This document shows, piece by piece, positions 1 through 64,000 of a stretch of DNA of 64,000 nucleotides (its first letter is position 1; each line of letters starts with the position of its first letter). The stretch comes from Litoreibacter halocynthiae (GTDB lineage Bacteria; Pseudomonadota; Alphaproteobacteria; Rhodobacterales; Rhodobacteraceae), in assembly GCF_004365635.1 (NCBI RefSeq), contig NZ_SOBH01000004.1, forward strand, positions 186,001 to 250,000. Direction: 5' to 3'. A program made the translations under genes and the position numbers. The notes under the pieces were generated by a model that saw only the letters and a list, made by a program, of their open reading frames with translations, did no database searches and was not told the DNA's origin.

Positions 1-1
1 G

Positions 2-1312
2 CTGACCCGCTCGAACCTTCTCGACATTGCCAGGCAAGTGCGCGTCTTCCCCGAACAATCCACGATGACGCCCGATGAAATTGTTGAAGGCATGCGCGAT
101 GCAACAAACATCAGCCTGTCGATTGGGCGGGATCAGGTTACCCTGATGGTGATCAGTTTCGTGGCCGGTACTCCGCAAACTGTTGCCGATGTCGTCAACC
201 AATATGTCAACATCGGGCTTGAGACGAACTCTGCCTTCCGCACCAACCTGTCCGAGGACACTTTGGCGTTTTTTCAACAGGAAGGGCAGCGCCTCTCGGA
301 CGAATTGGGGCTACAAAACGCCAAAATAGTTCAATTCAAAAACGCGAACGCCGATGCGTTGCCAGAAAATCTAGAGTTCAGTCTTGATCGGCGGTCTCTA
401 CTTCAGGAACGGTTATCACGCTCCGAACGCGAGAAGCAAAGCCTTGAAGCGCAACGTGCCAATATTCAGCGCATTTATGAGGCGACCGGCATTGTCAACA
501 ATCCCCGCGACACGCCCTTATCTCCGGAAGAGGCGCAGCTCAATCAGCTGGAAGCTGAATTGCGTGTCGCCCGCAGTGTCTATGCCGCAACCAGTCCACG
601 TGTGAGAAATCTGCAGGTGCAGGTTGATGCGTTGCGCGCTCAGCTTGAGGCGACTGCTCCACGAGATGGGGGTCCCGATGAAAGCGACGATCTGAATCCG
701 CAATCCGCGGCGCTGACGATCAGTCTTGCAGAGATCGATGGTCGTCTTGCAAATGCAGTGCAAGATATTGAGGACACAACCGAAGAATTAGAAATTCTGC
801 AGGCGAGCATTGAGAAAACCCCATCCATCGGCATTGTCCTGTCCAGCATGGAGCGCGAACACGAAAACACTCAAGCTCTCTATAACGCGGCGGCCTCACG
901 CCTTGCCCAGGCTCAAGCCAGTCAACGCGTCGAGCTTTCCGCCAAGGGCGAACGGATCACCGTGCTTGAAGCCGCGTCAGTGCCCAGTTCTCCCTCCAGC
1001 CCCAACCGGACCCAAATCGTTGCGCTTGGCATCCTGATCGGACTTGGCTTAGCCGCTGGCTTTTTTGCTTTGCTGGAATTTCTAAACCAATCCATTCGGC
1101 GGCCCGGCGACATTATCCGGGCACTTAACGTGACACCATTGGCAACTCTGCCACCGATTGAGACCAAAGCCGACAAACGCTGGCGGCGCGCCAAATTGAT
1201 GATCTCGATATTGATCGTCACCGCCGCTGTCCCTGCAGCGCTTTGGGCTATCGATACCTACTATATGCCGCTTGATCTTCTCTATGAGAAAATCAAAGAC
1301 CGCCTAACTTGA
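2..1312 (+). CDS. Wzz/GumC-type polysaccharide co-polymerase, 5' end outside window
   Basis: Inner-membrane chain-length and export regulator of exopolysaccharide synthesis (Wzz/GumC family). The open frame runs into the left edge, so the first transmembrane helix and the start of the Wzz domain are missing. What remains is a long coiled-coil-rich periplasmic region (LQNAKI, SEREKQSLEAQ, ELEILQASIEKTP), then a transmembrane helix near IVALGILIGLGLAAGFFALLE followed by NQSIRRP, the usual proline-containing end of the Wzz fold. A second hydrophobic stretch lies near the C-terminus. The next gene starts 25 bases downstream and encodes the partner tyrosine kinase, the usual pairing in Wzx/Wzy-dependent systems. 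Family assignment is confident; the repeat unit it controls cannot be told. Confidence 0.88.
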   Translation: MTRSNLLDIARQVRVFPEQSTMTPDEIVEGMRDATNISLSIGRDQVTLMVISFVAGTPQTVADVVNQYVNIGLETNSAFRTNLSEDTLAFFQQEGQRLSDELGLQNAKIVQFKNANADALPENLEFSLDRRSLLQERLSRSEREKQSLEAQRANIQRIYEATGIVNNPRDTPLSPEEAQLNQLEAELRVARSVYAATSPRVRNLQVQVDALRAQLEATAPRDGGPDESDDLNPQSAALTISLAEIDGRLANAVQDIEDTTEELEILQASIEKTPSIGIVLSSMEREHENTQALYNAAASRLAQAQASQRVELSAKGERITVLEAASVPSSPSSPNRTQIVALGILIGLGLAAGFFALLEFLNQSIRRPGDIIRALNVTPLATLPPIETKADKRWRRAKLMISILIVTAAVPAALWAIDTYYMPLDLLYEKIKDRLT

Positions 1313-1337
1313 TCTCTGTTCGAGCTGGAAAAGACTG

Positions 1338-2180
1338 ATGGAAAAATTGCAAAAAGCACTGGAAAAAGCGCGAGGGCAGCGTGGTGGCACAAAAGCGCCC
1401 GATCTTAGGTCGCATTCCAAACAGTCGCAGCGGCGCGGGAAAACCGCGAGCGCAGCCGTAAAAGCGCCCCTCTCTCTTTGGGACGATCTGACCCCTTATG
1501 AGCCCAATCCAGATCTGCTTTTGCGCAACAGGATCCTAACACTCAACTCCGAAGCTGAGGCGAACCCATTCGATGTCCTGCGCACCAAGGTTTTTCTGCT
1601 AATGCAGGAGAACGGCTGGACGCGATTGGCCATCACATCGCCCAACAAGGATTGTGGCAAAACCACAACTGCCTGCAATCTGGCAATCGGGTTTTCGCGA
1701 CAACGCGAGAACCGGACCATGCTGTTCGACTTTGATCTGCGCAGTCCGGCCGTGGCAGATATGCTGGGTCGCAAACCCAATCATGGCATCAAAGCCATGC
1801 TGACGGGGGATGTGCCCCCTAAGGATCAGTTGCTGTGCCTCCGAGGCAATGTAGCTCTTTCGCTGGGCAACATGGCCATCTCCGATCCGACACAGCTTCT
1901 TTTGTCAAAACACACGGCCGATATGTTGGATAAAGTGCAGGCCGATTTTGCCCCTGACCTCATGATTTTCGATCTGCCATCCATGTTTGCCGCCGACGAT
2001 GCGCGGGCATTTCTCAAAAATGCAGACTGCGCTCTCATTCTTGCGCGTGCCGAACACACCACGATGGCTCAGCTCGATACCTGTGAACGTCAGGTTGCGG
2101 AATACACCAATGTACTAGGCATCGTGTTGAACAGTTGCCGCCATGCGGATGTAGAGGGAACGTATTTTGGATCAAAGTGA
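1338..2180 (+). CDS. CpsD/CapB-family polysaccharide tyrosine kinase (BY-kinase)
   Basis: Cytoplasmic ATPase/kinase partner of the preceding Wzz-like protein; in the family it phosphorylates itself and gates chain length. The 280-residue protein begins MEKLQKALEKARGQR. It has a Walker A region SPNKDCGKTTT (about residues 101-111), a Walker A' segment MLFDFDLRSP and a Walker B-like segment LMIFDLPS. The C-terminus is short and shows only one tyrosine (EGTYFGSK) where classical BY-kinases carry a tyrosine cluster, so autophosphorylation may be reduced or directed elsewhere. The ATG start fits the family N-terminus. The family is clear; kinase activity is inferred. Confidence 0.88.
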   Translation: MEKLQKALEKARGQRGGTKAPDLRSHSKQSQRRGKTASAAVKAPLSLWDDLTPYEPNPDLLLRNRILTLNSEAEANPFDVLRTKVFLLMQENGWTRLAITSPNKDCGKTTTACNLAIGFSRQRENRTMLFDFDLRSPAVADMLGRKPNHGIKAMLTGDVPPKDQLLCLRGNVALSLGNMAISDPTQLLLSKHTADMLDKVQADFAPDLMIFDLPSMFAADDARAFLKNADCALILARAEHTTMAQLDTCERQVAEYTNVLGIVLNSCRHADVEGTYFGSK

Positions 2181-2330
2181 GTGACCAGATCGCAACCAAA
2201 CCTACAGACCTAATAATACACTGTAGTTTTAAAAACTTACCTCATTTCAAATACATCACTACCGTACTTCCCGAGTGTAATTTACTGTCAACTGTATACG
2301 GAACAAGTGGACGCAAACTAGGAGCATATT

Positions 2331-3341
2331 TTGAGCAGGCATATTCTTCTGACAGGTGGTGCCGGATTTATTGGGTCACACACTTATGTCGCCCTAATAG
2401 AGGCCGGATATAGCGTCACTATTCTTGATAATTTTGAAAACGCTCATTCGGATGTGGCTGACAGGCTCGAACGCATTACGGGTGCGCCTGTATCCGTGAT
2501 CAAGGCAGATGTCCGGGACGCAGCTGCTATGAAAGGCGTGCTCAATGCGGGTTTCGATGCCGTAGTGCATTTTGCCGCGCTTAAAAGTGTCCCCGATGGG
2601 GAAACTGATCCGGCAAGCTACTACCGCAGCAATTGCGCAGGCCTGATGAACACGGTCGAGGCGATGCGACAGGCGGATGTAAGGCGGATTGTGTTTTCCT
2701 CGAGTGCTGCCGTCTATGGTAACGCGGACGAGATGCCGATCTCCGAAGCCACAGCCGTCGCTCCGGAAAACACCTATGCTCGCACGAAAGCCTTCGGCGA
2801 AGAATATCTTCAGGCAATTGCCCATGCGCATCCGGACTTCAGGATTGGTCTATTGCGCTATTTCAACCCCGTCGGGGCCCACAGCTCTGGCCTGATTGGC
2901 GAGGACCCCAGCCAGCCCCCCGGCAATCTCGTGCCGGTCATCGCCCGGGTCGCGACGGGAGATATGCCTTCGCTAAAAATTTTCGGCGATGACTACTCCA
3001 CGCCCGATGGTACGGGCATTCGCGATTATATTCATGTCGAAGATTTGGCCCGTGGTCATGTTCTGTCTCTCAATGCCTTGTTTGAGCGCGATGAGAGCCA
3101 TCTGGTCAATCTTGGCACGGGATGTGGGTATAGCGTCCTAGAGGTAATAGCGACCTACAAGACGGTTTCGAACCGCGATATCCCGTTTGAAATTGCGCCT
3201 CGCCGCGTCGGTGATCCGGCCATCTCTTATGCGGATGTCACCCGTGCCCGCGATCTTTTAGGCTTCGAAGCAGAGCACGATCTGCGCTCCATGTGCGCCA
3301 GCAACTGGGCTTTCGCGGCTCAGTCAAAAGCTCTATCCTGA
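2331..3341 (+). CDS. galE: UDP-glucose 4-epimerase
   Basis: NAD-dependent SDR epimerase that interconverts UDP-glucose and UDP-galactose, supplying galactose for the polymer. The protein has 336 residues, normal for GalE. The dinucleotide fold TGGAGFIG lies at residues 8-15, followed by HFAALKSV, SSSAAVYG and the catalytic YARTK motif (Tyr and Lys present). The C-terminal half carries RYFNPVGAH, NLVPVIARVA and the YIHVEDLARGH motif typical of GalE. The start is TTG: GGAG at 2321-2324 sits six bases upstream, and no ATG fits the fold start. It follows a 150-base AT-rich gap and precedes a GT4 gene by 12 bases. Confidence 0.93.
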   Translation: MSRHILLTGGAGFIGSHTYVALIEAGYSVTILDNFENAHSDVADRLERITGAPVSVIKADVRDAAAMKGVLNAGFDAVVHFAALKSVPDGETDPASYYRSNCAGLMNTVEAMRQADVRRIVFSSSAAVYGNADEMPISEATAVAPENTYARTKAFGEEYLQAIAHAHPDFRIGLLRYFNPVGAHSSGLIGEDPSQPPGNLVPVIARVATGDMPSLKIFGDDYSTPDGTGIRDYIHVEDLARGHVLSLNALFERDESHLVNLGTGCGYSVLEVIATYKTVSNRDIPFEIAPRRVGDPAISYADVTRARDLLGFEAEHDLRSMCASNWAFAAQSKALS

Positions 3342-3353
3342 GGCTGCCCACTG

Positions 3354-4559
3354 ATGCATGTCGCCTATCTAATCAACCAGTATCCTGCCGTTAGCCATAC
3401 CTTCATCCGCCGCGAGATTCATGCGCTGGAAGCCCAAGGCGTGTCAGTCGACCGCTTTGCCTTACGGGGCTGGGACAGCGAACTTGTCGACCCGCTCGAT
3501 CTCGAAGAACTCACCAAAACGCGCCATACTTTAAAAGGCGGACTGGCCCCGTTACTACTGGGTGCCATGCGGTTTGGTCTACGCAAACCGGGCGCATTCT
3601 GGACAGGATTGAAACTGGCGCTGGCCATGTCTCGCAAAGGTGCGCGACCTTGGCCTTTCCACCTCATCTATCTCGCCCATGCGTGCCAGATCATGGATTG
3701 GCTGAAGGGGTCAGGTGCCACGCATATGCACGCGCATTTTGGCACCAATTCGGCCGAGATCGCGGCACTAGTGCACGCCCTAGGTGGACCAAAATACAGC
3801 TTCACAATCCATGGCTCAGAGGTGTTCGACGTGCCGATCCATCACGCTTTGCCGTTGAAGGTTGATGGGGCAGAATTTGCAGTGACCTCCTGCGCCTATA
3901 TCGGCAGCCAGTTGATGTACAGCATTCCCCATAAGCTTTGGGATAAGGTAAAGGTCGTGCATTGTGGTCTTGCCCCTTCGGCCTTTGAAGGCGACCCTGC
4001 GCCTTTGCCCAACAACCCTGTATTTCTAAGCGTAGGACGATTCAGCCCTGAAAAGGGTCACCTCATATTGCTGGAAGCCTTTGCGGCTCTTTATACAGAT
4101 TCCCCGGATGCCCGCTTGGTTCTGGCAGGGGATGGCCAGATGCGAACTGAGATCGAAGCCCGAATAGCTGTCCTTGGACTAACAGACGTGGTCCGCATTA
4201 CAGGTTGGGTTACTTCCGATCAGGTCCGCGAAGAACTGCGCAAAGCCCGCGCCCTTGTTCACCCGAGTTTCTCCGAAGGACTGCCCGTTGTTATCATGGA
4301 AGCCATGGCAGAGCGCCGACCAGTCGTCTCCACTTATATCGCGGGCATTCCAGAACTTGTGCGACCCAAGAAAACGGGGTGGTTGGTTCCAGCGGGGCAG
4401 GTAGACGAGTTAGCCGCTGTTTTGCGAGATTGTGCCGCAACCAGCGACAATGCAATGAACGCCATGGGCACAGCTTGTTTCGAACGCGTATTAGCCCGAC
4501 ACGATGCCATGACGGAAGCAGCAAAACTTAAAGCGCTTTTTAGCGCGCATTCGACGTAA
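3354..4559 (+). CDS. Glycosyltransferase family 4
   Basis: Retaining GT-B glycosyltransferase of 401 residues, acting in the cytoplasm on polymer intermediates. It opens MHVAYLINQYPAVSHTFIRRE, the N-terminus typical of the WcaL-like exopolysaccharide subgroup. It contains FTIHGSEV and the donor-binding GRFSPEKGH, and the E-x7-E signature in FSEGLPVVIMEAMAE near residue 310. The stop codon shares one base with the next start (TAATG at 4557-4561), so translation with the deacetylase gene is probably coupled. The sugar donor cannot be read from sequence. Confidence 0.9.
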   Translation: MHVAYLINQYPAVSHTFIRREIHALEAQGVSVDRFALRGWDSELVDPLDLEELTKTRHTLKGGLAPLLLGAMRFGLRKPGAFWTGLKLALAMSRKGARPWPFHLIYLAHACQIMDWLKGSGATHMHAHFGTNSAEIAALVHALGGPKYSFTIHGSEVFDVPIHHALPLKVDGAEFAVTSCAYIGSQLMYSIPHKLWDKVKVVHCGLAPSAFEGDPAPLPNNPVFLSVGRFSPEKGHLILLEAFAALYTDSPDARLVLAGDGQMRTEIEARIAVLGLTDVVRITGWVTSDQVREELRKARALVHPSFSEGLPVVIMEAMAERRPVVSTYIAGIPELVRPKKTGWLVPAGQVDELAAVLRDCAATSDNAMNAMGTACFERVLARHDAMTEAAKLKALFSAHST

Positions 4560-5539
4560 TGAAGGCTGCACTAAAACGGATCGCCCTAATGTTACTAACA
4601 TCGGGTCCAGTCTATACGCTGCTGCGTAAATGTGCGCTTCAGGACGATCCTATAACGATCCTTTGCTATCACACCCTGCGGCCAGACACCGAACCCTTGG
4701 ATGCGTGGACAACCCTTGGAGTGAGCGCTTTTCGAGATCAGATCACACTGCTCCGGAAGACTTATGATATCGTCTCCCTAGACGAGGCACTGACCTTGGG
4801 GAGCCGAGGGCGCCCTCGTGCAGTCCTGACATTCGATGACGGGGAGCGCGGTCTTTTCGATCATCTTCTCCCAATTGTGGAAGAGGAAGACCTGCCAGTT
4901 ACAGTGTACCTGGCAACGGAACAATTCGTGCGCGATGAGCCATTTTGGTTCGATCAGGTCATGAACGCTTTGCAGGGCGCCGGTGAAACATTAATCGACC
5001 TGACAGACCACGGCTTGAACAAGTGGAAAATCGGTCCTGCACGAGGCAAAACCCGCTGGGTGCAAATTGGACTGGTTCTTGAAGCCTTAAAGGCAACACC
5101 CATGGCTGATCGTGACAGACTCGCGGCCGAAGTCGTAACGCAAGCTGGTCCCGCGACTGACGGCTTCACTCCATTGCACCCCATGACGTTGGTACAACTT
5201 AAGGAACTTGCGGCCCACCCGTTGGTGACCATTGGCGCCCACAGCCACGGCCATGAACTTCTTGACCAAATTTCGATCGATGCGGCGCGCATCTCGGTTG
5301 CCCGCTCTCGTGAGCTGCTTCAGGTTTGGACGCAACAACCTGTTCACCATTTCGCCTATCCAAATGGCAATTACACTCCTGCGTTGATGGCGATGCTTAA
5401 GGAGGAGGGGTTTGCCTCCGCGACTATTCTCGAAGACCGGTTGATGCGTACCGATGCACCGGCACTATCGTTGCCGCGAATCGGAGTGGGGCGGTACGAC
5501 AGCTTTGCGCGTTTCAAACTGCGATTGATAGAAATATGA
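4559..5539 (+). CDS. Polysaccharide deacetylase (NodB family)
   Basis: Carbohydrate esterase 4 enzyme of 326 residues that removes N- or O-acetyl groups from polysaccharide. The NodB metal and catalytic motif TFDDG is at about residue 96, and the second motif GAHSHGH (metal His residues) is near residue 229. HFAYPNG supplies the third conserved region. There is no clear signal peptide, though the first 25 residues include a hydrophobic stretch (ALMLLTSGPVYTLL). The gene overlaps the preceding GT4 gene by one base. The product could act on EPS precursors; the true substrate is unknown. Confidence 0.9.
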   Translation: MKAALKRIALMLLTSGPVYTLLRKCALQDDPITILCYHTLRPDTEPLDAWTTLGVSAFRDQITLLRKTYDIVSLDEALTLGSRGRPRAVLTFDDGERGLFDHLLPIVEEEDLPVTVYLATEQFVRDEPFWFDQVMNALQGAGETLIDLTDHGLNKWKIGPARGKTRWVQIGLVLEALKATPMADRDRLAAEVVTQAGPATDGFTPLHPMTLVQLKELAAHPLVTIGAHSHGHELLDQISIDAARISVARSRELLQVWTQQPVHHFAYPNGNYTPALMAMLKEEGFASATILEDRLMRTDAPALSLPRIGVGRYDSFARFKLRLIEI

Positions 5540-5650
5540 AGTGTATTGTCACGCTTTCAAACAAACTTCCCCGCGGAGATTTTGTGAAATGCCGTTCTCC
5601 GCTATGACTTTGACTGAATGTATTTGCGCTCAATCGGTTGGATTTTAGTA

Positions 5651-7225
5651 ATGAAGCACCTGTCCGAGAAGTCTGTTTTCCGTGTGGTTGTCGTAGCTTT
5701 GGTTCTTGCCACGTTTTACCGCCTGTATCCGCTCATTTCTGGCGACCGCGTACTGTCTGCTGCCTTCATGACCGAAGATGGGTATCTGATGCTTACCGTG
5801 GCCCGCAATATGGCAATTGGATTGGGCATGTCCGTCTCCGACGGGACAATTCCCAGTAATGGGGTTCAGCCAATAGCAACCTTCTTATTCGCGGTTCCTT
5901 ACTGGCTGACTGACGGAGATAAGATATCGGGGCTTTGGGGGGTCCAGTTGATTGGGGCCGCTATCTCTGTGATTGGGGTTTTCACGGTCCGCGCCTTTGC
6001 GCGGGAAGCTCTGATGCCTCAGGACAAGTCTCACATTTGGCCATGGTTGGTTGCCGCCCTTTGGTATTCTGGGCAGCATGTGCTGCTGCACACGATGAAT
6101 GGGCTGGAAACGGGGCTTTATGCAGTTGCCGTGACGACCACACTGGTGATTTTCACACGACTTTTGGCCAAGGGGGAAGACGCCAAGTTTAGCGATCGAA
6201 TGCTTTTAGGCACCGCTGGGGGTATTACCTTTCTAGTTAGGGTCGACGCCATTTTTCTGTTGTTGGTAATTGCGATCGTTTGGATCCTTCACGAGATATT
6301 TGTAGCTCGTAAGCGTGGTGGTCGAATAGCACAGGAAGCTGCTGCTCCGATGTTGTTGGCGGCCATAATTGCTGCGCCTTGGTTGATCAATAATTATGTC
6401 AATTTCGGCTCCATCATCCCGGTCAGCGGCACCGCCCAAGCCCTAAGCGGCGGCTTCGCGAAGAATGCCGATCTGGTGCCAGCGGTGATGTTCGAATACT
6501 TCTTCCCGATGCTGCCAATACCGCACGCGCTGCAGTTCAATCCGATCTTCCAGACACTCGCCTCCGCTATAGTAGTCCTGATAGGTGGTACCTTCTTCAT
6601 TCAAGTTTGGCGACGTGAGGGCGCGGTACGATACGCCATCCTAGCTTATCTGATCTTCGCCTTTGTAATGGTCGCCTACTATGGGTTCTACTTCGGCGCT
6701 GGTTGGTTCCTAAGCCGATATTTGTCGCCTTTGGCACCCCTCTTCATTGTCGCAACGCTTTCGGTTGCGTTGTCACTGCTCACGCGGGTCACTCCTGTCC
6801 ACGGCAAAACTATCGTCAGGGGTCTTGGTGTGGCTAGCCTGGTACTTTGCTTCGGATTATTGGGCCGGCTACTGATCCCCGGAGTTAAAGAGCAAGGCCA
6901 CTTTCAAGTTGTCGATTGGGTGACCGAAAACGTACCCAAGGATGTCTGGGCCGGAGCTATTCAAACTGGAACGCTGGGGTATTGGCATGACCGAACGATA
7001 AACCTCGATGGCAAGGTTAATCCCGACGCACTGGACGCCATTCTAACTGAAGGCAACGTGTTAAATTATGTGCTGAACAGCCAGATTGAATACCTGGCGG
7101 ACTGGCATGGCATCGCAGCTTGGACGACAACGAACAATCGCGGGAACGATGCATTCTCTGATGGTTTCGAAGTGCTTGTTCAAGATCCGGTCCGCAACCT
7201 TGATGTTCTGAAACGTAAGAATTGA
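5651..7225 (+). CDS. Polytopic GT-C-like membrane protein
   Basis: Integral membrane protein of about 524 residues with many hydrophobic helices, resembling lipid-linked-sugar glycosyltransferases of the GT-C/PMT superfamily. An acidic pair in a loop after the first helix (MTEDGY) matches the position of the GT-C catalytic acidic motif, and a soluble C-terminal tail follows the last helix. The frame opens at 5618, but the ATG at 5651 gives MKHLSEKS directly before the first helix and has GGA about eight bases upstream, so I prefer it. The neighbours are sugar-transfer genes. The specific reaction is inferred only from topology and motif. Confidence 0.72.
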   Translation: MKHLSEKSVFRVVVVALVLATFYRLYPLISGDRVLSAAFMTEDGYLMLTVARNMAIGLGMSVSDGTIPSNGVQPIATFLFAVPYWLTDGDKISGLWGVQLIGAAISVIGVFTVRAFAREALMPQDKSHIWPWLVAALWYSGQHVLLHTMNGLETGLYAVAVTTTLVIFTRLLAKGEDAKFSDRMLLGTAGGITFLVRVDAIFLLLVIAIVWILHEIFVARKRGGRIAQEAAAPMLLAAIIAAPWLINNYVNFGSIIPVSGTAQALSGGFAKNADLVPAVMFEYFFPMLPIPHALQFNPIFQTLASAIVVLIGGTFFIQVWRREGAVRYAILAYLIFAFVMVAYYGFYFGAGWFLSRYLSPLAPLFIVATLSVALSLLTRVTPVHGKTIVRGLGVASLVLCFGLLGRLLIPGVKEQGHFQVVDWVTENVPKDVWAGAIQTGTLGYWHDRTINLDGKVNPDALDAILTEGNVLNYVLNSQIEYLADWHGIAAWTTTNNRGNDAFSDGFEVLVQDPVRNLDVLKRKN

Positions 7226-7237
7226 CGGGTTTGGGTA

Positions 7238-8113
7238 ATGAAACTTAATGCAAAACAACTAGATGCTGCTCGGTCGGCTCTCCTTGGCGAACACTCTGAC
7301 CAAGTCATTCGATATATGGCGGGCCAAAGCGTTGCGATCGATAGCATTCTCCCAACCCAACAAGCACAAGAAATCGCCCAAAATTGCGGCTGGACACTCC
7401 CTAAATCGGAGGCCCGAACGTCACTTGGTTTTCTGGTCAGTGACTCCTGCCGTGAATACCTATTCTGGCAAGAGAGGCACAAAGCCCTGCCATTCGAGAA
7501 CGGATTACCCCATCTTTCCGACACGCTTTTCGAAGGCAAGTATGTCGCAGAAATTGGATCCGGCATGGGGGCAAATTTGATGTCTCTATCTCATCGAACC
7601 GGTCGTGTTTGCGGGGTTGAGCCCGTAGAAACCTACATTCAACTTGGTGAAATATTCTGTACGCGCGAAGGCATCAGCACTTTAGAAACCCGTGTTGGGG
7701 GGGCGGAGAGCTTGCCGTTCCAAGATGATGAGCTGGATCTCGTGCTATGTGTTTCTGCTCATCAATACTTCGACATTATGCCCGCATTCCATGAAATATC
7801 CCGCGTTCTTAAACGAGGGGGGGAACTTGTCATAATTGGTGGGATTCTTTCTGACTACGCGCGGCACTCAGTGGATTATGCGTTGAATTCCGAGGGTCCG
7901 AAGGCTGTAGCGATTACGCTGGTGAATTCCCTAAGCTACACAGCAGTGGGACGACGCATTATTGGCAATCGAAATGGATTTTCAACATCACGCCCTGTTT
8001 ACCCCACTTCCAACGCAATGATCCGTTGGATGCATGACGCAGGTTTAACGCAGAAAACTCCATTCGAAAAGATCGGAGAAGAGACCTGTTTTCACGCAGT
8101 TCTATCGGGCTAG
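7238..8113 (+). CDS. SAM-dependent class I methyltransferase
   Basis: Predicted cytoplasmic methyltransferase of 291 residues. The SAM-binding motif I is AEIGSGMGANLMSL (about residues 105-118); VEPVETYIQ gives the acidic residue of strand 2, and the post-motif region reads AESLPFQDDELDLVLC followed by RVLKRGGELVIIGG, a standard Methyltransf_11 layout. An N-terminal region of about 90 residues is unassigned. It lies 12 bases after the GT-C-like gene and may methylate a sugar or lipid-linked intermediate of the island. The substrate is unknown. Confidence 0.8.
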   Translation: MKLNAKQLDAARSALLGEHSDQVIRYMAGQSVAIDSILPTQQAQEIAQNCGWTLPKSEARTSLGFLVSDSCREYLFWQERHKALPFENGLPHLSDTLFEGKYVAEIGSGMGANLMSLSHRTGRVCGVEPVETYIQLGEIFCTREGISTLETRVGGAESLPFQDDELDLVLCVSAHQYFDIMPAFHEISRVLKRGGELVIIGGILSDYARHSVDYALNSEGPKAVAITLVNSLSYTAVGRRIIGNRNGFSTSRPVYPTSNAMIRWMHDAGLTQKTPFEKIGEETCFHAVLSG

Positions 8114-8259
8114 AACACGATGTCGCTTGAATAACACCGCGCTGATCTGTCTCGCTACTGATTATCTCAAAACAGTTCATGCCACAAAAAGTTGAAAGAT
8201 TTGCAAATTTAGGCCATAATCTGCTCAAGTTTCGCGTCCTGTAGTATTTGGAGTAAGTG

Positions 8260-9060
8260 GTGATATTTAGGTTATTGACAGTGACGTTTACCGCGACTGC
8301 GGTGTTTTCATTGAATTTTAATGCGGTTGAAGCGGCGACAATTGATATTGTTCGTAGTGGCGCTGAGCTCATCGAATCGACCCATGGTTTGCGGGATGAT
8401 ACCGGAACAGATGGCACCGATCTTGATGGCGCCATGATAACAGCGACCTACGCGGACGGAACCAGTGAGCAAATCACTTGGGAAGGTGATCCTCGGATTT
8501 ACACTGATCCTGACGGTAGCACCTATGGTAGCATCAATGGCTGGGCGCGTGGGGCGGACACTGATTTGTTCATGAGTTGGGACGGGTTTGAGATGACCAC
8601 GACCAGTGTTCTTACATCTCTTTCCATCGATTTGGCACCAGCCAGTGCCGTATTTGATACGACCTTCATTTTTGACGACAACGACCCGAACGGCGAGTCT
8701 ACTCAGGGATCCAGTTTCGGTTTCCCGTTTGAGCTTTACTCTGGGTACGAAAACTTAGAAGGGGCGATAACGGCAACCTACACTGGGATAGTAAACTTGG
8801 TGGGCGATTCTCCAGTTGGTGATTTGTTTACGACGATGTCCTTAGATTTCTCGATGCTGCTAGGTGGCGGCATATTGGGTGATCTCGGCTTCCGGTCCGA
8901 TATTGACGTGATGCGGAATGAGGGTGATTTATCTCCGGTTCCGCTACCAACGAGCTTGTCGTTCCTTCTGATTGCCTTGGCGGGCCTAGGGCTTACACAT
9001 CTTGCAGGCAGGCGTCGCATTCTGGTCCCTACCCAGACCGGCTTGCCGCAAAAAGCGTAG
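8260..9060 (+). CDS. Exported protein with VPLPA-CTERM sorting tail
   Basis: Secreted protein of 266 residues. A signal peptide occupies roughly the first 26 residues (hydrophobic core ending near AVEAA). The body is acidic and rich in Thr, Asp and Gly with no recognised enzyme motif. The C-terminus carries PVPLPTSLSFLL, a hydrophobic helix and the basic cluster AGRRR: the tripartite VPLPA-CTERM signal seen in Rhodobacteraceae and processed by an exosortase-type transpeptidase. Such proteins are usually linked to exopolysaccharide genes, as here. GTG codons occur at 8257 and 8260; GGAG at 8250-8253 is better spaced for 8260. Sorting class is confident, function is not. Confidence 0.82.
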   Translation: MIFRLLTVTFTATAVFSLNFNAVEAATIDIVRSGAELIESTHGLRDDTGTDGTDLDGAMITATYADGTSEQITWEGDPRIYTDPDGSTYGSINGWARGADTDLFMSWDGFEMTTTSVLTSLSIDLAPASAVFDTTFIFDDNDPNGESTQGSSFGFPFELYSGYENLEGAITATYTGIVNLVGDSPVGDLFTTMSLDFSMLLGGGILGDLGFRSDIDVMRNEGDLSPVPLPTSLSFLLIALAGLGLTHLAGRRRILVPTQTGLPQKA

Positions 9061-9073
9061 TATAACGCTTTTT
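9050..9073 (+). terminator. Possible small bidirectional terminator hairpin
   Basis: AAAAAGCG (9050-9057) and CGCTTTTT (9066-9073) form an eight-pair stem around an eight-base loop, overlapping the stop codon of the VPLPA-CTERM gene and ending in a run of T. Only three pairs are GC, so it is weak. Its place between that gene and the PKS operon fits a transcript end. Confidence 0.4.
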
Positions 9074-9251
9074 CGATATTGGTTCGCACGCAGCATGCAA
9101 AGCCTCACGGCCAAGAATCCGGCTAGTTTGCTATCCTGCGAGCCGTAGTAGGTATCTCTCCAGATGGGTTTATATGCTTATCCAGCAATAATCGCGCTCT
9201 GCATACATTTCTAGGCTTTCTTTTGTAAAAATACTGCGCAATCATCAGGTT

Positions 9252-9264
9252 ATTGTGCAACAAT
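9252..9264. promoter_or_regulatory. Short inverted repeat upstream of PKS operon
   Basis: ATTGT-GCA-ACAAT is a perfect 5+3+5 inverted repeat about 90 bases before the PKS start, within an otherwise gene-free AT-rich stretch of about 290 bases (9061-9351). It could be an operator for the biosynthetic operon. No regulator gene is adjacent, and short repeats like this occur by chance. Confidence 0.25.
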
Positions 9265-9351
9265 CCAGTTTAAATTTCCCATATTCGCCGCCAAATAACC
9301 AAATCTTATCTTTTAGCAGTTTCTAAGCGCCAAATGCGTTAAGGTTTTGTA

Positions 9352-12300
9352 ATGAGTTTTGACCCCGAGAACCTCATCTCTGAGAGCGACATAGCCATCG
9401 TCGGAATGGCCGGACATTTTCCGGGCGCTCACACAATAGATGAGTACTGGCAAAATCTGCGAAATGGAATTGAGTCCATCCGCCATTACACCGCCGAAGA
9501 ATTGCTCGGGGCTGGAGAAGCCCAACACCTCATAAATCGTGACGACTATGTCCCAGCAGCGGCCCCTCTGGATGGGTTCGCACATTTTGATGCAGAGTTT
9601 TTCGGCCTCTCGCCCAAAGAAGCCGCGATCATGGATCCGCAACATCGGCGCTTTCTGGAGGTCTCTTGGGAAGCCCTGGAAAACGCCGGACATATGCCCG
9701 AAAACGCCAAGGGCCCAATCGGGGTCTACGCCGGCTGCGGGATGGGAAGCTATTTCTACTTTAACATCTGCTCGAACCCAGATCTTGTTAACGATGTGGG
9801 CATGTTCCTACTTCGCCATACCGGCAACGACAAGGACTTCCTGTCTACCCGTTTGAGCCACGTTCTGAACCTAAAAGGCCCGTCAGTGACCATGCAGACC
9901 GCATGCTCTACATCACTGGTTACGACCCACTATGCGGCACAGGCCTTGATGACAGGCGAATGCGATACCGCGCTTGCTGGCGGTGTCACAATCGAGCTAC
10001 CTCAAGATCGCGGCTACATATTCAAGGAAGGCGAAGTGCTGTCTCCAGACGGGCACTGCCACGCATTCGATCACCGCGCGGAAGGTACCGTCTTCGGGTC
10101 AGGGGCCGGTGTTGTGGTCCTACGACGTCTCACGGATGCCATCGCAGACGGCGACCACATCTGGGCGGTTATCAAAGGCTCTGCCATCAACAATGACGGG
10201 GCAGCCAAAGCAGGATACCTAGCCCCGTCAGTCGACGGTCAGGCGGCAGCGATCGCCGAGGCCCAGTCCATGGCAAATATAACTGCTGACACGATCGATT
10301 ACGTCGAATGCCACGGTACAGGAACATATTTGGGCGATCCAATCGAAGTGGCGGCGTTGACCGAAGCCTTCGAGGAAACCACAGATGAGACCCAGTTTTG
10401 CAAAATTGGGTCTGTTAAAACCAACATTGGACACCTCGACACCGCGGCTGGCGCGGCCGGATTGATCAAAACGGCGCTTTCGCTTCATCACCGCGAGATT
10501 CCACCATCTTTGGGATATGAGAAACCAAACCCTGCGATTGATTTCGAAAGCGGACCATTCTCTGTCAATGACACCCTTAGCCCTTGGATCTCTCACAATG
10601 GACCGCGCCGCGCAGGAGTGAATTCACTTGGTGTCGGGGGCACCAACGCACATTTGGTATTGGAAGAAGCCCCCAAGCGCGCTGCTTCTGAAGAATCGGA
10701 TTGGCCGTTCCAAATCTTGACCGTATCGGGGCGCAGTAAGGCTGCGCTTGAAGCCAACGCCGCCAATCTTGCCGCCTACCTACGCACCAACCCGGATCAA
10801 CCCCTCGCGGATATCGCTTGGACGTTGAAAGAACGCCGTCGCGGATTTGAACGCCGTAGGGTTGTAGTGGCTGAAACCCACGCCGACGCCGCCAAACTTC
10901 TGGAAGATAACGATCCGCGCCGCGCCTTTTCGCATACCGTGGTTGGCGAAGACCCTGATTACGTTTTCATGTTCCCCGGTGGTGGCGCACAATATGCCGG
11001 AATGGCACGCGATCTTTATGAGACGGAACCAGTATTCGCCGAATGGATGGATCGTGGTCTCGACGTTCTTCAATCAAAACTAGATTATGATATCCGTGCG
11101 CTTTGGCTGCCGGAATTGGACGCGATTGAGGCCGCAAACACGACGTTGAAAAAACCGTCCGTGCAGTTGCCCCTCATCATGATCACCGAATATGCGTTGG
11201 CGCAGCTTTGGATGTCTTGGGGGGTTGAGCCTTCTGCACTGGTTGGTCACTCCATGGGGGAAAACACTGCCGCTTGCGTTGCTGGAGTGATATCGTTCGA
11301 GGACTGCATTGGCCTTGTGCATCTCCGCGGCCAATTGTTCGACACGGTGCCAGCGGGCGGCATGTTGTCCATCGTTCTATCGGCTGATGAGTTGGAGCCT
11401 CTGTTAGGTGATGATCTTGATTTGGGAGCGGTGAACGCGCCAAATTTAAGCGTCGCTACTGGACCACAAGCCGAGTTGGACGCATTGGAAACGCGGTTGA
11501 TCCAACGAAGCATCGACTTTCAGCGCATCCCGATCGACATCGCGGCCCATTCGCGCATGTTAGAGCCGATTTTGCAAAAGTTTGGCGACTACTTGCGATC
11601 AATTCCCCTGAACCCACCGAATATTCCGTTCACGTCAAACCGCACCGGCGATTACATAACGGACGCGCAGGCTCAAGATCCTGACTACTGGGTGGCCCAC
11701 CTACGCGGCACCGTACATTTCTCCGATTGCCTGACAACTTTGGCCGAACCACCCGCGCGCGTTTTCATCGAGGTTGGACCTGGGAAGGCGTTGTCATCTT
11801 TGGCCGGCCAACACGGCAAGGTTACCGCCAATCAGGTGATCTCCAGCCTGCGTCATCCTGACGATGACACGCCTGACGATGCATATTTCCTTGCCATGCT
11901 GGGTCGTATCTGGGCCGTCGGCGGCCAATTTGATTGGGACCAGTTCTGGGGCGAGGCACGCCGATTACACGTACCGCTACCAACATATGCTTTCCAGCAA
12001 TCCTCCTATTTTATAGAGCCGGGGAAACCTGCATTAGACAGTGATGCACAATGGCTAAGCCGAACGGACGACGTTGAGGAATGGAGCTATCGCCCTGCGT
12101 GGACCCCGCGCTACGCGGAGTGCGATATCGACGTCAAAGGTGATTTATCGGAAGCCACCAAACAAACATGGCTGATTTTCGAGGATGACGCAGGGCTTGG
12201 AGCAGATGTCGCCGCCAAACTGCGCTCGGCAGATCATAAAGTGGTGACCGTTAAACCCGGTGACACTTTCGCGCGCGTCGGGGAAATGGGCTACATCATC

Positions 12301-15300
12301 GCCCCTGAACGCGGTCGCGAAAGCTATGATGCGCTAATCCATGACCTAAACACGCGCGACCTGGTTCCAACGCGCATCGTCCATGCCTGGACGATAACCA
12401 AGGACGAAAGCTTCCGACCGGGATCAAGCTTCTTTCACCGCGTTCAGGAGCAAGGATTCTATAGTCTGCTATTTCTAGCACAGGCGATTGGGGGCGAAGA
12501 CCTGCCGATGCCGATACACCTTACCGTGCTTAGTTCGGGCGCAATGCAACGCGCGAACGAAGAACTCCCCTACCCTGAAAAAGCAACGGTCGCAGGACCT
12601 GTGCGTGTTATACCGCGCGAGTTCTCTGGAATGACCGTGTCGCAACTGGATATCGAGCCGCTTCGTCAAGGGCGTCTCAGGCGCGGACCTGACAAGACCG
12701 ACCAATCGCGTATTGTAGGTCAGATTTTGGAAGAGGTTCTTGCAACACCGACATGCGGGACTGCCCTGATCCGCAACGATAAACGCTATGCGCTTGGCTA
12801 TCAGACAACCAACCTTCCTGTTCTTGATAGCGAATTACCCGTTCTGAAAGACGGCGGTGTCTACCTGCTGACGGGTGGCTTTGGTGGCATCGGCCTGACC
12901 CTTGCGCACGAGTTGATCGAGCGATGTAACGCCAAAATAGCGCTGCTTGCTCGCAGCCCGTTGCCCCCTCGCGACACTTGGGACCAGGCGTTGCAAAACA
13001 ACGCCCCGGGTACCGCCATAGTTCGCCGAATTGAAGGTATTCGCGAGCTAGAAGCTATGGGCGGCGAAGTCCTGACGCTAGTTGCCGACGTGTCCAATGT
13101 CGAAGATATGCGGCTAGCAAAGTCCACGCTGGAAGAACACTTCGGTAAAGTCGATGGTATCATCCATGCTGCTGGTCAAATAGATGACGGTCCGATCATG
13201 GCCAAAACAGTTACTTCGATTGAGGACGTATTTGCGCCGAAAATTCATGGCACGCAGGTTCTTCACGAAGTCTTTCCCGATGGCTCCTTGGATTGGATAG
13301 TTCTGTTTTCATCAAGCTCCACGGCGACGGCCCCGATCGGTCAGGTCGATTACGTTGCTGCAAATGAATACCTCAACGCCTATGCCAAGTCGCGCAGCGG
13401 TGGGCAAACCCGCGTGTTAGCCATCAATTGGGGCATCTGGGCTGATGTAGGCATGGCGGCGGACGCAATGGACAGTCGGTTGGGCAAAGCGGCCCCGCCA
13501 CCGGTGACCCCGATCAATGCGCCAATGTTGGACGAGGCGACGTTTGATTCCGCTGGAAACCGCTGCTTTAGAGCCGAATACCGCGTCTCGGAGCGCTGGT
13601 TCCTAGATGATCACCGAACAAAAGCAGGTGATGCGTTGGTACCTGGAACGGGTTACCTTGAGCTGGCAACAGAAGCTCTGCGCGCGCAAGGTGAGACCTC
13701 TGCTTTTGAGATCCGTGATCTCTACTTCCTGCGCCCGTTGACTGTCTCCGATCATGCGCCTCGCGACATTCGTGTGGGTCTGCTACGGACCGATCTTGGG
13801 TATGACCTGAGTGTAGAAAGTGGCGAACTCGGGCAATTTGAGCAAAACGCGCAAGCCAGTCTCTCGTTATTACCAGTTTCCGCCCCCGCCCCTTTAGATA
13901 TCGCCGCCATCGAGGCCCGCTGTTCGAACAAGGTCGACGCCGGAGATGCAGGTTGGATGGCGTCACCGCAAGAAGTTCACCTTAACTTCGGCCCACGCTG
14001 GCGCGTATTACAATCAACCACTCTAGGCGACGGTGAAGGTCTCGCGACACTCGCGTTACCAGATGCTGCAGCAGGTGATGCTAAAGCAGGTTACTATCTG
14101 CACCCTGCCCTGATGGATATTGCAACGGGTTGGGCCATGAATCTGATCGCAGGCTACGAGGCGGCGCATCTCTGGGTGCCAGTGTCTTATCGCTCAGTAA
14201 AGGTATTTGGGCCATTACCGTCAAATATTGTCTCTTGGGTCCGCAATAGCGCGGACAATCGGGCAGATAGCGAAACGGCGAGTTTTGACATCACTATCGC
14301 TGCGCCCGACGGCACAATATGCGTTGAAATCCACGACTTCTCAATCCGGCGGATGGACACAGATGCTAGCTTCGCGATCACCCCTCTCTCGACCGCTTCA
14401 GCGGCCCCGGCCGATGGCGGCATGCGGCCACTATCCCCAGCTGAGGAGCGACTACGACACAATCTGACCCAAGGCATTCGCGCGGATGAAGGCGCGGCGC
14501 TGTTTTTGCGCGCACTCTCGAGTCCGCAGCGTCAGGTCATTGTCTCATCCCTCGATTTGGATGCGCTCATAGAACAAGCTGGACAAGTTGATGACGGTGC
14601 TCAAGGCCGGGGGCAAAAATTTGAACGCCCTGAACTTGATTCCGAATTCATAAAACCAGAGGGCCCAATCGAAGAGCGGCTGGCCGCTTTCTGGCAAGAC
14701 CTGTTGGGTGTCGATGAAATCGGTGTCGAAGACAGCTTCTTCGATTTAGGTGGCCACTCATTGATAGCCGTGCGCCTGTTTGCACAAATACGCAAAGCTT
14801 GGCAGGTAGACTTCCCGATCTCGGTCCTGTTCGAGGCCCCTACAATCCGCAAATGCGCTGCGCTCATTGCGGCGCAGGGGGTTAACAATGAGACGGATGC
14901 CGACAGCGAAGATATAGCCCAAGCCTCGCCGGAACGTCGCTTCACCCATCTGGTGCCAATGCATACCGGCGAAAACAGCACCAAGTCGCCATTCTTCTTG
15001 GTCGCGGGCATGTTTGGGAACGTATTAAACCTGCGCCATCTGGCACATTTGGTTGGAAATGATCGGCCATTCTATGGCCTACAAGCCCGTGGATTGTTTG
15101 GCAGCGAAGAACCACACCGTACGATCACTGAGGCCGCGCGTGACTACATCGCGGAAATGCGGCAAGTTCAACCCGAAGGCCCCTATATGGTGGGCGGGTT
15201 CTCTGGTGGCGGGATTACCGCGTATGAGATTGCTCACCAGTTAACTGCTGCAGGTGAAATCGTCTCCGCCGTGGTAATGCTCGACACTCCTCTTCCCATT

Positions 15301-15801
15301 CGACCATCCATTTCTCGGGCGGATAAAATGCGCATCAAATGGATGGACCTGCGTAAGGGCGGCGTGTCCTACATCGTTAATTGGGCCAAAGACCGCATCG
15401 CATGGGAAATCCAAAAACGTCGCGGGAACGATGACGCCGCCGAGGAAGGCCAGCAGTTCCACAATGTCGCCATCCAAGACGCCTTCCTTGAAAGCGTCGG
15501 GTCGTATGAAATCGCCCCATGGTCAGGGCCTTTGACCTTATTTCGCCCACCATTGGTTCCGACTTGGATCATTGGTGACAAGCTGGTCAGCGAATATCGG
15601 ACATATCTGTATAGTGACAACGATTGGACAAAATTTGCTCCCAAGGTCGAGGTGTTCGAAGTGCCAGGCGATCACGATTCAATGGTACTAGAACCCAATG
15701 TTCGCGTTTTAGCAGCTCGTATTAAACAGGTGCTCGAAGATGCGAGCCGTGCCTCACATACCTCAAAGAAAGCCGCACCGACCAAGCAAGCCGCAGAGTA
15801 A
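9352..15801 (+). CDS. One-module type I polyketide synthase, KS-AT-KR-DH-ACP-TE
   Basis: Modular PKS of 2149 residues. KS (about 10-435) has TACSTS, VECHGTGT and TNIGH, so Cys-His-His are present. AT (about 540-830) has GHSMGE and an AAHS specificity region, more like malonyl than methylmalonyl types. A spacer and KR (about 1165-1350) carry TGGFGGIG, an IDDG loop of B-type and the active-site DYVAAN. DH (about 1385-1680) has DDHRTKAGDALVPG and HPALMDIATG. ACP has its Ser in GGHSLIAV near residue 1801. TE (about 1870-2125) has GGFSGGG and PGDHDS. KR before DH departs from the textbook order. AAGG lies seven bases before the ATG. It probably accepts a starter from the NRPS encoded downstream and releases through its own TE. 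Confidence 0.93.
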   Translation: MSFDPENLISESDIAIVGMAGHFPGAHTIDEYWQNLRNGIESIRHYTAEELLGAGEAQHLINRDDYVPAAAPLDGFAHFDAEFFGLSPKEAAIMDPQHRRFLEVSWEALENAGHMPENAKGPIGVYAGCGMGSYFYFNICSNPDLVNDVGMFLLRHTGNDKDFLSTRLSHVLNLKGPSVTMQTACSTSLVTTHYAAQALMTGECDTALAGGVTIELPQDRGYIFKEGEVLSPDGHCHAFDHRAEGTVFGSGAGVVVLRRLTDAIADGDHIWAVIKGSAINNDGAAKAGYLAPSVDGQAAAIAEAQSMANITADTIDYVECHGTGTYLGDPIEVAALTEAFEETTDETQFCKIGSVKTNIGHLDTAAGAAGLIKTALSLHHREIPPSLGYEKPNPAIDFESGPFSVNDTLSPWISHNGPRRAGVNSLGVGGTNAHLVLEEAPKRAASEESDWPFQILTVSGRSKAALEANAANLAAYLRTNPDQPLADIAWTLKERRRGFERRRVVVAETHADAAKLLEDNDPRRAFSHTVVGEDPDYVFMFPGGGAQYAGMARDLYETEPVFAEWMDRGLDVLQSKLDYDIRALWLPELDAIEAANTTLKKPSVQLPLIMITEYALAQLWMSWGVEPSALVGHSMGENTAACVAGVISFEDCIGLVHLRGQLFDTVPAGGMLSIVLSADELEPLLGDDLDLGAVNAPNLSVATGPQAELDALETRLIQRSIDFQRIPIDIAAHSRMLEPILQKFGDYLRSIPLNPPNIPFTSNRTGDYITDAQAQDPDYWVAHLRGTVHFSDCLTTLAEPPARVFIEVGPGKALSSLAGQHGKVTANQVISSLRHPDDDTPDDAYFLAMLGRIWAVGGQFDWDQFWGEARRLHVPLPTYAFQQSSYFIEPGKPALDSDAQWLSRTDDVEEWSYRPAWTPRYAECDIDVKGDLSEATKQTWLIFEDDAGLGADVAAKLRSADHKVVTVKPGDTFARVGEMGYIIAPERGRESYDALIHDLNTRDLVPTRIVHAWTITKDESFRPGSSFFHRVQEQGFYSLLFLAQAIGGEDLPMPIHLTVLSSGAMQRANEELPYPEKATVAGPVRVIPREFSGMTVSQLDIEPLRQGRLRRGPDKTDQSRIVGQILEEVLATPTCGTALIRNDKRYALGYQTTNLPVLDSELPVLKDGGVYLLTGGFGGIGLTLAHELIERCNAKIALLARSPLPPRDTWDQALQNNAPGTAIVRRIEGIRELEAMGGEVLTLVADVSNVEDMRLAKSTLEEHFGKVDGIIHAAGQIDDGPIMAKTVTSIEDVFAPKIHGTQVLHEVFPDGSLDWIVLFSSSSTATAPIGQVDYVAANEYLNAYAKSRSGGQTRVLAINWGIWADVGMAADAMDSRLGKAAPPPVTPINAPMLDEATFDSAGNRCFRAEYRVSERWFLDDHRTKAGDALVPGTGYLELATEALRAQGETSAFEIRDLYFLRPLTVSDHAPRDIRVGLLRTDLGYDLSVESGELGQFEQNAQASLSLLPVSAPAPLDIAAIEARCSNKVDAGDAGWMASPQEVHLNFGPRWRVLQSTTLGDGEGLATLALPDAAAGDAKAGYYLHPALMDIATGWAMNLIAGYEAAHLWVPVSYRSVKVFGPLPSNIVSWVRNSADNRADSETASFDITIAAPDGTICVEIHDFSIRRMDTDASFAITPLSTASAAPADGGMRPLSPAEERLRHNLTQGIRADEGAALFLRALSSPQRQVIVSSLDLDALIEQAGQVDDGAQGRGQKFERPELDSEFIKPEGPIEERLAAFWQDLLGVDEIGVEDSFFDLGGHSLIAVRLFAQIRKAWQVDFPISVLFEAPTIRKCAALIAAQGVNNETDADSEDIAQASPERRFTHLVPMHTGENSTKSPFFLVAGMFGNVLNLRHLAHLVGNDRPFYGLQARGLFGSEEPHRTITEAARDYIAEMRQVQPEGPYMVGGFSGGGITAYEIAHQLTAAGEIVSAVVMLDTPLPIRPSISRADKMRIKWMDLRKGGVSYIVNWAKDRIAWEIQKRRGNDDAAEEGQQFHNVAIQDAFLESVGSYEIAPWSGPLTLFRPPLVPTWIIGDKLVSEYRTYLYSDNDWTKFAPKVEVFEVPGDHDSMVLEPNVRVLAARIKQVLEDASRASHTSKKAAPTKQAAE

Positions 15802-15807
15802 ATACCC

Positions 15808-16812
15808 ATGCCAGCACCCACTGTTTTGACGATCATTCTTAATTACAAAACCGCCGATATGACCCTGCGTTCGGCTCAAGCGGCACGGATCGCCATGCAG
15901 GGTCTGCCTGGCGAAATCACAATAGTCGATAACGACAGTCAGGATGGGTCTTTTGAGAAGATTCGCGACCATGTCGAGGCCGAGCAATGGGAAGGCATCC
16001 GTGTTCTTAAATCAGGGCACAATGGCGGATACGGAGCCGGGAATAATGTTGGAATCCGTGCGGGAATGTCGGATGGCACAGCACCTGATTTCATCTATAT
16101 TCTAAATTCTGATGCATTTCCCGAACCCGAAGCGATCACTGAACTTTACAACTTTTTGCAAACCCACCCAAAAACTGGCTTTGTGGGTAGCTATATCTTT
16201 GGTGAAGACGGTGATCGGCACACAACTACATTCCGGTTTCCCTCAATCCTCAGCGAACTTGAAAGCGCCATCCGCTTCGGTCCTATTACAAAGCTGCTAA
16301 AGTCTTACAGGGTTCCACGCGAAGATATTGTAGGGACAGCATCTGTAGATTGGCTTGCCGGGGCCAGCATGATGATGCGCCGAAGCGTGCTTGATGAAAT
16401 AGGGCTCTTTGATGAGACCTTCTTTCTATACTTTGAAGAAGCTGATCTGTGCGCGCGCGCGCGGTCATCAAATTATTCTATACACTATGTGTATGAAAGC
16501 CGGGTAATGCACTTGGGCTCCGTGTCTACTGGTATGAAGACGTGGGACCGCGTGCCAGATTACTGGTTTGAATCCCGTTTTCATTATTTCCAAAAGAACT
16601 ATGGCCTCACCTATGCTGGCTTCGCCACTTTGGTTCACCTCAGTGCGGGAAGTTTGCATTGGCTGCGCTGCAGGTTGACCGGAAAAACGCGTGATGTGTC
16701 CCCAAACTTCCTGCGCTCCATGGCAAAACACGATTTTGCCAACATTATCGGCTCTATTACGGGCACGACCCATAACCAATCACCTGAACTCGACACTAAA
16801 ATCGGAGAGTAG
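15808..16812 (+). CDS. Glycosyltransferase family 2, rhamnosyltransferase-like
   Basis: GT-A enzyme of 334 residues lying six bases after the PKS and five before the NRPS, so it is part of the operon. The N-terminus LTIILNYKTADM, the nucleotide-binding VDNDSQDGS, NGGYGAGNN and the metal-binding position ILNSDAF are those of the rhamnosyltransferase-like GT2 group, followed by WLAGASMMMRR and FFLYFEEADLC. dTDP-rhamnose can be made by the rfb genes near the end of the island. Its position suggests it glycosylates the PKS/NRPS product, or that the product is attached to a glycan. That role is inferred from context alone. Confidence 0.87.
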   Translation: MPAPTVLTIILNYKTADMTLRSAQAARIAMQGLPGEITIVDNDSQDGSFEKIRDHVEAEQWEGIRVLKSGHNGGYGAGNNVGIRAGMSDGTAPDFIYILNSDAFPEPEAITELYNFLQTHPKTGFVGSYIFGEDGDRHTTTFRFPSILSELESAIRFGPITKLLKSYRVPREDIVGTASVDWLAGASMMMRRSVLDEIGLFDETFFLYFEEADLCARARSSNYSIHYVYESRVMHLGSVSTGMKTWDRVPDYWFESRFHYFQKNYGLTYAGFATLVHLSAGSLHWLRCRLTGKTRDVSPNFLRSMAKHDFANIIGSITGTTHNQSPELDTKIGE

Positions 16813-16817
16813 ATCCC

Positions 16818-19800
16818 ATGTCTCAATTCAGCGCGGTTGTCATCGGCAATGAATCCCTCGCCATTCAGTGCGCGGAAATGTTGCTTGAGGCGGGGCACCA
16901 AGTATCCGCAGTAGTCACGCGTAACACCGATATCTCGGCTTGGGCAAAGGGCGCGGACATTCAGGCCATTTCTGCGGACGCCAATCTGGCTGAGGAAATG
17001 AACGGAATGTCTTTCGACTGGCTGCTTTCCATCGCCAATCTCGACATGATCCCCGACGACGTGCTCGCGATCCCTTCACGTGGCGCGGTAAACTTCCACG
17101 ATGGCCCACTACCCCGTTACGCTGGTTTAAACGCCCCAGCTTGGGCGTTGATTAATGGTGAAACCGAATATGGAATTAGCTGGCATATGATCGCTGGCGG
17201 CGTCGACGAAGGCGATTTGCTAACTCAGCAATTTTTTGACATCGCTCCGAACGAGACGACCCTAACCCTGAACACCAAATGCTATGGCGCCGCGATTGAA
17301 GGGTTCTCGACCGTAATAGATAAATTGGCCACTGAACAGCCGCTATTGACGAAACAAGACCTCTCCAAACGAAGCTATTTTGCCAAGAACGACCGCCCAC
17401 CTGCTGCGGGTCGGCTCGACTTCTCGCGCTCGGCGCGTAGCATCACGACATTGGTCCGCGCGCTGGATCATGGCGGCTATTGGAACCCCCTCACCTGCCC
17501 CAAAATTAATGCGAACGGCAAAATTTGGCTGGTATCACAGGCAACAGCCGGAAAAGCTGCATCTGACAGCCCCGCTGGTACGGTTCTTGACGTTAGCGAG
17601 GACAGCATAACCGTCGCCACCGGCACGGCCCCTGTGACCCTGCAAGGGCTTCGCAAGTTTAACGGTGCAGCGGCAGAACCCGCGGACATCGCGAAGTTGG
17701 GCGATGTGCTGCCTTCCCCCGATGCGGCTGTGGCGAAAGCCTTGTCGGATGGGTTGAAAAGAACCCTTAAGTCCGAAGCCAATTGGCGCGCACGACTTGA
17801 AGCCGCAACCGTGGCTACATTGCCCCTAATAGATGCATCAGCCTCGCAGGGTGAAATCAGGTCCCGCACGCTAGACTTACCCGAAGGGTTCACCCCCACG
17901 CACCTTAAATCAGCGATGACCGCCCTTGCTTTGCATCTAAGCGATGACGAAGGCATCACAATCGCCGCTGAACTCACGACAGATAACACCGGATATCTGA
18001 ATCCTTGGGGCCCTGTCCTAGCGTCCAATATCGAAGATGATCTTGCCGCCGCGCAGGCTATGGGGCCATTTGCCTCTGACCTTATTGCACGCATCCCCAG
18101 CCTAGCCAGGCCCGCAACACCTGCATTGGGTCTGTCAAAGCAATCGCATTTGGAAGGAACTGCGCTGACATTGGCGTCAGATGGCACTCTATTCGCGGAC
18201 ATCGGAAAGACCGGCCCAGAGGCGGTAGACTTGATGGGTGATCGGCTCTCTCACATGATCCATCAGATAGCGGCAGGCAAAGCGCCAACGATACTGCCCG
18301 AAGCAGAGCGCCAGCAAGTTCTCTACAACTGGAACGCGACTGCCACCGAATTCCCAGAGGACCTTTGCATCCACCAGGCGTTCGAAGCCCAAGTCGCCAA
18401 AACGCCCAACGCTGAAGCTCTATCGTTTGAAGGCGAGACACTGACCTACAGTGAGCTTAACACCCGTGCAAATAAAATGGCCCATGTGTTAACAGACATG
18501 GGAGTAGCACCTGAGGTAGTTGTCGGCCTACATTTGCCCCGATCCGCTGATCTTGTCATTGCCGCGTTGGCCATCTTGAAGGCGGGCGGCGCCTATCTGC
18601 CAATGGACCCAAGTTACCCCACAGATCGCACCGCTCTTTATATTGAGGACAGCGGAACTAAAGTAATCATCACAGATACTATTCTTGCGGATTTGTTGCC
18701 AAAGCATGCCGCCAGAGTTTTGTGTGTTGATGACGCCCCATCGCTGGATTCTGCCCCTTCGGAAAACCCCGAAAGTGGCGTGATCGGAGAAGGATTAGCC
18801 TATTTGATCTACACGTCCGGATCGACCGGCAAGCCTAAAGGCGTGATGGTTGAACACCGCAACGTCGCCAATTTCTTTACTGGTATGGATGGGCGCATCG
18901 CCCACGAAGACGGTTCCGTCTGGATGGCAGTGACGTCATTATCGTTTGACATATCGGTGCTGGAGCTATTCTGGACCCTCAGCCGCGGCTTCAAGGTTGT
19001 CATCAGTTCGGATGATAATCGAACTCTCGGGACGACAGATAGCCCGTCAGGGCACACTGTTGGAGGTATGGAGTTCAGCCTTTTCTATTGGGGTAACGAC
19101 GACGGCGTTGGTCGCGACAAGTACCGCACGCTTCTTGAAGGTGCAAAGTTCGCGGATCAAAACGGATTTTGTGCAGTTTGGACCCCGGAGCGCCACTTCC
19201 ACGCCTTCGGCGGCCCCTACCCTAACCCATCCGTCACCGGTGCGGCGGTCGCGGCCGTGACCCAGAATATTGGCGTACGGGCTGGCTCCTGCGTGGCCCC
19301 ACTCCATCACACCGCCCGCATTGCCGAAGAATGGGCGGTGGTCGACAACCTCACGAACGGGAAAGCCGGCCTGGCGATTGCATCCGGCTGGCAACCTGAT
19401 GACTTCGTGTTGCGTCCAGAGAACACTCCACCCAAAAACAAGCCCGCGATGTTCGAAGCAATCGCTGACCTGCGCAAGCTTTGGTCCGGTGAAGAGATCT
19501 CTTTCCCGCGCGAGAATGGCGAAATGCACAACGTCCTTACGCAGCCTCGGCCGGTGTCAAAGAAGCTTGATGTTTGGGTCACGACCGCAGGCAATCCCGA
19601 GACCTGGAAAGAAGCGGGTGCCAACGGCTGCAACGTGCTGACGCACCTATTAGGTCAAAGCGTGGGTGAAGTCGGTGAGAAGATCATTCTTTATCATCAA
19701 GCTTTACGTGATGCTGGTCATAACCCTGATGATTTCACAGTCACTTTGATGTTGCACTCCTTCTTGGCCGAGACTCGCGAGCAGGCGCGAGAAATCGCAC

Positions 19801-21458
19801 GCGAACCAATGAAGGACTATCTTCGCGCGGCTGCGGGATTGATCAAGCAATACGCATGGGCGTTCCCGGCTTTCAAGAAGCCAAAGGGCGTAGAAAACCC
19901 CATGCAGCTCGATCTTGGGTCTCTGACCGAGGACGAGCTGGAAGGTATTTTGGATTTCGCTTTTGAGCGCTATTTCAACGATAGCGGCCTGTTCGGCACC
20001 ATCGAGGAGGCCATGGAGCGGGTCGAGGAGGTCAAAGCCATTGGCGTAACTGAAATCGCCTGCCTTATCGACTACGGCATCAATGTGGAGCAGGTCCTTG
20101 AAGGATTGCGACCTCTGGCTGAGGTGGTGAAGCTTTCAAATGCAGACGTCGCGACGACAGCACATGACTATTCCATCGCAGCCCAAATTCAGCACCACAA
20201 AGTTACGCATCTGCAATGCACACCCTCTATGGCGCAAATGCTGGTGATGACAGACGAGGCCCGTGTAGCCCTGCCCCAACTGGATGTGATGATGGTGGGT
20301 GGCGAAGCCTTGTCTGGCGCGTTGGCCGCCGAATTGAAGTCACTCACGGGCGGTCACGTGGAAAATATGTATGGCCCGACCGAGACAACTATTTGGTCCA
20401 CGACCCAGACCGCTACTGGCGGCGAAGGCGTGGTGTCTATCGGGACTCCAATCGCAAATACCCAAGTTTACGTATTGGATGACAACATGGAACCACGCCC
20501 AATAGGCGTGCCAGGAGAGTTGTATATCGCAGGCGCCGGGGTTACCCGTGGTTATTTCAAGCGCCCTGACCTGACCTCCGAACGCTTCGTTCGCGATCCA
20601 TTCGTTAGTGACGCCGATCCCGACAGGGCTGGTGCCGGCTTGATGTATCGCACCGGCGATATCGCGCGTTGGCAACCAGATGGCACACTTGATTTCTTAG
20701 GCCGTGCTGACTTCCAAGTGAAGCTGCGCGGCTATCGCGTGGAACTAGGTGAGATTGAGACCGCAATCGACCAGTTCGAAGGTATCAAGCAATCAGTCGT
20801 GGTGACACGCGAAGACAGCCCCGGCCAGTTGGTCGCTTACATGCTGTCCAACGACGACGTCGACCAAGATGCTTTGCGCACCCATCTGCGCGACACCCTA
20901 CCGGACTACATGGTGCCACATCATTTCGTGACGTTGAACGCCTTCCCATTGTCCCCGAACAAGAAGGTGGACCGCAACGCTTTGCCCGCGCCGTCTGAAG
21001 TGCAAGCCCAAAGCAGTTCCACCCCAAATGCTGCGGCGAAAGCAGAGGACGCATCTACCACTCCGAACAACATGAGCTCAGACGAAGAAGTCACCCAGGC
21101 AATCGCTGCCATTTGGTCGCATACGTTGAACATTCCCAACATCGCGCCGAAGGATAACTTCTTTGATCTTGGAGGGCATTCCCTTCTGGCGGTTCAAGTG
21201 CATCGCGAGATCCGCCAACGGTTGAATGTGCAAAAGCTCTCGATCACCGACATTTTCCGTGCGCCAACTCTAAGTGCCTTGTCGGCCATCGTCGCGAAGA
21301 AGGCAGGTGTTACAGCAATGCCCAAAGCCCCTACTGCGGCGCCCCCTCAACCAGAGGCGGCTTCTGAGCCACCCGCCCGACCCGAGCCTGACAATGCTCG
21401 CAGCGCAGCGATGGCCAAGCGTCGCGAAATGCGCGCGCGGCGACAAAACCGGACGTGA
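16818..21458 (+). CDS. NRPS: formyltransferase - A domain interrupted by luciferase-like monooxygenase - PCP
   Basis: Synthetase of 1546 residues. Residues 1-300 are a 10-formyl-THF-dependent formyltransferase with catalytic N92, H94 (NFHDGPLP) and D130 (GGVDEGD). About 325-530 resembles the back half of a condensation domain without HHxxxDG. The A domain starts near 541 (LTYSELN) with A3 YTSGSTGKPKG and A4 FDISVLELFW. A flavin-dependent luciferase-like monooxygenase of about 360 residues (about 745-1105, starting near MEFSLFYWGNDDG) is inserted, then A5 NMYGPTETTIW, A7 YRTGD, A8 and A10 follow. PCP has GGHSLLAV near 1451. The specificity residues read by eye as D-I-L-Q-M-G-M-I-W, close to the known glycine code. 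The F-A-PCP order resembles the LgrA initiation module, so it probably makes an N-formylated, possibly oxidised, glycyl starter. Confidence 0.92.
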   Translation: MSQFSAVVIGNESLAIQCAEMLLEAGHQVSAVVTRNTDISAWAKGADIQAISADANLAEEMNGMSFDWLLSIANLDMIPDDVLAIPSRGAVNFHDGPLPRYAGLNAPAWALINGETEYGISWHMIAGGVDEGDLLTQQFFDIAPNETTLTLNTKCYGAAIEGFSTVIDKLATEQPLLTKQDLSKRSYFAKNDRPPAAGRLDFSRSARSITTLVRALDHGGYWNPLTCPKINANGKIWLVSQATAGKAASDSPAGTVLDVSEDSITVATGTAPVTLQGLRKFNGAAAEPADIAKLGDVLPSPDAAVAKALSDGLKRTLKSEANWRARLEAATVATLPLIDASASQGEIRSRTLDLPEGFTPTHLKSAMTALALHLSDDEGITIAAELTTDNTGYLNPWGPVLASNIEDDLAAAQAMGPFASDLIARIPSLARPATPALGLSKQSHLEGTALTLASDGTLFADIGKTGPEAVDLMGDRLSHMIHQIAAGKAPTILPEAERQQVLYNWNATATEFPEDLCIHQAFEAQVAKTPNAEALSFEGETLTYSELNTRANKMAHVLTDMGVAPEVVVGLHLPRSADLVIAALAILKAGGAYLPMDPSYPTDRTALYIEDSGTKVIITDTILADLLPKHAARVLCVDDAPSLDSAPSENPESGVIGEGLAYLIYTSGSTGKPKGVMVEHRNVANFFTGMDGRIAHEDGSVWMAVTSLSFDISVLELFWTLSRGFKVVISSDDNRTLGTTDSPSGHTVGGMEFSLFYWGNDDGVGRDKYRTLLEGAKFADQNGFCAVWTPERHFHAFGGPYPNPSVTGAAVAAVTQNIGVRAGSCVAPLHHTARIAEEWAVVDNLTNGKAGLAIASGWQPDDFVLRPENTPPKNKPAMFEAIADLRKLWSGEEISFPRENGEMHNVLTQPRPVSKKLDVWVTTAGNPETWKEAGANGCNVLTHLLGQSVGEVGEKIILYHQALRDAGHNPDDFTVTLMLHSFLAETREQAREIAREPMKDYLRAAAGLIKQYAWAFPAFKKPKGVENPMQLDLGSLTEDELEGILDFAFERYFNDSGLFGTIEEAMERVEEVKAIGVTEIACLIDYGINVEQVLEGLRPLAEVVKLSNADVATTAHDYSIAAQIQHHKVTHLQCTPSMAQMLVMTDEARVALPQLDVMMVGGEALSGALAAELKSLTGGHVENMYGPTETTIWSTTQTATGGEGVVSIGTPIANTQVYVLDDNMEPRPIGVPGELYIAGAGVTRGYFKRPDLTSERFVRDPFVSDADPDRAGAGLMYRTGDIARWQPDGTLDFLGRADFQVKLRGYRVELGEIETAIDQFEGIKQSVVVTREDSPGQLVAYMLSNDDVDQDALRTHLRDTLPDYMVPHHFVTLNAFPLSPNKKVDRNALPAPSEVQAQSSSTPNAAAKAEDASTTPNNMSSDEEVTQAIAAIWSHTLNIPNIAPKDNFFDLGGHSLLAVQVHREIRQRLNVQKLSITDIFRAPTLSALSAIVAKKAGVTAMPKAPTAAPPQPEAASEPPARPEPDNARSAAMAKRREMRARRQNRT

Positions 21459-22099
21459 CAGAAAAAATACGATCTACTCTGCGCGAGATGCTTGGTGACG
21501 AGGTTGGGATAGGCATCACTGATCCACGTGATCCAGAGCAGGGTCTGCTTGAAGCCGAGTATCCAGCCATTGCAAGTGCGGTGCCAAAACGTCGACGCGA
21601 ATACGCAGCTGGCCGTCGGGCTGCTCGCGCCGCCATGACTGAACTAGGGCTTCCACCAGCACCGATTTTAACGGGAACTCAGCGGGAACCACTTTGGCCG
21701 CACGGGCTGGTAGGTTCTATTGCTCATTGCAACACGCTGTGCATTGCTGCTGTTAGCCTTACCCATCGCAGCATCGGATTAGATGTTGAACCCGCAGTGC
21801 CGCTTCCATCCGATTTGGAACGCATTGTCTGCACCCCAACGGAGCGTCATTGGCTGAAAACTCTTCCCATCAATGATCGCGGGCTTAATGCCAGGAAAAT
21901 CTTCAGCGCCAAAGAAGCCGTATATAAAGCGCAATATCTGGTAACGAGCCAGATGATTGGATTTGAGGACGTCAATATTCAGTTTGAAGGCGTAGACTTC
22001 ACGGCTGATCTGCCCAGCACCCTGACAATTCAAAGCATGTCTGGGCAGCTGCGGTTAGTCGAAGACTACCTGTTAGGATCTGTCCGGATCGACATGTGA
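21455..22099 (+). CDS. 4'-phosphopantetheinyl transferase (EntD/Sfp type)
   Basis: Enzyme of 214 residues that converts apo-ACP and apo-PCP to the holo form using CoA, as the two carrier domains just upstream require. It shows the EntD-like motifs RREYAAGRRAAR, PLWPHGLVGSIAHC, the metal-binding IGLDVEP and FSAKEAVYK. The GTG start overlaps the NRPS stop (GTGA at 21455-21458), indicating translational coupling and membership of the same operon. The 3' end overlaps by 27 bases the convergent glycosyltransferase gene on the other strand. Confidence 0.92.
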   Translation: MTEKIRSTLREMLGDEVGIGITDPRDPEQGLLEAEYPAIASAVPKRRREYAAGRRAARAAMTELGLPPAPILTGTQREPLWPHGLVGSIAHCNTLCIAAVSLTHRSIGLDVEPAVPLPSDLERIVCTPTERHWLKTLPINDRGLNARKIFSAKEAVYKAQYLVTSQMIGFEDVNIQFEGVDFTADLPSTLTIQSMSGQLRLVEDYLLGSVRIDM

Positions 22100-23254
22100 C
22101 ATGCGCTTGCCGAACTCGATCAGGAAGTCGTGCGACTTAGCAAATTCCAACGCTTTGTCACATCTCAGACCTATCTCTGCTCGCTTTTTATCTATCTCCG
22201 CTATCACGTCCACAATGCCAGTGATGTCTCCCATCGGAACTGTCCAACCTGCGCCGCTTGCCTGGTTCAAAGCAGCCCACATCTGGTTTCCATACCCAAC
22301 CACGGCGACGCCGCACCCCATGTTCTCCAGATAGGTACATGATGGATCTGATTGCCGATGACAGCAAAGATAGATGTCACTGTTTTTGCGAATATGAGGG
22401 ACCAACTCGGTCTCGAAATCGACCGGCGCGTGCAATTTCACGCTGTCCTCTAAGCCCTGAGACGCGATACCTCGGGCAATCTGTTGTTTGAGCCCCCCCT
22501 CCCCGAAAATATCGAGGTGGAAACGCACTCCCTGCCCGCGCAGTTTTGAAGCTATTGGCAACAGATCATGCGCCCCTTTCATCTGTTCAAGTCGACCAGA
22601 GTAGATCAGTCGCAAAGGTTGGCCAGAATTGAGACGTTCCGCGCGTGCCTTTAGTTCGTCCTCTGTCGCGAACAAGGAGGGTGTCATACGGTTATCCAGG
22701 TAAAGCAGCGGATCGCGGTTCAAGTGCGCATAAGTTTGATAAGCTGGGTACCCGTTCGACTGAAACCCTTGAGCTTTGCGAATAAACCGTTTGCGCAGCC
22801 CCTCTTTTCTAACCAACCACAACATAGTGTATAATCGCTTTGCCAGCCCGTGCTGAGGATCAAGCCACGCCGCCTGCAATCGGGTCTTCAGGGTGTATTC
22901 CATGGTGACGAAAAACTTGGGAGGCCGCTGGATCTCAAGGTTAGGAATGTCCAAGTTCTCTGCGTCATCGACACTGCATAGCACGACGTCGTAACCATCC
23001 AGATGCTCCGCTGAAATAGCTTGATCTTGTTTCAGGACTTTAAGCCCAAATCCTGGATCAGTTGTGATTTCTTGCGCACCAAAGGGAATGTTCTCAGCCC
23101 CCTCCCGCAGCAGACAGTCGACTTCCCCGTTCCAAAACTTTTGGTGCAAAGCCATTCCGGTCAAAAACTTGCCATCCATGACAAACCCGTTTTCGGTGGG
23201 AATGACCGGCGCCGGGGCGATGAGAAGAAGTCGCGACCTAGAGTTCACATTCAA
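22073..23254 (-). CDS. Glycosyltransferase, GT4-like
   Basis: GT-B protein of 393 residues on the opposite strand to its neighbours. The donor-binding half is clear: LIYSGRLEQMKGAHDLLP, FHLDIFGEGG and the acidic-motif region SCTYLENMGCGVAVVGYGN. The N-terminus (LLIAPAPVIPTENGFVM) lacks the usual Gly-rich loop but fits the fold. It is likely to add a sugar to the polymer or, because of its position, to the NRPS-PKS product. Its convergent 27-base overlap with the PPTase gene suggests an independent transcription unit. Donor and acceptor are unknown. Confidence 0.82.
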   Translation of the reverse strand: MNVNSRSRLLLIAPAPVIPTENGFVMDGKFLTGMALHQKFWNGEVDCLLREGAENIPFGAQEITTDPGFGLKVLKQDQAISAEHLDGYDVVLCSVDDAENLDIPNLEIQRPPKFFVTMEYTLKTRLQAAWLDPQHGLAKRLYTMLWLVRKEGLRKRFIRKAQGFQSNGYPAYQTYAHLNRDPLLYLDNRMTPSLFATEDELKARAERLNSGQPLRLIYSGRLEQMKGAHDLLPIASKLRGQGVRFHLDIFGEGGLKQQIARGIASQGLEDSVKLHAPVDFETELVPHIRKNSDIYLCCHRQSDPSCTYLENMGCGVAVVGYGNQMWAALNQASGAGWTVPMGDITGIVDVIAEIDKKRAEIGLRCDKALEFAKSHDFLIEFGKRMSHVDPDRS

Positions 23255-23349
23255 TACACTTAAACCTAAGCGCCTTCCAATTCTGCGTTGCGTTGTTACA
23301 GTTGACGCTTATCCTCGTTCACAAGTCAAAGATTAGTAGGAATTTGGGG

Positions 23350-24285
23350 ATGACTAAAGCACTTGTCGTAGTTGCAGTGACCATTGCAGTTCTTAGCGCG
23401 CTTTATGTCTGGCGCAGCAGCAGCCACAAACCACTGGGTCAAGAAGCTTTCGACGCTCTGTACGAAGCGCCTGCCCCAAAGCCGCCCCAAACAATGAATG
23501 CGATGCACTTGGGCCATAGTCTTGTATCGCACGATATGCCCGAACTGCTCGTTCAGCTTTCTGACGGGCGCTATCACTATAACAGCCAACTTGGCTGGGG
23601 GACATTTTTGAAAGCCCACTGGGATCCGGACACGCCTATCAACGGGTTTGAGGATTCAAATGGTCACCCGCAATTCCGCGACGCACATGAAGCTATCGCT
23701 TCGGGTGAATATGATGCCATCATCCTTACCGAAGCCGTCGAAATCCGCGACTCCATCAAATACATGGACAGCGCCAAAATGTTGCATAACTGGGCGACCA
23801 AGGCGCGGGCCAATAATCCTGACGTCAGGGTTTATTTCTACGAAACTTGGCACGACCTCGATGATCCGGAAGGTTGGTTGGAGCGCCTCGATCGAGACCT
23901 AGAAATGTATTGGGAAGGAGCAATCCTGCGCCCTGCTCTAAACCTTGATGATAACCCGCAACCGATCTACGTGATCCCGGCAGGTCAAGTTATGGCACGA
24001 TTCGTGCGTGAAATTGAAAAGCGCGGTGGGGTTGGGCCAATCAAATCTCGGACAGACCTGTTCTCAGACACGATTCACTTCAACGCTTATGGTGCTTATC
24101 TAGTCGCCCTCACTCATTTTGCGGTATTGTATCAGACGTCTCCGGTCGGACTTCCCCATAATCTGGTCAAGTTTGACGGAACGCCCGCACCCGATCCGGG
24201 ACCGGAGGCTGCGAAGCTTATGCAGGAAATTGTTTGGGATGTCGTGACTCGATACAGCCGGACTGGCGTGCCGCAGCAAAACTAA
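23350..24285 (+). CDS. Membrane-anchored SGNH-hydrolase-like protein
   Basis: Protein of about 311 residues with one N-terminal hydrophobic segment (ALVVVAVTIAVLSALYVW), so probably anchored in the inner membrane facing the periplasm. A block I-like motif with serine, LGHSLVSHDMPE, and the C-terminal SDTIHFNAYGAYL, matching the DxxH catalytic block, point to the SGNH/GDSL fold used by esterases and by O-acetyl transferases of exopolysaccharide systems. The ATG at 23350, with AGGA about nine bases upstream, places the helix at the N-terminus and is preferred over 23293. It may alter polymer acylation. Function is inferred. Confidence 0.6.
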   Translation: MTKALVVVAVTIAVLSALYVWRSSSHKPLGQEAFDALYEAPAPKPPQTMNAMHLGHSLVSHDMPELLVQLSDGRYHYNSQLGWGTFLKAHWDPDTPINGFEDSNGHPQFRDAHEAIASGEYDAIILTEAVEIRDSIKYMDSAKMLHNWATKARANNPDVRVYFYETWHDLDDPEGWLERLDRDLEMYWEGAILRPALNLDDNPQPIYVIPAGQVMARFVREIEKRGGVGPIKSRTDLFSDTIHFNAYGAYLVALTHFAVLYQTSPVGLPHNLVKFDGTPAPDPGPEAAKLMQEIVWDVVTRYSRTGVPQQN

Positions 24286-24385
24286 GCGGGCTATTGGCGC
24301 TCAAAAAAGGCGCACGTTTTCGCGGGTCTTGTGGTAAGTATTCTAGACTGCCGTTTGTAAGCTTCAGTGTCGCGCGAGGTGCCCA

Positions 24386-25663
24386 GTGCGTTTTCTATCT
24401 TCAATAAGAAATGGCGTGGCTGGTCGCGAACAGTTCTATGCCTACACGATTATTGCACTCGTAGTTTTAACACTGGCCAGCGTAACCATACTAAGTGGAG
24501 ATCGAGTGAGATCACTCGATGAACCGAACTTCTTAGCCATTGCAGAAAACCTTGCCCTTAATGGCGTATATGCCCACCAAGACGGCGAATTAACCGCCTA
24601 TCACGCACCGGGGCTGGTCTTGTTAATCGCGCCCTTTGTGAAATTGGGTGCGGGCCTCATGGAGCTACGCCTAGTCAATAACCTGCTGTTAGGAGCGAGC
24701 CTCCTATTAGTATTTCACATGGTTCGCCGCAATGCTGGCCCTCTTGCTGGTTTATTGGCCGTAATCCTGATTCCGCTGTGGCCGGTCATCCTTTACGCTT
24801 CTCTCACACTTTATCCGCAGACACTTGCTGCATTCATGTTAGTGCTGACGGCTTTTCTTCTAGATCGCCTAACAGTGACCCAGTCGAGGGTAACCGCCGC
24901 ATTGGCTGGTCTGTCGTTTGGCTTTCTGATCCTAACAATCCCAATAGTTTTGCTTCTGGTGCCAATATTTGTCCTGTGGGTCTGGTTTCAATCTCACAAA
25001 CCAATGCGTCACTTAGTTGCCTTCCTCGCATGTGCCGCGCTTCTTGTAGCTGGTTGGGGTATACGAAATCACAACGCCTTTGGAGTCGTCATCCTGACGG
25101 CAACTAGCGGCGGGTATAATTTGCTTGCGGGGAACTCGCCTGGCGCGCGGTATAACACTAGTCTTGATGTGAAGTTTCCCGACTATGTTTACACTGAGAT
25201 CACCGGAAAAACCGAGATCGAACGCGACAGGATTTTCAAGCGTGCAGCCTTTCGTGAGATGGCGAACAACCCGGCACGGACAGTTTCTCTATATTTTGGA
25301 AAATTTCTGCATTGGTTTGATTTCAGCAATCGGCTCATGTCCGACACTGCTGTTGAAGGCGGTGCCTCAACAGTGAATGTAAGCACGCGTGAGGTCATTC
25401 TGCTGGCTGCATATAGCCTCATTATCCTACCCCTCGTCGCCCGTGTCGCCTTATTGCGTAAACACCCATTCCGACCAATAGAGATACTGGGGCTATGTTT
25501 GTGGATTGGTGCTGGCCTTGCATATGCGGTGTTTTTCACTCGCGTTCGGTTCAGAATGCCTTTTGACTGGCTTATCATCGCGAACAACGCGATTTTCATA
25601 GCACTGATTATTGAAAACCGTGTCGAACGCTGGAAACCTGATACTGAGACAGCAAGAGACTAG
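24386..25663 (+). CDS. Polytopic GT-C (PMT_2-like) membrane protein
   Basis: Integral membrane protein of 425 residues with about ten helices. The first periplasmic loop carries SLDEPNFLAIAENLALNG, which matches the acidic DE/DD motif of ArnT/PMT-type lipid-linked-sugar transferases, and YHAPGLVLL matches the conserved His-Pro region after it. It probably transfers a sugar from a polyprenyl phosphate donor at the periplasmic face. The start is GTG, with GAGG five or six bases upstream. It is the second GT-C-like gene in the island after 5651-7225. Confidence 0.75.
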   Translation: MRFLSSIRNGVAGREQFYAYTIIALVVLTLASVTILSGDRVRSLDEPNFLAIAENLALNGVYAHQDGELTAYHAPGLVLLIAPFVKLGAGLMELRLVNNLLLGASLLLVFHMVRRNAGPLAGLLAVILIPLWPVILYASLTLYPQTLAAFMLVLTAFLLDRLTVTQSRVTAALAGLSFGFLILTIPIVLLLVPIFVLWVWFQSHKPMRHLVAFLACAALLVAGWGIRNHNAFGVVILTATSGGYNLLAGNSPGARYNTSLDVKFPDYVYTEITGKTEIERDRIFKRAAFREMANNPARTVSLYFGKFLHWFDFSNRLMSDTAVEGGASTVNVSTREVILLAAYSLIILPLVARVALLRKHPFRPIEILGLCLWIGAGLAYAVFFTRVRFRMPFDWLIIANNAIFIALIIENRVERWKPDTETARD

Positions 25664-26014
25664 CCATCTTTGGAGCGCTCGAATTACTTCCTAATTATTG
25701 GATAAAGTAGGTGATTACGCAAACCTGAGAGAATTTTCTTCGAGCGAGTGGCCTTTGGGTGGCTTCTTTCTCGCGATATTGCTTGCGTTGCTTTCACTCG
25801 GCACGTGGGCACTCATGTCAGACAGTCATGAGCAAGCCGGAAAGCATATGAAGGTTGTGCTTGCATCACATTTGAGGCTTCGACTATTAACTCCTCCAAG
25901 TCAGTGCTACCTTGTTTCACGAGAGTTCATTGGAAAGACGCTAGTTCGGAATTGTTGATTGTCCCATGACGAATCCAGAACCGATCAAATAAGCAGAAGT
26001 AAAAGAGATGCCGG
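25664..26014 (+). other. Gap without a convincing gene
   Basis: This 351-base stretch contains an 86-codon frame (25698-25958, TTG start) whose middle would form one hydrophobic helix (GGFFLAILLALLSLGTWALM). It has no convincing ribosome binding site and no recognisable relatives. It may be a small membrane protein or the worn remnant of a membrane gene. The rest probably holds the promoter for the following glycosyltransferase operon. Confidence 0.3.
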
Positions 26015-27934
26015 ATGAAGTTATCCAAAATCGGTCAATCTTGGATTAAGGGCCGAAGTGAAGTCGCCAAGTCCGAGGAAACTGTGGCAAGTCAGCCGAG
26101 GGCTTCGCACGTGCTGAGCACCGTGGTGGGGACTGCAAGACGCGATCCGCTGCGCAAGCTTTTGGCACCCTATTTTGACGAGCAGTATTATCTGGAAGTC
26201 TACTTTGATGTTAGAGAGGCCGGCATTGACGCCCTCGACCACTATATCAATTTTGGAGAGCGTGAGGGCCGGCAGCCATCGCCAGAATTTGACCCGATAT
26301 TTTATGCTGAACGCTATGCCTCGTCTCTTGGGGGCAAAAAGCCCCTGCAGCACTACGCGATGGAAGGGAAGGCAGCCGGCAATCTGACCAGTGCCGACGG
26401 GTTTGACTATGATTGGTATAAGCGGGTCTACCTTAACAAAAACGCAACAAACGCCGACTGCCGACAGCACTATCTCGAGAATAAGCGGTTCAACCTCCTT
26501 TGCAAAAAGGGTGATGACGCGTTTATCAAACTGCGAGAAGAGTTTGATAGCGATTTTTATCTGGCGACTTATCCGGCGATCGGCGATCTTGATCCATGGA
26601 TGCACTATGTTGGCGCAGGCCGACGCGAAGGCCGCAAGATCGCGCGCTGGTATCGGGACGGTATCGGAGACATTCAAAAGCAAGTCGAACTCGTTATGCG
26701 TGAAGCATGGGAGCTTCAAGGCATCGATCTAATGTTGGACCGGCTTGATATCTCGGGGCTTGGTACACTCGCGTCAAGCACGCCGTCCTATCTTGACGCC
26801 TCTAACCAAGCGCTTGTAGAGGCGCTTAATGATATCGGCTCCGAGATCTCTTCACTCGTGGCCACCGGATCACTCGGAATTGGCGGCGCGGAGCTTTACG
26901 GGATCAACCTCTTCCGCGCGCTTAGCAAGCTGCACGGTACCAGAAAAACTATTTTGTTGGTGACTGACGGCGAGCGCGGCAAAGGTGAGAAGTGGCTACC
27001 CGAAGACGCAAAAACTCTGGTGATATCTGATTACTTGCCAGATGCAGACAGCGAAGCGCGCGCCCAATTTACACGTCGACTTATCTCGATTGTTCAGCCG
27101 GAATCGACATATTGCGTTAACTCGCGGGCGCTGTGGGATGTGATGATCAAACCCAAGAGCGCGATCGGTAACTTCACAAAGCTTAGGGCATGTCTCTTCT
27201 GCTATGACTACACGGCAGAGGGCGCTCCGGTGGGTTACGCAGCTACGGAATTTCCGCAGGCCTTCACATTGATCGATCATTTTCTCATCGACAACCAAAC
27301 ATTTGTAGACCAGTTGATTTCAGACTTCTCGATACCTGCCAACCAGCAAAAACGGCTTCAGGTATTGCGAACACCTGTAGAGCAAAAAAAGCTTCCCGAA
27401 CGGGCAGAGAAAACGCAGCGACGTGTCTTTTGGTCGGGTCGTATGTCGCGCCAGAAGCTCCCCGAGATGATCGGCAAGATCGCAGAACTTTGCCCTAGTA
27501 TCTCGTTTCATCTCTATTCAGTGCCGGGTAATATTAGCACCGAGAGCCTAGGGCTTCCCGCAAACGTCAAGATAGAGCCGCCCTATGATCCTGATGTTGG
27601 CGTACCGTTCGAAAAATATGATGCATTTCTCTACACTTCACTTTGGGATGGTATCCCGACTGTGCTGCTTGACGCGGCCTCTGCCGGTATCCCTATTGTC
27701 GGTTCAGCGAGCGGCGGCATCAGCGAAATACTAGACAACGATACAGGCTGGCTGGTTAGTGACATTTACGATCCGCGCCAGTATGCGCGCTGCTTGCAAG
27801 AAGTCTGCTTCACATCCAAGGAAGCCTCTCGCCGCAGGGAGGCGATGTTCCAACGCTTGAATACACAACACTCGTGGGAAAAGTTTGAGAGCATCGTCAA
27901 GCTGGTAGAGCAAGAAGAAGAGCTGGCGAAATGA
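26015..27934 (+). CDS. GT4 glycosyltransferase with N-terminal repeat region
   Basis: Protein of 639 residues in two parts. Residues about 50-210 hold three or four degenerate repeats of about 45 residues with the pattern FD-x-YYL-x-Y-DV ... HYINFGEREGRQPSPEFD. The rest is a GT-B glycosyltransferase with SLGIGGAELYGINLFRAL, a donor site VFWSGRMSRQK, and SLWDGIPTVLLDAASAG where the second Glu of E-x7-E is replaced by Asp. The same repeat occurs in the RgpF-WbsX protein at 34518-36737. The following GT2 gene overlaps by four bases (ATGA), so they form an operon. Repeat function is unknown; an assembly or acceptor-binding role is possible. Confidence 0.85.
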   Translation: MKLSKIGQSWIKGRSEVAKSEETVASQPRASHVLSTVVGTARRDPLRKLLAPYFDEQYYLEVYFDVREAGIDALDHYINFGEREGRQPSPEFDPIFYAERYASSLGGKKPLQHYAMEGKAAGNLTSADGFDYDWYKRVYLNKNATNADCRQHYLENKRFNLLCKKGDDAFIKLREEFDSDFYLATYPAIGDLDPWMHYVGAGRREGRKIARWYRDGIGDIQKQVELVMREAWELQGIDLMLDRLDISGLGTLASSTPSYLDASNQALVEALNDIGSEISSLVATGSLGIGGAELYGINLFRALSKLHGTRKTILLVTDGERGKGEKWLPEDAKTLVISDYLPDADSEARAQFTRRLISIVQPESTYCVNSRALWDVMIKPKSAIGNFTKLRACLFCYDYTAEGAPVGYAATEFPQAFTLIDHFLIDNQTFVDQLISDFSIPANQQKRLQVLRTPVEQKKLPERAEKTQRRVFWSGRMSRQKLPEMIGKIAELCPSISFHLYSVPGNISTESLGLPANVKIEPPYDPDVGVPFEKYDAFLYTSLWDGIPTVLLDAASAGIPIVGSASGGISEILDNDTGWLVSDIYDPRQYARCLQEVCFTSKEASRRREAMFQRLNTQHSWEKFESIVKLVEQEEELAK

Positions 27935-28680
27935 AGAAGACAGACGTTACAGCAATCATCAATGCCCACAATGAGGGCCTCATCCTGACGGGCACACTCA
28001 AAAGCGTGTCAAAGGCCGTGCAACGCGCTGAAGAAGGTGGATTGTCAGTGGAGGTGATGGTTGTCGCAGACCGATGCGACGATCTCACACAAGACGTACT
28101 CAACGATTTCGATGAAATTCCTGTCAAGTTAGTAGAGGGCGACAATGGCGACTTGGCAGAGTCAAGAAACCAAGGTGTTAAGCTTGCTGAAGGCGAATTC
28201 ATCGCTTTCATTGACGGTGATGACCTCTGGGGTGCCGACTGGTTGCTAAACGCTGTCGAAGCGGCGCGCAAAGAAAAGCGAGAGTGTATATGGCACCCCG
28301 AGGTGAACCTCTATTTTGCAGAAAACCATCAGTGGTTTTTCCACCATCACGACATGGACAGCCCTGACTTTAAAGTCGAGAACCTGCTCGTGATCAACTA
28401 CTGGACAGCCCTGTCGTTCGCGCGGAAGAAAGTCTATGTTGATAACCCCTATGTGAGAAACCAAATCTCCAAAGGGATGGGGTATGAAGATTGGTCGTGG
28501 AACTGTTCTACGATCGCGAAGGGTCTGGTTCATAAAGTTGTACCAGAAACCTGCCATTTCGTTCGGAAGAAAGAGTTCTCTTTGGTTCGGGAGTCTGTGC
28601 AAGCCGATGTAATGGTGTCCCGACACGGCCTATATAATCATCTTTTTCAAGACAAGAAACGCAAGTTCGCCAAGCGCTAG
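27931..28680 (+). CDS. Glycosyltransferase family 2
   Basis: Small GT-A protein of 249 residues. The nucleotide-binding segment is VTAIINAHNEGLILTGTL, and the metal-binding D-x-D region is FIDGDDLWGADW near residue 93; EVMVVADRCDD and NLAESRNQG-like spacing fit the family. It overlaps the GT4 gene before it by four bases. It ends in a basic tail (KKRKFAKR) that might bind membrane. A perfect ten-base palindrome GGCGCGCGCC follows immediately after the stop. Acceptor and donor are unknown. Confidence 0.85.
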   Translation: MKKTDVTAIINAHNEGLILTGTLKSVSKAVQRAEEGGLSVEVMVVADRCDDLTQDVLNDFDEIPVKLVEGDNGDLAESRNQGVKLAEGEFIAFIDGDDLWGADWLLNAVEAARKEKRECIWHPEVNLYFAENHQWFFHHHDMDSPDFKVENLLVINYWTALSFARKKVYVDNPYVRNQISKGMGYEDWSWNCSTIAKGLVHKVVPETCHFVRKKEFSLVRESVQADVMVSRHGLYNHLFQDKKRKFAKR

Positions 28681-28804
28681 GGCGCGCGCCTGAACGCTTT
28701 CCCAGCCATACGGTGGTGGTGTTCACTCCGTTAGGCAAATGCGAAGCCATCATGCAGTTTGGTCAAGGTTTCCCACTGTCTGCGCGCTCGGTAAGAAAGA
28801 TAGT

Positions 28805-29051
28805 ATGCAAAGAGTTTCACTCGTAACGGGTGGCGGAGTTTCAGGGCTCAGGTCAGACCTCACTGCTGGACCTAACGCAGACGCTGGACGCTGCAGCAGA
28901 CGGCGCGCCGACACCCGTTAACCACGAGGCTGAGCGCGCTGGAGATATTCGACTGTCATTGGGCGACCCGTCGAGAGCTGCTGACCTCTTGAAATGGCAG
29001 GCAAACCGTTCGCTGAAAGACAGACTCAATGCAATGCTTCAAGCGAGCTGA
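28805..29051 (+). pseudogene. Remnant of an NDP-sugar epimerase gene with internal deletion
   Basis: The ATG at 28805 begins MQRVSLVTGGGVSG, a recognisable but damaged N-terminal dinucleotide-binding segment of an extended SDR epimerase. After about 14 codons the homology moves to another frame, which reads GSGQTSLLDLTQTLDAA and then AGDIRLSLGDPSRAADLLKW with QANRSLKDRL, the C-terminal segment of such enzymes (NxGSG, GD-R-S, LGW). Roughly 200 codons between are missing and the frames disagree, so it cannot make a working enzyme. The remaining bases of the gap 28681-29105 show no gene. Confidence 0.7.
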
Positions 29052-29105
29052 TTGACAGCCTCAAGGAAGCCCTCATGCTTCCTCACGAGAGGTGTGAGAA
29101 AGTGA

Positions 29106-31316
29106 CTATTTATCACTCAAGAAATTGAAGCTCTCAGTATCACACGCTGTTGTTGTCACAAAGTGAACGCCCGCATCTATCATTTTTCTCAACGACACTT
29201 CGGAGTCGTCCTGCTCACCGCGACTTGGCCACCCGCCGTGGCAATAGAACAATGCACTCAAGTCACGTTTGTTTATCATTTTCATAAAGTCGGTGACGTC
29301 TTCGTAATGCAGTGGCCAATATAGCATCACGCCATCAACGCGCTGCGCCTGAAGCTCTTGCAAAACCCAGTCATCCAGATCGCTGTGACAGGCATGAAAC
29401 TTGTAGAGAACTGTGCTCTCCGGGAAGTGGGTCTGGATCTCGCGGATAGCTTCGATGCCATACCCGCAGAACAACAGCTTAGCGGCACTTATCTTGGCCG
29501 CATCGGTAGCTGCTCTGAGTTTTTTGAACGACGTGACAGGAATTCGCGGATCGAGCATCACGACAGTATCGAGCAGCATCTCGAGCGCTTCGGACAGCTC
29601 GAGAATGTACTGAGGCTTGCCCTTGTGCTCTCCGATTTTAAACTCTTTCAATCGGGCCGCAGTATGCTCGGATGTCACAATCTTGTCGTCGCCGTTAATG
29701 ATAAGATCATCATGCGCCAGAATAAATTTGCCGTCGGCAGCTTCCCGAATGTCAATTTCTACTGCGTCAAAGCCTCTCTCCAAAGCTTCTTCAATCACTG
29801 CGGCTGAGTTTTTGGGCGGAGAGTACCCACCTGGTCCGAGGTGCTGCCCCCACGCGATACGAATTGTCCTGCTGGGTTTGGGCGCCAATTCGCGGTCACT
29901 TAAGGGTGTCGCTTGTGTACCAAGCTCCCAAGGCCACTCGTGGTATGGATTTGGCGTGTGCCATGTTTCGCCATACCTCTCGGCCATGAGTCTTTCCGGC
30001 TTGGCGGGCGCAGGCAGGGTGCGTCCGTAAAGCTCGACTTCAGTTGTCGGGATGACGATGTCTTCAGGAATACCACGATACAGATAGCGTTCCATCATCA
30101 GATGAAGCAACGAGCCGTCTCTGTAGCAGGGGAATAAGTCAACGCCTCCGCGCAAGCCGGGAGGTGTCACGTGAAAATTGGTTCCGGAGTCCCAAATTCT
30201 GTAGTCCAGATCTTTGAAGAGCTGCATCACAGCCTTGCGATTGTGCATCATCTCTTCGCGGTTTGACGACGTGTCGACATATAGCATATCGACGTCATCA
30301 TCATGTGGAATAAACCCCTTGTCGCGGATCGCGCCAAGCAGTGTTCCGTAGCAGATCATGGCTTCCATGCCGTTTTCCCGCAGGATGTCAGAAACAGCTT
30401 TCATGGAATGCAGATAGTCTTCTTTGTGATCAAAGAGCGCGGCTGTGCCGATATTGTGCTTGCCAACCACGATTTTCGAGCTGGGCTTTGAAGCGCTCTC
30501 CCGCATTGCGTCTGTGAGGGCTTCAACCTTGGCGACTCTCTCTTCCGTAGACAGGATCCGCTGAAAATCAATCATGTGTTTAGTTTCGAATGTCGGATAC
30601 GAGGCCACCAAATTGCGCCAAAGCGCCGCGATAAATGTGAGTGTCGATTCTGTAACAATAGGCTCGCTAGCAAAAACCGGCAGCAACCAATAAAGCAAAT
30701 TATTGTCCAGAACCAGGTCGCCTTTCAGCAGCTCTGCCCTTGCACACGACCTGATCTCGTTGGCAATCATCTGTAGGTGGTTTTGTCCGCGAATAGTCTT
30801 CGGAATGTCGAAGTCTATCGCTTCACAGAGCTCGTTCAACTTAGCTTCGAGTTGATCAAACCGTGCATTCTGGAAGTTACTTTTCTGATCAGCATCAAGC
30901 CATGTCGTGCAGGTGAGGTTTCGTGCTCTGACACCGTAGATACCGCCACGATTTCCGATTTCGAGGCTGGATACCTCTATGGGCTTCTGGAGAGTAATGG
31001 ACAGCCGCGGCGCCGGTTGCTTGGCGCTGTGTAGTGGGCCCGTCTTGATGATTTGGTCCTTCACGTCCGTCTCGTCGGACGATGTAAAGGAGCTCGACAT
31101 TTTACATTCGTCAATAACAGCGTCCAGATCGTAAGACTTGCCGTTCTTGTCGATAATCTTGATGAATTCCAGATTCAGATAAGTGCCGGACTTCTGGCGC
31201 ACTTCCATTTCGATAGTGTCGATCAGACTATTGACATCGATTTTCAGCGTCGAGAAAGGCTTGTTTCCAAAGTAGCCGTAACCCGGAAATACTGTTTTGG
31301 CTAAATCCAAGTGCAT
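29106..31316 (-). CDS. LicD-type phosphotransferase fused to GDPD-like domain
   Basis: Protein of about 736 residues. The N-terminal 300 residues are unassigned. A LicD/fukutin-type nucleotidyltransferase-fold domain follows with CYGTLLGAIRDKGFIPHDDDVDM, the metal-binding DDD motif of enzymes moving phosphocholine or glycerol/ribitol phosphate onto glycans. The C-terminal 240 residues look like glycerophosphodiester phosphodiesterase (GFDAVEIDIREAADGKFILAHDD), but the usual HR-G and PENT motifs read QHLG and PKNS, so two catalytic positions are changed. The ATG at 31316 has GGAG upstream and avoids the 62-base overlap that a start at 31394 would force. It lies 16 bases after tagD. I infer glycerol-phosphate transfer to the polysaccharide. 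Confidence 0.85.
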   Translation of the reverse strand: MHLDLAKTVFPGYGYFGNKPFSTLKIDVNSLIDTIEMEVRQKSGTYLNLEFIKIIDKNGKSYDLDAVIDECKMSSSFTSSDETDVKDQIIKTGPLHSAKQPAPRLSITLQKPIEVSSLEIGNRGGIYGVRARNLTCTTWLDADQKSNFQNARFDQLEAKLNELCEAIDFDIPKTIRGQNHLQMIANEIRSCARAELLKGDLVLDNNLLYWLLPVFASEPIVTESTLTFIAALWRNLVASYPTFETKHMIDFQRILSTEERVAKVEALTDAMRESASKPSSKIVVGKHNIGTAALFDHKEDYLHSMKAVSDILRENGMEAMICYGTLLGAIRDKGFIPHDDDVDMLYVDTSSNREEMMHNRKAVMQLFKDLDYRIWDSGTNFHVTPPGLRGGVDLFPCYRDGSLLHLMMERYLYRGIPEDIVIPTTEVELYGRTLPAPAKPERLMAERYGETWHTPNPYHEWPWELGTQATPLSDRELAPKPSRTIRIAWGQHLGPGGYSPPKNSAAVIEEALERGFDAVEIDIREAADGKFILAHDDLIINGDDKIVTSEHTAARLKEFKIGEHKGKPQYILELSEALEMLLDTVVMLDPRIPVTSFKKLRAATDAAKISAAKLLFCGYGIEAIREIQTHFPESTVLYKFHACHSDLDDWVLQELQAQRVDGVMLYWPLHYEDVTDFMKMINKRDLSALFYCHGGWPSRGEQDDSEVSLRKMIDAGVHFVTTTACDTESFNFLSDK

Positions 31317-31332
31317 TTGTCTCTCGTCTCCA

Positions 31333-31794
31333 TCACTGTCCAAGTTGCCCGATGACACCACGTATTTGGTCAAGGCCCTTTTGTATTTCAGCAATCTTTT
31401 CTTCGCTTACGGAGCTTAACGCCTCCTTGAGGCTCGTCGTCGACACATCAGACGTGCGCTCAAGGTATTTCACTTCGCACTTGTTAGAAAAGTTGTCGAA
31501 CTTGCCTTCCCAGTCAGAGCCCATGACAAGGTAATCTGCGCCATGCAGTTCAATATCACTGGATTTTTGCTCCCAGTTATTCTCAGGAATAACCAGATCA
31601 ACGCATTTGATTGCACCGACGATACTTGAGCGGTGCTCATAGGGAATAACACATTTTTTACCCTTCAAGGCGTTGAACTCATCGGTCGAAACACCGACGA
31701 TCAGCCTGTCACCAAGTTGCGCCGCCCGCTCGAGGATACGGAGATGGCCGATATGAAAAAGATCAAAAGTTCCATAGGTGATGACAGTAGACAT
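31333..31794 (-). CDS. tagD: Glycerol-3-phosphate cytidylyltransferase (TagD type)
   Basis: Cytoplasmic enzyme of 153 residues joining CTP and sn-glycerol 3-phosphate to make CDP-glycerol. All family motifs are present: GTFDLFHIGH at the N-terminus, YEHRSSIV, PENNWEQK, MGSDWEGKFD and RTSDVSTTSLK near the C-terminus. These follow Gram-positive TagD closely rather than cholinephosphate or FAD synthases. A C-terminal tail of about 25 residues is extra. The gene is directly upstream of, and co-oriented with, the LicD-GDPD gene, so CDP-glycerol is the likely donor for that enzyme. CDP-glycerol is unusual for a Gram-negative surface polymer. Confidence 0.88.
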   Translation of the reverse strand: MSTVITYGTFDLFHIGHLRILERAAQLGDRLIVGVSTDEFNALKGKKCVIPYEHRSSIVGAIKCVDLVIPENNWEQKSSDIELHGADYLVMGSDWEGKFDNFSNKCEVKYLERTSDVSTTSLKEALSSVSEEKIAEIQKGLDQIRGVIGQLGQ

Positions 31795-32107
31795 TTCGGC
31801 TCCAAATTGGTTCGTAGTCGCAGATTACTTGCACTTGATTTGGCTGGTATATATCGAAGTCAAAAAGTAAAATACATAACCAAACTAGTCCCCAAGGCGC
31901 AGGTTCATCTTGTGGGTACTCTGTTCCGAAGGGCAGTGAAAGTCGCCCGACCTAAAAGAGCTCCTTTTCTTCAGGGAATGCAGGCATTACAAGAGCGCTT
32001 GTCTGGCTCAAACGCACATTGACACCTTGTTGCTGGATAGGTCATCATCATCTCGTTCGGGTTTTTCTGCTCGGGAACAAAGACAAATCTCGCAAAAATT
32101 GAGAAAA
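31795..32107. promoter_or_regulatory. Divergent promoter region between tagD and the epimerase gene
   Basis: About 310 bases separate the outward-facing tagD and epimerase genes, so both promoters should lie here. The plus strand also holds an open frame ending at 32022 whose last about 65 codons (from near SRRLLALDLAGIYRS to LSGSNAH) look compositionally protein-like, but it has no good start or recognised relative. It may be the tail of a lost gene. No operator could be identified. Confidence 0.4.
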
Positions 32108-33055
32108 ATGCCTAGGACACAACTTCCTACCGAGAATAGCGGATCAAACCGTACCGCATTGGTCACAGGCGGCGGCGGCTTTATCGGTCAGGCGCTTCTA
32201 ACCCAGTTGCTTGGCGCAGGTTGGAGCGTACGGAACCTTGATTTTATTGCGGGTAAAATATCTCACGAGAACCTGACACATTGGCAGGGTAGCTTCACCA
32301 ACAACGATCTGCTGCACGAAGCGATGTTCGGTGTTGATTGTATCTTCCATCTAGCCTCGACGCACTTTCCAAAAGAGGCCAATGCGCACCCCTTTGCCGA
32401 TGCTGAAAGCAGCATTCTCGGAACGATTGCCTTGGCAGATATGGCCAAGGTGTCAGGCGTCCGGCGGATTGTTTACGCCTCGTCAGGCGGGACGGTCTAC
32501 GGCAATCTAGTTGAAGTGCCAGTTCCCGAGACACACCCGACGCGTCCGATCACGGCTTACGGCATCTCTAAGCTGGCGAGCGAGCATTATCTGCGTTTCC
32601 TCGACAGCGGTGGCATCGAGACGCTTTCCTTGAGGGTAGCAAATCCCTACGGGCCGGGGCAGAATATCAGCAAGGCGCAGGGTGCCCTTACGACGTTTTG
32701 CCACCATGCTGTTCAAAACCTGCCTATCTCAATTTGGGGAGACGGTACTGTCGAGCGCGACTTCATCCATGTTGATGATGTGGCGCGCGCGTTTGTTCTG
32801 GCGGCAGATAGCACTGCCCGTGGCACCGAAGTCAATATCGGCTCCGGTCAGGGTGTTTCCCTCAACCATTTGCTTGAGCTTATTCGTTTGGCGGGCTGTT
32901 CTCCCGATGTCGAATATCAAGACGCCCGCGCATTTGATGTGCCGCGCAGTGTGTTGAGCATCCAGCGCGCGCGGGAGCTTTTGGGCTGGATCCCGGAAAA
33001 GGATCTCAAGTCTGGCATTGAGGAAATGATACAGGCTTTTCAGGCTCGAATCTGA
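32108..33055 (+). CDS. NAD-dependent nucleotide-sugar epimerase/dehydratase
   Basis: Extended SDR enzyme of 315 residues. The dinucleotide motif is TGGGGFIG, followed by FHLAST, SSGGTVYG and the catalytic YGISK; RVANPYGPGQ, WGDGTVERDFIHVDDVARA and NIGSGQGVSL are typical of UDP-sugar 4-epimerases. The ATG at 32108, preceded by GAGA, puts the fold near the N-terminus; a frame from 32027 would add 27 residues of unlikely sequence. It makes a nucleotide sugar for the island, but the exact sugar cannot be told. The gene remnant at 28805 belonged to the same superfamily, so this one may be its functional replacement. Confidence 0.85.
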   Translation: MPRTQLPTENSGSNRTALVTGGGGFIGQALLTQLLGAGWSVRNLDFIAGKISHENLTHWQGSFTNNDLLHEAMFGVDCIFHLASTHFPKEANAHPFADAESSILGTIALADMAKVSGVRRIVYASSGGTVYGNLVEVPVPETHPTRPITAYGISKLASEHYLRFLDSGGIETLSLRVANPYGPGQNISKAQGALTTFCHHAVQNLPISIWGDGTVERDFIHVDDVARAFVLAADSTARGTEVNIGSGQGVSLNHLLELIRLAGCSPDVEYQDARAFDVPRSVLSIQRARELLGWIPEKDLKSGIEEMIQAFQARI

Positions 33056-33509
33056 GGGCATAGTGCTTTGAAACTCACGTGTGCGGTCGCAAAGCCGATG
33101 AGCAGCCCCAACTCAGTGGTTCAGTTTGAATGCTAGTGTATCCCACTGTTCCGAAAATCGTTATGCAGCGGCGTGTTGTACTCGATTGGCGCCGCGACCT
33201 TTACCGCGCGTTGAGGCCCGTTGGATCAACGAAGCTCCCTCGGAAGTTGAGCAAATCAAGAAATTTGGCTTAGTCGCCACTTTCACCTGAGCGGGGGTGT
33301 GGCTGCCAGAATGACAAATCGATACATTACCGCCCGTTCTGGACAGAGCCGCTTCGGCTTCCCGCTGTTCGGCAAAGTGCTTTTCATGCTAGGCGAAAAG
33401 CGACTGGAACGCAGTAACTGGCGCTTGTTGGATCGATACCCGTCGAGCGTTTTTCTCCTGGGTGTCAACCCAAGGCGCGCCTCACACGATGCCAGAAATA
33501 TCCCAACTA
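33056..33509. other. Intergenic stretch, no recognised gene
   Basis: These 454 bases lie between convergent genes (epimerase and sulfotransferase). A plus-strand frame from 33299 to 33616 encodes a basic, Arg-rich peptide (for example GFPLFGKVLFMLGEKRLE) that runs over the 3' end of the sulfotransferase gene on the other strand. It resembles nothing I know, and I do not call it as a gene. I saw no clear terminator or repeat. Confidence 0.4.
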
Positions 33510-34469
33510 TCAGGTCTGACCGTAATGGCGCATCACTTGAGCGAGGCTTAACCAGTGCTTTGGGGTCATATCATCGCGGAAAAAGTAGTCGCTCTCCTCG
33601 TAGTCGACCATGGTGAGATCCGCGTCTGTCAGCTTGGTGTAGCGATTTAAAAAGGTCGCATTGTTTGGCGCAAACTCGGTGCGGATTCTCTTAGCCTCGG
33701 CGCGCGCATACATCGTGGTACGCCGACCCTCAAAGATTGGCGTAATCGCGTCCGCCAACTCTGGATCGTAACCATCTGGGCGATTGACCAAAACAGCAAG
33801 CCATGTCTGAAGTGCCTCTTGTGACCGGTTGGCGTCCTCTTGCTTCATCAAGTCTGCCAGATGCCCGAACCCGATATGGTCAAGGAAGTTGGTGAGCGGG
33901 TTCACCCCCTGCCCGTTCGGGCGGAACGGGATGAAGGTGATCTCGTCCTCGGTGAATGCTTCAAGCAACATGTCGTAGAGGTCGTTGTAGTCTAAAAATA
34001 CCCCTGTCGCCTGCCGTTGCGTGAAGCAGGCAGAGAGAAATTTTTGCCAATCGAAGTTCGGGTTCTTGCGAAACACTTCAAAGTAGACCGACTGCACAAG
34101 GCTAAGCTGATCGCGCAGCGAGCAGACGACCTGTACCTCGTCGAACGGGGCAATCCATTCGCGCAGCTCGGCAAAGTTTACTCTGTTATCTGGGGAGCCA
34201 CGCGAAAGTTCCTCGGTCGAGATAAGAACCGTGTTGTCGGAGTTACCATTCACCTCGGCTATACTCTGCCAATGCGCCTTTGCCCCTGCCGGATAGTGGT
34301 AAAACTCCGGTAGCTTAATCCAGTCTGCGACCAAGCCGTGATGCTGATGCGGTAAAACCGGGTAAACCAGCCCCGCACGGTGCGCGATCTCTTGGTTATG
34401 GGCGAAGGTCTTCTGAATTGTCGTGGTCGCCGTCTTATGCGTCCCAATGTGAAGGATGATCTTTGACAT
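33510..34469 (-). CDS. Carbohydrate sulfotransferase-like protein
   Basis: Protein of 319 residues likely to transfer sulfate from PAPS to the polysaccharide. The N-terminal LHIGTHKTATTTIQK matches the 5'-phosphosulfate-binding loop, and VVCSLRDQLSLVQSVYFE matches the 3'-phosphate-binding strand and helix (Arg and Ser) of sulfotransferases in marine polysaccharide clusters. The residue acting as general base is not obvious. It is the last gene of a minus-strand run after the ABC permease and RgpF-WbsX genes, separated from the latter by 48 bases. Sulfated polymers are common in marine bacteria. Confidence 0.78.
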   Translation of the reverse strand: MSKIILHIGTHKTATTTIQKTFAHNQEIAHRAGLVYPVLPHQHHGLVADWIKLPEFYHYPAGAKAHWQSIAEVNGNSDNTVLISTEELSRGSPDNRVNFAELREWIAPFDEVQVVCSLRDQLSLVQSVYFEVFRKNPNFDWQKFLSACFTQRQATGVFLDYNDLYDMLLEAFTEDEITFIPFRPNGQGVNPLTNFLDHIGFGHLADLMKQEDANRSQEALQTWLAVLVNRPDGYDPELADAITPIFEGRRTTMYARAEAKRIRTEFAPNNATFLNRYTKLTDADLTMVDYEESDYFFRDDMTPKHWLSLAQVMRHYGQT

Positions 34470-34517
34470 CTCAGACGCACCCCTTGCCAGAAGCTCTGGC
34501 CGATTTTTGACATTTCA

Positions 34518-36737
34518 TCAGGTTTTACTCCATTTCGCGAGCACCCTTAAATAGGCGTCCCCGTACTGTCGCGAGGGTTCCAACATAGCCTTTTCGGCCC
34601 ATTCGTTCCACGAGTTTACGAACAACTCTGTGCGGTATGATTTGGAAAGGCGATGCGTGCAGGTTTGCGCCATCCACGCGTCAAAGGTCATCGGATTTGA
34701 CCCCCAGGCGATGTGACCGCTCGCACCACGGCGCGCCGTGTTGTCCCAAGACGGCATCACGCCCGCAATGGTGTTGTGAGGCAGTTTGTCGGTGTATGCA
34801 GCATTGTTGCTGTTGGCCACGACGCCCCGATAGTCATAAATCAACCCGCTAAACCCTGCCACAGGGTGCAAGTCCAGTTCCGTATCGGCCGGCCCGCCCA
34901 GCAGATATTGCTCGGGCGTGACCAGATTATGGGGTGGCATTTCTACCCAGAAGTCCAACAGATCGGGATCGAATTGATGTTCGCCTTCCACGTGGAATAG
35001 CACGGCACCCAGCTCGACCTCCCCTATCCCGCATGCGCGCCACGCGTCGCGCAGGCGGGCAATGCTGGCTTTTGCGTCAGGAATGTCCTCTGGGCGATAG
35101 ATAACAAATCGGGGGCGTGTCCCGTCAGGGCGTTGGTAGCGCGGGTCTCGCATATAGACCGCCGTGTCATTGGCAAGTTTCTCTTCAAACTCGTCAGCAT
35201 AGCCTTGATCAAGGAGAACCTCACCGGACAGCCCGTCCCAGTTGCGCCGCCAGCTTTCGTTTGCCCAGCACAGGTAGAATGGGAAATCCACGTCGGGGTG
35301 CTTCAGCAGCCGATCGATCGGGCTTTCCAAGATACGCTTTCCATCAAACCAGTAAAAATAGGTACAGAATGCGTCGATGCCCATTTCCTTAGCCAGCTCG
35401 GCCTGTTCGCCCAAAACCTCGGTTTGGCGGAGATCATAAAAGCCAAACCGGCCCGGAAGCTGCGGATGATGGTGAAAGTCATAGTTCGGCTCTGCGGCGG
35501 AAACGGCAACCCATTCAGTGTATCCTTGCCCCCACCATTCGTCATTTTCCGGCACGCGGTGGAACTGTGGCAGGTAAAAAGCCGACACATAGTCCGGCCT
35601 CGGTGCAGTCTCGACAGGCGCCATCTCCTCCAGCTGGCTGGTTTGGACGATACGATGGCCGCCATCTTCAGCCATGTAGCCAAGCGCCCGCTCGAACGCG
35701 TGGGCAACAGTGCCATCGACCTGGCCGTATTCCTGCTCAAAATCGGTCGCCGTCAAAGACATGCCTCGCATCGTCGCCACAAGTTCTTGCTTCAGCCAAT
35801 ACATAGAGCCCGCAGCAAAGGATAAGCGGTCCTTATCTGCGACCATTTCAACCCGTCGCAACAAACTGTCCGCCACAGCCAGATTGCTGCCCCACCAAAC
35901 CGGATCGTCGTAGTGCTGGCCGTCTGCGACCCAAAGGCTAGCCATCGGATCCGCTAGGAAACGGTCAAGATAGGCCGAGGTGTCTTTTCCCCGAAGCAGG
36001 CCCGAGATCAAGGCATCACGCCAAATGTCACCATCCTTGCGGTGCGGCGATTTCTTGGTGTGCACCTTGCACACGGCCTCATAGCGCGACAACAGGCCAG
36101 AGCTTACCAGATGCACAAAAGGGAAAATATCGCGGCCGTGGTTGGGCATGAAGACCACTGTGGCGGTTGGAAACTGCTCCAGAATCTCGGTCCGCAACGC
36201 ATCGGTTTTCTCACCAAACCGGGTGATCGTCACGAAAAGATCGAAGGGAATATCCAGGTCGACCAGTTTGCGCGAAAAGTCGTCCCAAAGCTCGTGGTAG
36301 TAGATATGCGCATGCACCGCAAAGCGGCTGGGAATCTTGGGTGCCAAAGCTGCAAGACTGCGAAGGTCAGCGATCGAAATGTCATCTGCCCGCGGCCCCG
36401 ATGAGATGTCCTTGATCAGACGCCCTTCTTTCTTGCCGAACCGAATGTAGTGAAGCAAGGGCAGAATCTGTGGGTCGGCAAGGTCGGGGTTCAGGCGCTT
36501 ATAGGCTTCCGGCGAGAAATCGGGGTTGGGTTGCCAGCCGATATTTTCGCCAAAACGGACGTAATGGCGGATCGGAAATGCGCGATAGATCGGATTAACG
36601 CCACGGTTCACGCCACGATAGAAGTTGCGATCAAACAGCCCGCTTCGCCACACGCGGAATGCATAGTAGTCCATAAACGGCCGAGGCACGAAAAACGTCA
36701 GGAAGCTGGCCAGTTTGGCAAAGAGTGTATTGGTCAT
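34518..36737 (-). CDS. Repeat region - RgpF-like - WbsX-like fusion glycosyltransferase
   Basis: Protein of about 739 residues in three parts. Near residues 30-125 are two or three repeats of the FD-x-FY ... HYVRFG ... EGR type also found in the GT4 protein at 26015. The middle (about 140-385) is RgpF-like: HIYYHELWDDF, NHGRDIFPF and KVHTKKSPHRKDG. The C-terminal about 350 residues match the WbsX/glycoside-hydrolase-99-like family: AFYLPQFHRVPENDEWWGQG, FCTYFYWFDGKRI, LCWANESWRRNWDG. The start is uncertain: ATG at 36737 is chosen, but TTG at 36791 and GTG at 36779 are possible and none has a strong ribosome binding site. It lies close behind the ABC permease gene, in one operon. Confidence 0.85.
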   Translation of the reverse strand: MTNTLFAKLASFLTFFVPRPFMDYYAFRVWRSGLFDRNFYRGVNRGVNPIYRAFPIRHYVRFGENIGWQPNPDFSPEAYKRLNPDLADPQILPLLHYIRFGKKEGRLIKDISSGPRADDISIADLRSLAALAPKIPSRFAVHAHIYYHELWDDFSRKLVDLDIPFDLFVTITRFGEKTDALRTEILEQFPTATVVFMPNHGRDIFPFVHLVSSGLLSRYEAVCKVHTKKSPHRKDGDIWRDALISGLLRGKDTSAYLDRFLADPMASLWVADGQHYDDPVWWGSNLAVADSLLRRVEMVADKDRLSFAAGSMYWLKQELVATMRGMSLTATDFEQEYGQVDGTVAHAFERALGYMAEDGGHRIVQTSQLEEMAPVETAPRPDYVSAFYLPQFHRVPENDEWWGQGYTEWVAVSAAEPNYDFHHHPQLPGRFGFYDLRQTEVLGEQAELAKEMGIDAFCTYFYWFDGKRILESPIDRLLKHPDVDFPFYLCWANESWRRNWDGLSGEVLLDQGYADEFEEKLANDTAVYMRDPRYQRPDGTRPRFVIYRPEDIPDAKASIARLRDAWRACGIGEVELGAVLFHVEGEHQFDPDLLDFWVEMPPHNLVTPEQYLLGGPADTELDLHPVAGFSGLIYDYRGVVANSNNAAYTDKLPHNTIAGVMPSWDNTARRGASGHIAWGSNPMTFDAWMAQTCTHRLSKSYRTELFVNSWNEWAEKAMLEPSRQYGDAYLRVLAKWSKT

Positions 36738-36808
36738 TGGGAGGCTATACTCGGCAGTATGAATGGGTTTGGTTAGCACCTGCCGTGACAAGGCTCAACC
36801 CGCGCGAC

Positions 36809-37600
36809 TTATCTCTCCAGAAGGTCACGGTAATACCGCCGCAATAGTAACAGACCTAAAGAGAGCAGACTTCCTGCTAACAGGTATAGGTAGACCACAG
36901 AAACGTAAGTCGCATCATACGTAGCATAAAACCCGTCCCGCATCATGCCAGTCAAATGCAGGATCGGATTGTACCAAAGATAAGTCTGTAACTCGACCGG
37001 CACATCTTCATACAAGAAAAAAACACCGGAAATTATAAACATCGGGCGCATGAGGATCGACCAAACTGTGCGCAAAACTACGAATCTGGTGAACAAAAAA
37101 CAATTTATCGTTCCGACAGCCAGTCCGAAGATCGCAGCGCTCAAGAGAGCCAGAATAACAGTGGGAAAATCAACGATTAATCGAACATCGTATATTTGAT
37201 GGATGCCAAAAATAACCAGGTAAAAAACCATGAGATGCGTAAAGGTACTTAGGAGGAACCGTGCTAGCATCGCATCTATGATGGTCACGCTAGGATAGGA
37301 CAACAACTGCCTCGAGAATAAGATGGATTGGGACATCTTAGTCGCAATGTCGTTGAACATCATGAAAGGAAGATAGGCCGTCGCATAGAACAGCGGAAAA
37401 TTCGTGCCCAGCGACGGCGCTCGCAATGCGTAAGAGAAGATAAACGACAGCACAGCAATTGCGGCGACCGGTTCAAGGATGGCCCAAACATAGCCACCGG
37501 GCGACCTGCCATAGGTCGAGGACATCTCACGAAGCATGAGCGCAAATGTGGCTCTTGCAGTCTGGAAGCGTGGGCGGAGCGAACGCGTTAGGTCAGCCAT
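36809..37600 (-). CDS. Polysaccharide ABC transporter permease (Wzm/KpsM)
   Basis: ABC-2 type permease of 263 residues with about six transmembrane helices. It starts with a cytoplasmic basic helix, then the conserved REMSSTYGRSPGGYVWAILEP segment typical of KpsM/RkpT2 capsule exporters; WYNPILHLTGMMRDG near the C-terminus is also characteristic. It exports completed polymer across the inner membrane with the ATPase at 38855-39547. It is divergent from the KpsE-like and ATPase genes, so the exporter is split over two transcription units sharing one 94-base promoter region. Confidence 0.92.
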   Translation of the reverse strand: MADLTRSLRPRFQTARATFALMLREMSSTYGRSPGGYVWAILEPVAAIAVLSFIFSYALRAPSLGTNFPLFYATAYLPFMMFNDIATKMSQSILFSRQLLSYPSVTIIDAMLARFLLSTFTHLMVFYLVIFGIHQIYDVRLIVDFPTVILALLSAAIFGLAVGTINCFLFTRFVVLRTVWSILMRPMFIISGVFFLYEDVPVELQTYLWYNPILHLTGMMRDGFYATYDATYVSVVYLYLLAGSLLSLGLLLLRRYYRDLLER

Positions 37601-37637
37601 TCAATCCTCCTTGCCGTCATTGCGCATCGTGATGATA

Positions 37638-37670
37638 GCCAGTTATACGTTGACTGGCGGTGAATGCCAG
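37638..37670. promoter_or_regulatory. Alternating inverted repeats between divergent capsule-export genes
   Basis: Three related arms occur in 33 bases: GCCAGT at 37638, ACTGGC at 37653 and GCCAG at 37666. The middle arm can pair with either flank, so either an operator with two overlapping half-site pairs or two mutually exclusive hairpins is possible. The site ends 24 bases before the KpsE-like start and about 40 bases before the permease start. No regulator is adjacent. Confidence 0.4.
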
Positions 37671-37694
37671 CCACCGGATGGAGTACGATAAAAA

Positions 37695-38849
37695 ATGTCC
37701 CAAGCACAATCAGGCAACCTGCCCTACACGGCGGTCGAGCTTGCCCGAATCAAAACGCGCCATCTTTGGCTCATCATCAGCTTCGTACTTTTCTTCCTAC
37801 TACCTGTGCTGACCACCGGAGTTTACCTTTTTGCCATCGCAAAGGACCAATATGCCTCGACGGTCGCATTCACCGTTCGGACCGAGGATGTCAGCTCTGC
37901 GGTTGATATCCTTGGTGGTATTTCGAACCTGTCCGGGGCGAGCTCATCGGATTCAGACATCCTGTATGAGTTTATTCAAAGCCAACAACTGGTTAAAGCG
38001 CTCGACGATAAGCTTGACCTACGTAATCGATATTCTCGGTCCTATTCCGAGGACTTCTACTTCTCGCTGAAGCCGGGGGGAACGATCGAGGATCTGACCA
38101 AATACTGGGAGCGTATGGTCAAAATTTACTACGATAGCGGGTCCGGCTTGATAGAGTTGCGTGTGAAAGCATTCGATCCGAATGAAGCGCTTGAGATCGC
38201 GAATGCGATCGTTACCGACAGCACCGAGATGATAAACGAGCTTAACGCCATCGCCCGCGAGGACGCCACGCGCTACGCCAAGGAAGATCTCGATCTGGCA
38301 GTGGACCGTTTGAAACTTGCGCGTCAGTCGATACTAGAGTTTCGGGCACGGACCCAGATCGTGGATCCGCAGGCCGATCTTCAGGGGCAAATGGGCATTC
38401 TGAACAACCTTCAACAACAATTTGCCACAGCTCTGATCGAGCTTGACCTCTTACGCGAAACCACGCGCGACAACGACCCGCGCATTGTGCAGGCCGAGAA
38501 CCGCATCAAGGTCATCCAGGAACGCATCACTGAGGAGCGGTTAAAGTTTGGCTCCAGTACGATCGAAGGCGGAGAAGACTACGTCACAATTATTGGTGAG
38601 TTCGAACGTCTGAATGTTGATTTGGAATTCGCCCAGAGTACCTATCTTGCAGCTTTGGCGTCCTACGACAGTTCCATCGCGGAAGCGCAACGAAAGAGTC
38701 GCTATCTGGCCGCATACCTCAAACCGTCGGCGGCGGAACGTTCCTTATATCCGGAGCGCTCATTGCTGCTACTGATGGTCGCCGTTTTTGCGTTTCTTTT
38801 GTGGACCATACTTTCGCTGGCCTATTACAGCATCCGGGATCGTGGGTAG
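37695..38849 (+). CDS. Capsule export inner-membrane protein (KpsE/RkpR-like)
   Basis: Membrane-periplasmic adaptor of 384 residues that links the ABC exporter to the outer-membrane channel in group 2 capsule systems. One transmembrane helix lies near residues 25-50 (LWLIISFVLFFLLPVLTTGVY), followed by a long periplasmic region rich in coiled coil (KEDLDLAVDRLKLARQSILE, AENRIKVIQERITEERLK), the conserved YLAALASYDSSIAEAQRKSRY segment, AAERSLYPERS and a second C-terminal helix. The ATPase gene starts five bases downstream. Length and topology match the family. Confidence 0.9.
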   Translation: MSQAQSGNLPYTAVELARIKTRHLWLIISFVLFFLLPVLTTGVYLFAIAKDQYASTVAFTVRTEDVSSAVDILGGISNLSGASSSDSDILYEFIQSQQLVKALDDKLDLRNRYSRSYSEDFYFSLKPGGTIEDLTKYWERMVKIYYDSGSGLIELRVKAFDPNEALEIANAIVTDSTEMINELNAIAREDATRYAKEDLDLAVDRLKLARQSILEFRARTQIVDPQADLQGQMGILNNLQQQFATALIELDLLRETTRDNDPRIVQAENRIKVIQERITEERLKFGSSTIEGGEDYVTIIGEFERLNVDLEFAQSTYLAALASYDSSIAEAQRKSRYLAAYLKPSAAERSLYPERSLLLLMVAVFAFLLWTILSLAYYSIRDRG

Positions 38850-38854
38850 ATCAG

Positions 38855-39547
38855 ATGATTGAACTGCGCGGCGTTACCAAGGCATATCATGGGCGTCGGA
38901 ATACGACATTTGTGGCCAATAACCTCAATCACATTTTTCCATCTGGCGAGTCTATCGCACTGCTCGGCCGAAATGGCGCTGGTAAATCGACATTGCTCGG
39001 AATGATTGCAGGCACAGTAAAACCCGACCATGGGGAAATCATCCGACATGGTCGCGTTTCTTATCCTGTCGGCTTTGCCGGAAGCTTCCACCCCGACCTG
39101 ACCGGTGCTCAGAATGCCCGCTTTGTCGCACGCATATATGGCGTCGATTCCGATGCATTGGTGGAGTTCGTGCGCAAGTTTGCGGGACTGGGACACCACT
39201 ACCATCTACCCTTCCGGTCATATTCATCCGGCATGAGATCGCGGTTGGCGTTCGGTGTCTCGATGGGTATCCCATTCGACACATATCTGGTCGACGAAGT
39301 CACGAGCGTCGGCGACGCTTCATTCAGGGCAAAAAGTCAGGCGGTCTTCAAAAAGCGAATGGAAAGCGCCGGGGCGATCGTCGTCAGCCACTCGATGGAA
39401 TTGATGAAGGCCCTTTGCACCTCCGGCGCGGTGTTGGAAAACGGCCGTCTGTTTTACTACGAACGCGTCGAACGCGCTGTGGAGCATTATGAAAACATGC
39501 TGCTCGGCAAGAAGCCCCCGCAACGGCGACCTGCGACTCCCGGATAA
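38855..39547 (+). CDS. Polysaccharide ABC transporter ATPase (Wzt/KpsT)
   Basis: Cytoplasmic ATPase of 230 residues powering the Wzm-like permease. Walker A is GRNGAGKST, the signature region is YSSGMRSRLAF and Walker B is TYLVDEVTSVGD, with the switch His in VVSHSM. The ATG at 38855 gives the normal KpsT start (MIELRGVTKAYH); upstream codons in this frame overlap the KpsE-like gene. There is no C-terminal substrate-binding domain, as in short KpsT proteins recognising export by a common lipid terminus. Confidence 0.93.
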   Translation: MIELRGVTKAYHGRRNTTFVANNLNHIFPSGESIALLGRNGAGKSTLLGMIAGTVKPDHGEIIRHGRVSYPVGFAGSFHPDLTGAQNARFVARIYGVDSDALVEFVRKFAGLGHHYHLPFRSYSSGMRSRLAFGVSMGIPFDTYLVDEVTSVGDASFRAKSQAVFKKRMESAGAIVVSHSMELMKALCTSGAVLENGRLFYYERVERAVEHYENMLLGKKPPQRRPATPG

Positions 39548-39565
39548 TACCAGCGCGCCGCGAGG

Positions 39566-41914
39566 TCAGGCTATGTCAAAAACGGTGCCGCCAATTTGCA
39601 GATTGATCTCGTCCTGAGCGTTGCCATCCACCAAAGCCCAGATAATCTGACCGGTCGGCTTGTAGATCACAAAAGACTCCGAGACCCCCGAAATCCCGGC
39701 GTTTGCGGTCTCGGCCACGTTGACTTGGAAGTCATCCACGCTCGCATCGGAATTCGCAAAAACCAGAACATCGCCATCAGCCGAGTTGTAGTCTTGAATC
39801 CAGTCTGAGCCGTGATCGCGGATGCCAAGATGATAGAATGAGTCGGCCCCGGCACCGCCGTTAATTCGGTCATGGCCGAAACCACCATTCACGAAGTCCG
39901 CGCCGTCGCCGCCAAAGATCAGATCGCTCAAAGGGCCGCCGGCTATCACGTCATCTCCAGTTTGCCCAATGAGCCTGTCGGTGCCGAAGCCGCCGATTAT
40001 CGTGTCGTTGCCGGCACCGGCATAGACTTCGTCATTGCCATAACCAGAGTCGATATAGTCATTGCCGCCGCCGGACGAAATCTCGTCACGCAAGTCGGCT
40101 GAATCAGCGCCGCCATAAATAAAGTCGTCACCGCTGCCGGTATCGATTCGGTCAAATCCATTGCCGCCGTAGATGGTGTCGTTGCCACCGCCGCCTGTCA
40201 GCACATCGTTGCCGCGATTGCCGTGAAGCTCGTTGTCCTGCGCGTTCCCAATCAGCCGGTCATTTCCGTCCCCGGAGGTGACATTTTCGAACTGGTTCGC
40301 GCTGAAGCTGGCCCACTCGACACCCTGGACGGAAACCCCGGTGTTGAGGTTCAGAACCACATTTCCCGAAACAGCTGCAAAGTTCAGCCAGTCGGTGCCA
40401 CCATCTGTGTCTTCAATGGTCGTCCTGCCGGAGTCAGCGTTGGCGAGCTCCATGAAATCGTTGGTAAAGTGGTGGATATCATCCGCGCTGGCCTCGGATC
40501 CGTAAAACTCCACGGAAACGCTGTTCAGGCGACCTCCATTGCCGTAAGTGCTGTCGTCGATGCGCACGCTCCAGTCGCCAGCAGAGCTTTCACCCTGCAA
40601 TGCCGCGATACCAAATGTCCAATCCCAGCCGTAATCCATCAGGTAGTCAAAGCCTATCCCATCAAACAGCAGATATTCCTGCCCGGATGGCGAGACCAGA
40701 AATGCGGACAGATTGCTGGCATAGCTGTGCGTAATGTCCAGTGTGACGTTCACATACTCGATCTGGATGTCCTCAGTGACCGTGAGCGTGGAGGTGACGC
40801 TGCCGATCGTGGGTATTGTGTCAAATGGCGAGCTTGAGACCGTCACCGCAGACTCATTGCCCGAAACAGCCGCCTCTTGCGTCATATAGGACCATGCTTC
40901 CGCCATGCGGACTGCGGCCAGCGCATCAATCAGGCCAAAGCCGTAGCTTAGGTTGAACGACGCCCCGCCCCCGTTCCAGTTGGTTGCGTCATTGGCGAAC
41001 CAATCGCCCTGCTCGTAGCCCGTATAGGCATTGCCAAAGGTCGAGCCGGTCTGGGCCGCCGACATTGCCAGCACTGTTTGAACGTCGCGCCATCCAAGGT
41101 CCCCATTGGCCTCTAGCATCAGTGCGACAACACCAGAAACCACCGGTGTGGCCGCGGATGTACCCCCGAACGTGCTCGTGTAATCGCTAAAGCTGTAGCC
41201 ATCGCTCCCCGAAATATCGGTGGTCACAGTCGCGGCAGGAGCGCTGATCAGCAGGCCCGTTCCGAAGTTGGAATAGTCGGTCACATTATCGGTAGTTCCC
41301 GTGGCGCCCACGGTGATCGCCCAACGAATGGTATGCTCACCAGTGCCTTGCACGTTCAGCGTATCGTTGCCCGCCGCCTGCACGATGACCGTTCCAAGCC
41401 CGTCCCGCCCCTGTTCCGCATTGCCTTGGTAGGCGTCCGCAAGATCGCGAAGACTTCCGTACCCGCCCCCAGAATTCTGGAAGCTGAAGAACAACGGTTC
41501 ATAACCCCAGCTGTTCGACGTAATGTCGAATGTGCGCATATGCTCCATTGCGGTGATTTCGTCGAGACCGTTGAGATAGATATCGTCGAAGACGTCCACT
41601 GCACCTAGCGTGGCCTCATAAGCGACACCGACACCGCCTCGGTTGTTCCCTGCTTCGGCTGCGATGATACCTGCAATCGCCGTGCCATGGGCATTTTCCC
41701 CCACATTTGGAAACGCGTCCCAGTTGGTTCCGCCAGTCACAAGGTTCAGGCTGCTGTCGAAGTTTCCATCCAGATCAAGATGATTGTAGTCGACGCCATC
41801 GTCGAAAACACCGACTGTGACGCCGTTGCCGCTGTAGTCGTCCCAAACAAGCCCCACATTGATACGGCCAAGGTGCCACTGGTTCGAAAATAACGGATCA
41901 CTAAATGATGCCAC
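39566..41914 (-). CDS. Subtilisin-like protease with P-domain and RTX repeats
   Basis: Secreted calcium-binding serine protease of about 782 residues. The S8 catalytic triad is visible: Asp in GVFDDGVDY, His in AHGTAIAG and Ser in GGTSAATP. A kexin-type P-domain follows (IEYVNVTLDITHSYASNLSA), then RTX nonapeptides (GGNGFDRIDTGSGDDFIYGG) and a C-terminal module shared with the neighbouring gene. It has no signal peptide, so type I secretion is expected. Two GTG starts are possible: 41962 has no good ribosome binding site, whereas GTG at 41914 has GGAG eight bases upstream and gives MASFSDPLFSNQWHL. The C-terminus ends 18 bases from the convergent ATPase gene. Its target is unknown. Confidence 0.88.
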   Translation of the reverse strand: MASFSDPLFSNQWHLGRINVGLVWDDYSGNGVTVGVFDDGVDYNHLDLDGNFDSSLNLVTGGTNWDAFPNVGENAHGTAIAGIIAAEAGNNRGGVGVAYEATLGAVDVFDDIYLNGLDEITAMEHMRTFDITSNSWGYEPLFFSFQNSGGGYGSLRDLADAYQGNAEQGRDGLGTVIVQAAGNDTLNVQGTGEHTIRWAITVGATGTTDNVTDYSNFGTGLLISAPAATVTTDISGSDGYSFSDYTSTFGGTSAATPVVSGVVALMLEANGDLGWRDVQTVLAMSAAQTGSTFGNAYTGYEQGDWFANDATNWNGGGASFNLSYGFGLIDALAAVRMAEAWSYMTQEAAVSGNESAVTVSSSPFDTIPTIGSVTSTLTVTEDIQIEYVNVTLDITHSYASNLSAFLVSPSGQEYLLFDGIGFDYLMDYGWDWTFGIAALQGESSAGDWSVRIDDSTYGNGGRLNSVSVEFYGSEASADDIHHFTNDFMELANADSGRTTIEDTDGGTDWLNFAAVSGNVVLNLNTGVSVQGVEWASFSANQFENVTSGDGNDRLIGNAQDNELHGNRGNDVLTGGGGNDTIYGGNGFDRIDTGSGDDFIYGGADSADLRDEISSGGGNDYIDSGYGNDEVYAGAGNDTIIGGFGTDRLIGQTGDDVIAGGPLSDLIFGGDGADFVNGGFGHDRINGGAGADSFYHLGIRDHGSDWIQDYNSADGDVLVFANSDASVDDFQVNVAETANAGISGVSESFVIYKPTGQIIWALVDGNAQDEINLQIGGTVFDIA

Positions 41915-42008
41915 TGGGAAATCTCCGCCTAAAAAATTTTCTTTGCGCACAATTTTGCGCACGATTCACAAAGAAGTGGAGCTTTTTTGAGGCAATTATG
42001 CGCGGTTT

Positions 42009-44363
42009 TCAAGCCAACAAATCAAAGACTTCCGAACTCGACCCGATTTGTAAGGTAATTTCATCCTGCGCCGCCCCGTCAATCAAGGCCCATATTATTT
42101 GTCCTGTTGGGCGGTAAATTACAAAAGCTTCGGCAATGTCGTTTTGCCCTGCGTTTTCGGTTTCAGCAAAGTTTACTTGAAAATCAGCCGAAGTGGCGTC
42201 GCCATCTGCAAAAATCAAAGTATCACCATCAGCATAGCGATAGTCTTGAATCCAGTCGGAACCGTGATCGCGAATACCTAAATGATAGAACGAGTCCGTC
42301 CCCGCCCCGCCATTTATCCGGTCGTGGCCAAACCCACCATTGATGAAGTCCGCACCATCACCACCAAAAATCAGATCACTCAAGGGCCCGCCGGTTATCA
42401 CGTCATTGCCCGCCTGCCCGATCAGCATGTCCGCGCCGAAGCCCCCCAAAACGAAGTCGTCACCGGCACCTGCATAGACCTGATCGTTACCATAGCCTGC
42501 GTCAATATAGTCGTCGCCGGCTCCCGAATTGATTTCGTCGCGAATATCATTCGAATTGAATCCGCCGTAGATCACGTCGTCACCGTTGCCCCCCTGAATC
42601 TGGTCATAGCCATTGCCGCCATAGATCGTGTCATCACCGTCGCCCGCACTCACAACATCGTTGCCCCCGCCGGCGCGGATCGTATCGTGCGCAGCACTGC
42701 CGACGAGGGTATCGTCGCCCTCCGTTCCCAGAAGCAACGCGGTCGCGGGCGGTTCCGGCTCCACGGGAGGGTCGGGTTCAACCGGCGGGTCAGGCTCCAC
42801 AGGAGGATCCGGCTCGATCGGAGGGTCGGGCTCGACAGGCGGGTCCGGCTCGATGGGTTCATTCGGGTTGATTTCAGGGACGCCCGGCGCATTCCCGACA
42901 AACTGGTGCTCTAGGTCGAAAAACGAGCTGGCTGAAAAATCTGACGCGCTCAGGCTTGATCCATCGTGGCTTTGAACTGTTAGCGTGACCTCCCCGTACC
43001 CAATCACGGCACCCGTCGCCGTGGAGGTGATCGAAAGTTGCGACATGTTGCGCAGAAGGACGAAGCCTGGGAAAGAAATCTGGTCCTGCCCGCTCTGGAA
43101 ATCCGAAATGGTCCCAAGCGACCCAATGTTCTCATAGGAGGCTTCGAAGACGAAATGGTCGGCCCCCGCGCCTCCTGTCAGGGTGACATCCATCGCGCTG
43201 GCGATCAGAAGATCATCCCCTGCTCCCTCGGCGACAGAAGCCCCTGATGTGTCAGCGAAGTGAGTGAGCCCCAAATCGTCTCTGGCAATTTCAAAGCTTG
43301 ATATGCCCGCATCGCGCTGGCTGGAGACGAAGACCTTGATGGTCGCGGCATCCAGCGTTGCCACAATAGAGCTGACGTTTTGCAACAATGCGCCCGAGCT
43401 GTGAACGACGGTTTGAAGATGGACAAGCCGGCCGGTCGGCAACAGTTGCAGCACGCTCATGCCGCCGTCGGTCCCAGCGGCGAAGACAAGCGTGCTTCCA
43501 TCAACCTCAAGCGTAGTCATGGCCGACAAGTTGGCAAATCTGGTCCCAAGATTGTCGGTCACATGGTCAAGCGGCATCAAGGAACCGTCGTCCTGCACCC
43601 TGATCGCGGTGATTGACGAACTGCCGCTGCTGCCGACCAGCAGCAGGGCGTTGCCCCCTATCGTGGCGTCTATTAGGATATCGGGCCCGTTCACGCCCAA
43701 TCCGGTTTCAGCTCCTATGCGATCCGTTTGGGTGAGGGTTCCGCTCGCGTCGACGCGGAAGCTTGTAAGGGAGTCCGCACCTGATGCGCTCGCGATCAGC
43801 CATTGCTGCCCGCTCGCCTCAACCATCAAAAGATCTCGCAAGGTAACGGCGCTGCCGGTCGCCGCAGGTGGTCCGAGCACGGTGATGGCTTGGGTTGACG
43901 CGCTTTCGCCGCCAACGAGCTCATCAATCGAAATCTTGTCGTCTGTCCCGCTGATCGAGAACGAGTATCGGCCTTGACCGGTTTCCGCGACAACGAGGGA
44001 TTGGAGCGGGCTTAACGCGTTGCCAAGCGTCGTGACCGGAGGTTCGGGCAAAAAACAGCCGTCGACATCAAGCGCCAGTTGCCGCGCTTCGGAGGTCCGG
44101 CCTTCGGTCACCCACACAACGCCGGTTTCCGCCACCTCAAAACCAACGCTCCGGCCAACACCTGTAGGGCCGGAGCCAAGCAACAGATCCCGCTGCACAA
44201 GGTTGCCATCGGCCATCAGCTCATAACTGACAAGGTCGCCCGTAGCCTCGTAGGCGGTAACGAGAAACTGCCGTTCTCCGTCGCGCCAGACAACCATTTC
44301 GGTGATCCGTGACTGAGGCTCGAAGCCTGTCACCTGAACAATTGGTCCTGATAAGATTTGCAT
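42009..44363 (-). CDS. RTX calcium-binding protein with N-terminal beta-propeller-like region
   Basis: Large secreted protein of 784 residues without signal peptide. Residues 1-450 are a repeated, blade-like sequence (for example TGVGRSVGFEVAETGVVWVTEG, GNALLLVGSSGSSSITAIRV) resembling lactonase-type or WD-like propellers, though no enzyme motif was found. Then comes a Pro-rich linker of EPDPPV repeats, RTX nonapeptides (GGNGDDVIYGG) and a C-terminal module nearly the same as that of the protease gene downstream. The ATG has GAGG seven bases before it. It lies 94 bases upstream of the protease start on the same strand, so they may be co-transcribed. The role could be adhesion or matrix binding. 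Confidence 0.8.
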   Translation of the reverse strand: MQILSGPIVQVTGFEPQSRITEMVVWRDGERQFLVTAYEATGDLVSYELMADGNLVQRDLLLGSGPTGVGRSVGFEVAETGVVWVTEGRTSEARQLALDVDGCFLPEPPVTTLGNALSPLQSLVVAETGQGRYSFSISGTDDKISIDELVGGESASTQAITVLGPPAATGSAVTLRDLLMVEASGQQWLIASASGADSLTSFRVDASGTLTQTDRIGAETGLGVNGPDILIDATIGGNALLLVGSSGSSSITAIRVQDDGSLMPLDHVTDNLGTRFANLSAMTTLEVDGSTLVFAAGTDGGMSVLQLLPTGRLVHLQTVVHSSGALLQNVSSIVATLDAATIKVFVSSQRDAGISSFEIARDDLGLTHFADTSGASVAEGAGDDLLIASAMDVTLTGGAGADHFVFEASYENIGSLGTISDFQSGQDQISFPGFVLLRNMSQLSITSTATGAVIGYGEVTLTVQSHDGSSLSASDFSASSFFDLEHQFVGNAPGVPEINPNEPIEPDPPVEPDPPIEPDPPVEPDPPVEPDPPVEPEPPATALLLGTEGDDTLVGSAAHDTIRAGGGNDVVSAGDGDDTIYGGNGYDQIQGGNGDDVIYGGFNSNDIRDEINSGAGDDYIDAGYGNDQVYAGAGDDFVLGGFGADMLIGQAGNDVITGGPLSDLIFGGDGADFINGGFGHDRINGGAGTDSFYHLGIRDHGSDWIQDYRYADGDTLIFADGDATSADFQVNFAETENAGQNDIAEAFVIYRPTGQIIWALIDGAAQDEITLQIGSSSEVFDLLA
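42757..42864. repeat. Six tandem 18-bp units coding for a proline-rich linker
   Basis: On the plus strand about six 18-base units beginning GGCTCCAC or GGCTCGA run head to tail, the last diverged. Read on the minus strand they encode EPDPPV units. They sit between the propeller-like part and the RTX part of the 784-residue protein. Such in-frame 18-base repeats can change number by slippage without breaking the frame. Confidence 0.8.
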
Positions 44364-44582
44364 GTTGGCCCCTCGATTTCACACCTGCATTTAGATTGGG
44401 CCGGGGCGAAGTTTTGGGGCTGGAAATCAGTCAAATTCGGGGCGATCACCGATAAATTTAATAGACTTATCGGCGGCTCCGCCCCGACCGGTTTGATCCA
44501 AGATTGACACTCGGCGGTGCATCCACCAGACAAGATAGGCGACACAGACAGCCGCCTGAACCAATTCCGGACATCCGTAACC

Positions 44583-45518
44583 ATGAGAACCCCTTCACCA
44601 AGCTGCGCTGTCGCCGTCTGCACCTACAATGGCTCCCGCTTCCTGCGTGAACAGCTTGACAGCATCACAAATCAATCGCTCCGCCCCTCCGAAATTCTGG
44701 TGTCTGACGATGGCTCCAGCGACAACACGCTCGCCGTCGCGGAACGCTTCTCAAAGGAGTGGACCGCCGGAGATACGCGGATTCTGAATGGCCCGGGGCG
44801 CGGCTACGCGGTCAATTTTCTGGCATCGCTGGCACGGATTGCCCCCGAAACTGACTTGGTGGCGTTGTCGGATCAGGATGATGTCTGGACGCCGACCAAA
44901 CTGAACCGCGCGCATAAAATGCTAGAGCCGCTCGGCGATATGCCTGCACTATATGGCGGTGCGACGTGGATTTGTGACGAGGGACTTAAGGTCACGAGCA
45001 AGTCCAGACCCCTTCGGGTTGCCTTGGGGTTCCGTCATGCCATCGGCCAAAATTTCGCGGGCGGCAACACTATGGTATTGAACAACGCCGGGTTACGCCT
45101 GGTGCAAAAGGCATGGGCGTTGTCGCAAAACTCGGTGCCGGTTCATGACTGGTGGCTTTACCAGCTTGTCTCTGGCGCGGGGGGCCGTGTTGTCTATGAC
45201 CGTGAACCCTGCCTTTTTTACCGTCAGCACAAGACCAACCAGATCGGTGATGCCGCAGGGCTTTTGGCCATGGGGAAACGGATGCGTCGCATGGTCCGCG
45301 GTGACTACCGCAACTGGAATACGGCCAACCTGAAAGCGCTGAGCGCATGCTATCCGCTGTTAAGCCAAGACAACAAAGCTGTGCTGGAAACCGTGCTTGC
45401 ACAACGGAACGGCGGAATGGCGCAAAGGTTGGCCTTGATGAGGTCACCCGGGCTCTACCGCCAGGGGACATTGGGGCAGGCTGGGCTTATGGCGGCCCTT
45501 GCATTGAATCGTTTCTAG
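44583..45518 (+). CDS. Glycosyltransferase family 2, rhamnosyltransferase-like
   Basis: GT-A enzyme of 311 residues. The N-terminal VAVCTYNGSRFLREQLDSI, LVSDDGSSDNT and the metal-binding LSDQDDVWTPTKL are typical of the RfbF/WbbL-like rhamnosyltransferase group. HDWWLYQLVSGAGG and LFYRQH are the conserved C-terminal motifs of this subgroup. The ATG at 44583 fits the fold; the frame continues upstream to 44517 without homology. The rfb operon making dTDP-rhamnose converges on it, and the stops overlap by four bases. It probably adds rhamnose to the polymer. Confidence 0.87.
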   Translation: MRTPSPSCAVAVCTYNGSRFLREQLDSITNQSLRPSEILVSDDGSSDNTLAVAERFSKEWTAGDTRILNGPGRGYAVNFLASLARIAPETDLVALSDQDDVWTPTKLNRAHKMLEPLGDMPALYGGATWICDEGLKVTSKSRPLRVALGFRHAIGQNFAGGNTMVLNNAGLRLVQKAWALSQNSVPVHDWWLYQLVSGAGGRVVYDREPCLFYRQHKTNQIGDAAGLLAMGKRMRRMVRGDYRNWNTANLKALSACYPLLSQDNKAVLETVLAQRNGGMAQRLALMRSPGLYRQGTLGQAGLMAALALNRF

Positions 45519-46387
45519 TCCAGCAAGGACGAAAGATACTGGCCGTAGCTCGACTTTTTGTAGGTCTCGCTGTGGCCTCGCAGTGTCTCTGCGTCAATCC
45601 ACTCCTGCTCATAGGCAATTTCCTCGGGACAGCCGGTTTGCATCCCCTGCCGCGATTGTAGCGTCCGCACGAAATTGCCCGCGTCAAGAAGGCTGCCATG
45701 CGTGCCGGTGTCCAGCCAGGCAAACCCGCGCCCCATGCGCTGAACATTCAAAAGCCCGTCTCTCAGATAGGATTGTAACAATGTGGTAATCTCCAGCTCG
45801 CCCCGCTCAGATGGTGCAATCTGTGCCGCACGCTCAGGTGCGGTCCCATCCAGAAAATACAAACCCGTCACCGCGAAGTTGCTAGGGGGATCGACCGGTT
45901 TCTCGACCAAATCAATAACTTGCCCGTCCTCGTCCATCTCCACCACGCCATAGCGCTCCGGGTCGGTGACGTGATACCCGAAAACGGTGCCGCCTTCAGA
46001 CACGCTGTCGGCTTCATCCAGCAGCTCCGACAGACCGTGGCCAAAGAAAATGTTGTCGCCCAGAACCATCGCGCTTGGGGCGCCGTCCAGGAAGTCTTTC
46101 GCCAAAAGGTATGCTTGCGCCAGCCCGTCAGGGGTTGGTTGTTGAATGAACGTCAAGGAGACGCCCCATTGGCTGCCGTCCCCTAGAAGCCGCTTGAACT
46201 GCGCCTGATCCTCGACAGTGGTGATCACGGCAATCTCACGGATCCCCGTAAGCATGAGCACGCTCAGCGGGTAATAGATCATCGGCTTGTCGTAAATCGG
46301 CATCAACTGCTTCGACACGCCCTGTGTGATCGGATATAGCCGTGTGCCGGACCCTCCGGCGAGAATGATACCTTTGCGTTGCTTCAT
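45515..46387 (-). CDS. rfbA: Glucose-1-phosphate thymidylyltransferase
   Basis: First enzyme of dTDP-L-rhamnose synthesis: glucose-1-phosphate + dTTP to dTDP-glucose. The protein has 290 residues, the normal length. It shows the nucleotidyltransferase signature GGSGTRLYPIT, DKPMIYYPLSVLML, LGDNIFFGHG and EKPVDPPSNFAVTGLYF, plus AWLDTGTHGSLLDA near the C-terminus. The ATG at 46387 is the correct start; the frame extends upstream over rfbD but has no homology there. Last gene of the rfbCBDA operon on the minus strand. Confidence 0.96.
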   Translation of the reverse strand: MKQRKGIILAGGSGTRLYPITQGVSKQLMPIYDKPMIYYPLSVLMLTGIREIAVITTVEDQAQFKRLLGDGSQWGVSLTFIQQPTPDGLAQAYLLAKDFLDGAPSAMVLGDNIFFGHGLSELLDEADSVSEGGTVFGYHVTDPERYGVVEMDEDGQVIDLVEKPVDPPSNFAVTGLYFLDGTAPERAAQIAPSERGELEITTLLQSYLRDGLLNVQRMGRGFAWLDTGTHGSLLDAGNFVRTLQSRQGMQTGCPEEIAYEQEWIDAETLRGHSETYKKSSYGQYLSSLLD

Positions 46388-46401
46388 AGCAGCCTGCTTT
46401 C

Positions 46402-47268
46402 TTAGTGTTCGTTGTCTGCGCGTGCACCCAGCTCTTGCAAGATGTCCGCGACATCCTGTCGCCAATTTGGTCGCGCTATGCTGAAAACCTTTTCCAGTGT
46501 CGCACAATCGAGCCGCGAATTCAGCGGTCGCGTCGCCGGTGTCGGATAATCTGCGGTGGAGATATCCGTCACTGTAACCGGCCGGTTGGCAAGCTCGAAA
46601 ACCGCGCGGGCAAGATCTGCCCAACTCGCGTCAGGGGCCCCGCTGAAATGATAAATGCCGGAGCAGGCCGCGCCCTTGTCGCGCAGTACTTTCGCGACCG
46701 TCATGCAGGCCCGCGCAATGGAGAGGGCCGCCGTCGGACCGCCAATCTGGTCGGCCACCACAGATATTGCATCGCGGGTCTCGGACAGGCGCAACATGGT
46801 TTTCACGAAGTTGCTGCCATGGGCCGACACCACCCAAGAGGTGCGCAGTATACAATACTGACCACCCGCGTCTACGACGCCCACTTCACCCGCAAGCTTG
46901 CTGCGGCCATAGGCATTCAAAGGCGCAACCGGGTCATCGGGAGACATCGGTGTGGTGCCTTGGCCATCGAAAACGTAATCCGTCGAAATATGCACGAATG
47001 GGATGCGCAGCTCCGCACAGGCCCGCGCCATCGCTGCGGGCGCCTGCCCGTTGATCACAGTGGCCGCAGCTTCTTCCTGTTCGCAACGGTCAACGGCGGT
47101 GTAGGCCGCCGCGTTGATAACTGCGTCAGGGGCGTGTTGCCGAATAGCCGCCGCGCAGGCTGCCGGGTCCGACAAATCCGCCTCGGTGCGGCCAAGGGTC
47201 GTGACCCCGTCAAACCGGGACAATTCCAAGGCAACCTGCCCCGTCGCGCCAAACACCAAAACGCGCAT
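46402..47268 (-). CDS. rfbD: dTDP-4-dehydrorhamnose reductase
   Basis: NADPH-dependent SDR reductase of 288 residues giving dTDP-L-rhamnose in the last step of the pathway. The dinucleotide motif FGATGQVA is at the N-terminus, followed by NAAAYTAVD, STDYVFDG, catalytic YGRSKLAGE and LRTSWVVSAHG. It overlaps the rfbB stop by one base and lies 14 bases before rfbA. Confidence 0.96.
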   Translation of the reverse strand: MRVLVFGATGQVALELSRFDGVTTLGRTEADLSDPAACAAAIRQHAPDAVINAAAYTAVDRCEQEEAAATVINGQAPAAMARACAELRIPFVHISTDYVFDGQGTTPMSPDDPVAPLNAYGRSKLAGEVGVVDAGGQYCILRTSWVVSAHGSNFVKTMLRLSETRDAISVVADQIGGPTAALSIARACMTVAKVLRDKGAACSGIYHFSGAPDASWADLARAVFELANRPVTVTDISTADYPTPATRPLNSRLDCATLEKVFSIARPNWRQDVADILQELGARADNEH

Positions 47269-48305
47269 TAACTTTTCCCCAACCGGGTGCCGACGCCATC
47301 ACGGTCTTGCAGCGCACGCCACCAGTCTTCGTTGTCCAGATACCACTGCACCGTTTTCCGCAAACCCTGCTCCAGCGTGACAGACGGGCGCCACCCAAGC
47401 TCGGTGCGAATGCGCTCAGGATCAATCGCGTAGCGAAGATCGTGGCCGGGGCGGTCGGTGACAAAAGAAATCTGTTCCTCATAGGACGCATCTGTTGGGC
47501 GCAACTCGTCGAGCAACGCACAGATCATCCTCACAATTTCGATGTTTTGCGCCTCGTTCTCGCCCCCGATATTGTAGGTGCGCGCGTTGGCTCCCTTTTG
47601 CAGAACAGTCAGCAAAGCGTCCGCGTGGTCCTCTACATAGAGCCAGTCGCGCACGTTGTCGCCTTTGCCGTAGACCGGCACAGGCTTGCCCGCCAAAGCG
47701 TTCAAAATAACCACCGGGATCAACTTCTCGGGGAAATGGTAGGGGCCGTAATTGTTGGAGCAGTTGGTCAGGACGTAGGGCAACCCGTAGGTTTCCCCCC
47801 AAGACCGTACCAAATGATCGGACGCCGCTTTCGATGCCGAATAGGGGCTGTTGGGGTCATAAGGGGTCGTTTCGACAAACTGCCCCTCCGCCCCCAAAGA
47901 GCCATACACTTCGTCAGTGGAGATATGGTGAAAGCGGAACCCCTCCGGCCGCCCTATTCCCTCCCAATATGCCAACGCGGCTTGCAGCAATGTGAATGTG
48001 CCAACAATATTGGTCTGGATGAAGGCCTGAGGGCCATCAATAGAGCGGTCAACGTGACTTTCGGCGGCAAGGTGCATCACTGCATCCGGCTTATGCGTCG
48101 TAAAGATGCGCTTCATTTCTGCCGCATCGCAAATGTCGGCCTGCTCGAAAGTATATGCAGGATCGCTATCAACGGAGCTAAGATTGGCAAGACACGCGGC
48201 ATAGGTCAGCACATCTACGTTTACCACCTCATGACCATCTCGGATGGCCTGCCTTACAACCGCCGACCCAATGAAACCGGCTCCACCTGTGACGAGAATC
48301 TTCAT
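47268..48305 (-). CDS. rfbB: dTDP-glucose 4,6-dehydratase
   Basis: NAD-dependent dehydratase of 345 residues converting dTDP-glucose to the 4-keto-6-deoxy sugar. Motifs are [30 protein letters not shown], the catalytic [27 protein letters not shown] and [17 protein letters not shown]. Length and motifs match RmlB fully. It lies 15 bases after rfbC and overlaps rfbD by one base. Confidence 0.97.
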
Positions 48306-48320
48306 ATCTTTTGCACCCTG

Positions 48321-48872
48321 CTAAAATGGGGATTTGAAATCGGCGAAGCGCGGAGCTTGCGCGTCTTTGTCTGATAGTATGGCTCGCTCGGGTGCGATCC
48401 TCCAATCAATGCCAAGCTCCGGGCTGTCAAAGTAGACGGCTCCATCGCAGTCAGGCGCATAGACATCAGAGCATTTGTAGAGAATTTCGGTGTTTGGAAC
48501 CAGCGTCACGAAGCCATGCAAAAAGCCCTTCGAAACCAGCAACTGCTTGCCATTCTCGGCGCTCAGCTCAACCGTGACGGATTTTCCATAGGTCGGAGAG
48601 CCAGTGCGAATATCAACGGCAACGTCAAGAAACGCCCCCGCCCCACAGCGCACGAGCTTGTCTTGCGCATGCGGAGGGCTTTGAAAATGCAAGCCGCGCA
48701 CGGTGCCCTGTGCCGCCGAAAAGGAATGATTGTCCTGCACAAAATCAATATCAATGCCTGCTTCTGCCAAAGCATGGCGGTTCCAAACCTCGGAAAAAAA
48801 TCCCCGGTCATCGCCAAATCGCTTGGGCGTAATGACCAGCACCCCATCAAGAGCAGTGTTTTCGACCAGCAC
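48321..48872 (-). CDS. rfbC: dTDP-4-dehydrorhamnose 3,5-epimerase
   Basis: Cupin-fold epimerase of 183 residues, the third enzyme of the rhamnose pathway. It carries the catalytic His region RGLHFQSPPHAQDKLVR, SKGFLHGFVTL and YKCSDVYAPDCDGA, and its length is standard. First gene of the minus-strand rfbCBDA operon; its promoter should lie in 48873-49116, where nothing else was recognised. Confidence 0.96.
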   Translation of the reverse strand: MLVENTALDGVLVITPKRFGDDRGFFSEVWNRHALAEAGIDIDFVQDNHSFSAAQGTVRGLHFQSPPHAQDKLVRCGAGAFLDVAVDIRTGSPTYGKSVTVELSAENGKQLLVSKGFLHGFVTLVPNTEILYKCSDVYAPDCDGAVYFDSPELGIDWRIAPERAILSDKDAQAPRFADFKSPF

Positions 48873-49116
48873 GTAAAGTTCCTTTTCTTTGAGATGCTCT
48901 ACTAGCAGCGTCTCGGTCGAGTGTCACGGAACGCTCTGTTGGAAGCCGAGGAGCGTCGGGTTTTGTCGCGAAGAGTGTACGGCCCGCTATGCGGAAGCGT
49001 TAACCCTGCTCAAACTGATTGCAACCCCAGAGCCGTATTCCCGCAACACCAGAATGCCAAGAGGGTCAGCAGGCGAATCTGACAGCTGTCCCATCTAGAA
49101 AACGACATCCAACGCG

Positions 49117-49251
49117 CTACCCGTCGGTGCCGACGCGTGCGTTCGGGCTGGCTGTGGTGGCTTCAGCCGAGAAGTTTATCTGTTTGAGGATGAGGTTCGC
49201 GCAGACGGTTATGAACACCGCCGCGCCAATTGCTACAAGAAACGCTTTCAT
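49117..49251 (-). CDS. 44-residue membrane protein downstream of fdhC
   Basis: A short ORF encoding 44 residues, beginning MKAFLVAIGAAVFITVCANL and ending NARVGTDG. The N-terminal half forms one transmembrane helix, and a polar, likely periplasmic tail follows. The ATG is two bases after the fdhC stop, with a GGA-containing site (AAGGAAG) upstream, so it belongs to the FDH operon. Homologues of such small proteins are easily missed by gene finders; I recall similar small ORFs beside FDH genes in this group but cannot check. It may stabilise the membrane subunit. The role is inferred from context. Confidence 0.65.
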   Translation of the reverse strand: MKAFLVAIGAAVFITVCANLILKQINFSAEATTASPNARVGTDG

Positions 49252-49253
49252 GC

Positions 49254-50441
49254 TCAGGCTTCCTTCGTCGTAGTGGCGGGCTTTTGGGCGGTGACTTCAT
49301 CAACCCAGAGGCTGTGGTGCTCGCGCGCCCATTGCTCCTCGACCTGACCCGTTCCCATGGCGTCAAAGGCCCCCTCCATCCCGACAGAGCCGATATAGAT
49401 ATGGGCGAAGACAATCGCGATCAGCACCAGCGACACGATGGCGTGCCAAAGCTGGGCGAATTGCATTTCCTCTTGCGGGGACAGGGTCGCAGACAAGTCC
49501 GCCATGCCAAACCAGCCCGGCGCGCCGATCGCGTTCAGCTTTGCAAAGGTTGGCCCGAACAACTGCAAGTCAAACGGGAACAGCAGCGACAGGCCAGTCA
49601 GCGAAATGGAGCCGCCCAGAATAATCACCGACCAGAAAATCAGCTTCTGCCCCGCGTTGAACTTCTTCGCTGGCGGGTGTCCCTTGGAGAAGATGCCACC
49701 GCCTTTGGCCAGCCAGTTCAAGTCCGTGCGATCAGGCAGGTTGTGCACAACCCAGACCACGAAGATGATGACCAGCGCCACGATAAACGCCCAGGAGATG
49801 TTGTTATGCACCCATTTGGAGCCAATCGCGATGGTCGAAAACGCGTCATGCCCGAATGTGGGGATCATCACCTTGCGCCCGAAAAGGGAGATCAAGCCCG
49901 TCAGGCCCAGCACAAGGAACGAGCTTGCCAGCAGCCAATGACCAAACCGCTCGAATGCTTTGAACCGCTCGATCTTGCGGCCGGTTTTTTCACCGTCAAT
50001 GCGGATGCGGCCCCGGATCAGATAGAACAGTGCTAGCAGCAGCAATGTACCGCCGAGCAGGTAGCTGCCATAAGTCAGCAGCGGGCCTTGGCGGAATTCC
50101 AGCCACCACATGCCACCATCTTGGATCAGTGTCTTGGCAGCGGGGCCGCGTGACTGTGTGGTGATGTCAGCTTTGCCATAGCGCAAGGCGCGCCACAGTT
50201 CCGGGTCGGATACCCCGCCAAGGGTTCCCAACTGGTCCGTCTTGGACGCGGCGCGGGCGGGATCGCCGATAGCGTCGCTGCGGAAGCTGTCATCCATCGC
50301 CTGACCGGCCTGCCGCGCCAGAATATCTTCAAGCGTTTGGGCGCCGCCCGTGCTGGCACGAGGGTCCGCTGCGCTGTCCTGCGCGGCAACGGGGCCAAGA
50401 AGGGCAAAGACAGAGATCAGGACGATCAGCATAAAGCGCAT
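49254..50441 (-). CDS. fdhC: Formate dehydrogenase gamma subunit (cytochrome b)
   Basis: Membrane subunit of 395 residues that passes electrons from the periplasmic FdhAB dimer to quinone via b hemes. A signal peptide (FMLIVLISVFALLGPVAAQ) is followed by about 110 residues of periplasmic sequence, then a helix and a FdnI-like domain with four helices; ERFGHWLLASSFLVLGLTG and HNISWAFIVALVIIFVVWVVHN give histidines in the expected places for heme, as does WHAIVSLVLIAIVFAHIYIG near the C-terminus. The N-terminal extension is longer than in E. coli FdnI and is typical of alphaproteobacterial proteins. A hairpin lies between it and fdhB. Confidence 0.92.
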   Translation of the reverse strand: MRFMLIVLISVFALLGPVAAQDSAADPRASTGGAQTLEDILARQAGQAMDDSFRSDAIGDPARAASKTDQLGTLGGVSDPELWRALRYGKADITTQSRGPAAKTLIQDGGMWWLEFRQGPLLTYGSYLLGGTLLLLALFYLIRGRIRIDGEKTGRKIERFKAFERFGHWLLASSFLVLGLTGLISLFGRKVMIPTFGHDAFSTIAIGSKWVHNNISWAFIVALVIIFVVWVVHNLPDRTDLNWLAKGGGIFSKGHPPAKKFNAGQKLIFWSVIILGGSISLTGLSLLFPFDLQLFGPTFAKLNAIGAPGWFGMADLSATLSPQEEMQFAQLWHAIVSLVLIAIVFAHIYIGSVGMEGAFDAMGTGQVEEQWAREHHSLWVDEVTAQKPATTTKEA

Positions 50442-50470
50442 CGGGTGCTTCCTTGCATGTAAACCAAAAC

Positions 50471-50495
50471 GGGACGGCCCAGATTGAGCCGCCCC
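50471..50495 (-). promoter_or_regulatory. Hairpin between fdhB and fdhC
   Basis: GGGGCGGC and GCCGTCCC (minus strand) pair along eight positions, one a G-U wobble, around a nine-base loop, followed by GTTTTGGTTT. Placed within the 82-base fdhB-fdhC gap, it may lower fdhC transcription or protect the upstream message from decay. The T tract is interrupted, so full termination is unlikely. Confidence 0.5.
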
Positions 50496-50523
50496 TGATG
50501 TTTCAAATCAAAAAACGGCGGTG

Positions 50524-51117
50524 TTAGCCACCCTTTTGATCATAAGCGGTGCCCCAACCCCAGGCGCCGGACCCGAAGCCGCGGGCGACGACGCGCTCGC
50601 GGTAGATACCCGACACCACGTCGCCGTCACCGGCAAGCAGGGCCTTGGTGGCGCACATTTCGGCACAGATCGGCAACTTGCCTTCGGCGATCCGGTTGCG
50701 GCCGTATTTGGAGAACTCAGCATTAGAGTGGTTCTCTTCAGGGCCACCGGCGCAGAAGGTGCATTTGTCCATCTTGCCGCGCGAGCCGAAGTTGCCCGCC
50801 TGCGGGTATTGCGGCGCGCCGAACGGGCACGCGTAGAAGCAGTAGCCGCAGCCGATGCACAGGTCCTTGGAGTGCAGCACCACGCCGTCGTCGGTCTGGT
50901 AGAAACAGTCCACTGGGCACACGGCCATGCAGGGCGCGTCCGAGCAATGCATGCACGCGACCGAGATCGACCGCTCCCCCGGTTTGCCGTCATTGATGGT
51001 GACGACCTTCCGGCGGTTGATGCCCCAAGGCACTTCGTGTTCGTTCTTACACGCGGTGACGCAGGCGTTGCATTCAATGCAGCGTTCAGCGTCGACGAGG
51101 AATTTTGCTCTAGCCAT
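50524..51117 (-). CDS. fdhB: Formate dehydrogenase beta subunit (iron-sulfur)
   Basis: Electron-transfer subunit of 197 residues binding four 4Fe-4S clusters. The cysteine motifs are CIECNACVTACKNEH, CMHCSDAPCMAVCP, CIGCGYCFYACPFG and the split CTFC ... CAEMC set. It lacks the C-terminal membrane anchor of E. coli FdnH/FdoH, so it depends on FdhA for Tat export and on FdhC for membrane contact. It lies 12 bases after fdhA. Confidence 0.94.
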   Translation of the reverse strand: MARAKFLVDAERCIECNACVTACKNEHEVPWGINRRKVVTINDGKPGERSISVACMHCSDAPCMAVCPVDCFYQTDDGVVLHSKDLCIGCGYCFYACPFGAPQYPQAGNFGSRGKMDKCTFCAGGPEENHSNAEFSKYGRNRIAEGKLPICAEMCATKALLAGDGDVVSGIYRERVVARGFGSGAWGWGTAYDQKGG

Positions 51118-51129
51118 CGTCAGTCTCCC

Positions 51130-54099
51130 TTATGCTGTCCAGATTTTGCAAAGAGTCGCTTTGGTCTCTTGCATCTGGGTTACGCTGTCATAGCCATAGG
51201 TTTGTGCGGTGTTGGTGGATTCTCCCAACACGTAAGGGTCGGCCCCCTCGGGGTATTTGTCCCGCAGGTCCTTGCCCTCGAAATGGCCGCCGAAGTGGAA
51301 CGGCATGAAGGCCACGCCCTCGCCGACCCGTTCGGTCACCATCGCCATCACCTTGACCTTCCCGCCTTCGGGGCCTTCGACCCAAACCTGCGCGCCGTCA
51401 CGCACGCCAAGGTTGTTGGCGTCGCGGGTGTTGATCTCGACGAACATGTCCTGCTGCAATTCCGCAAGCCACTTGTTGGAGCGGCTCTCGTCGCCGCCAC
51501 CCTCATATTCGACCAATCGGCCAGAGGTCAGGATAATCGGATAGTCTTTCGAGAAGTCGTTTTCCTGAATGGAGGCATACATGGTCGGCACGCGCCAGAA
51601 GGTCTTGTCCTCATAGGTCGGGTAGTCGGCCACCAGATCGCGCCGGTTGGAGTAAAGCGGCTCGCGGTGGATGGGCACAGGGTCCGGGAATGTCCAGACC
51701 ACGGCCCGCGCCTTGGCGTTGCCGAACGGCGCGCAGCCGTGCTTGATCGCCACCCGCTGGATACCTCCTGAAAGGTCCGTCTTCCAGTTCACGCCGCCAA
51801 CTTTTGCAGCGTAATCCGAGGGCATCTCGCCAGTCTGGCTGGTTTCCCCGACCTCCTCACCGCCGGGGCGGGTGTCGCGGAAGCCCGAGACCCATTCGAT
51901 CGTCGCACGCTCTTGCGCGGTCAGGTCGCTGTCCCAACCCAGATCAATCAACATCTGCATGGTGAACTCGGGGTAGCCGTCCTGAATTTCCGAGCCGGGG
52001 TTATACACCCCTTCCGCCAGCAGGTTGTCACCATCCCGCTCCACGCCAAAACGGGCGCGGAAGGTCAGACCACCGTCGGCCACCGGCAGCGACATGTCAT
52101 ACAGGTTCGCTGTGCCCGGGTGGTTCATCTCGGCGGTGCCCCATGTTGGCCATGGCATACCGTAGTAGTCCCCGTCAGCGGGCCCACCAATGGCCCGCAA
52201 AGTGGTGCGGTCGAAGGTGTGCTGGTTCGCCATGTGCATCTTCATCCGCTCCGGCGACTGGCCGGTATAGCCGATGGTCCACATGCCGCCGTTGAACTCG
52301 CGGGTGATGTCCTCGATATTAGGCTCGCCGCCTTCATCAATCGCGATGTTGCGGAAGATGCGGTCATGGAAACCGAACTTCTCGGCAAACATGGCCATGA
52401 TCGTGTGATCCGGCAGCGATTCAAACAGCGGCTCCACCACGCGGTCGCGCCACTGCAGGGACCGATTCGAGGCCGTGACAGAGCCACGGGTTTCAAACTG
52501 GGTGCAGGCCGGCAGCAAATAAACACCGTCGGTCCGGTCTTGCAGCACCGCCGAAACGGTCGGGTAAGGGTCCACCACGACAAGCATGTCGAGCTTTTCC
52601 ATCGCCGTCTTCATTTCTTTCATGCGGGTCTGGGAGTTCGGCGCATGGCCCCAAAGCACCATCGCCCGCGTGTTGTCGGGCTGTTGCAGATTGGCTTTGT
52701 CTTCCAGCACGCCGTCAATCCAGCGGCTAACCGGAATACCGGTCAGGTTCATCATCTCGGTGTCGCCATAGCTTGCGTCCGAGAAGCGGCCCTTCAGCCA
52801 GTCTAGATCTTCCTCCCACACACGGGCCCAATGCGCCCAAGAGCCTGCCGACAGGCCGTAATAGCCCGGCAGGGTGTCGGCCAGAACGCCAAGGTCGGTT
52901 GCGCCTTGAACATTGTCGTGGCCGCGGAAGATGTTGGTGCCGCCGCCGGCGGTGCCCATGTTGCCCAAGGCCAGCTGCAACACGCAATAGGCACGCGTGT
53001 TGTTGTTGCCGTTGGAGTGCTGCGTGCCACCCATACACCAGATCACGGTGCCGGGGCGGTTGTTGGCCAAAGTGCGGGCCACGCGTTGCAGTTGCGAGCC
53101 GGGGGTGCCGGTGACGCGCTCGACCTCTTCAGGTGTCCACTTGGCCACCTCTTCCTTGATCTGGTCCATGCCCCAAACTCGGGTACGGATGAACTCTTTG
53201 TCCTCCCAGCTGTTTTCGAAAATGTGCCACAGGATACCCCAAACCAGCGCCACGTCGGAGCCGGGGCGGAAGCGGACATACTCATCAGCATGGGCCGCGG
53301 TGCGGGTGAAGCGGGGATCGCACACGATCAGCGGCGCGTTGTTTTCTTCCTTGGCTTTCAGCATATGCAAAAGCGACACTGGGTGTGCCTCGGCAGGGTT
53401 GCCACCGATCAGGAAGATCGCCTTGGAGTTGTGGATGTCGTTATAGCTGTTGGTCATGGCGCCGTAGCCCCATGTGTTCGCCACACCGGCCACCGTGGTG
53501 GAGTGGCAAATCCGCGCTTGGTGGTCGACGTTGTTGGTGCCCCAATAAGCGGCAAATTTGCGGAACAGGTAGGCCTGCTCGTTGCTGTGCTTGGCCGAAC
53601 CCAGCCAGTACACCGAGTCCGGCCCGCTTTCGTCGCGGATTTTCATCATACCGTCGCCGATCTCGTTGATCGCGGTCTCCCAGCTGATGCGGACCCATTC
53701 GCCGTTTTCTTTCTTCATCGGGTATTTCAGGCGGCGCTCGCCATGGGCGTGTTCACGCACCGCGGCCCCTTTCGCGCAATGCGCGCCAAGATTGAACGGG
53801 CTGTCCCAGCCGGGCTCTTGGCCGGTCCACACGCCGGCGTCGACTTCCGCAATCACGGTGCAGCCAACCGAGCAGTGGGTGCAAATCGACTTGATCGACT
53901 CCACCGCCGTCCTCGCCGCAGTTTGGGCCGTGGCGGGCGTGATCGTGCCGCCGGTTGCGGCAATCGCCGTCAAGCCGCCAATGGCCAGACCAGAGCCGCG
54001 CAGAAATGTCCGGCGGTCAACCGATTTGGATGCCACCTGCGCCACCATCGAGGGCCGTTGCCCACGCGTTGCGACACGAGTTGTCTTTTTCCTCAGCAT
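51130..54099 (-). CDS. fdhA: Formate dehydrogenase alpha subunit, Mo/W-bis-MGD, cysteine type
   Basis: Catalytic subunit of 989 residues oxidising formate to CO2. A Tat signal with SVDRRTFLRG lies at residues 26-35. The first 4Fe-4S site is CTHCSVGC followed by GAHCAKGA; the metal-binding residue near 197 is a cysteine (ARICHS) instead of selenocysteine, with the conserved His next to it. MGD-binding motifs such as LIGGNPAEAHPV, MGGTQHSNGNNN and a C-terminal molydopterin-dinucleotide-binding domain (SGRLVEYEGGGDESRSNKW) are present. GGAG lies eight bases before ATG. The nearby tungstate transporter suggests W use, but Mo cannot be excluded. Confidence 0.96.
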   Translation of the reverse strand: MLRKKTTRVATRGQRPSMVAQVASKSVDRRTFLRGSGLAIGGLTAIAATGGTITPATAQTAARTAVESIKSICTHCSVGCTVIAEVDAGVWTGQEPGWDSPFNLGAHCAKGAAVREHAHGERRLKYPMKKENGEWVRISWETAINEIGDGMMKIRDESGPDSVYWLGSAKHSNEQAYLFRKFAAYWGTNNVDHQARICHSTTVAGVANTWGYGAMTNSYNDIHNSKAIFLIGGNPAEAHPVSLLHMLKAKEENNAPLIVCDPRFTRTAAHADEYVRFRPGSDVALVWGILWHIFENSWEDKEFIRTRVWGMDQIKEEVAKWTPEEVERVTGTPGSQLQRVARTLANNRPGTVIWCMGGTQHSNGNNNTRAYCVLQLALGNMGTAGGGTNIFRGHDNVQGATDLGVLADTLPGYYGLSAGSWAHWARVWEEDLDWLKGRFSDASYGDTEMMNLTGIPVSRWIDGVLEDKANLQQPDNTRAMVLWGHAPNSQTRMKEMKTAMEKLDMLVVVDPYPTVSAVLQDRTDGVYLLPACTQFETRGSVTASNRSLQWRDRVVEPLFESLPDHTIMAMFAEKFGFHDRIFRNIAIDEGGEPNIEDITREFNGGMWTIGYTGQSPERMKMHMANQHTFDRTTLRAIGGPADGDYYGMPWPTWGTAEMNHPGTANLYDMSLPVADGGLTFRARFGVERDGDNLLAEGVYNPGSEIQDGYPEFTMQMLIDLGWDSDLTAQERATIEWVSGFRDTRPGGEEVGETSQTGEMPSDYAAKVGGVNWKTDLSGGIQRVAIKHGCAPFGNAKARAVVWTFPDPVPIHREPLYSNRRDLVADYPTYEDKTFWRVPTMYASIQENDFSKDYPIILTSGRLVEYEGGGDESRSNKWLAELQQDMFVEINTRDANNLGVRDGAQVWVEGPEGGKVKVMAMVTERVGEGVAFMPFHFGGHFEGKDLRDKYPEGADPYVLGESTNTAQTYGYDSVTQMQETKATLCKIWTA

Positions 54100-54169
54100 G
54101 TCTTTTCTCCCTTTCCCGCTGCCGCGCCCCTCGGGGCCAGTCTACGGGGAACTACCGTTTGCGCGCCGA

Positions 54170-54361
54170 TCAGAAGCGGGCGCTGTCGAAATAAGCCCGC
54201 GTATGTGCGGTGTCCTGCATGGTGTCAGATGACAGGTCCGGTGCCGCCGGGCCCGCCTCGGCGGCGGTGCCGGTTGCTGCGGCCGCAAGCGCCGCGGGTG
54301 CGGCCGTGCCCGCCAGCTTCAGAAAATCGCGGCGGCTTTTGCCTTCAGTCTTGTCGCTCAT
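54170..54361 (-). CDS. Small FDH-associated Tat-signal protein
   Basis: Peptide of 63 residues with the twin-arginine pattern KSRRDFLKLAG and an Ala-rich hydrophobic stretch, then a short tail (QDTAHTRAYFDSARF). It matches the family called formate-dehydrogenase-region TAT target, found upstream of fdhA in many proteobacteria; its function is unknown. The ATG at 54361 has GGGGAG eight bases upstream and excludes the 11 residues from an earlier start. Confidence 0.82.
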   Translation of the reverse strand: MSDKTEGKSRRDFLKLAGTAAPAALAAAATGTAAEAGPAAPDLSSDTMQDTAHTRAYFDSARF

Positions 54362-54419
54362 GGGATGTCTCCCCTTTCTGGTTTTGGCGGGCATCCCCGC
54401 CAGTGAAGTGGCAGGCTCG

Positions 54420-55028
54420 TCAGCCCGCCGTCATACGAAACGCTTCTTTTTCAATCTCCATGAAGGCTTTGCCCACAGCGCCGACAGACGCATAGAGAAC
54501 GGATGTCTTGGCAGCCTCGAGGTCCGCAAAGAAATGCGGGGCCCAAACGCCGATATGAGTGTTGAAGAATGTCTTTTGCTGTTCCAGCGAGGCCGGTGCC
54601 CCGAAGCGCCCGACAATCATGCCGCCCATCATTTCCATCAAGGACGCGATATTGTCCTCCGGCTCGAACACGTTCGGCGCGCGGCTCATTCGCAGCGACG
54701 CCATGTCCTTACGCAGACGCGCCAGTGGCTTTTCGTTCAGAAATCCGGTCAGGTAATAGCTTGCATAAGGCAGCAGCTCGCCCCGGCCCAGCCCAATGAA
54801 CAGCGCGTTATATTCGGCGCTGACACCGCGCGGCTTGCTGACATTCGCAACGCGGGCAAGGCTGGTGATCGCTTTGCCCAACGCACCGTCGTCGCCGCTA
54901 AGCGACGCGGTCTGGGACAACAGCATCTCGTCAGGCGGGCCGGCCAGAAGCAGCCCAAGAAAATTGTAGAGATCCGCCCGCAGGCGATCTTCCTCGGCAA
55001 TCTGCAGATCCGCGGCGGCAGTTGTCAT
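54420..55028 (-). CDS. TorD-family molybdoenzyme chaperone
   Basis: Cytoplasmic all-alpha chaperone of 202 residues, expected to bind the FdhA Tat signal and hold the apoenzyme for cofactor insertion. Family features are RADLYNFLGLLLAGPPDEMLL near the N-terminus, YNALFIGLGRGELLPYASYYLTG, and the late EQQKTFFNTHIGVWAPHFFADLE, matching the E-x-FF-x-x-H motif region. Its ATG overlaps the stop of the DUF3306 gene by four bases, so expression is coupled. Confidence 0.88.
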   Translation of the reverse strand: MTTAAADLQIAEEDRLRADLYNFLGLLLAGPPDEMLLSQTASLSGDDGALGKAITSLARVANVSKPRGVSAEYNALFIGLGRGELLPYASYYLTGFLNEKPLARLRKDMASLRMSRAPNVFEPEDNIASLMEMMGGMIVGRFGAPASLEQQKTFFNTHIGVWAPHFFADLEAAKTSVLYASVGAVGKAFMEIEKEAFRMTAG

Positions 55029-55630
55029 GCAACGTCTCCCTCGAAGTGGAATTGCATCCGGCGCGGTGCGGCGGGTGTCGTTTCTTCGGTGTCGGCTTCA
55101 GACAGCTCATAAGGTGCATTGACCTCACGCGCTTCGACAGCCTCGCCTTCCGGCTCGTCGTCGACAACTACGACTTTGGTCGTATCTTCCACTACCACTA
55201 CAGTCTCGCCGTCATCGGCTGGGTCGGCCAACGCCTTTTGGCGGGCCATCTCTTCCACATGGGCAAGCAAACCCTTGCCCACTTGATAGGTTGTTTTGAT
55301 CGGACCGTTGCCGGTGCTGCCGGTCAGGTAGTCGTCGTCATAATCGTTCAAGCCGTCAACGCAGGCCAGCACGGGGTTGCTGCGCCACAGCTTGCGCAAC
55401 GCGCGATTACGCAAATGCTGCGGCACGGCCTTCACCATGAACGCAGCAAAATCGTCACCCGCCTGCAGGCTGTCAGGGTCGGGCAGTTCCAGCATCTCCA
55501 AAATCTCGGCATCGGTTTTCGGCGCGTCCTCTGGCAGCACTTCGGCCATCGCGGCAGCTTCTGCTTCGGCCTCGGCTTCCTGTTTGACGCCCGCAAGGCG
55601 GCGCGACCAGAAAGAGCGTTCTTGCGTCAT
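55025..55630 (-). CDS. DUF3306 protein
   Basis: Acidic protein of 201 residues with an N-terminal SFWSRRLAGVKQ and the core KTDAEILEMLELPDPDSL, AFMVKAVPQHLRNRALRKLWRSNPVLACVDGLNDYDDDY, which is the DUF3306 signature. The C-terminal half is acidic and low in complexity. The gene overlaps both neighbours by four bases in an FDH operon, as this family usually does. Function unknown; a role in FDH maturation is inferred from constant linkage. Confidence 0.85.
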   Translation of the reverse strand: MTQERSFWSRRLAGVKQEAEAEAEAAAMAEVLPEDAPKTDAEILEMLELPDPDSLQAGDDFAAFMVKAVPQHLRNRALRKLWRSNPVLACVDGLNDYDDDYLTGSTGNGPIKTTYQVGKGLLAHVEEMARQKALADPADDGETVVVVEDTTKVVVVDDEPEGEAVEAREVNAPYELSEADTEETTPAAPRRMQFHFEGDVA

Positions 55631-56193
55631 TGCGCGGCCTCCTTCTTGACGGTGGGTGCGCGGTAGACGTCAGAAGGCTGCGCAATGCGCGGATCGCCTA
55701 TTCCGTCTTCCTTGCCATCAACGCGATTCTTGTTGCGGCGGCGTTTGACGAAGGCCTCTTCCTCGTAATGGCGTTCTACGAAATCGCGGACCCATGCCAG
55801 CATGCCCACGGGCATTGGCACCTTCTCCACAACCTCTTCGCCCGAATCTTCGTAATCCTGCGCCTCGTAGGGGGATGCCGTGATCAGCACCACATTCAGC
55901 GGAGTGTCAGCGGTGACCCCGTCGCGGCGCATCACCACATAGACGGAAGGCTGGCGCGTGCCCAGTTCGTGCACATAGGCCTCCGCGTCGGAGACATATA
56001 GCGTCAGATCGCGGGTGGCGGCGTGATATTCGGTAACGCCCTCTTCGTGGCGCAGCATTTTCCAATCCGCAGGCCCGGCCCCTGGCAACACGCCAATGGC
56101 CTGCCAGGCCCATTTGGCCCAGCGGGTTACTCCTGGTGATTTACGGATGACGATGCCGACCGGTATCGACTCCGACTGCGGGTAAACGAACAT
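55627..56193 (-). CDS. DUF3305 protein
   Basis: Protein of 188 residues with IPVGIVIRKSPGVTRWAKWAWQA, the DUF3305 opening, then LYVSDAEAYVHELGTRQPSVYVVMR and APT at its C-terminus. The ATG at 56193, with AGGGGGA close upstream, is preferred to an earlier frame start at 56241. It is the first gene of the fdh operon on this strand; the divergent ferredoxin gene starts 209 bases away. Role unknown, assumed FDH maturation. Confidence 0.85.
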   Translation of the reverse strand: MFVYPQSESIPVGIVIRKSPGVTRWAKWAWQAIGVLPGAGPADWKMLRHEEGVTEYHAATRDLTLYVSDAEAYVHELGTRQPSVYVVMRRDGVTADTPLNVVLITASPYEAQDYEDSGEEVVEKVPMPVGMLAWVRDFVERHYEEEAFVKRRRNKNRVDGKEDGIGDPRIAQPSDVYRAPTVKKEAAQ

Positions 56194-56401
56194 TATTCCC
56201 CCTTGAGGCTTACAGGTTGCAACAAGAGTCGGATTCTTCAAAGGCTTTTCTGTATGCAGTCGTGCGCAATTTGACCTTTTGGCAATAGGCCGACGCTCCT
56301 CGCGATCAGGAAAGCACCTTTACCTTCCGCACAAATCTTGGCTAGCTGTCCTGCGGGGGACGTATGGCGCTACATGCCAACGCGCAGAAAGCGGGAACCA
56401 C

Positions 56402-58360
56402 ATGGCCAAAACTTTGATGATTTGCGACTGCTTGGGGAGCCAGCCGATAGACGCCAAGACCCTGTCCGATGCGACGGGTTTGCCCTGTTCGCGCAAATTC
56501 ACCAGCCTGTGCGCAGCGCAGCTTGGTGATGCTGCCGACGCAATTGGCGCGGGCGAGGTGATGATCGCCTGCCAGCAAGAGGCACCCCGCTTCACCGCGC
56601 TGGCCGAGGAGCTGGGCGCGCCGGCGCCGTCTTTCGTCGACATTCGCGACCGCGCAGGCTGGTCAGACGAGGCCGCCAGCGCCGCCGCTAAAATGGCCGC
56701 TTTGGTGGCAGAGGCCGCCCTGTCCCGCGCTATGCCCAAAAGCGTTGATGTCGTGTCCGAAGGCACATGCCTGATCCTTGGCACGTCCGATGTCGCGTTT
56801 GAGGCGGCGCAGCAACTGGCCGATATTCTGGCCATCACCGTGCTGATGCCCTCGGGCGCGGAGATTGAAACCGCATTCGGGTATGACACCGTCACCGGCG
56901 CGCTACGCAATGCCAGCGGTACGCTCGGGCAGTTCGACATCCGCATTGATGCGCTGCAACAGGTAAACCCCGGCGGGCGCGGCGCGGTGCAGCTTACCCC
57001 GCCGCGTGATGACGCGCTGTCGCAGTGCGATATCATCCTGGATTTGCGCGGCGCAGGCCCGCTGTTTTCCGCCGACGACAAACGCGACGGCTATCTGCGC
57101 GCCGATCCCGGCAGCCAGCCTGCGGTGGCCAAGGCGGTGCTGGCCGCGTCGCAAATGGTCGGCACCTTCGAAAAGCCGCTCTATGTGCGCACAGAACCAA
57201 GCCTTTGCGCCCATTCCCGCGCCGAGCAGCCCGCCTGCTCCCGCTGTCTGAACCTGTGTCCGACAGGGGCCATCACGTCGGCCGGGGATCACGTCACTAT
57301 CGACCCCATGATCTGCGCCGGATGCGGCGCCTGCGCGGCGGTTTGCCCGTCAGGTGCGATTGCCTATGACGCCCCCACCACCGATGACACGTTCCGCCGG
57401 ATCAGCACATTGGCCTCCACCTTCCGCAAAGCGGGCGGGACCGCCCCGCGCCTGCTGGTCCATGACGAGGATCACGGCGCGGACATGATCCGCATGACCG
57501 CCCGTTTCGGGCGTGGCTTGCCGGCCGATGTAATTCCGTTGGAGGTCAGCGCCTTGGCTGCCTTCGGCCATGCCGAAATGCTGGCGGCCCTTGCAGCGGG
57601 CTTTGCCTCCGTCACCGTGCTGATCAGCCCGAAGACCGAACGCGAGGCCCCCGATAGCGAGGCGGCACTGGCCATTGCCCTGTCTGGTCGCGAGACGGCG
57701 GTCACCTTGCTCGACGCAACCGACCCCGATCTGTTGGCAGACGCGCTTTATTCTGAAACCACACCACAACCGGTGACCACCCCTGCCCTGCCCATGGGCA
57801 CACGGCGTCAGGTGGCGCGGCTGGCCGCAAAGACCTTGCAGCCCGAGGTTGAAACCGTCGCCCTGCCCGAAGGGGCACCTTATGGCGCCGTTTTGGTCGA
57901 TACCGACGCCTGCACGCTCTGCCTGTCTTGCGTGTCACTCTGCCCGTCCGGCGCGCTTGGCGACAATCCCGACCTGCCGCAGCTGCGTTTTCAGGAGGAT
58001 GCCTGCCTGCAATGCGGGTTGTGCAGTAACATATGCCCCGAAAACGCGATCTCCCTGACCCCGCAGATGGACCTGACCGATGCGGCCTTCACCCAGACTG
58101 TGCTGCACGAGGAGGAGCCCTTCGCCTGCATCGAGTGTGGCAATCTGTTCGGGGTGAAATCCACGGTCGAGAAGATCACCGAAAAGCTCGCGGGCAAGCA
58201 CGCGATGTTCCAGAACTCGCAGGCGGCGCGGATGATCCAAATGTGCGACAGTTGCCGGATCAACGCGCAGTATCATTCCGAGAACAATCCCTTCGCGGGT
58301 GGCGAGCGTCCCAAGCCCCGCACCACGGACGATTACCTCAGCAAGCGGCGGGATCACTGA
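56402..58360 (+). CDS. Polyferredoxin with four 4Fe-4S motifs, FDH-linked
   Basis: Protein of 652 residues carrying two pairs of ferredoxin motifs: CSRCLNLCPTGAI with CAGCGACAAVCPSGAI (from about residue 278), and CTLCLSCVSLCPSGAL with CLQCGLCSNICPENAI (from about 503). The remainder looks like a Rossmann-type or CobQ-like region of unknown use, and a late CIECG with MCDSCRIN adds further cysteines. It may deliver electrons or iron-sulfur clusters for FDH, or act with it in electron transfer. The ATG at 56402 with GGGA upstream is preferred; 41 extra codons before it have no homology. Its stop overlaps by seven bases that of the convergent cytochrome gene. Confidence 0.85.
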   Translation: MAKTLMICDCLGSQPIDAKTLSDATGLPCSRKFTSLCAAQLGDAADAIGAGEVMIACQQEAPRFTALAEELGAPAPSFVDIRDRAGWSDEAASAAAKMAALVAEAALSRAMPKSVDVVSEGTCLILGTSDVAFEAAQQLADILAITVLMPSGAEIETAFGYDTVTGALRNASGTLGQFDIRIDALQQVNPGGRGAVQLTPPRDDALSQCDIILDLRGAGPLFSADDKRDGYLRADPGSQPAVAKAVLAASQMVGTFEKPLYVRTEPSLCAHSRAEQPACSRCLNLCPTGAITSAGDHVTIDPMICAGCGACAAVCPSGAIAYDAPTTDDTFRRISTLASTFRKAGGTAPRLLVHDEDHGADMIRMTARFGRGLPADVIPLEVSALAAFGHAEMLAALAAGFASVTVLISPKTEREAPDSEAALAIALSGRETAVTLLDATDPDLLADALYSETTPQPVTTPALPMGTRRQVARLAAKTLQPEVETVALPEGAPYGAVLVDTDACTLCLSCVSLCPSGALGDNPDLPQLRFQEDACLQCGLCSNICPENAISLTPQMDLTDAAFTQTVLHEEEPFACIECGNLFGVKSTVEKITEKLAGKHAMFQNSQAARMIQMCDSCRINAQYHSENNPFAGGERPKPRTTDDYLSKRRDH

Positions 58361-59085
58361 TTTTGGATCGGGGCCCCCAGATCGGCTGGCGCAAGCGTGG
58401 CCACATAGGCAAGGATCGCCTCAATCTCGTCTTGCGTGACCTCCACCGGCACAATGGCCGGCGGGCGGCTGGGATCGAAGGCAGGGGTAATGTTTGCCAC
58501 TTGGGTGAAGCTGGGATGCGGGTTGAGAACGTAGAACGTCGCAAAGCGATTTTTCCAATCCCCCAAGGTGCGCAGCATCCCAAAGGACGGCGTGGCCCCC
58601 ATGCCCTTCATCCGGTTGGTCTCGTTTATCACATGGCAGCGCCCGCAATGGGCAAAGCTCAGCTTTTCACCCTGCACCGGGTCACCGTCAAAGCTGATCT
58701 GAACCTTTGCCACGACAGGGGCAACATTGCTGGTGAATACCGCCTCGCCGTCTTTCTGAAAGGCTGCGATGGTGTTACGCCCCACCTCGGACCGCAGCCA
58801 GTTGGCGAATTTCGCGGCGCCCGCATGTCCGTCATGCTGCAAAGCCCAGACCTGACCCAGCCCCGCAAAAACCGGCACGCCCTCCGCACCCAAACGCGCG
58901 TCGGCAAGGTCGGTGTCCGCCACGCGGGTGATCCGAATGCCGTGCTTGAGCGAAAACCGCGGCACGATATGCTGCATGAACCCGCTTTGCTCCAACACGG
59001 CAGACACCGCGAGGCGAAAGCCGCTGTCCTGCGCCAGAGCGGTGGCGGGCACAAGCAAAACCAGTATCGCAGCTATCAGTCGCAT
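58354..59085 (-). CDS. Exported c-type cytochrome with TupA-like N-terminal domain
   Basis: Periplasmic protein of 243 residues. A signal peptide (MRLIAAILVLLVPATALAQ) precedes a region resembling a shortened tungstate-binding protein: FRLAVSAVLEQSGFMQHIVPRFSLKHGI matches the start of TupA, and FANWLRSEVGRNTIAAFQKDGE matches its end. The C-terminal about 85 residues form a monoheme cytochrome c: FAHCGRCHVINETNRMKGMG and a distal Met-containing helix (ATPSFGM). The ATG at 59085 has GGAGG five bases upstream; the frame continues further without homology. The TupA gene itself lies 2.5 kb away. It may receive electrons from FDH. The fusion of these two parts is unusual. Confidence 0.8.
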   Translation of the reverse strand: MRLIAAILVLLVPATALAQDSGFRLAVSAVLEQSGFMQHIVPRFSLKHGIRITRVADTDLADARLGAEGVPVFAGLGQVWALQHDGHAGAAKFANWLRSEVGRNTIAAFQKDGEAVFTSNVAPVVAKVQISFDGDPVQGEKLSFAHCGRCHVINETNRMKGMGATPSFGMLRTLGDWKNRFATFYVLNPHPSFTQVANITPAFDPSRPPAIVPVEVTQDEIEAILAYVATLAPADLGAPIQNQ

Positions 59086-59142
59086 CAGCGCCCTCCATCG
59101 GCCTTGGCCGCCTGATAAATCAACCATAAAGGAAAACAGACC

Positions 59143-59337
59143 ATGAGCGAAGATTTCAATATGTCGATGCGCAAATTCCTCAAGCAGGTGGGCGTCACCT
59201 CGCAACAGGCGATCGAGCAAGCCATGCGCGACGCAGGCGACACCGCCGGCAAATCCTTCGAGGCCAAAATGGTGCTGACCATCGACGGTGTCGATCTGGA
59301 ACATGTTGTCACCGGCAAGATCGAAGGGCAGTCCTGA
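59143..59337 (+). CDS. DUF6494 small protein
   Basis: Protein of 64 residues with FNMSMRKFLKQVGVTSQQAIEQAMRDAG and then VLTIDGVDLEHVVTGKIEG, the pattern of the DUF6494 family seen beside FDH genes. No membrane segment or cofactor motif. AAGGA sits eight bases before the ATG. It opens a four-gene block with the Mrp-like ATPase starting one base after its stop. Function unknown. Confidence 0.8.
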   Translation: MSEDFNMSMRKFLKQVGVTSQQAIEQAMRDAGDTAGKSFEAKMVLTIDGVDLEHVVTGKIEGQS

Positions 59338-59338
59338 C

Positions 59339-60406
59339 GTGCCCGTCACCCGCGATGACGTCTTGGGGCTGCTCAAGACTCTGAACGATCCCGTTAGCGG
59401 CGCATCGCTGGTCGAGGCGGGTTTGGTAAAGGCGTTAACCGTCGGTGACGACAACGCCGTCCGTTTCGTGTTGGAGGTCAGCCCCAGCCACGCCGCCGCT
59501 TATGGCGAGGTGCGCCAGCAAGCCGAAGACGCGGTGAAAGGCTTGGCGGGTGTCAGCACCGTGTCGGTGGTGATGACCGCGCACAGCAAGCCATCCGCCC
59601 CGCCCGACCTGAACCCTAAACGCGCGGCCCCCTCCGGCCCGCAGAAAATCCCCGGTGTGGATCGCATTCTCGCGGTGGCGTCCGGCAAGGGCGGTGTGGG
59701 CAAGTCCACCATAGCCTCCAACCTCGCCTGCGCCCTTGCGGCCGAGGGGCGCCGCGTGGGGTTGCTGGACGCCGATGTCTACGGTCCGTCGCAGCCGCGC
59801 ATGCTGGGCGTGTCGGGGCGGCCCGCCTCCCCTGACGGCAAAACCATCCTGCCCATGCGCAATTTCGGTGTTACGATGATGTCGATCGGGCTGATGACCA
59901 ATGACGATCAGGCCGTGGTCTGGCGCGGCCCGATGTTGATGGGCGCCTTGCAGCAGATGATGACGCAGGTGCAATGGGGCGCGCTGGATGTGCTGATCGT
60001 CGACCTGCCACCCGGAACCGGTGACGTGCAAATGACGCTGGCGCAGAAGGCCCATGTGGACTGCGCGATCATCGTCAGCACCCCGCAGGATGTGGCCCTG
60101 ATGGACGCCCGCAAGGGCATCGACATGTTCAACCAGCTCAAGACGCCAATCATCGGGATGATCGAGAATATGTCGACCCATATCTGCTCTGAATGCGGCC
60201 ACGAGGAACACGTCTTCGGCCATGGCGGTGTCGCCAAGGAAGCTGAAAAGCTTGGTGTTCCCCTATTGGCCGAGATCCCGTTGCATCTGGATATCCGCCT
60301 TGCCGCCGATGGCGGTGCGCCCATCGTGGTGTCCAAGCCCGACAGCGCGCAGGCCGCAGGCTTCCGCGCCGTGGCCCAACGCCTGATTGCTGACGGGCAC
60401 GCATGA
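59339..60406 (+). CDS. Mrp/ApbC-type P-loop iron-sulfur carrier
   Basis: Soluble ATPase of 355 residues that holds and transfers iron-sulfur clusters. The N-terminal about 90 residues are a MIP18/FeS-assembly P-domain (VLGLLKTLNDPVSGASLVEAGLV), then the deviant Walker A GKGGVGKSTIASN, DADVYGPSQPRMLG and the C-terminal cysteines SECGHEEH around residue 280 with CSECG, the CxxC site. The GTG at 59339 is right after the DUF6494 stop. It overlaps the next gene by four bases. It probably matures the FDH iron-sulfur proteins. Confidence 0.9.
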   Translation: MPVTRDDVLGLLKTLNDPVSGASLVEAGLVKALTVGDDNAVRFVLEVSPSHAAAYGEVRQQAEDAVKGLAGVSTVSVVMTAHSKPSAPPDLNPKRAAPSGPQKIPGVDRILAVASGKGGVGKSTIASNLACALAAEGRRVGLLDADVYGPSQPRMLGVSGRPASPDGKTILPMRNFGVTMMSIGLMTNDDQAVVWRGPMLMGALQQMMTQVQWGALDVLIVDLPPGTGDVQMTLAQKAHVDCAIIVSTPQDVALMDARKGIDMFNQLKTPIIGMIENMSTHICSECGHEEHVFGHGGVAKEAEKLGVPLLAEIPLHLDIRLAADGGAPIVVSKPDSAQAAGFRAVAQRLIADGHA

Positions 60407-61104
60407 CCCAGCCGCAATTCCCGCCATTATTCACTGGCGAAGCCGTCACAGGCGATCCGTTCGCGCAGGCCTGCGCGCGCGCCGTTGAAGGGTGCGACGC
60501 GGGGTTGGTGCTCTACGATCTGGCCGCCGACCGCCTGCGTGCGGCCATCGTCTTTGCCCCCGAAGAGCCGTTGCAAGATGCGCTTGCAGCCCTGCCCGTG
60601 TGCGGCGTGGGCTTCCAGAACGCGCTCGGCGCGCTTGGCCCGCCGGAAATCGCGGTCCATCTGGGCTGGGACGGCCCGATCTACGTCAATGGCGGGCGTT
60701 GCGGGGCGTTCCGCATAGCGGCGTCCCCTAGCGATCCGGAGGCAGAGCCGGACTGGCTAGTGATCGGTCTGGATTTATGGCTCTGGCCCGCAACGGACGA
60801 GGGCGGCCTGACCCCCGACCAAACCGCGCTCTATGCCGAAGGCTGCGCCGAGGTCGACGCGGTGGAGCTGCTGGAAGCCTGGGTGCGCCACACCCTTGTC
60901 GGGCTCAATTCCTGGTCCGATGACGGTCTGGCCAGCCTGCACCGCGAATGGGGCGGTCTGGCCCATGGCAAAGGCACCGACATTGACGTTTTGGGGCAAG
61001 CGGGGCATTTCGTCGGGGTCGATGAGCGCTTCGGCCTGCTGCTGCGACAAGGCGACACGACGCGGCTGATTGCCCTGACAGAATTGCTGGAGACCCTCCC
61101 ATGA
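60403..61104 (+). CDS. Biotin/lipoate-ligase-like protein with DUF4444-type C-terminus
   Basis: Protein of 233 residues resembling the lipoate/biotin ligase family in its first 150 residues (GLVLYDLAADRLRAAIVFAPE, IYVNGGRCGAFRIA, LVIGLDLWLWP), with a DUF4444-like C-terminal part (GGLAHGKGTDIDVLGQAGHFVGVDERFGLLLR). The typical catalytic lysine motif is not obvious, so ligase activity is doubtful. It overlaps both neighbours by four bases, so it is part of the FDH-linked block. Its substrate is unknown. Confidence 0.75.
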   Translation: MTQPQFPPLFTGEAVTGDPFAQACARAVEGCDAGLVLYDLAADRLRAAIVFAPEEPLQDALAALPVCGVGFQNALGALGPPEIAVHLGWDGPIYVNGGRCGAFRIAASPSDPEAEPDWLVIGLDLWLWPATDEGGLTPDQTALYAEGCAEVDAVELLEAWVRHTLVGLNSWSDDGLASLHREWGGLAHGKGTDIDVLGQAGHFVGVDERFGLLLRQGDTTRLIALTELLETLP

Positions 61105-61595
61105 AACTTGCCCGCGCAATTCATTTTGACGAAAGCGACACCCGCGTGTTCCACAGCCCTGCCCGCACCGGTGAATGGTGCGTATCCGGCGGGTTCGAGT
61201 TCTCCAACTGGTCCGAAGGTGATCTGGTCGGCAAGGCCCGTCAGGCCTTCGCCAATGGCTGGATGGGCTGCGAGACGTTCGGGCGGGTCAGCTTCGTCGC
61301 CGTCACCCAGATCGAGCCGTCGGAACGCGACTGGCTGATTGATCTGCTGGCGCAGCATTTCGTTGATATCTACGGCGCGCCATCGCTGGACGCCGCCCGC
61401 CCCGTCGCCACCGAAGAAGTCGACCATATGGCGTCCCTGTGTGAAGAGCACGCGCCCAACACGCTGCTCACTGTGGCGCGCGAATTGACGGATGCAGGCG
61501 TGCGCGAAAGCTACCGTGTAATCGAGGCGCAGGAAGCGGGGCTGGAGCAGTTCGCCATCCACGGATCACTGGATGACGAACCGCACCAGCATTAG
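61101..61595 (+). CDS. DUF6505 protein
   Basis: Protein of 164 residues, MKLARAIHFDESDTRVF, then GEWCVSGGFEFSNW and GKARQAFANGWMGCETFGR, matching DUF6505. The last third is acidic and contains EEHAPNTLLTVARELTDAG. Overlaps the gene before it by four bases and converges with tupA two bases beyond. Function unknown; occurs with FDH genes in this lineage. Confidence 0.75.
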   Translation: MKLARAIHFDESDTRVFHSPARTGEWCVSGGFEFSNWSEGDLVGKARQAFANGWMGCETFGRVSFVAVTQIEPSERDWLIDLLAQHFVDIYGAPSLDAARPVATEEVDHMASLCEEHAPNTLLTVARELTDAGVRESYRVIEAQEAGLEQFAIHGSLDDEPHQH

Positions 61596-61597
61596 GA

Positions 61598-62404
61598 TTA
61601 TTCCGCGTTGGCGTTGAACACGAACAACGTCTCGCCGCCGATGGTGTAGCCGTTGATCAGATCCTTCGCCGTGTCGCTCACCAGCCAGTCTTCCAGCTGC
61701 AACACCAGATCGTTTTTGACATGCGGATGCTTGGCCGGATTAACCGGCAGGAAGGCGTATTGGTTGAACAAGGCCGGATCGCTGGAATAGAGCAGCGCCA
61801 GCCCCGCCTTGTTGCCAAACTTCAGCCAGCTTGCCCGGTCCGACAGGATGTAGGCGTCCATGCCCGCTGCAGTGTTCAGCGCCGCCCCCATGCCCGCGCC
61901 AACCGCGTTGTACCAATCCCCGAAACCCGCCGCGTCCAAACCCGCCGAGGCCCAAACCGCCAGCTCTGCCTTATGGGTGCCGCTGTCGTCGCCACGGCTG
62001 ACAAAGGCGGGTTTGGCTTCGGCTATGTCCTGCATCGCCTCGATAACGGACCCGTCATCCGCAATGCCCGCGGGGTCGGCCTTGGGGCCAATCACAACGA
62101 AGTCGTTATACATGATCTCGCGGCGGTGGGTGCCGTAGCCCGCGGCAAGAAAGGCCTCTTCGGCCTTGCGCGAATGCACCAGAATGGCGTCGACGTCACC
62201 CGCTTCGCCCAAGCGGATGGCTTGCCCCGTCCCCACAACCAGAAGTTGTACATCCAGATCCAGATCAGCCTTGATCTGTGGCAGCAGAACATCCGCCAGC
62301 CCCGCGTTTTCGAACGATGTCGTCACCGCAAGTTTCAGGTCATCCGCCGCCGCGAAGGTGGTCGAGGCCGCGAGCGAGGCAATAACAGTTAAGGTCTTGA
62401 TCAT
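61598..62404 (-). CDS. tupA: Tungstate ABC transporter substrate-binding protein
   Basis: Periplasmic binding protein of 268 residues. A signal peptide (TLTVIASLAASTTFAAA) precedes LKLAVTTSFENAGLADVLLPQ, the oxyanion-binding TTS region of TupA, followed by VGTGQAIRLGEAGDVDAILVHSRK, FVSRGDDSGTHKAE and the DAYILSDRASWL segment, all of the TupA rather than ModA kind. It supplies the metal for the FDH cofactor. Starts four bases inside the tupC end. Confidence 0.93.
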   Translation of the reverse strand: MIKTLTVIASLAASTTFAAADDLKLAVTTSFENAGLADVLLPQIKADLDLDVQLLVVGTGQAIRLGEAGDVDAILVHSRKAEEAFLAAGYGTHRREIMYNDFVVIGPKADPAGIADDGSVIEAMQDIAEAKPAFVSRGDDSGTHKAELAVWASAGLDAAGFGDWYNAVGAGMGAALNTAAGMDAYILSDRASWLKFGNKAGLALLYSSDPALFNQYAFLPVNPAKHPHVKNDLVLQLEDWLVSDTAKDLINGYTIGGETLFVFNANAE

Positions 62405-63114
62405 TCGACAATATCTCCGCGTAGGAAGGAAGCAAGTTCCGGTGTCTGTGGGGTTTCAAAAAAGGCCGGCGCAGCGGCCGATTCGTGAATACATCCACCC
62501 AAAATGAACAGCGCGTCGGTTGCAAGGCGCTTTGCCTGCCCCAGATCATGGGTGGCCATTACAATCCGCGTGCCGCTGTCGCGGGTGGCCAGCAAAAGGG
62601 TCTCGAACTCGCGGGTCGCGCGGCCATCAAGGTTGGCGCAGGGCTCGTCCAGAAACAGAACCTCAGGCTGCCGGATCAGCGCCCGCGCAAGGGCCAGCTT
62701 TTGCCGCTCCCCGCCCGAGAGACGGGTGGCTTGCATCTGGCGTTGACCCTGCAGCCCGATCCGCGCCAGCCAATCCGCCACCAGCGGGGACGCCTCGCCT
62801 CGCGCCATGCCAGAAAGGCGCAACGGGTAATGCAGGTTGTCTGCCACCGACCGGCGCAACATGATCGGGGATTGGAAGACATAGGCCTGACGCTCGCGCG
62901 CATGGTCGTCATTCATCCCCCATTGCACCGTGCCTCCGCTCAGCCGCTCCACCCCGTGCATCACTCGAAGCAGGCTGGTTTTGCCTGCCCCGTTCGGCCC
63001 GACAATAATCGTCAGCCCCTGCCCGTCCAATTCCAGATTGACCGGTCCAAGGATCGTCTTGCCACGACGTCTCACTTGCGCGTCACACAGCCGCAGGGGG
63101 AACAGGTTGCTCAC
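62401..63114 (-). CDS. tupC: Tungstate ABC transporter ATPase
   Basis: ATPase of 237 residues energising tungstate uptake. Walker A is VGPNGAGKTSLLR, the signature is LSGGERQKLALARAL and Walker B is VLFLDEPCANLD, with the switch His in MATHDLGQAK. Two GTG codons lie at 63117 and 63114, overlapping the tupB stop; I use 63114 (GTGA). The frame continuing upstream is the tupB gene in another phase, not this protein. Confidence 0.9.
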   Translation of the reverse strand: MSNLFPLRLCDAQVRRRGKTILGPVNLELDGQGLTIIVGPNGAGKTSLLRVMHGVERLSGGTVQWGMNDDHARERQAYVFQSPIMLRRSVADNLHYPLRLSGMARGEASPLVADWLARIGLQGQRQMQATRLSGGERQKLALARALIRQPEVLFLDEPCANLDGRATREFETLLLATRDSGTRIVMATHDLGQAKRLATDALFILGGCIHESAAAPAFFETPQTPELASFLRGDIVE

Positions 63115-63815
63115 CACAGGCCCTCCCGTTCGGTGCGCGACAGCCAGTGGATCGCGAAGTTGACCAGCAGCGCCAGCGCGATCAACACAAAGCCCAAGGC
63201 CAGCGCCAGCGCGAAGTCGCCCTTGCCGGTTTCCAGCGCAATCGCGGTGGTCAGAACCCGCGTGACATTGTCGATGTTGCCGCCGACGATCATAATCGCG
63301 CCAACCTCGCCAATGGCGCGGCCAAACCCCGCCAAGGCCGCCGTCAACAGGTTGCGCCGCCCGTCCCACATCAGCGTTTTGACCCGCTGCCATTTGGAGG
63401 TGTGCATCGAGATCAGCAGATCGTGGTATTCGGCCCAAAGCTCCCGCATCGCCTGATGAGTGATTGACGCAATCAAGGGGGTGATGATGATAACCTGCGC
63501 AATGACCATCGCCGTGGGGGTGAACAGCAGCCCCAGCACGCCAAACGGGCCGGACCGTGACAGCAACAGGTACACAATCAGCCCGACCACCACGGGCGGC
63601 AGCCCCATCATGGCGTTGACCACGGCAATGACCAGCCGCCGCCGCCGGAAGCGGGAAATGGCCAGATAGGTGCCGAAGGGAATGGCGATGACGCAGGCGA
63701 TAACCAAGGCCGAAAGCGTCACCTGCAGGGACCGCAACGCGATGTCGATCAGCTCTGGATCAAGCGCGATAACCAGCCAGAACGCCGCGCGCAGTCCTTC
63801 GAAAATTTCTGTCAT
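63111..63815 (-). CDS. tupB: Tungstate ABC transporter permease
   Basis: Inner-membrane permease of 234 residues with about five or six helices and the family motif MGLPPVVVGLIVYLLLSRSGPFG near residue 70, then the cytoplasmic loop AMRELWAEYHDLLISMHTSKWQRVK ... GFGRAIGEVGAIMIVGGN, the EAA-like ATPase contact. First gene of the tupBCA operon, which is convergent with the DUF6505 block. Confidence 0.92.
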   Translation of the reverse strand: MTEIFEGLRAAFWLVIALDPELIDIALRSLQVTLSALVIACVIAIPFGTYLAISRFRRRRLVIAVVNAMMGLPPVVVGLIVYLLLSRSGPFGVLGLLFTPTAMVIAQVIIITPLIASITHQAMRELWAEYHDLLISMHTSKWQRVKTLMWDGRRNLLTAALAGFGRAIGEVGAIMIVGGNIDNVTRVLTTAIALETGKGDFALALALGFVLIALALLVNFAIHWLSRTEREGLW

Positions 63816-63925
63816 GCCGTCAGCACGTCCCTGCCCATTCTGTCGACGCCGGTATTCGCCCCGACGTTGCTAGGAGTGTTGGCCGCGGCTGTCCAGTGTG
63901 GCGGAGAAGATTGTCCCGTGCCCTG

Positions 63926-64000
63926 TCACTTGGTGATGATCACCTGCGACACGCCCGTCTCGACGCTTTGGCAAACACGCAAAAGTTTGGTGGCGAAATG
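63926..64000 (-). CDS. C-terminal tail of an unidentified gene, cut by the right edge
   Basis: An open minus-strand frame enters from the right edge and ends in TGA at 63926-63928. The 24 visible residues, HFATKLLRVCQSVETGVSQV then IITK, read like a normal C-terminus but are too few to name. It would be upstream of and co-oriented with tupB, 110 bases away. It may belong to molybdopterin or FDH functions, but that is only a guess. Confidence 0.35.
   Translation of the reverse strand, partial: HFATKLLRVCQSVETGVSQVIITK

Follow-up and report, generated by a model that had tools for sequence, protein, structure and literature searches.

The window, i.e., the whole 64,000-nucleotide stretch of Litoreibacter halocynthiae DNA that was analyzed, contains at positions 16818–21458 of the plus strand an open frame of 1546 residues that encodes an F-(C lobe)-A[LLM]-PCP synthetase: a formyltransferase (F), the remnant of a condensation (C) domain, an adenylation (A) domain interrupted by a luciferase-like monooxygenase (LLM), and a peptidyl carrier protein (PCP). 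On the basis of its domain content and order, its conservation, a glycine-type code, the insertion site, the condensation remnant and a conserved polyketide synthase (PKS) partner, we propose, with a probability of about 0.68, that the protein is a glycine-specific starter module yielding N-formyl-α-hydroxyglycyl-S-PCP for the adjacent KS-AT-KR-DH-ACP-TE synthase. We infer all of the chemistry, its timing and the product of one extension from homology.

In the proposed pathway, the A domain would adenylate glycine and load it onto the PCP, and the F domain would move a formyl group from 10-formyl-THF onto the glycine amino group, like the F domains of NRPS initiation modules. Because the F domain would formylate the amino group, no upstream condensation step would be needed. 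The monooxygenase lodged between A4 and A5 would hydroxylate the alpha carbon with reduced FMN and O2 to give N-formyl-α-hydroxyglycyl-S-PCP. The KS of the neighboring PKS would accept this N-capped C2 unit and add one extender, assumed to be malonyl; the PKS would reduce and dehydrate the extended unit, and its TE would release the product. An earlier note on this DNA had read the protein as a starter module that formylates, and may hydroxylate or oxidize, one PCP-bound amino acid. That reading agrees with the domain layout and can now be narrowed to glycine as the amino acid and its alpha carbon as the oxidized position, whereas the contrast it drew with MtaG/MelG was wrong. The condensation remnant, the glycine-type code and the conserved partner PKS go beyond it.

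A pattern scan of genome contigs returned 256 stretches, and tblastn showed a relative to be encoded in 252 of them. Of these 252 the best 80 were kept, and they are thus chosen by match. All 80 encode the window protein end to end with identities of 51–95%, two of them (L029 and L045) running into a contig end, and together with the window protein they form the 81-row alignment used throughout. Because the same protein, defined by its open frame and its Pfam and NCBIfam matches, is encoded end to end in these loci, chance or an assembly error is unlikely, and an assembly or fusion artefact was rejected. The contig titles of the 80 loci are nearly all of Rhodobacteraceae or Roseobacteraceae genera. 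One contig, L085, whose title names the actinobacterium Nocardioides marinus, also carries a full copy of the cluster, which is otherwise like the Rhodobacteraceae copies.

The interrupted adenylation domain

The A domain is encoded in two halves, detected by both Pfam (AMP-binding) and TIGR01733 as two stretches. The N-terminal half, with motifs A3 and A4, comprises residues 515–735 (18360–19022, plus strand; PF00501 over 522–735), and the C-terminal half, with motifs A5 through A10, comprises residues 1115–1395 (20160–21002, plus strand; TIGR01733 over 1115–1328, AMP-binding_C over 1312–1383). It is followed by the PCP at residues 1427–1490 (21096–21287, plus strand; PP-binding, PF00550), with a conserved GGHSLLAVQ motif. 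Between the halves lies the monooxygenase, residues 753–1103 (19074–20126, plus strand), which matches the MupA/Atu3671 family of FMN-dependent luciferase-like monooxygenases, TIGR04020 of NCBIfam, with 465.9 bits against a cut-off of 244.45 over model positions 1–340 of 341; Bac_luciferase of Pfam covers residues 761–1078. Apart from the insert the A domain is complete, with A4 (FDISVLELFWTL) in the upstream half and A5 (NMYGPTETTIW) in the downstream half. The earlier note had claimed a luciferase-like domain at about 745–1105 and its insertion between A4 and A5, and both claims are borne out. An AlphaFold2 model of residues 495–1400 has a mean pLDDT of 81.5 and a pTM of 0.55, so that its domain folds are usable while their relative placement is not; a Foldseek search with this model found both NRPS A domains and the Ox domain of PuwE (PDB code 6ket).

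This Ox domain, from puwainaphycin biosynthesis, is the closest solved monooxygenase to the insert (329 bits; TMt of 0.89 to the window model). In the available text of PMC4219810 it is flanked by PKS and NRPS modules and sits outside any A domain, and the authors predict that it contributes to the formation of a 3-amino-2-hydroxy acyl unit. The insertion site was compared in 22 further loci (L101–L105, L123–L131 and L136–L143). In 16 of them the LLM lies within an A domain and always separates the same two halves, and in the other six (L105, L127, L130, L131, L140 and L143) it is standalone or PKS-attached. A tree of the LLM domains is long-branched, with good support at few of its deep forks, and the position it gives to one standalone LLM, L130, amid the F-type rows is weakly supported (92/78); given these branches and this support, no conclusion was drawn from it. 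Two A domains are interrupted twice, by a monooxygenase between A4 and A5 and a methyltransferase at approximately A8–A9; one is in an alphaproteobacterial genome (L124:7306–12918) and the other on a plasmid of Nostoc sp. C052 (L137:5703–11150).

The ten-residue code of the window A domain is DILQMGMIWK, with positions assigned by motif on GrsA numbering. The same code occurs in 56 of the 81 rows, DILQLGMIWK in 24 and DILQLGMVWK in one; the tenth position is lysine throughout (81/81). For the 90 residues around A5, a fragment of DhbF (PDB code 5u89), whose A domain presumably takes glycine, is the better of two matches, with Q-L-G-L-I-W at the corresponding places. The code DILQLGMIWK is common to all four glycine A domains that carry a monooxygenase (MOX) in the available text of PMC12283262. 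The window code differs from this published MOX-Gly code by one residue and is therefore assigned to the glycine type.

Two of the nearest described systems, with which the window protein was compared by published description, are MtaG/MelG of myxothiazol and melithiazol biosynthesis and SolF of solanimycin biosynthesis. The earlier note had placed the MtaG/MelG insertion at A8–A9. The positions are the reverse in the available text of PMC10204066, which puts the flavin monooxygenase (FMO) of the myxothiazol and melithiazol systems at a4–a5 and that of SolF at a8–a9; the insertion site of the window protein is therefore the known MtaG/MelG site. A4–A5 is listed among the known insertion sites of A domains in PMC8097286 as well, in the part available. 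MtaG/MelG likewise have a glycine A domain, and in the accessible portions of PMC10204066 and PMC11342130 the FMO inside such domains acts at the glycine alpha carbon, both for solanimycin B and for myxothiazol and melithiazol.

According to the same portions of these two papers, MtaG/MelG cut the completed chain, which leaves as an amide, and glyoxylate is set free by a TE, so that oxidation at the very A4–A5 site leads to a cleavage that leaves a glyoxyl thioester. By analogy, the N-formyl carbinolamide formed here might collapse, with formamide leaving and a glyoxylyl thioester on the PCP priming the PKS. We consider this course unlikely: it would seem wasteful to formylate glycine and then lose the group as formamide, and the F active-site residues nonetheless never vary among the 81 aligned proteins; in addition, solanimycin B keeps its hydroxyglycine in the available text of PMC10204066. 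Unlike MtaG/MelG, moreover, the window module comes first, has an F in place of a working C domain and would feed a PKS; because a working C domain is absent, the starter holds no peptide chain that could leave as an amide. Retention of the hydroxylated carbon, as in the starter proposed here, has its parallel in module 4 of SolF, which also combines a glycine A domain with an FMO and whose α-hydroxyglycine is kept and extended. SolF differs in that its FMO lies at a8–a9 of an internal module, for which the available text of PMC10204066 mentions no formyltransferase.

Solanimycin A, as described in the same available text, arises when the FMO step is skipped, and the window module might by the same token make only N-formylglycyl-S-PCP, its monooxygenase being idle or oxidizing something else. 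The pattern of conservation makes this very improbable: the mean column identity is 75% for the stretch of A domain and insert versus 52% for F and the C remnant, and the insert contains long, nearly invariant runs in the 81-row alignment. Against the hydroxylation proposed here counts the finding that no flavin reductase was seen among the 23 window proteins scanned or the ten annotated neighbor families, as judged by general annotation rather than by a dedicated search. In a separate setting, Streptomyces sp. NBC_01343 (L138:11048–11569), a flavin reductase family gene lies directly 3' of a C-A[LLM]-PCP-TE gene and is a possible supplier of FMNH2.

Formyltransferase and condensation remnant

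The F domain comprises residues 1–292 (16818–17693, plus strand; PF00551/PF02911), with Formyl_trans_N at 53–166 and Formyl_trans_C at 196–292. As the earlier note had stated, it precedes the A domain and contains N92, H94 and D130, which are invariant in 81/81 aligned proteins. The layout is that of an LgrA-type F-A-PCP protein, with an N-terminal F that has the catalytic Asn, His and Asp, no working C domain, and the A domain and PCP on one chain. LgrA of linear gramicidin biosynthesis likewise opens an NRPS with a formyltransferase in cis, and both window A halves match it among others. The LgrA starter is not known to contain a C-lobe remnant or an oxygenase. It differs in its F domain as well, which is a distant match to the window F (E ~1e-5) and ranks below sugar-nucleotide, ArnA and Fmt formyltransferases among PDB sequences (best 3.4e-17). 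The AlphaFold2 model of residues 1–520 (mean pLDDT 92.4) matches Fmt/ArnA structures of the PDB by Foldseek; the 50 matches listed are exclusively formyltransferases and formyl-THF dehydrogenase/hydrolase domains, and the condensation lobe was not picked up among them. In the available text of the 2022 review PMC8949500, NRPS F domains act on an amino acid already loaded onto the T domain, have been described from initiation modules alone, and account for just three known products.

The F domain is followed by what remains of a condensation domain, its C-terminal lobe, at residues 300–510 (17715–18347, plus strand), identified by profile match. This region is weakly conserved in the 81 rows. 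Its profile aligns to columns 169–489 of 499, the C-terminal part, of a C-domain profile with a probability of 98.6 and an E-value of 1.2e-14; repeat comparisons gave 97.2 and 95.8, and ten negative-control NRPS/PKS domain profiles all gave 5.2 or less. The half that would contain HHxxxDG is absent, as no HHxxxD(G/A) motif occurs in the first 620 residues of any of the 81 rows. Single C sequences mostly gave no match: six of eight scored 13 or lower and only L124C (95.3) and L129C2 (75.2) scored well, the profile comparison alone being the strong evidence. A C domain precedes the same A[LLM] in L124, L129, L137 and L138 (by Pfam) and in L139 and L141 (by BLAST); that of L124 is full-length but has an altered motif, SHAILDS. 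The simplest reading is that a formyltransferase took over the position of a C domain's catalytic half, by which an elongation module would have become a starter.

The partner polyketide synthase and its neighbors

Upstream of the synthetase, and on the same strand, are a type I PKS of 2149 residues with KS-AT-KR-DH-ACP-TE domains by Pfam (9352–15801) and a family 2 glycosyltransferase (GT2; 15808–16812; PF00535). Both are present in 80/80 of the best loci, with the order PKS, GT2, NRPS kept in every one. The catalytic residues of the PKS (C/H/H of KS, S of AT, Y of KR, H and D of DH, S of ACP and S of TE) are invariant in 77/77 rows, which comprise the window and the 76 loci with a PKS frame longer than 1900 residues. 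Downstream, also on the plus strand, are a 4'-phosphopantetheinyl transferase (21455–22099; PF17837/PF01648; 73/80 loci) and a small conserved protein (23293–24285) with a similar gene in 55/80 loci. The latter is SGNH-hydrolase-like by eye, with GHSL and DTIH motifs and an N-terminal membrane stretch, its DUF4886 match being below the cut-off; it could add or remove acyl groups.

Outside the 80 loci, the formyltransferase is fused in cis in nine further loci (L101–L104, L123, L125, L126, L128 and L142, of which L104 and L123 are nearly identical), and all nine adjoin this PKS. The GT2 gene is not beside the NRPS in L101 and L102, and the PKS of L142 appears as two frames that overlap. The unit is also found in Hyphomicrobiales, and in Deinococcus it occurs with its formyltransferase encoded separately. 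In L103 (Aliiroseovarius) and L125, the F-A[LLM]-PCP gene is followed by KS-AT-KR-DH-ACP-C-A, with a subsequent PCP and TE seen in L103; the L125 stretch ends before that point. On a plasmid of Deinococcus actinosclerus (L136, 5086–17068), a separate formyltransferase gene, 29.9% identical to the window F domain, lies directly before A[LLM]-PCP, and the PKS follows; the N-terminal part there matches neither the remnant nor the C profile significantly. A polysaccharide biosynthesis gene lies upstream of this row. The arrangements in L103, L125 and L136 support a shared pathway for F, A[LLM]-PCP and PKS, and they suggest a line order from F-A[LLM]-PCP to the PKS.

Three further points weigh against the glycine starter proposed here. 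Formyl-hemiaminal thioesters could fragment; in Deinococcus the last domain of the PKS is a C domain rather than a TE; and formyl is not the only possible cap, because L124 pairs the same PKS with the altered full C domain and a methyltransferase in place of F.

The cluster has a probable counterpart in Inhi_1972/1974 of Phaeobacter inhibens, named only as PKS and NRPS in the available text of PMC4062626. No other paper on that cluster was found in the open-licence literature by the locus tags tried, and the available parts of PMC4359443, PMC8273931, PMC7333567 and PMC12735020 mention such clusters in general terms or not at all.

Polysaccharide setting and implications

The genome of L. halocynthiae (3.68 Mb) has 19 GT2/GT4 Pfam matches, 18 of them over the cut-off, and nine lie within approximately 61 kb around the cluster, its own GT2 included. 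In the 63 of the 80 loci with more than 26 kb of DNA, at least one of seven polysaccharide-type families is present in 59 and at least two in 52. These counts have no independent null, because the families were chosen for their frequency in the same loci, and the sole background is the glycosyltransferase density of the own genome. None of the seven is present in L024, L050, L077 and L094, although L050 has other such genes. Neighbor representatives match the Pfam models of GT4, GT2, WecG/TagA/CpsF and a flippase, and all matches to the EpsE, XrtA chain-length determinant and XrtA tyrosine autokinase models fall below the NCBIfam cut-offs. Relatives in Aminobacter and Shinella are also found among polysaccharide genes. 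A VPLPA-type exosortase (TIGR04152, 626.5 bits; G000:C4:168497–169963) lies near the polysaccharide region, 16 kb before the window and approximately 33 kb before the NRPS. A general link to it was rejected, as VPLPA exosortases are over the cut-off in 3/20 of the genomes with TIGR04020 over its own cut-off (the window's genome included) and in 15/101 overall.

This setting, and the affinity of the F domain to sugar-nucleotide, ArnA and Fmt formyltransferases rather than LgrA, would suit an F domain whose substrate is an amino sugar from the polysaccharide pathway around it instead of PCP-glycine, its fusion to the NRPS being incidental. We give this little credence: F is in cis in all 81 aligned proteins and nine further loci, it appears to occupy the former place of the condensation N-lobe, in Deinococcus the separate F gene still adjoins that for A[LLM]-PCP, and L103 has F without polysaccharide genes annotated around it.

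A cell-surface product of the cluster is possible, because many copies lie among polysaccharide genes; the setting is an association, not a function. The combination of F, glycine A[MOX]-PCP and a KS-AT-KR-DH-ACP synthase, which ends in a TE in most loci and in a C domain in Deinococcus, might make a short N-formyl-hemiaminal acyl unit destined for the cell surface, either linked to or incorporated in an extracellular polysaccharide or another surface material. We advance this tentatively and regard it as doubtful.

A monooxygenase within a glycine A domain and F-A-PCP starters are each already known; no paper describing the two together was found in the open-licence literature. What is new is the predicted union of two rare features, cis N-formylation and glycine hydroxylation from within the A domain, in one starter module, and the remnant suggests how that module originated, with a formyltransferase where the catalytic half of a C domain used to be. 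TIGR04020 is over its cut-off in 20 of 101 genomes of relatives (own included) and in 19 of 398 drawn across the phylum. The combination recurs widely in marine bacteria, many of them Rhodobacteraceae, in which, if the cell-surface proposal is true, the assembly line would supply the cell envelope rather than make a free antibiotic.
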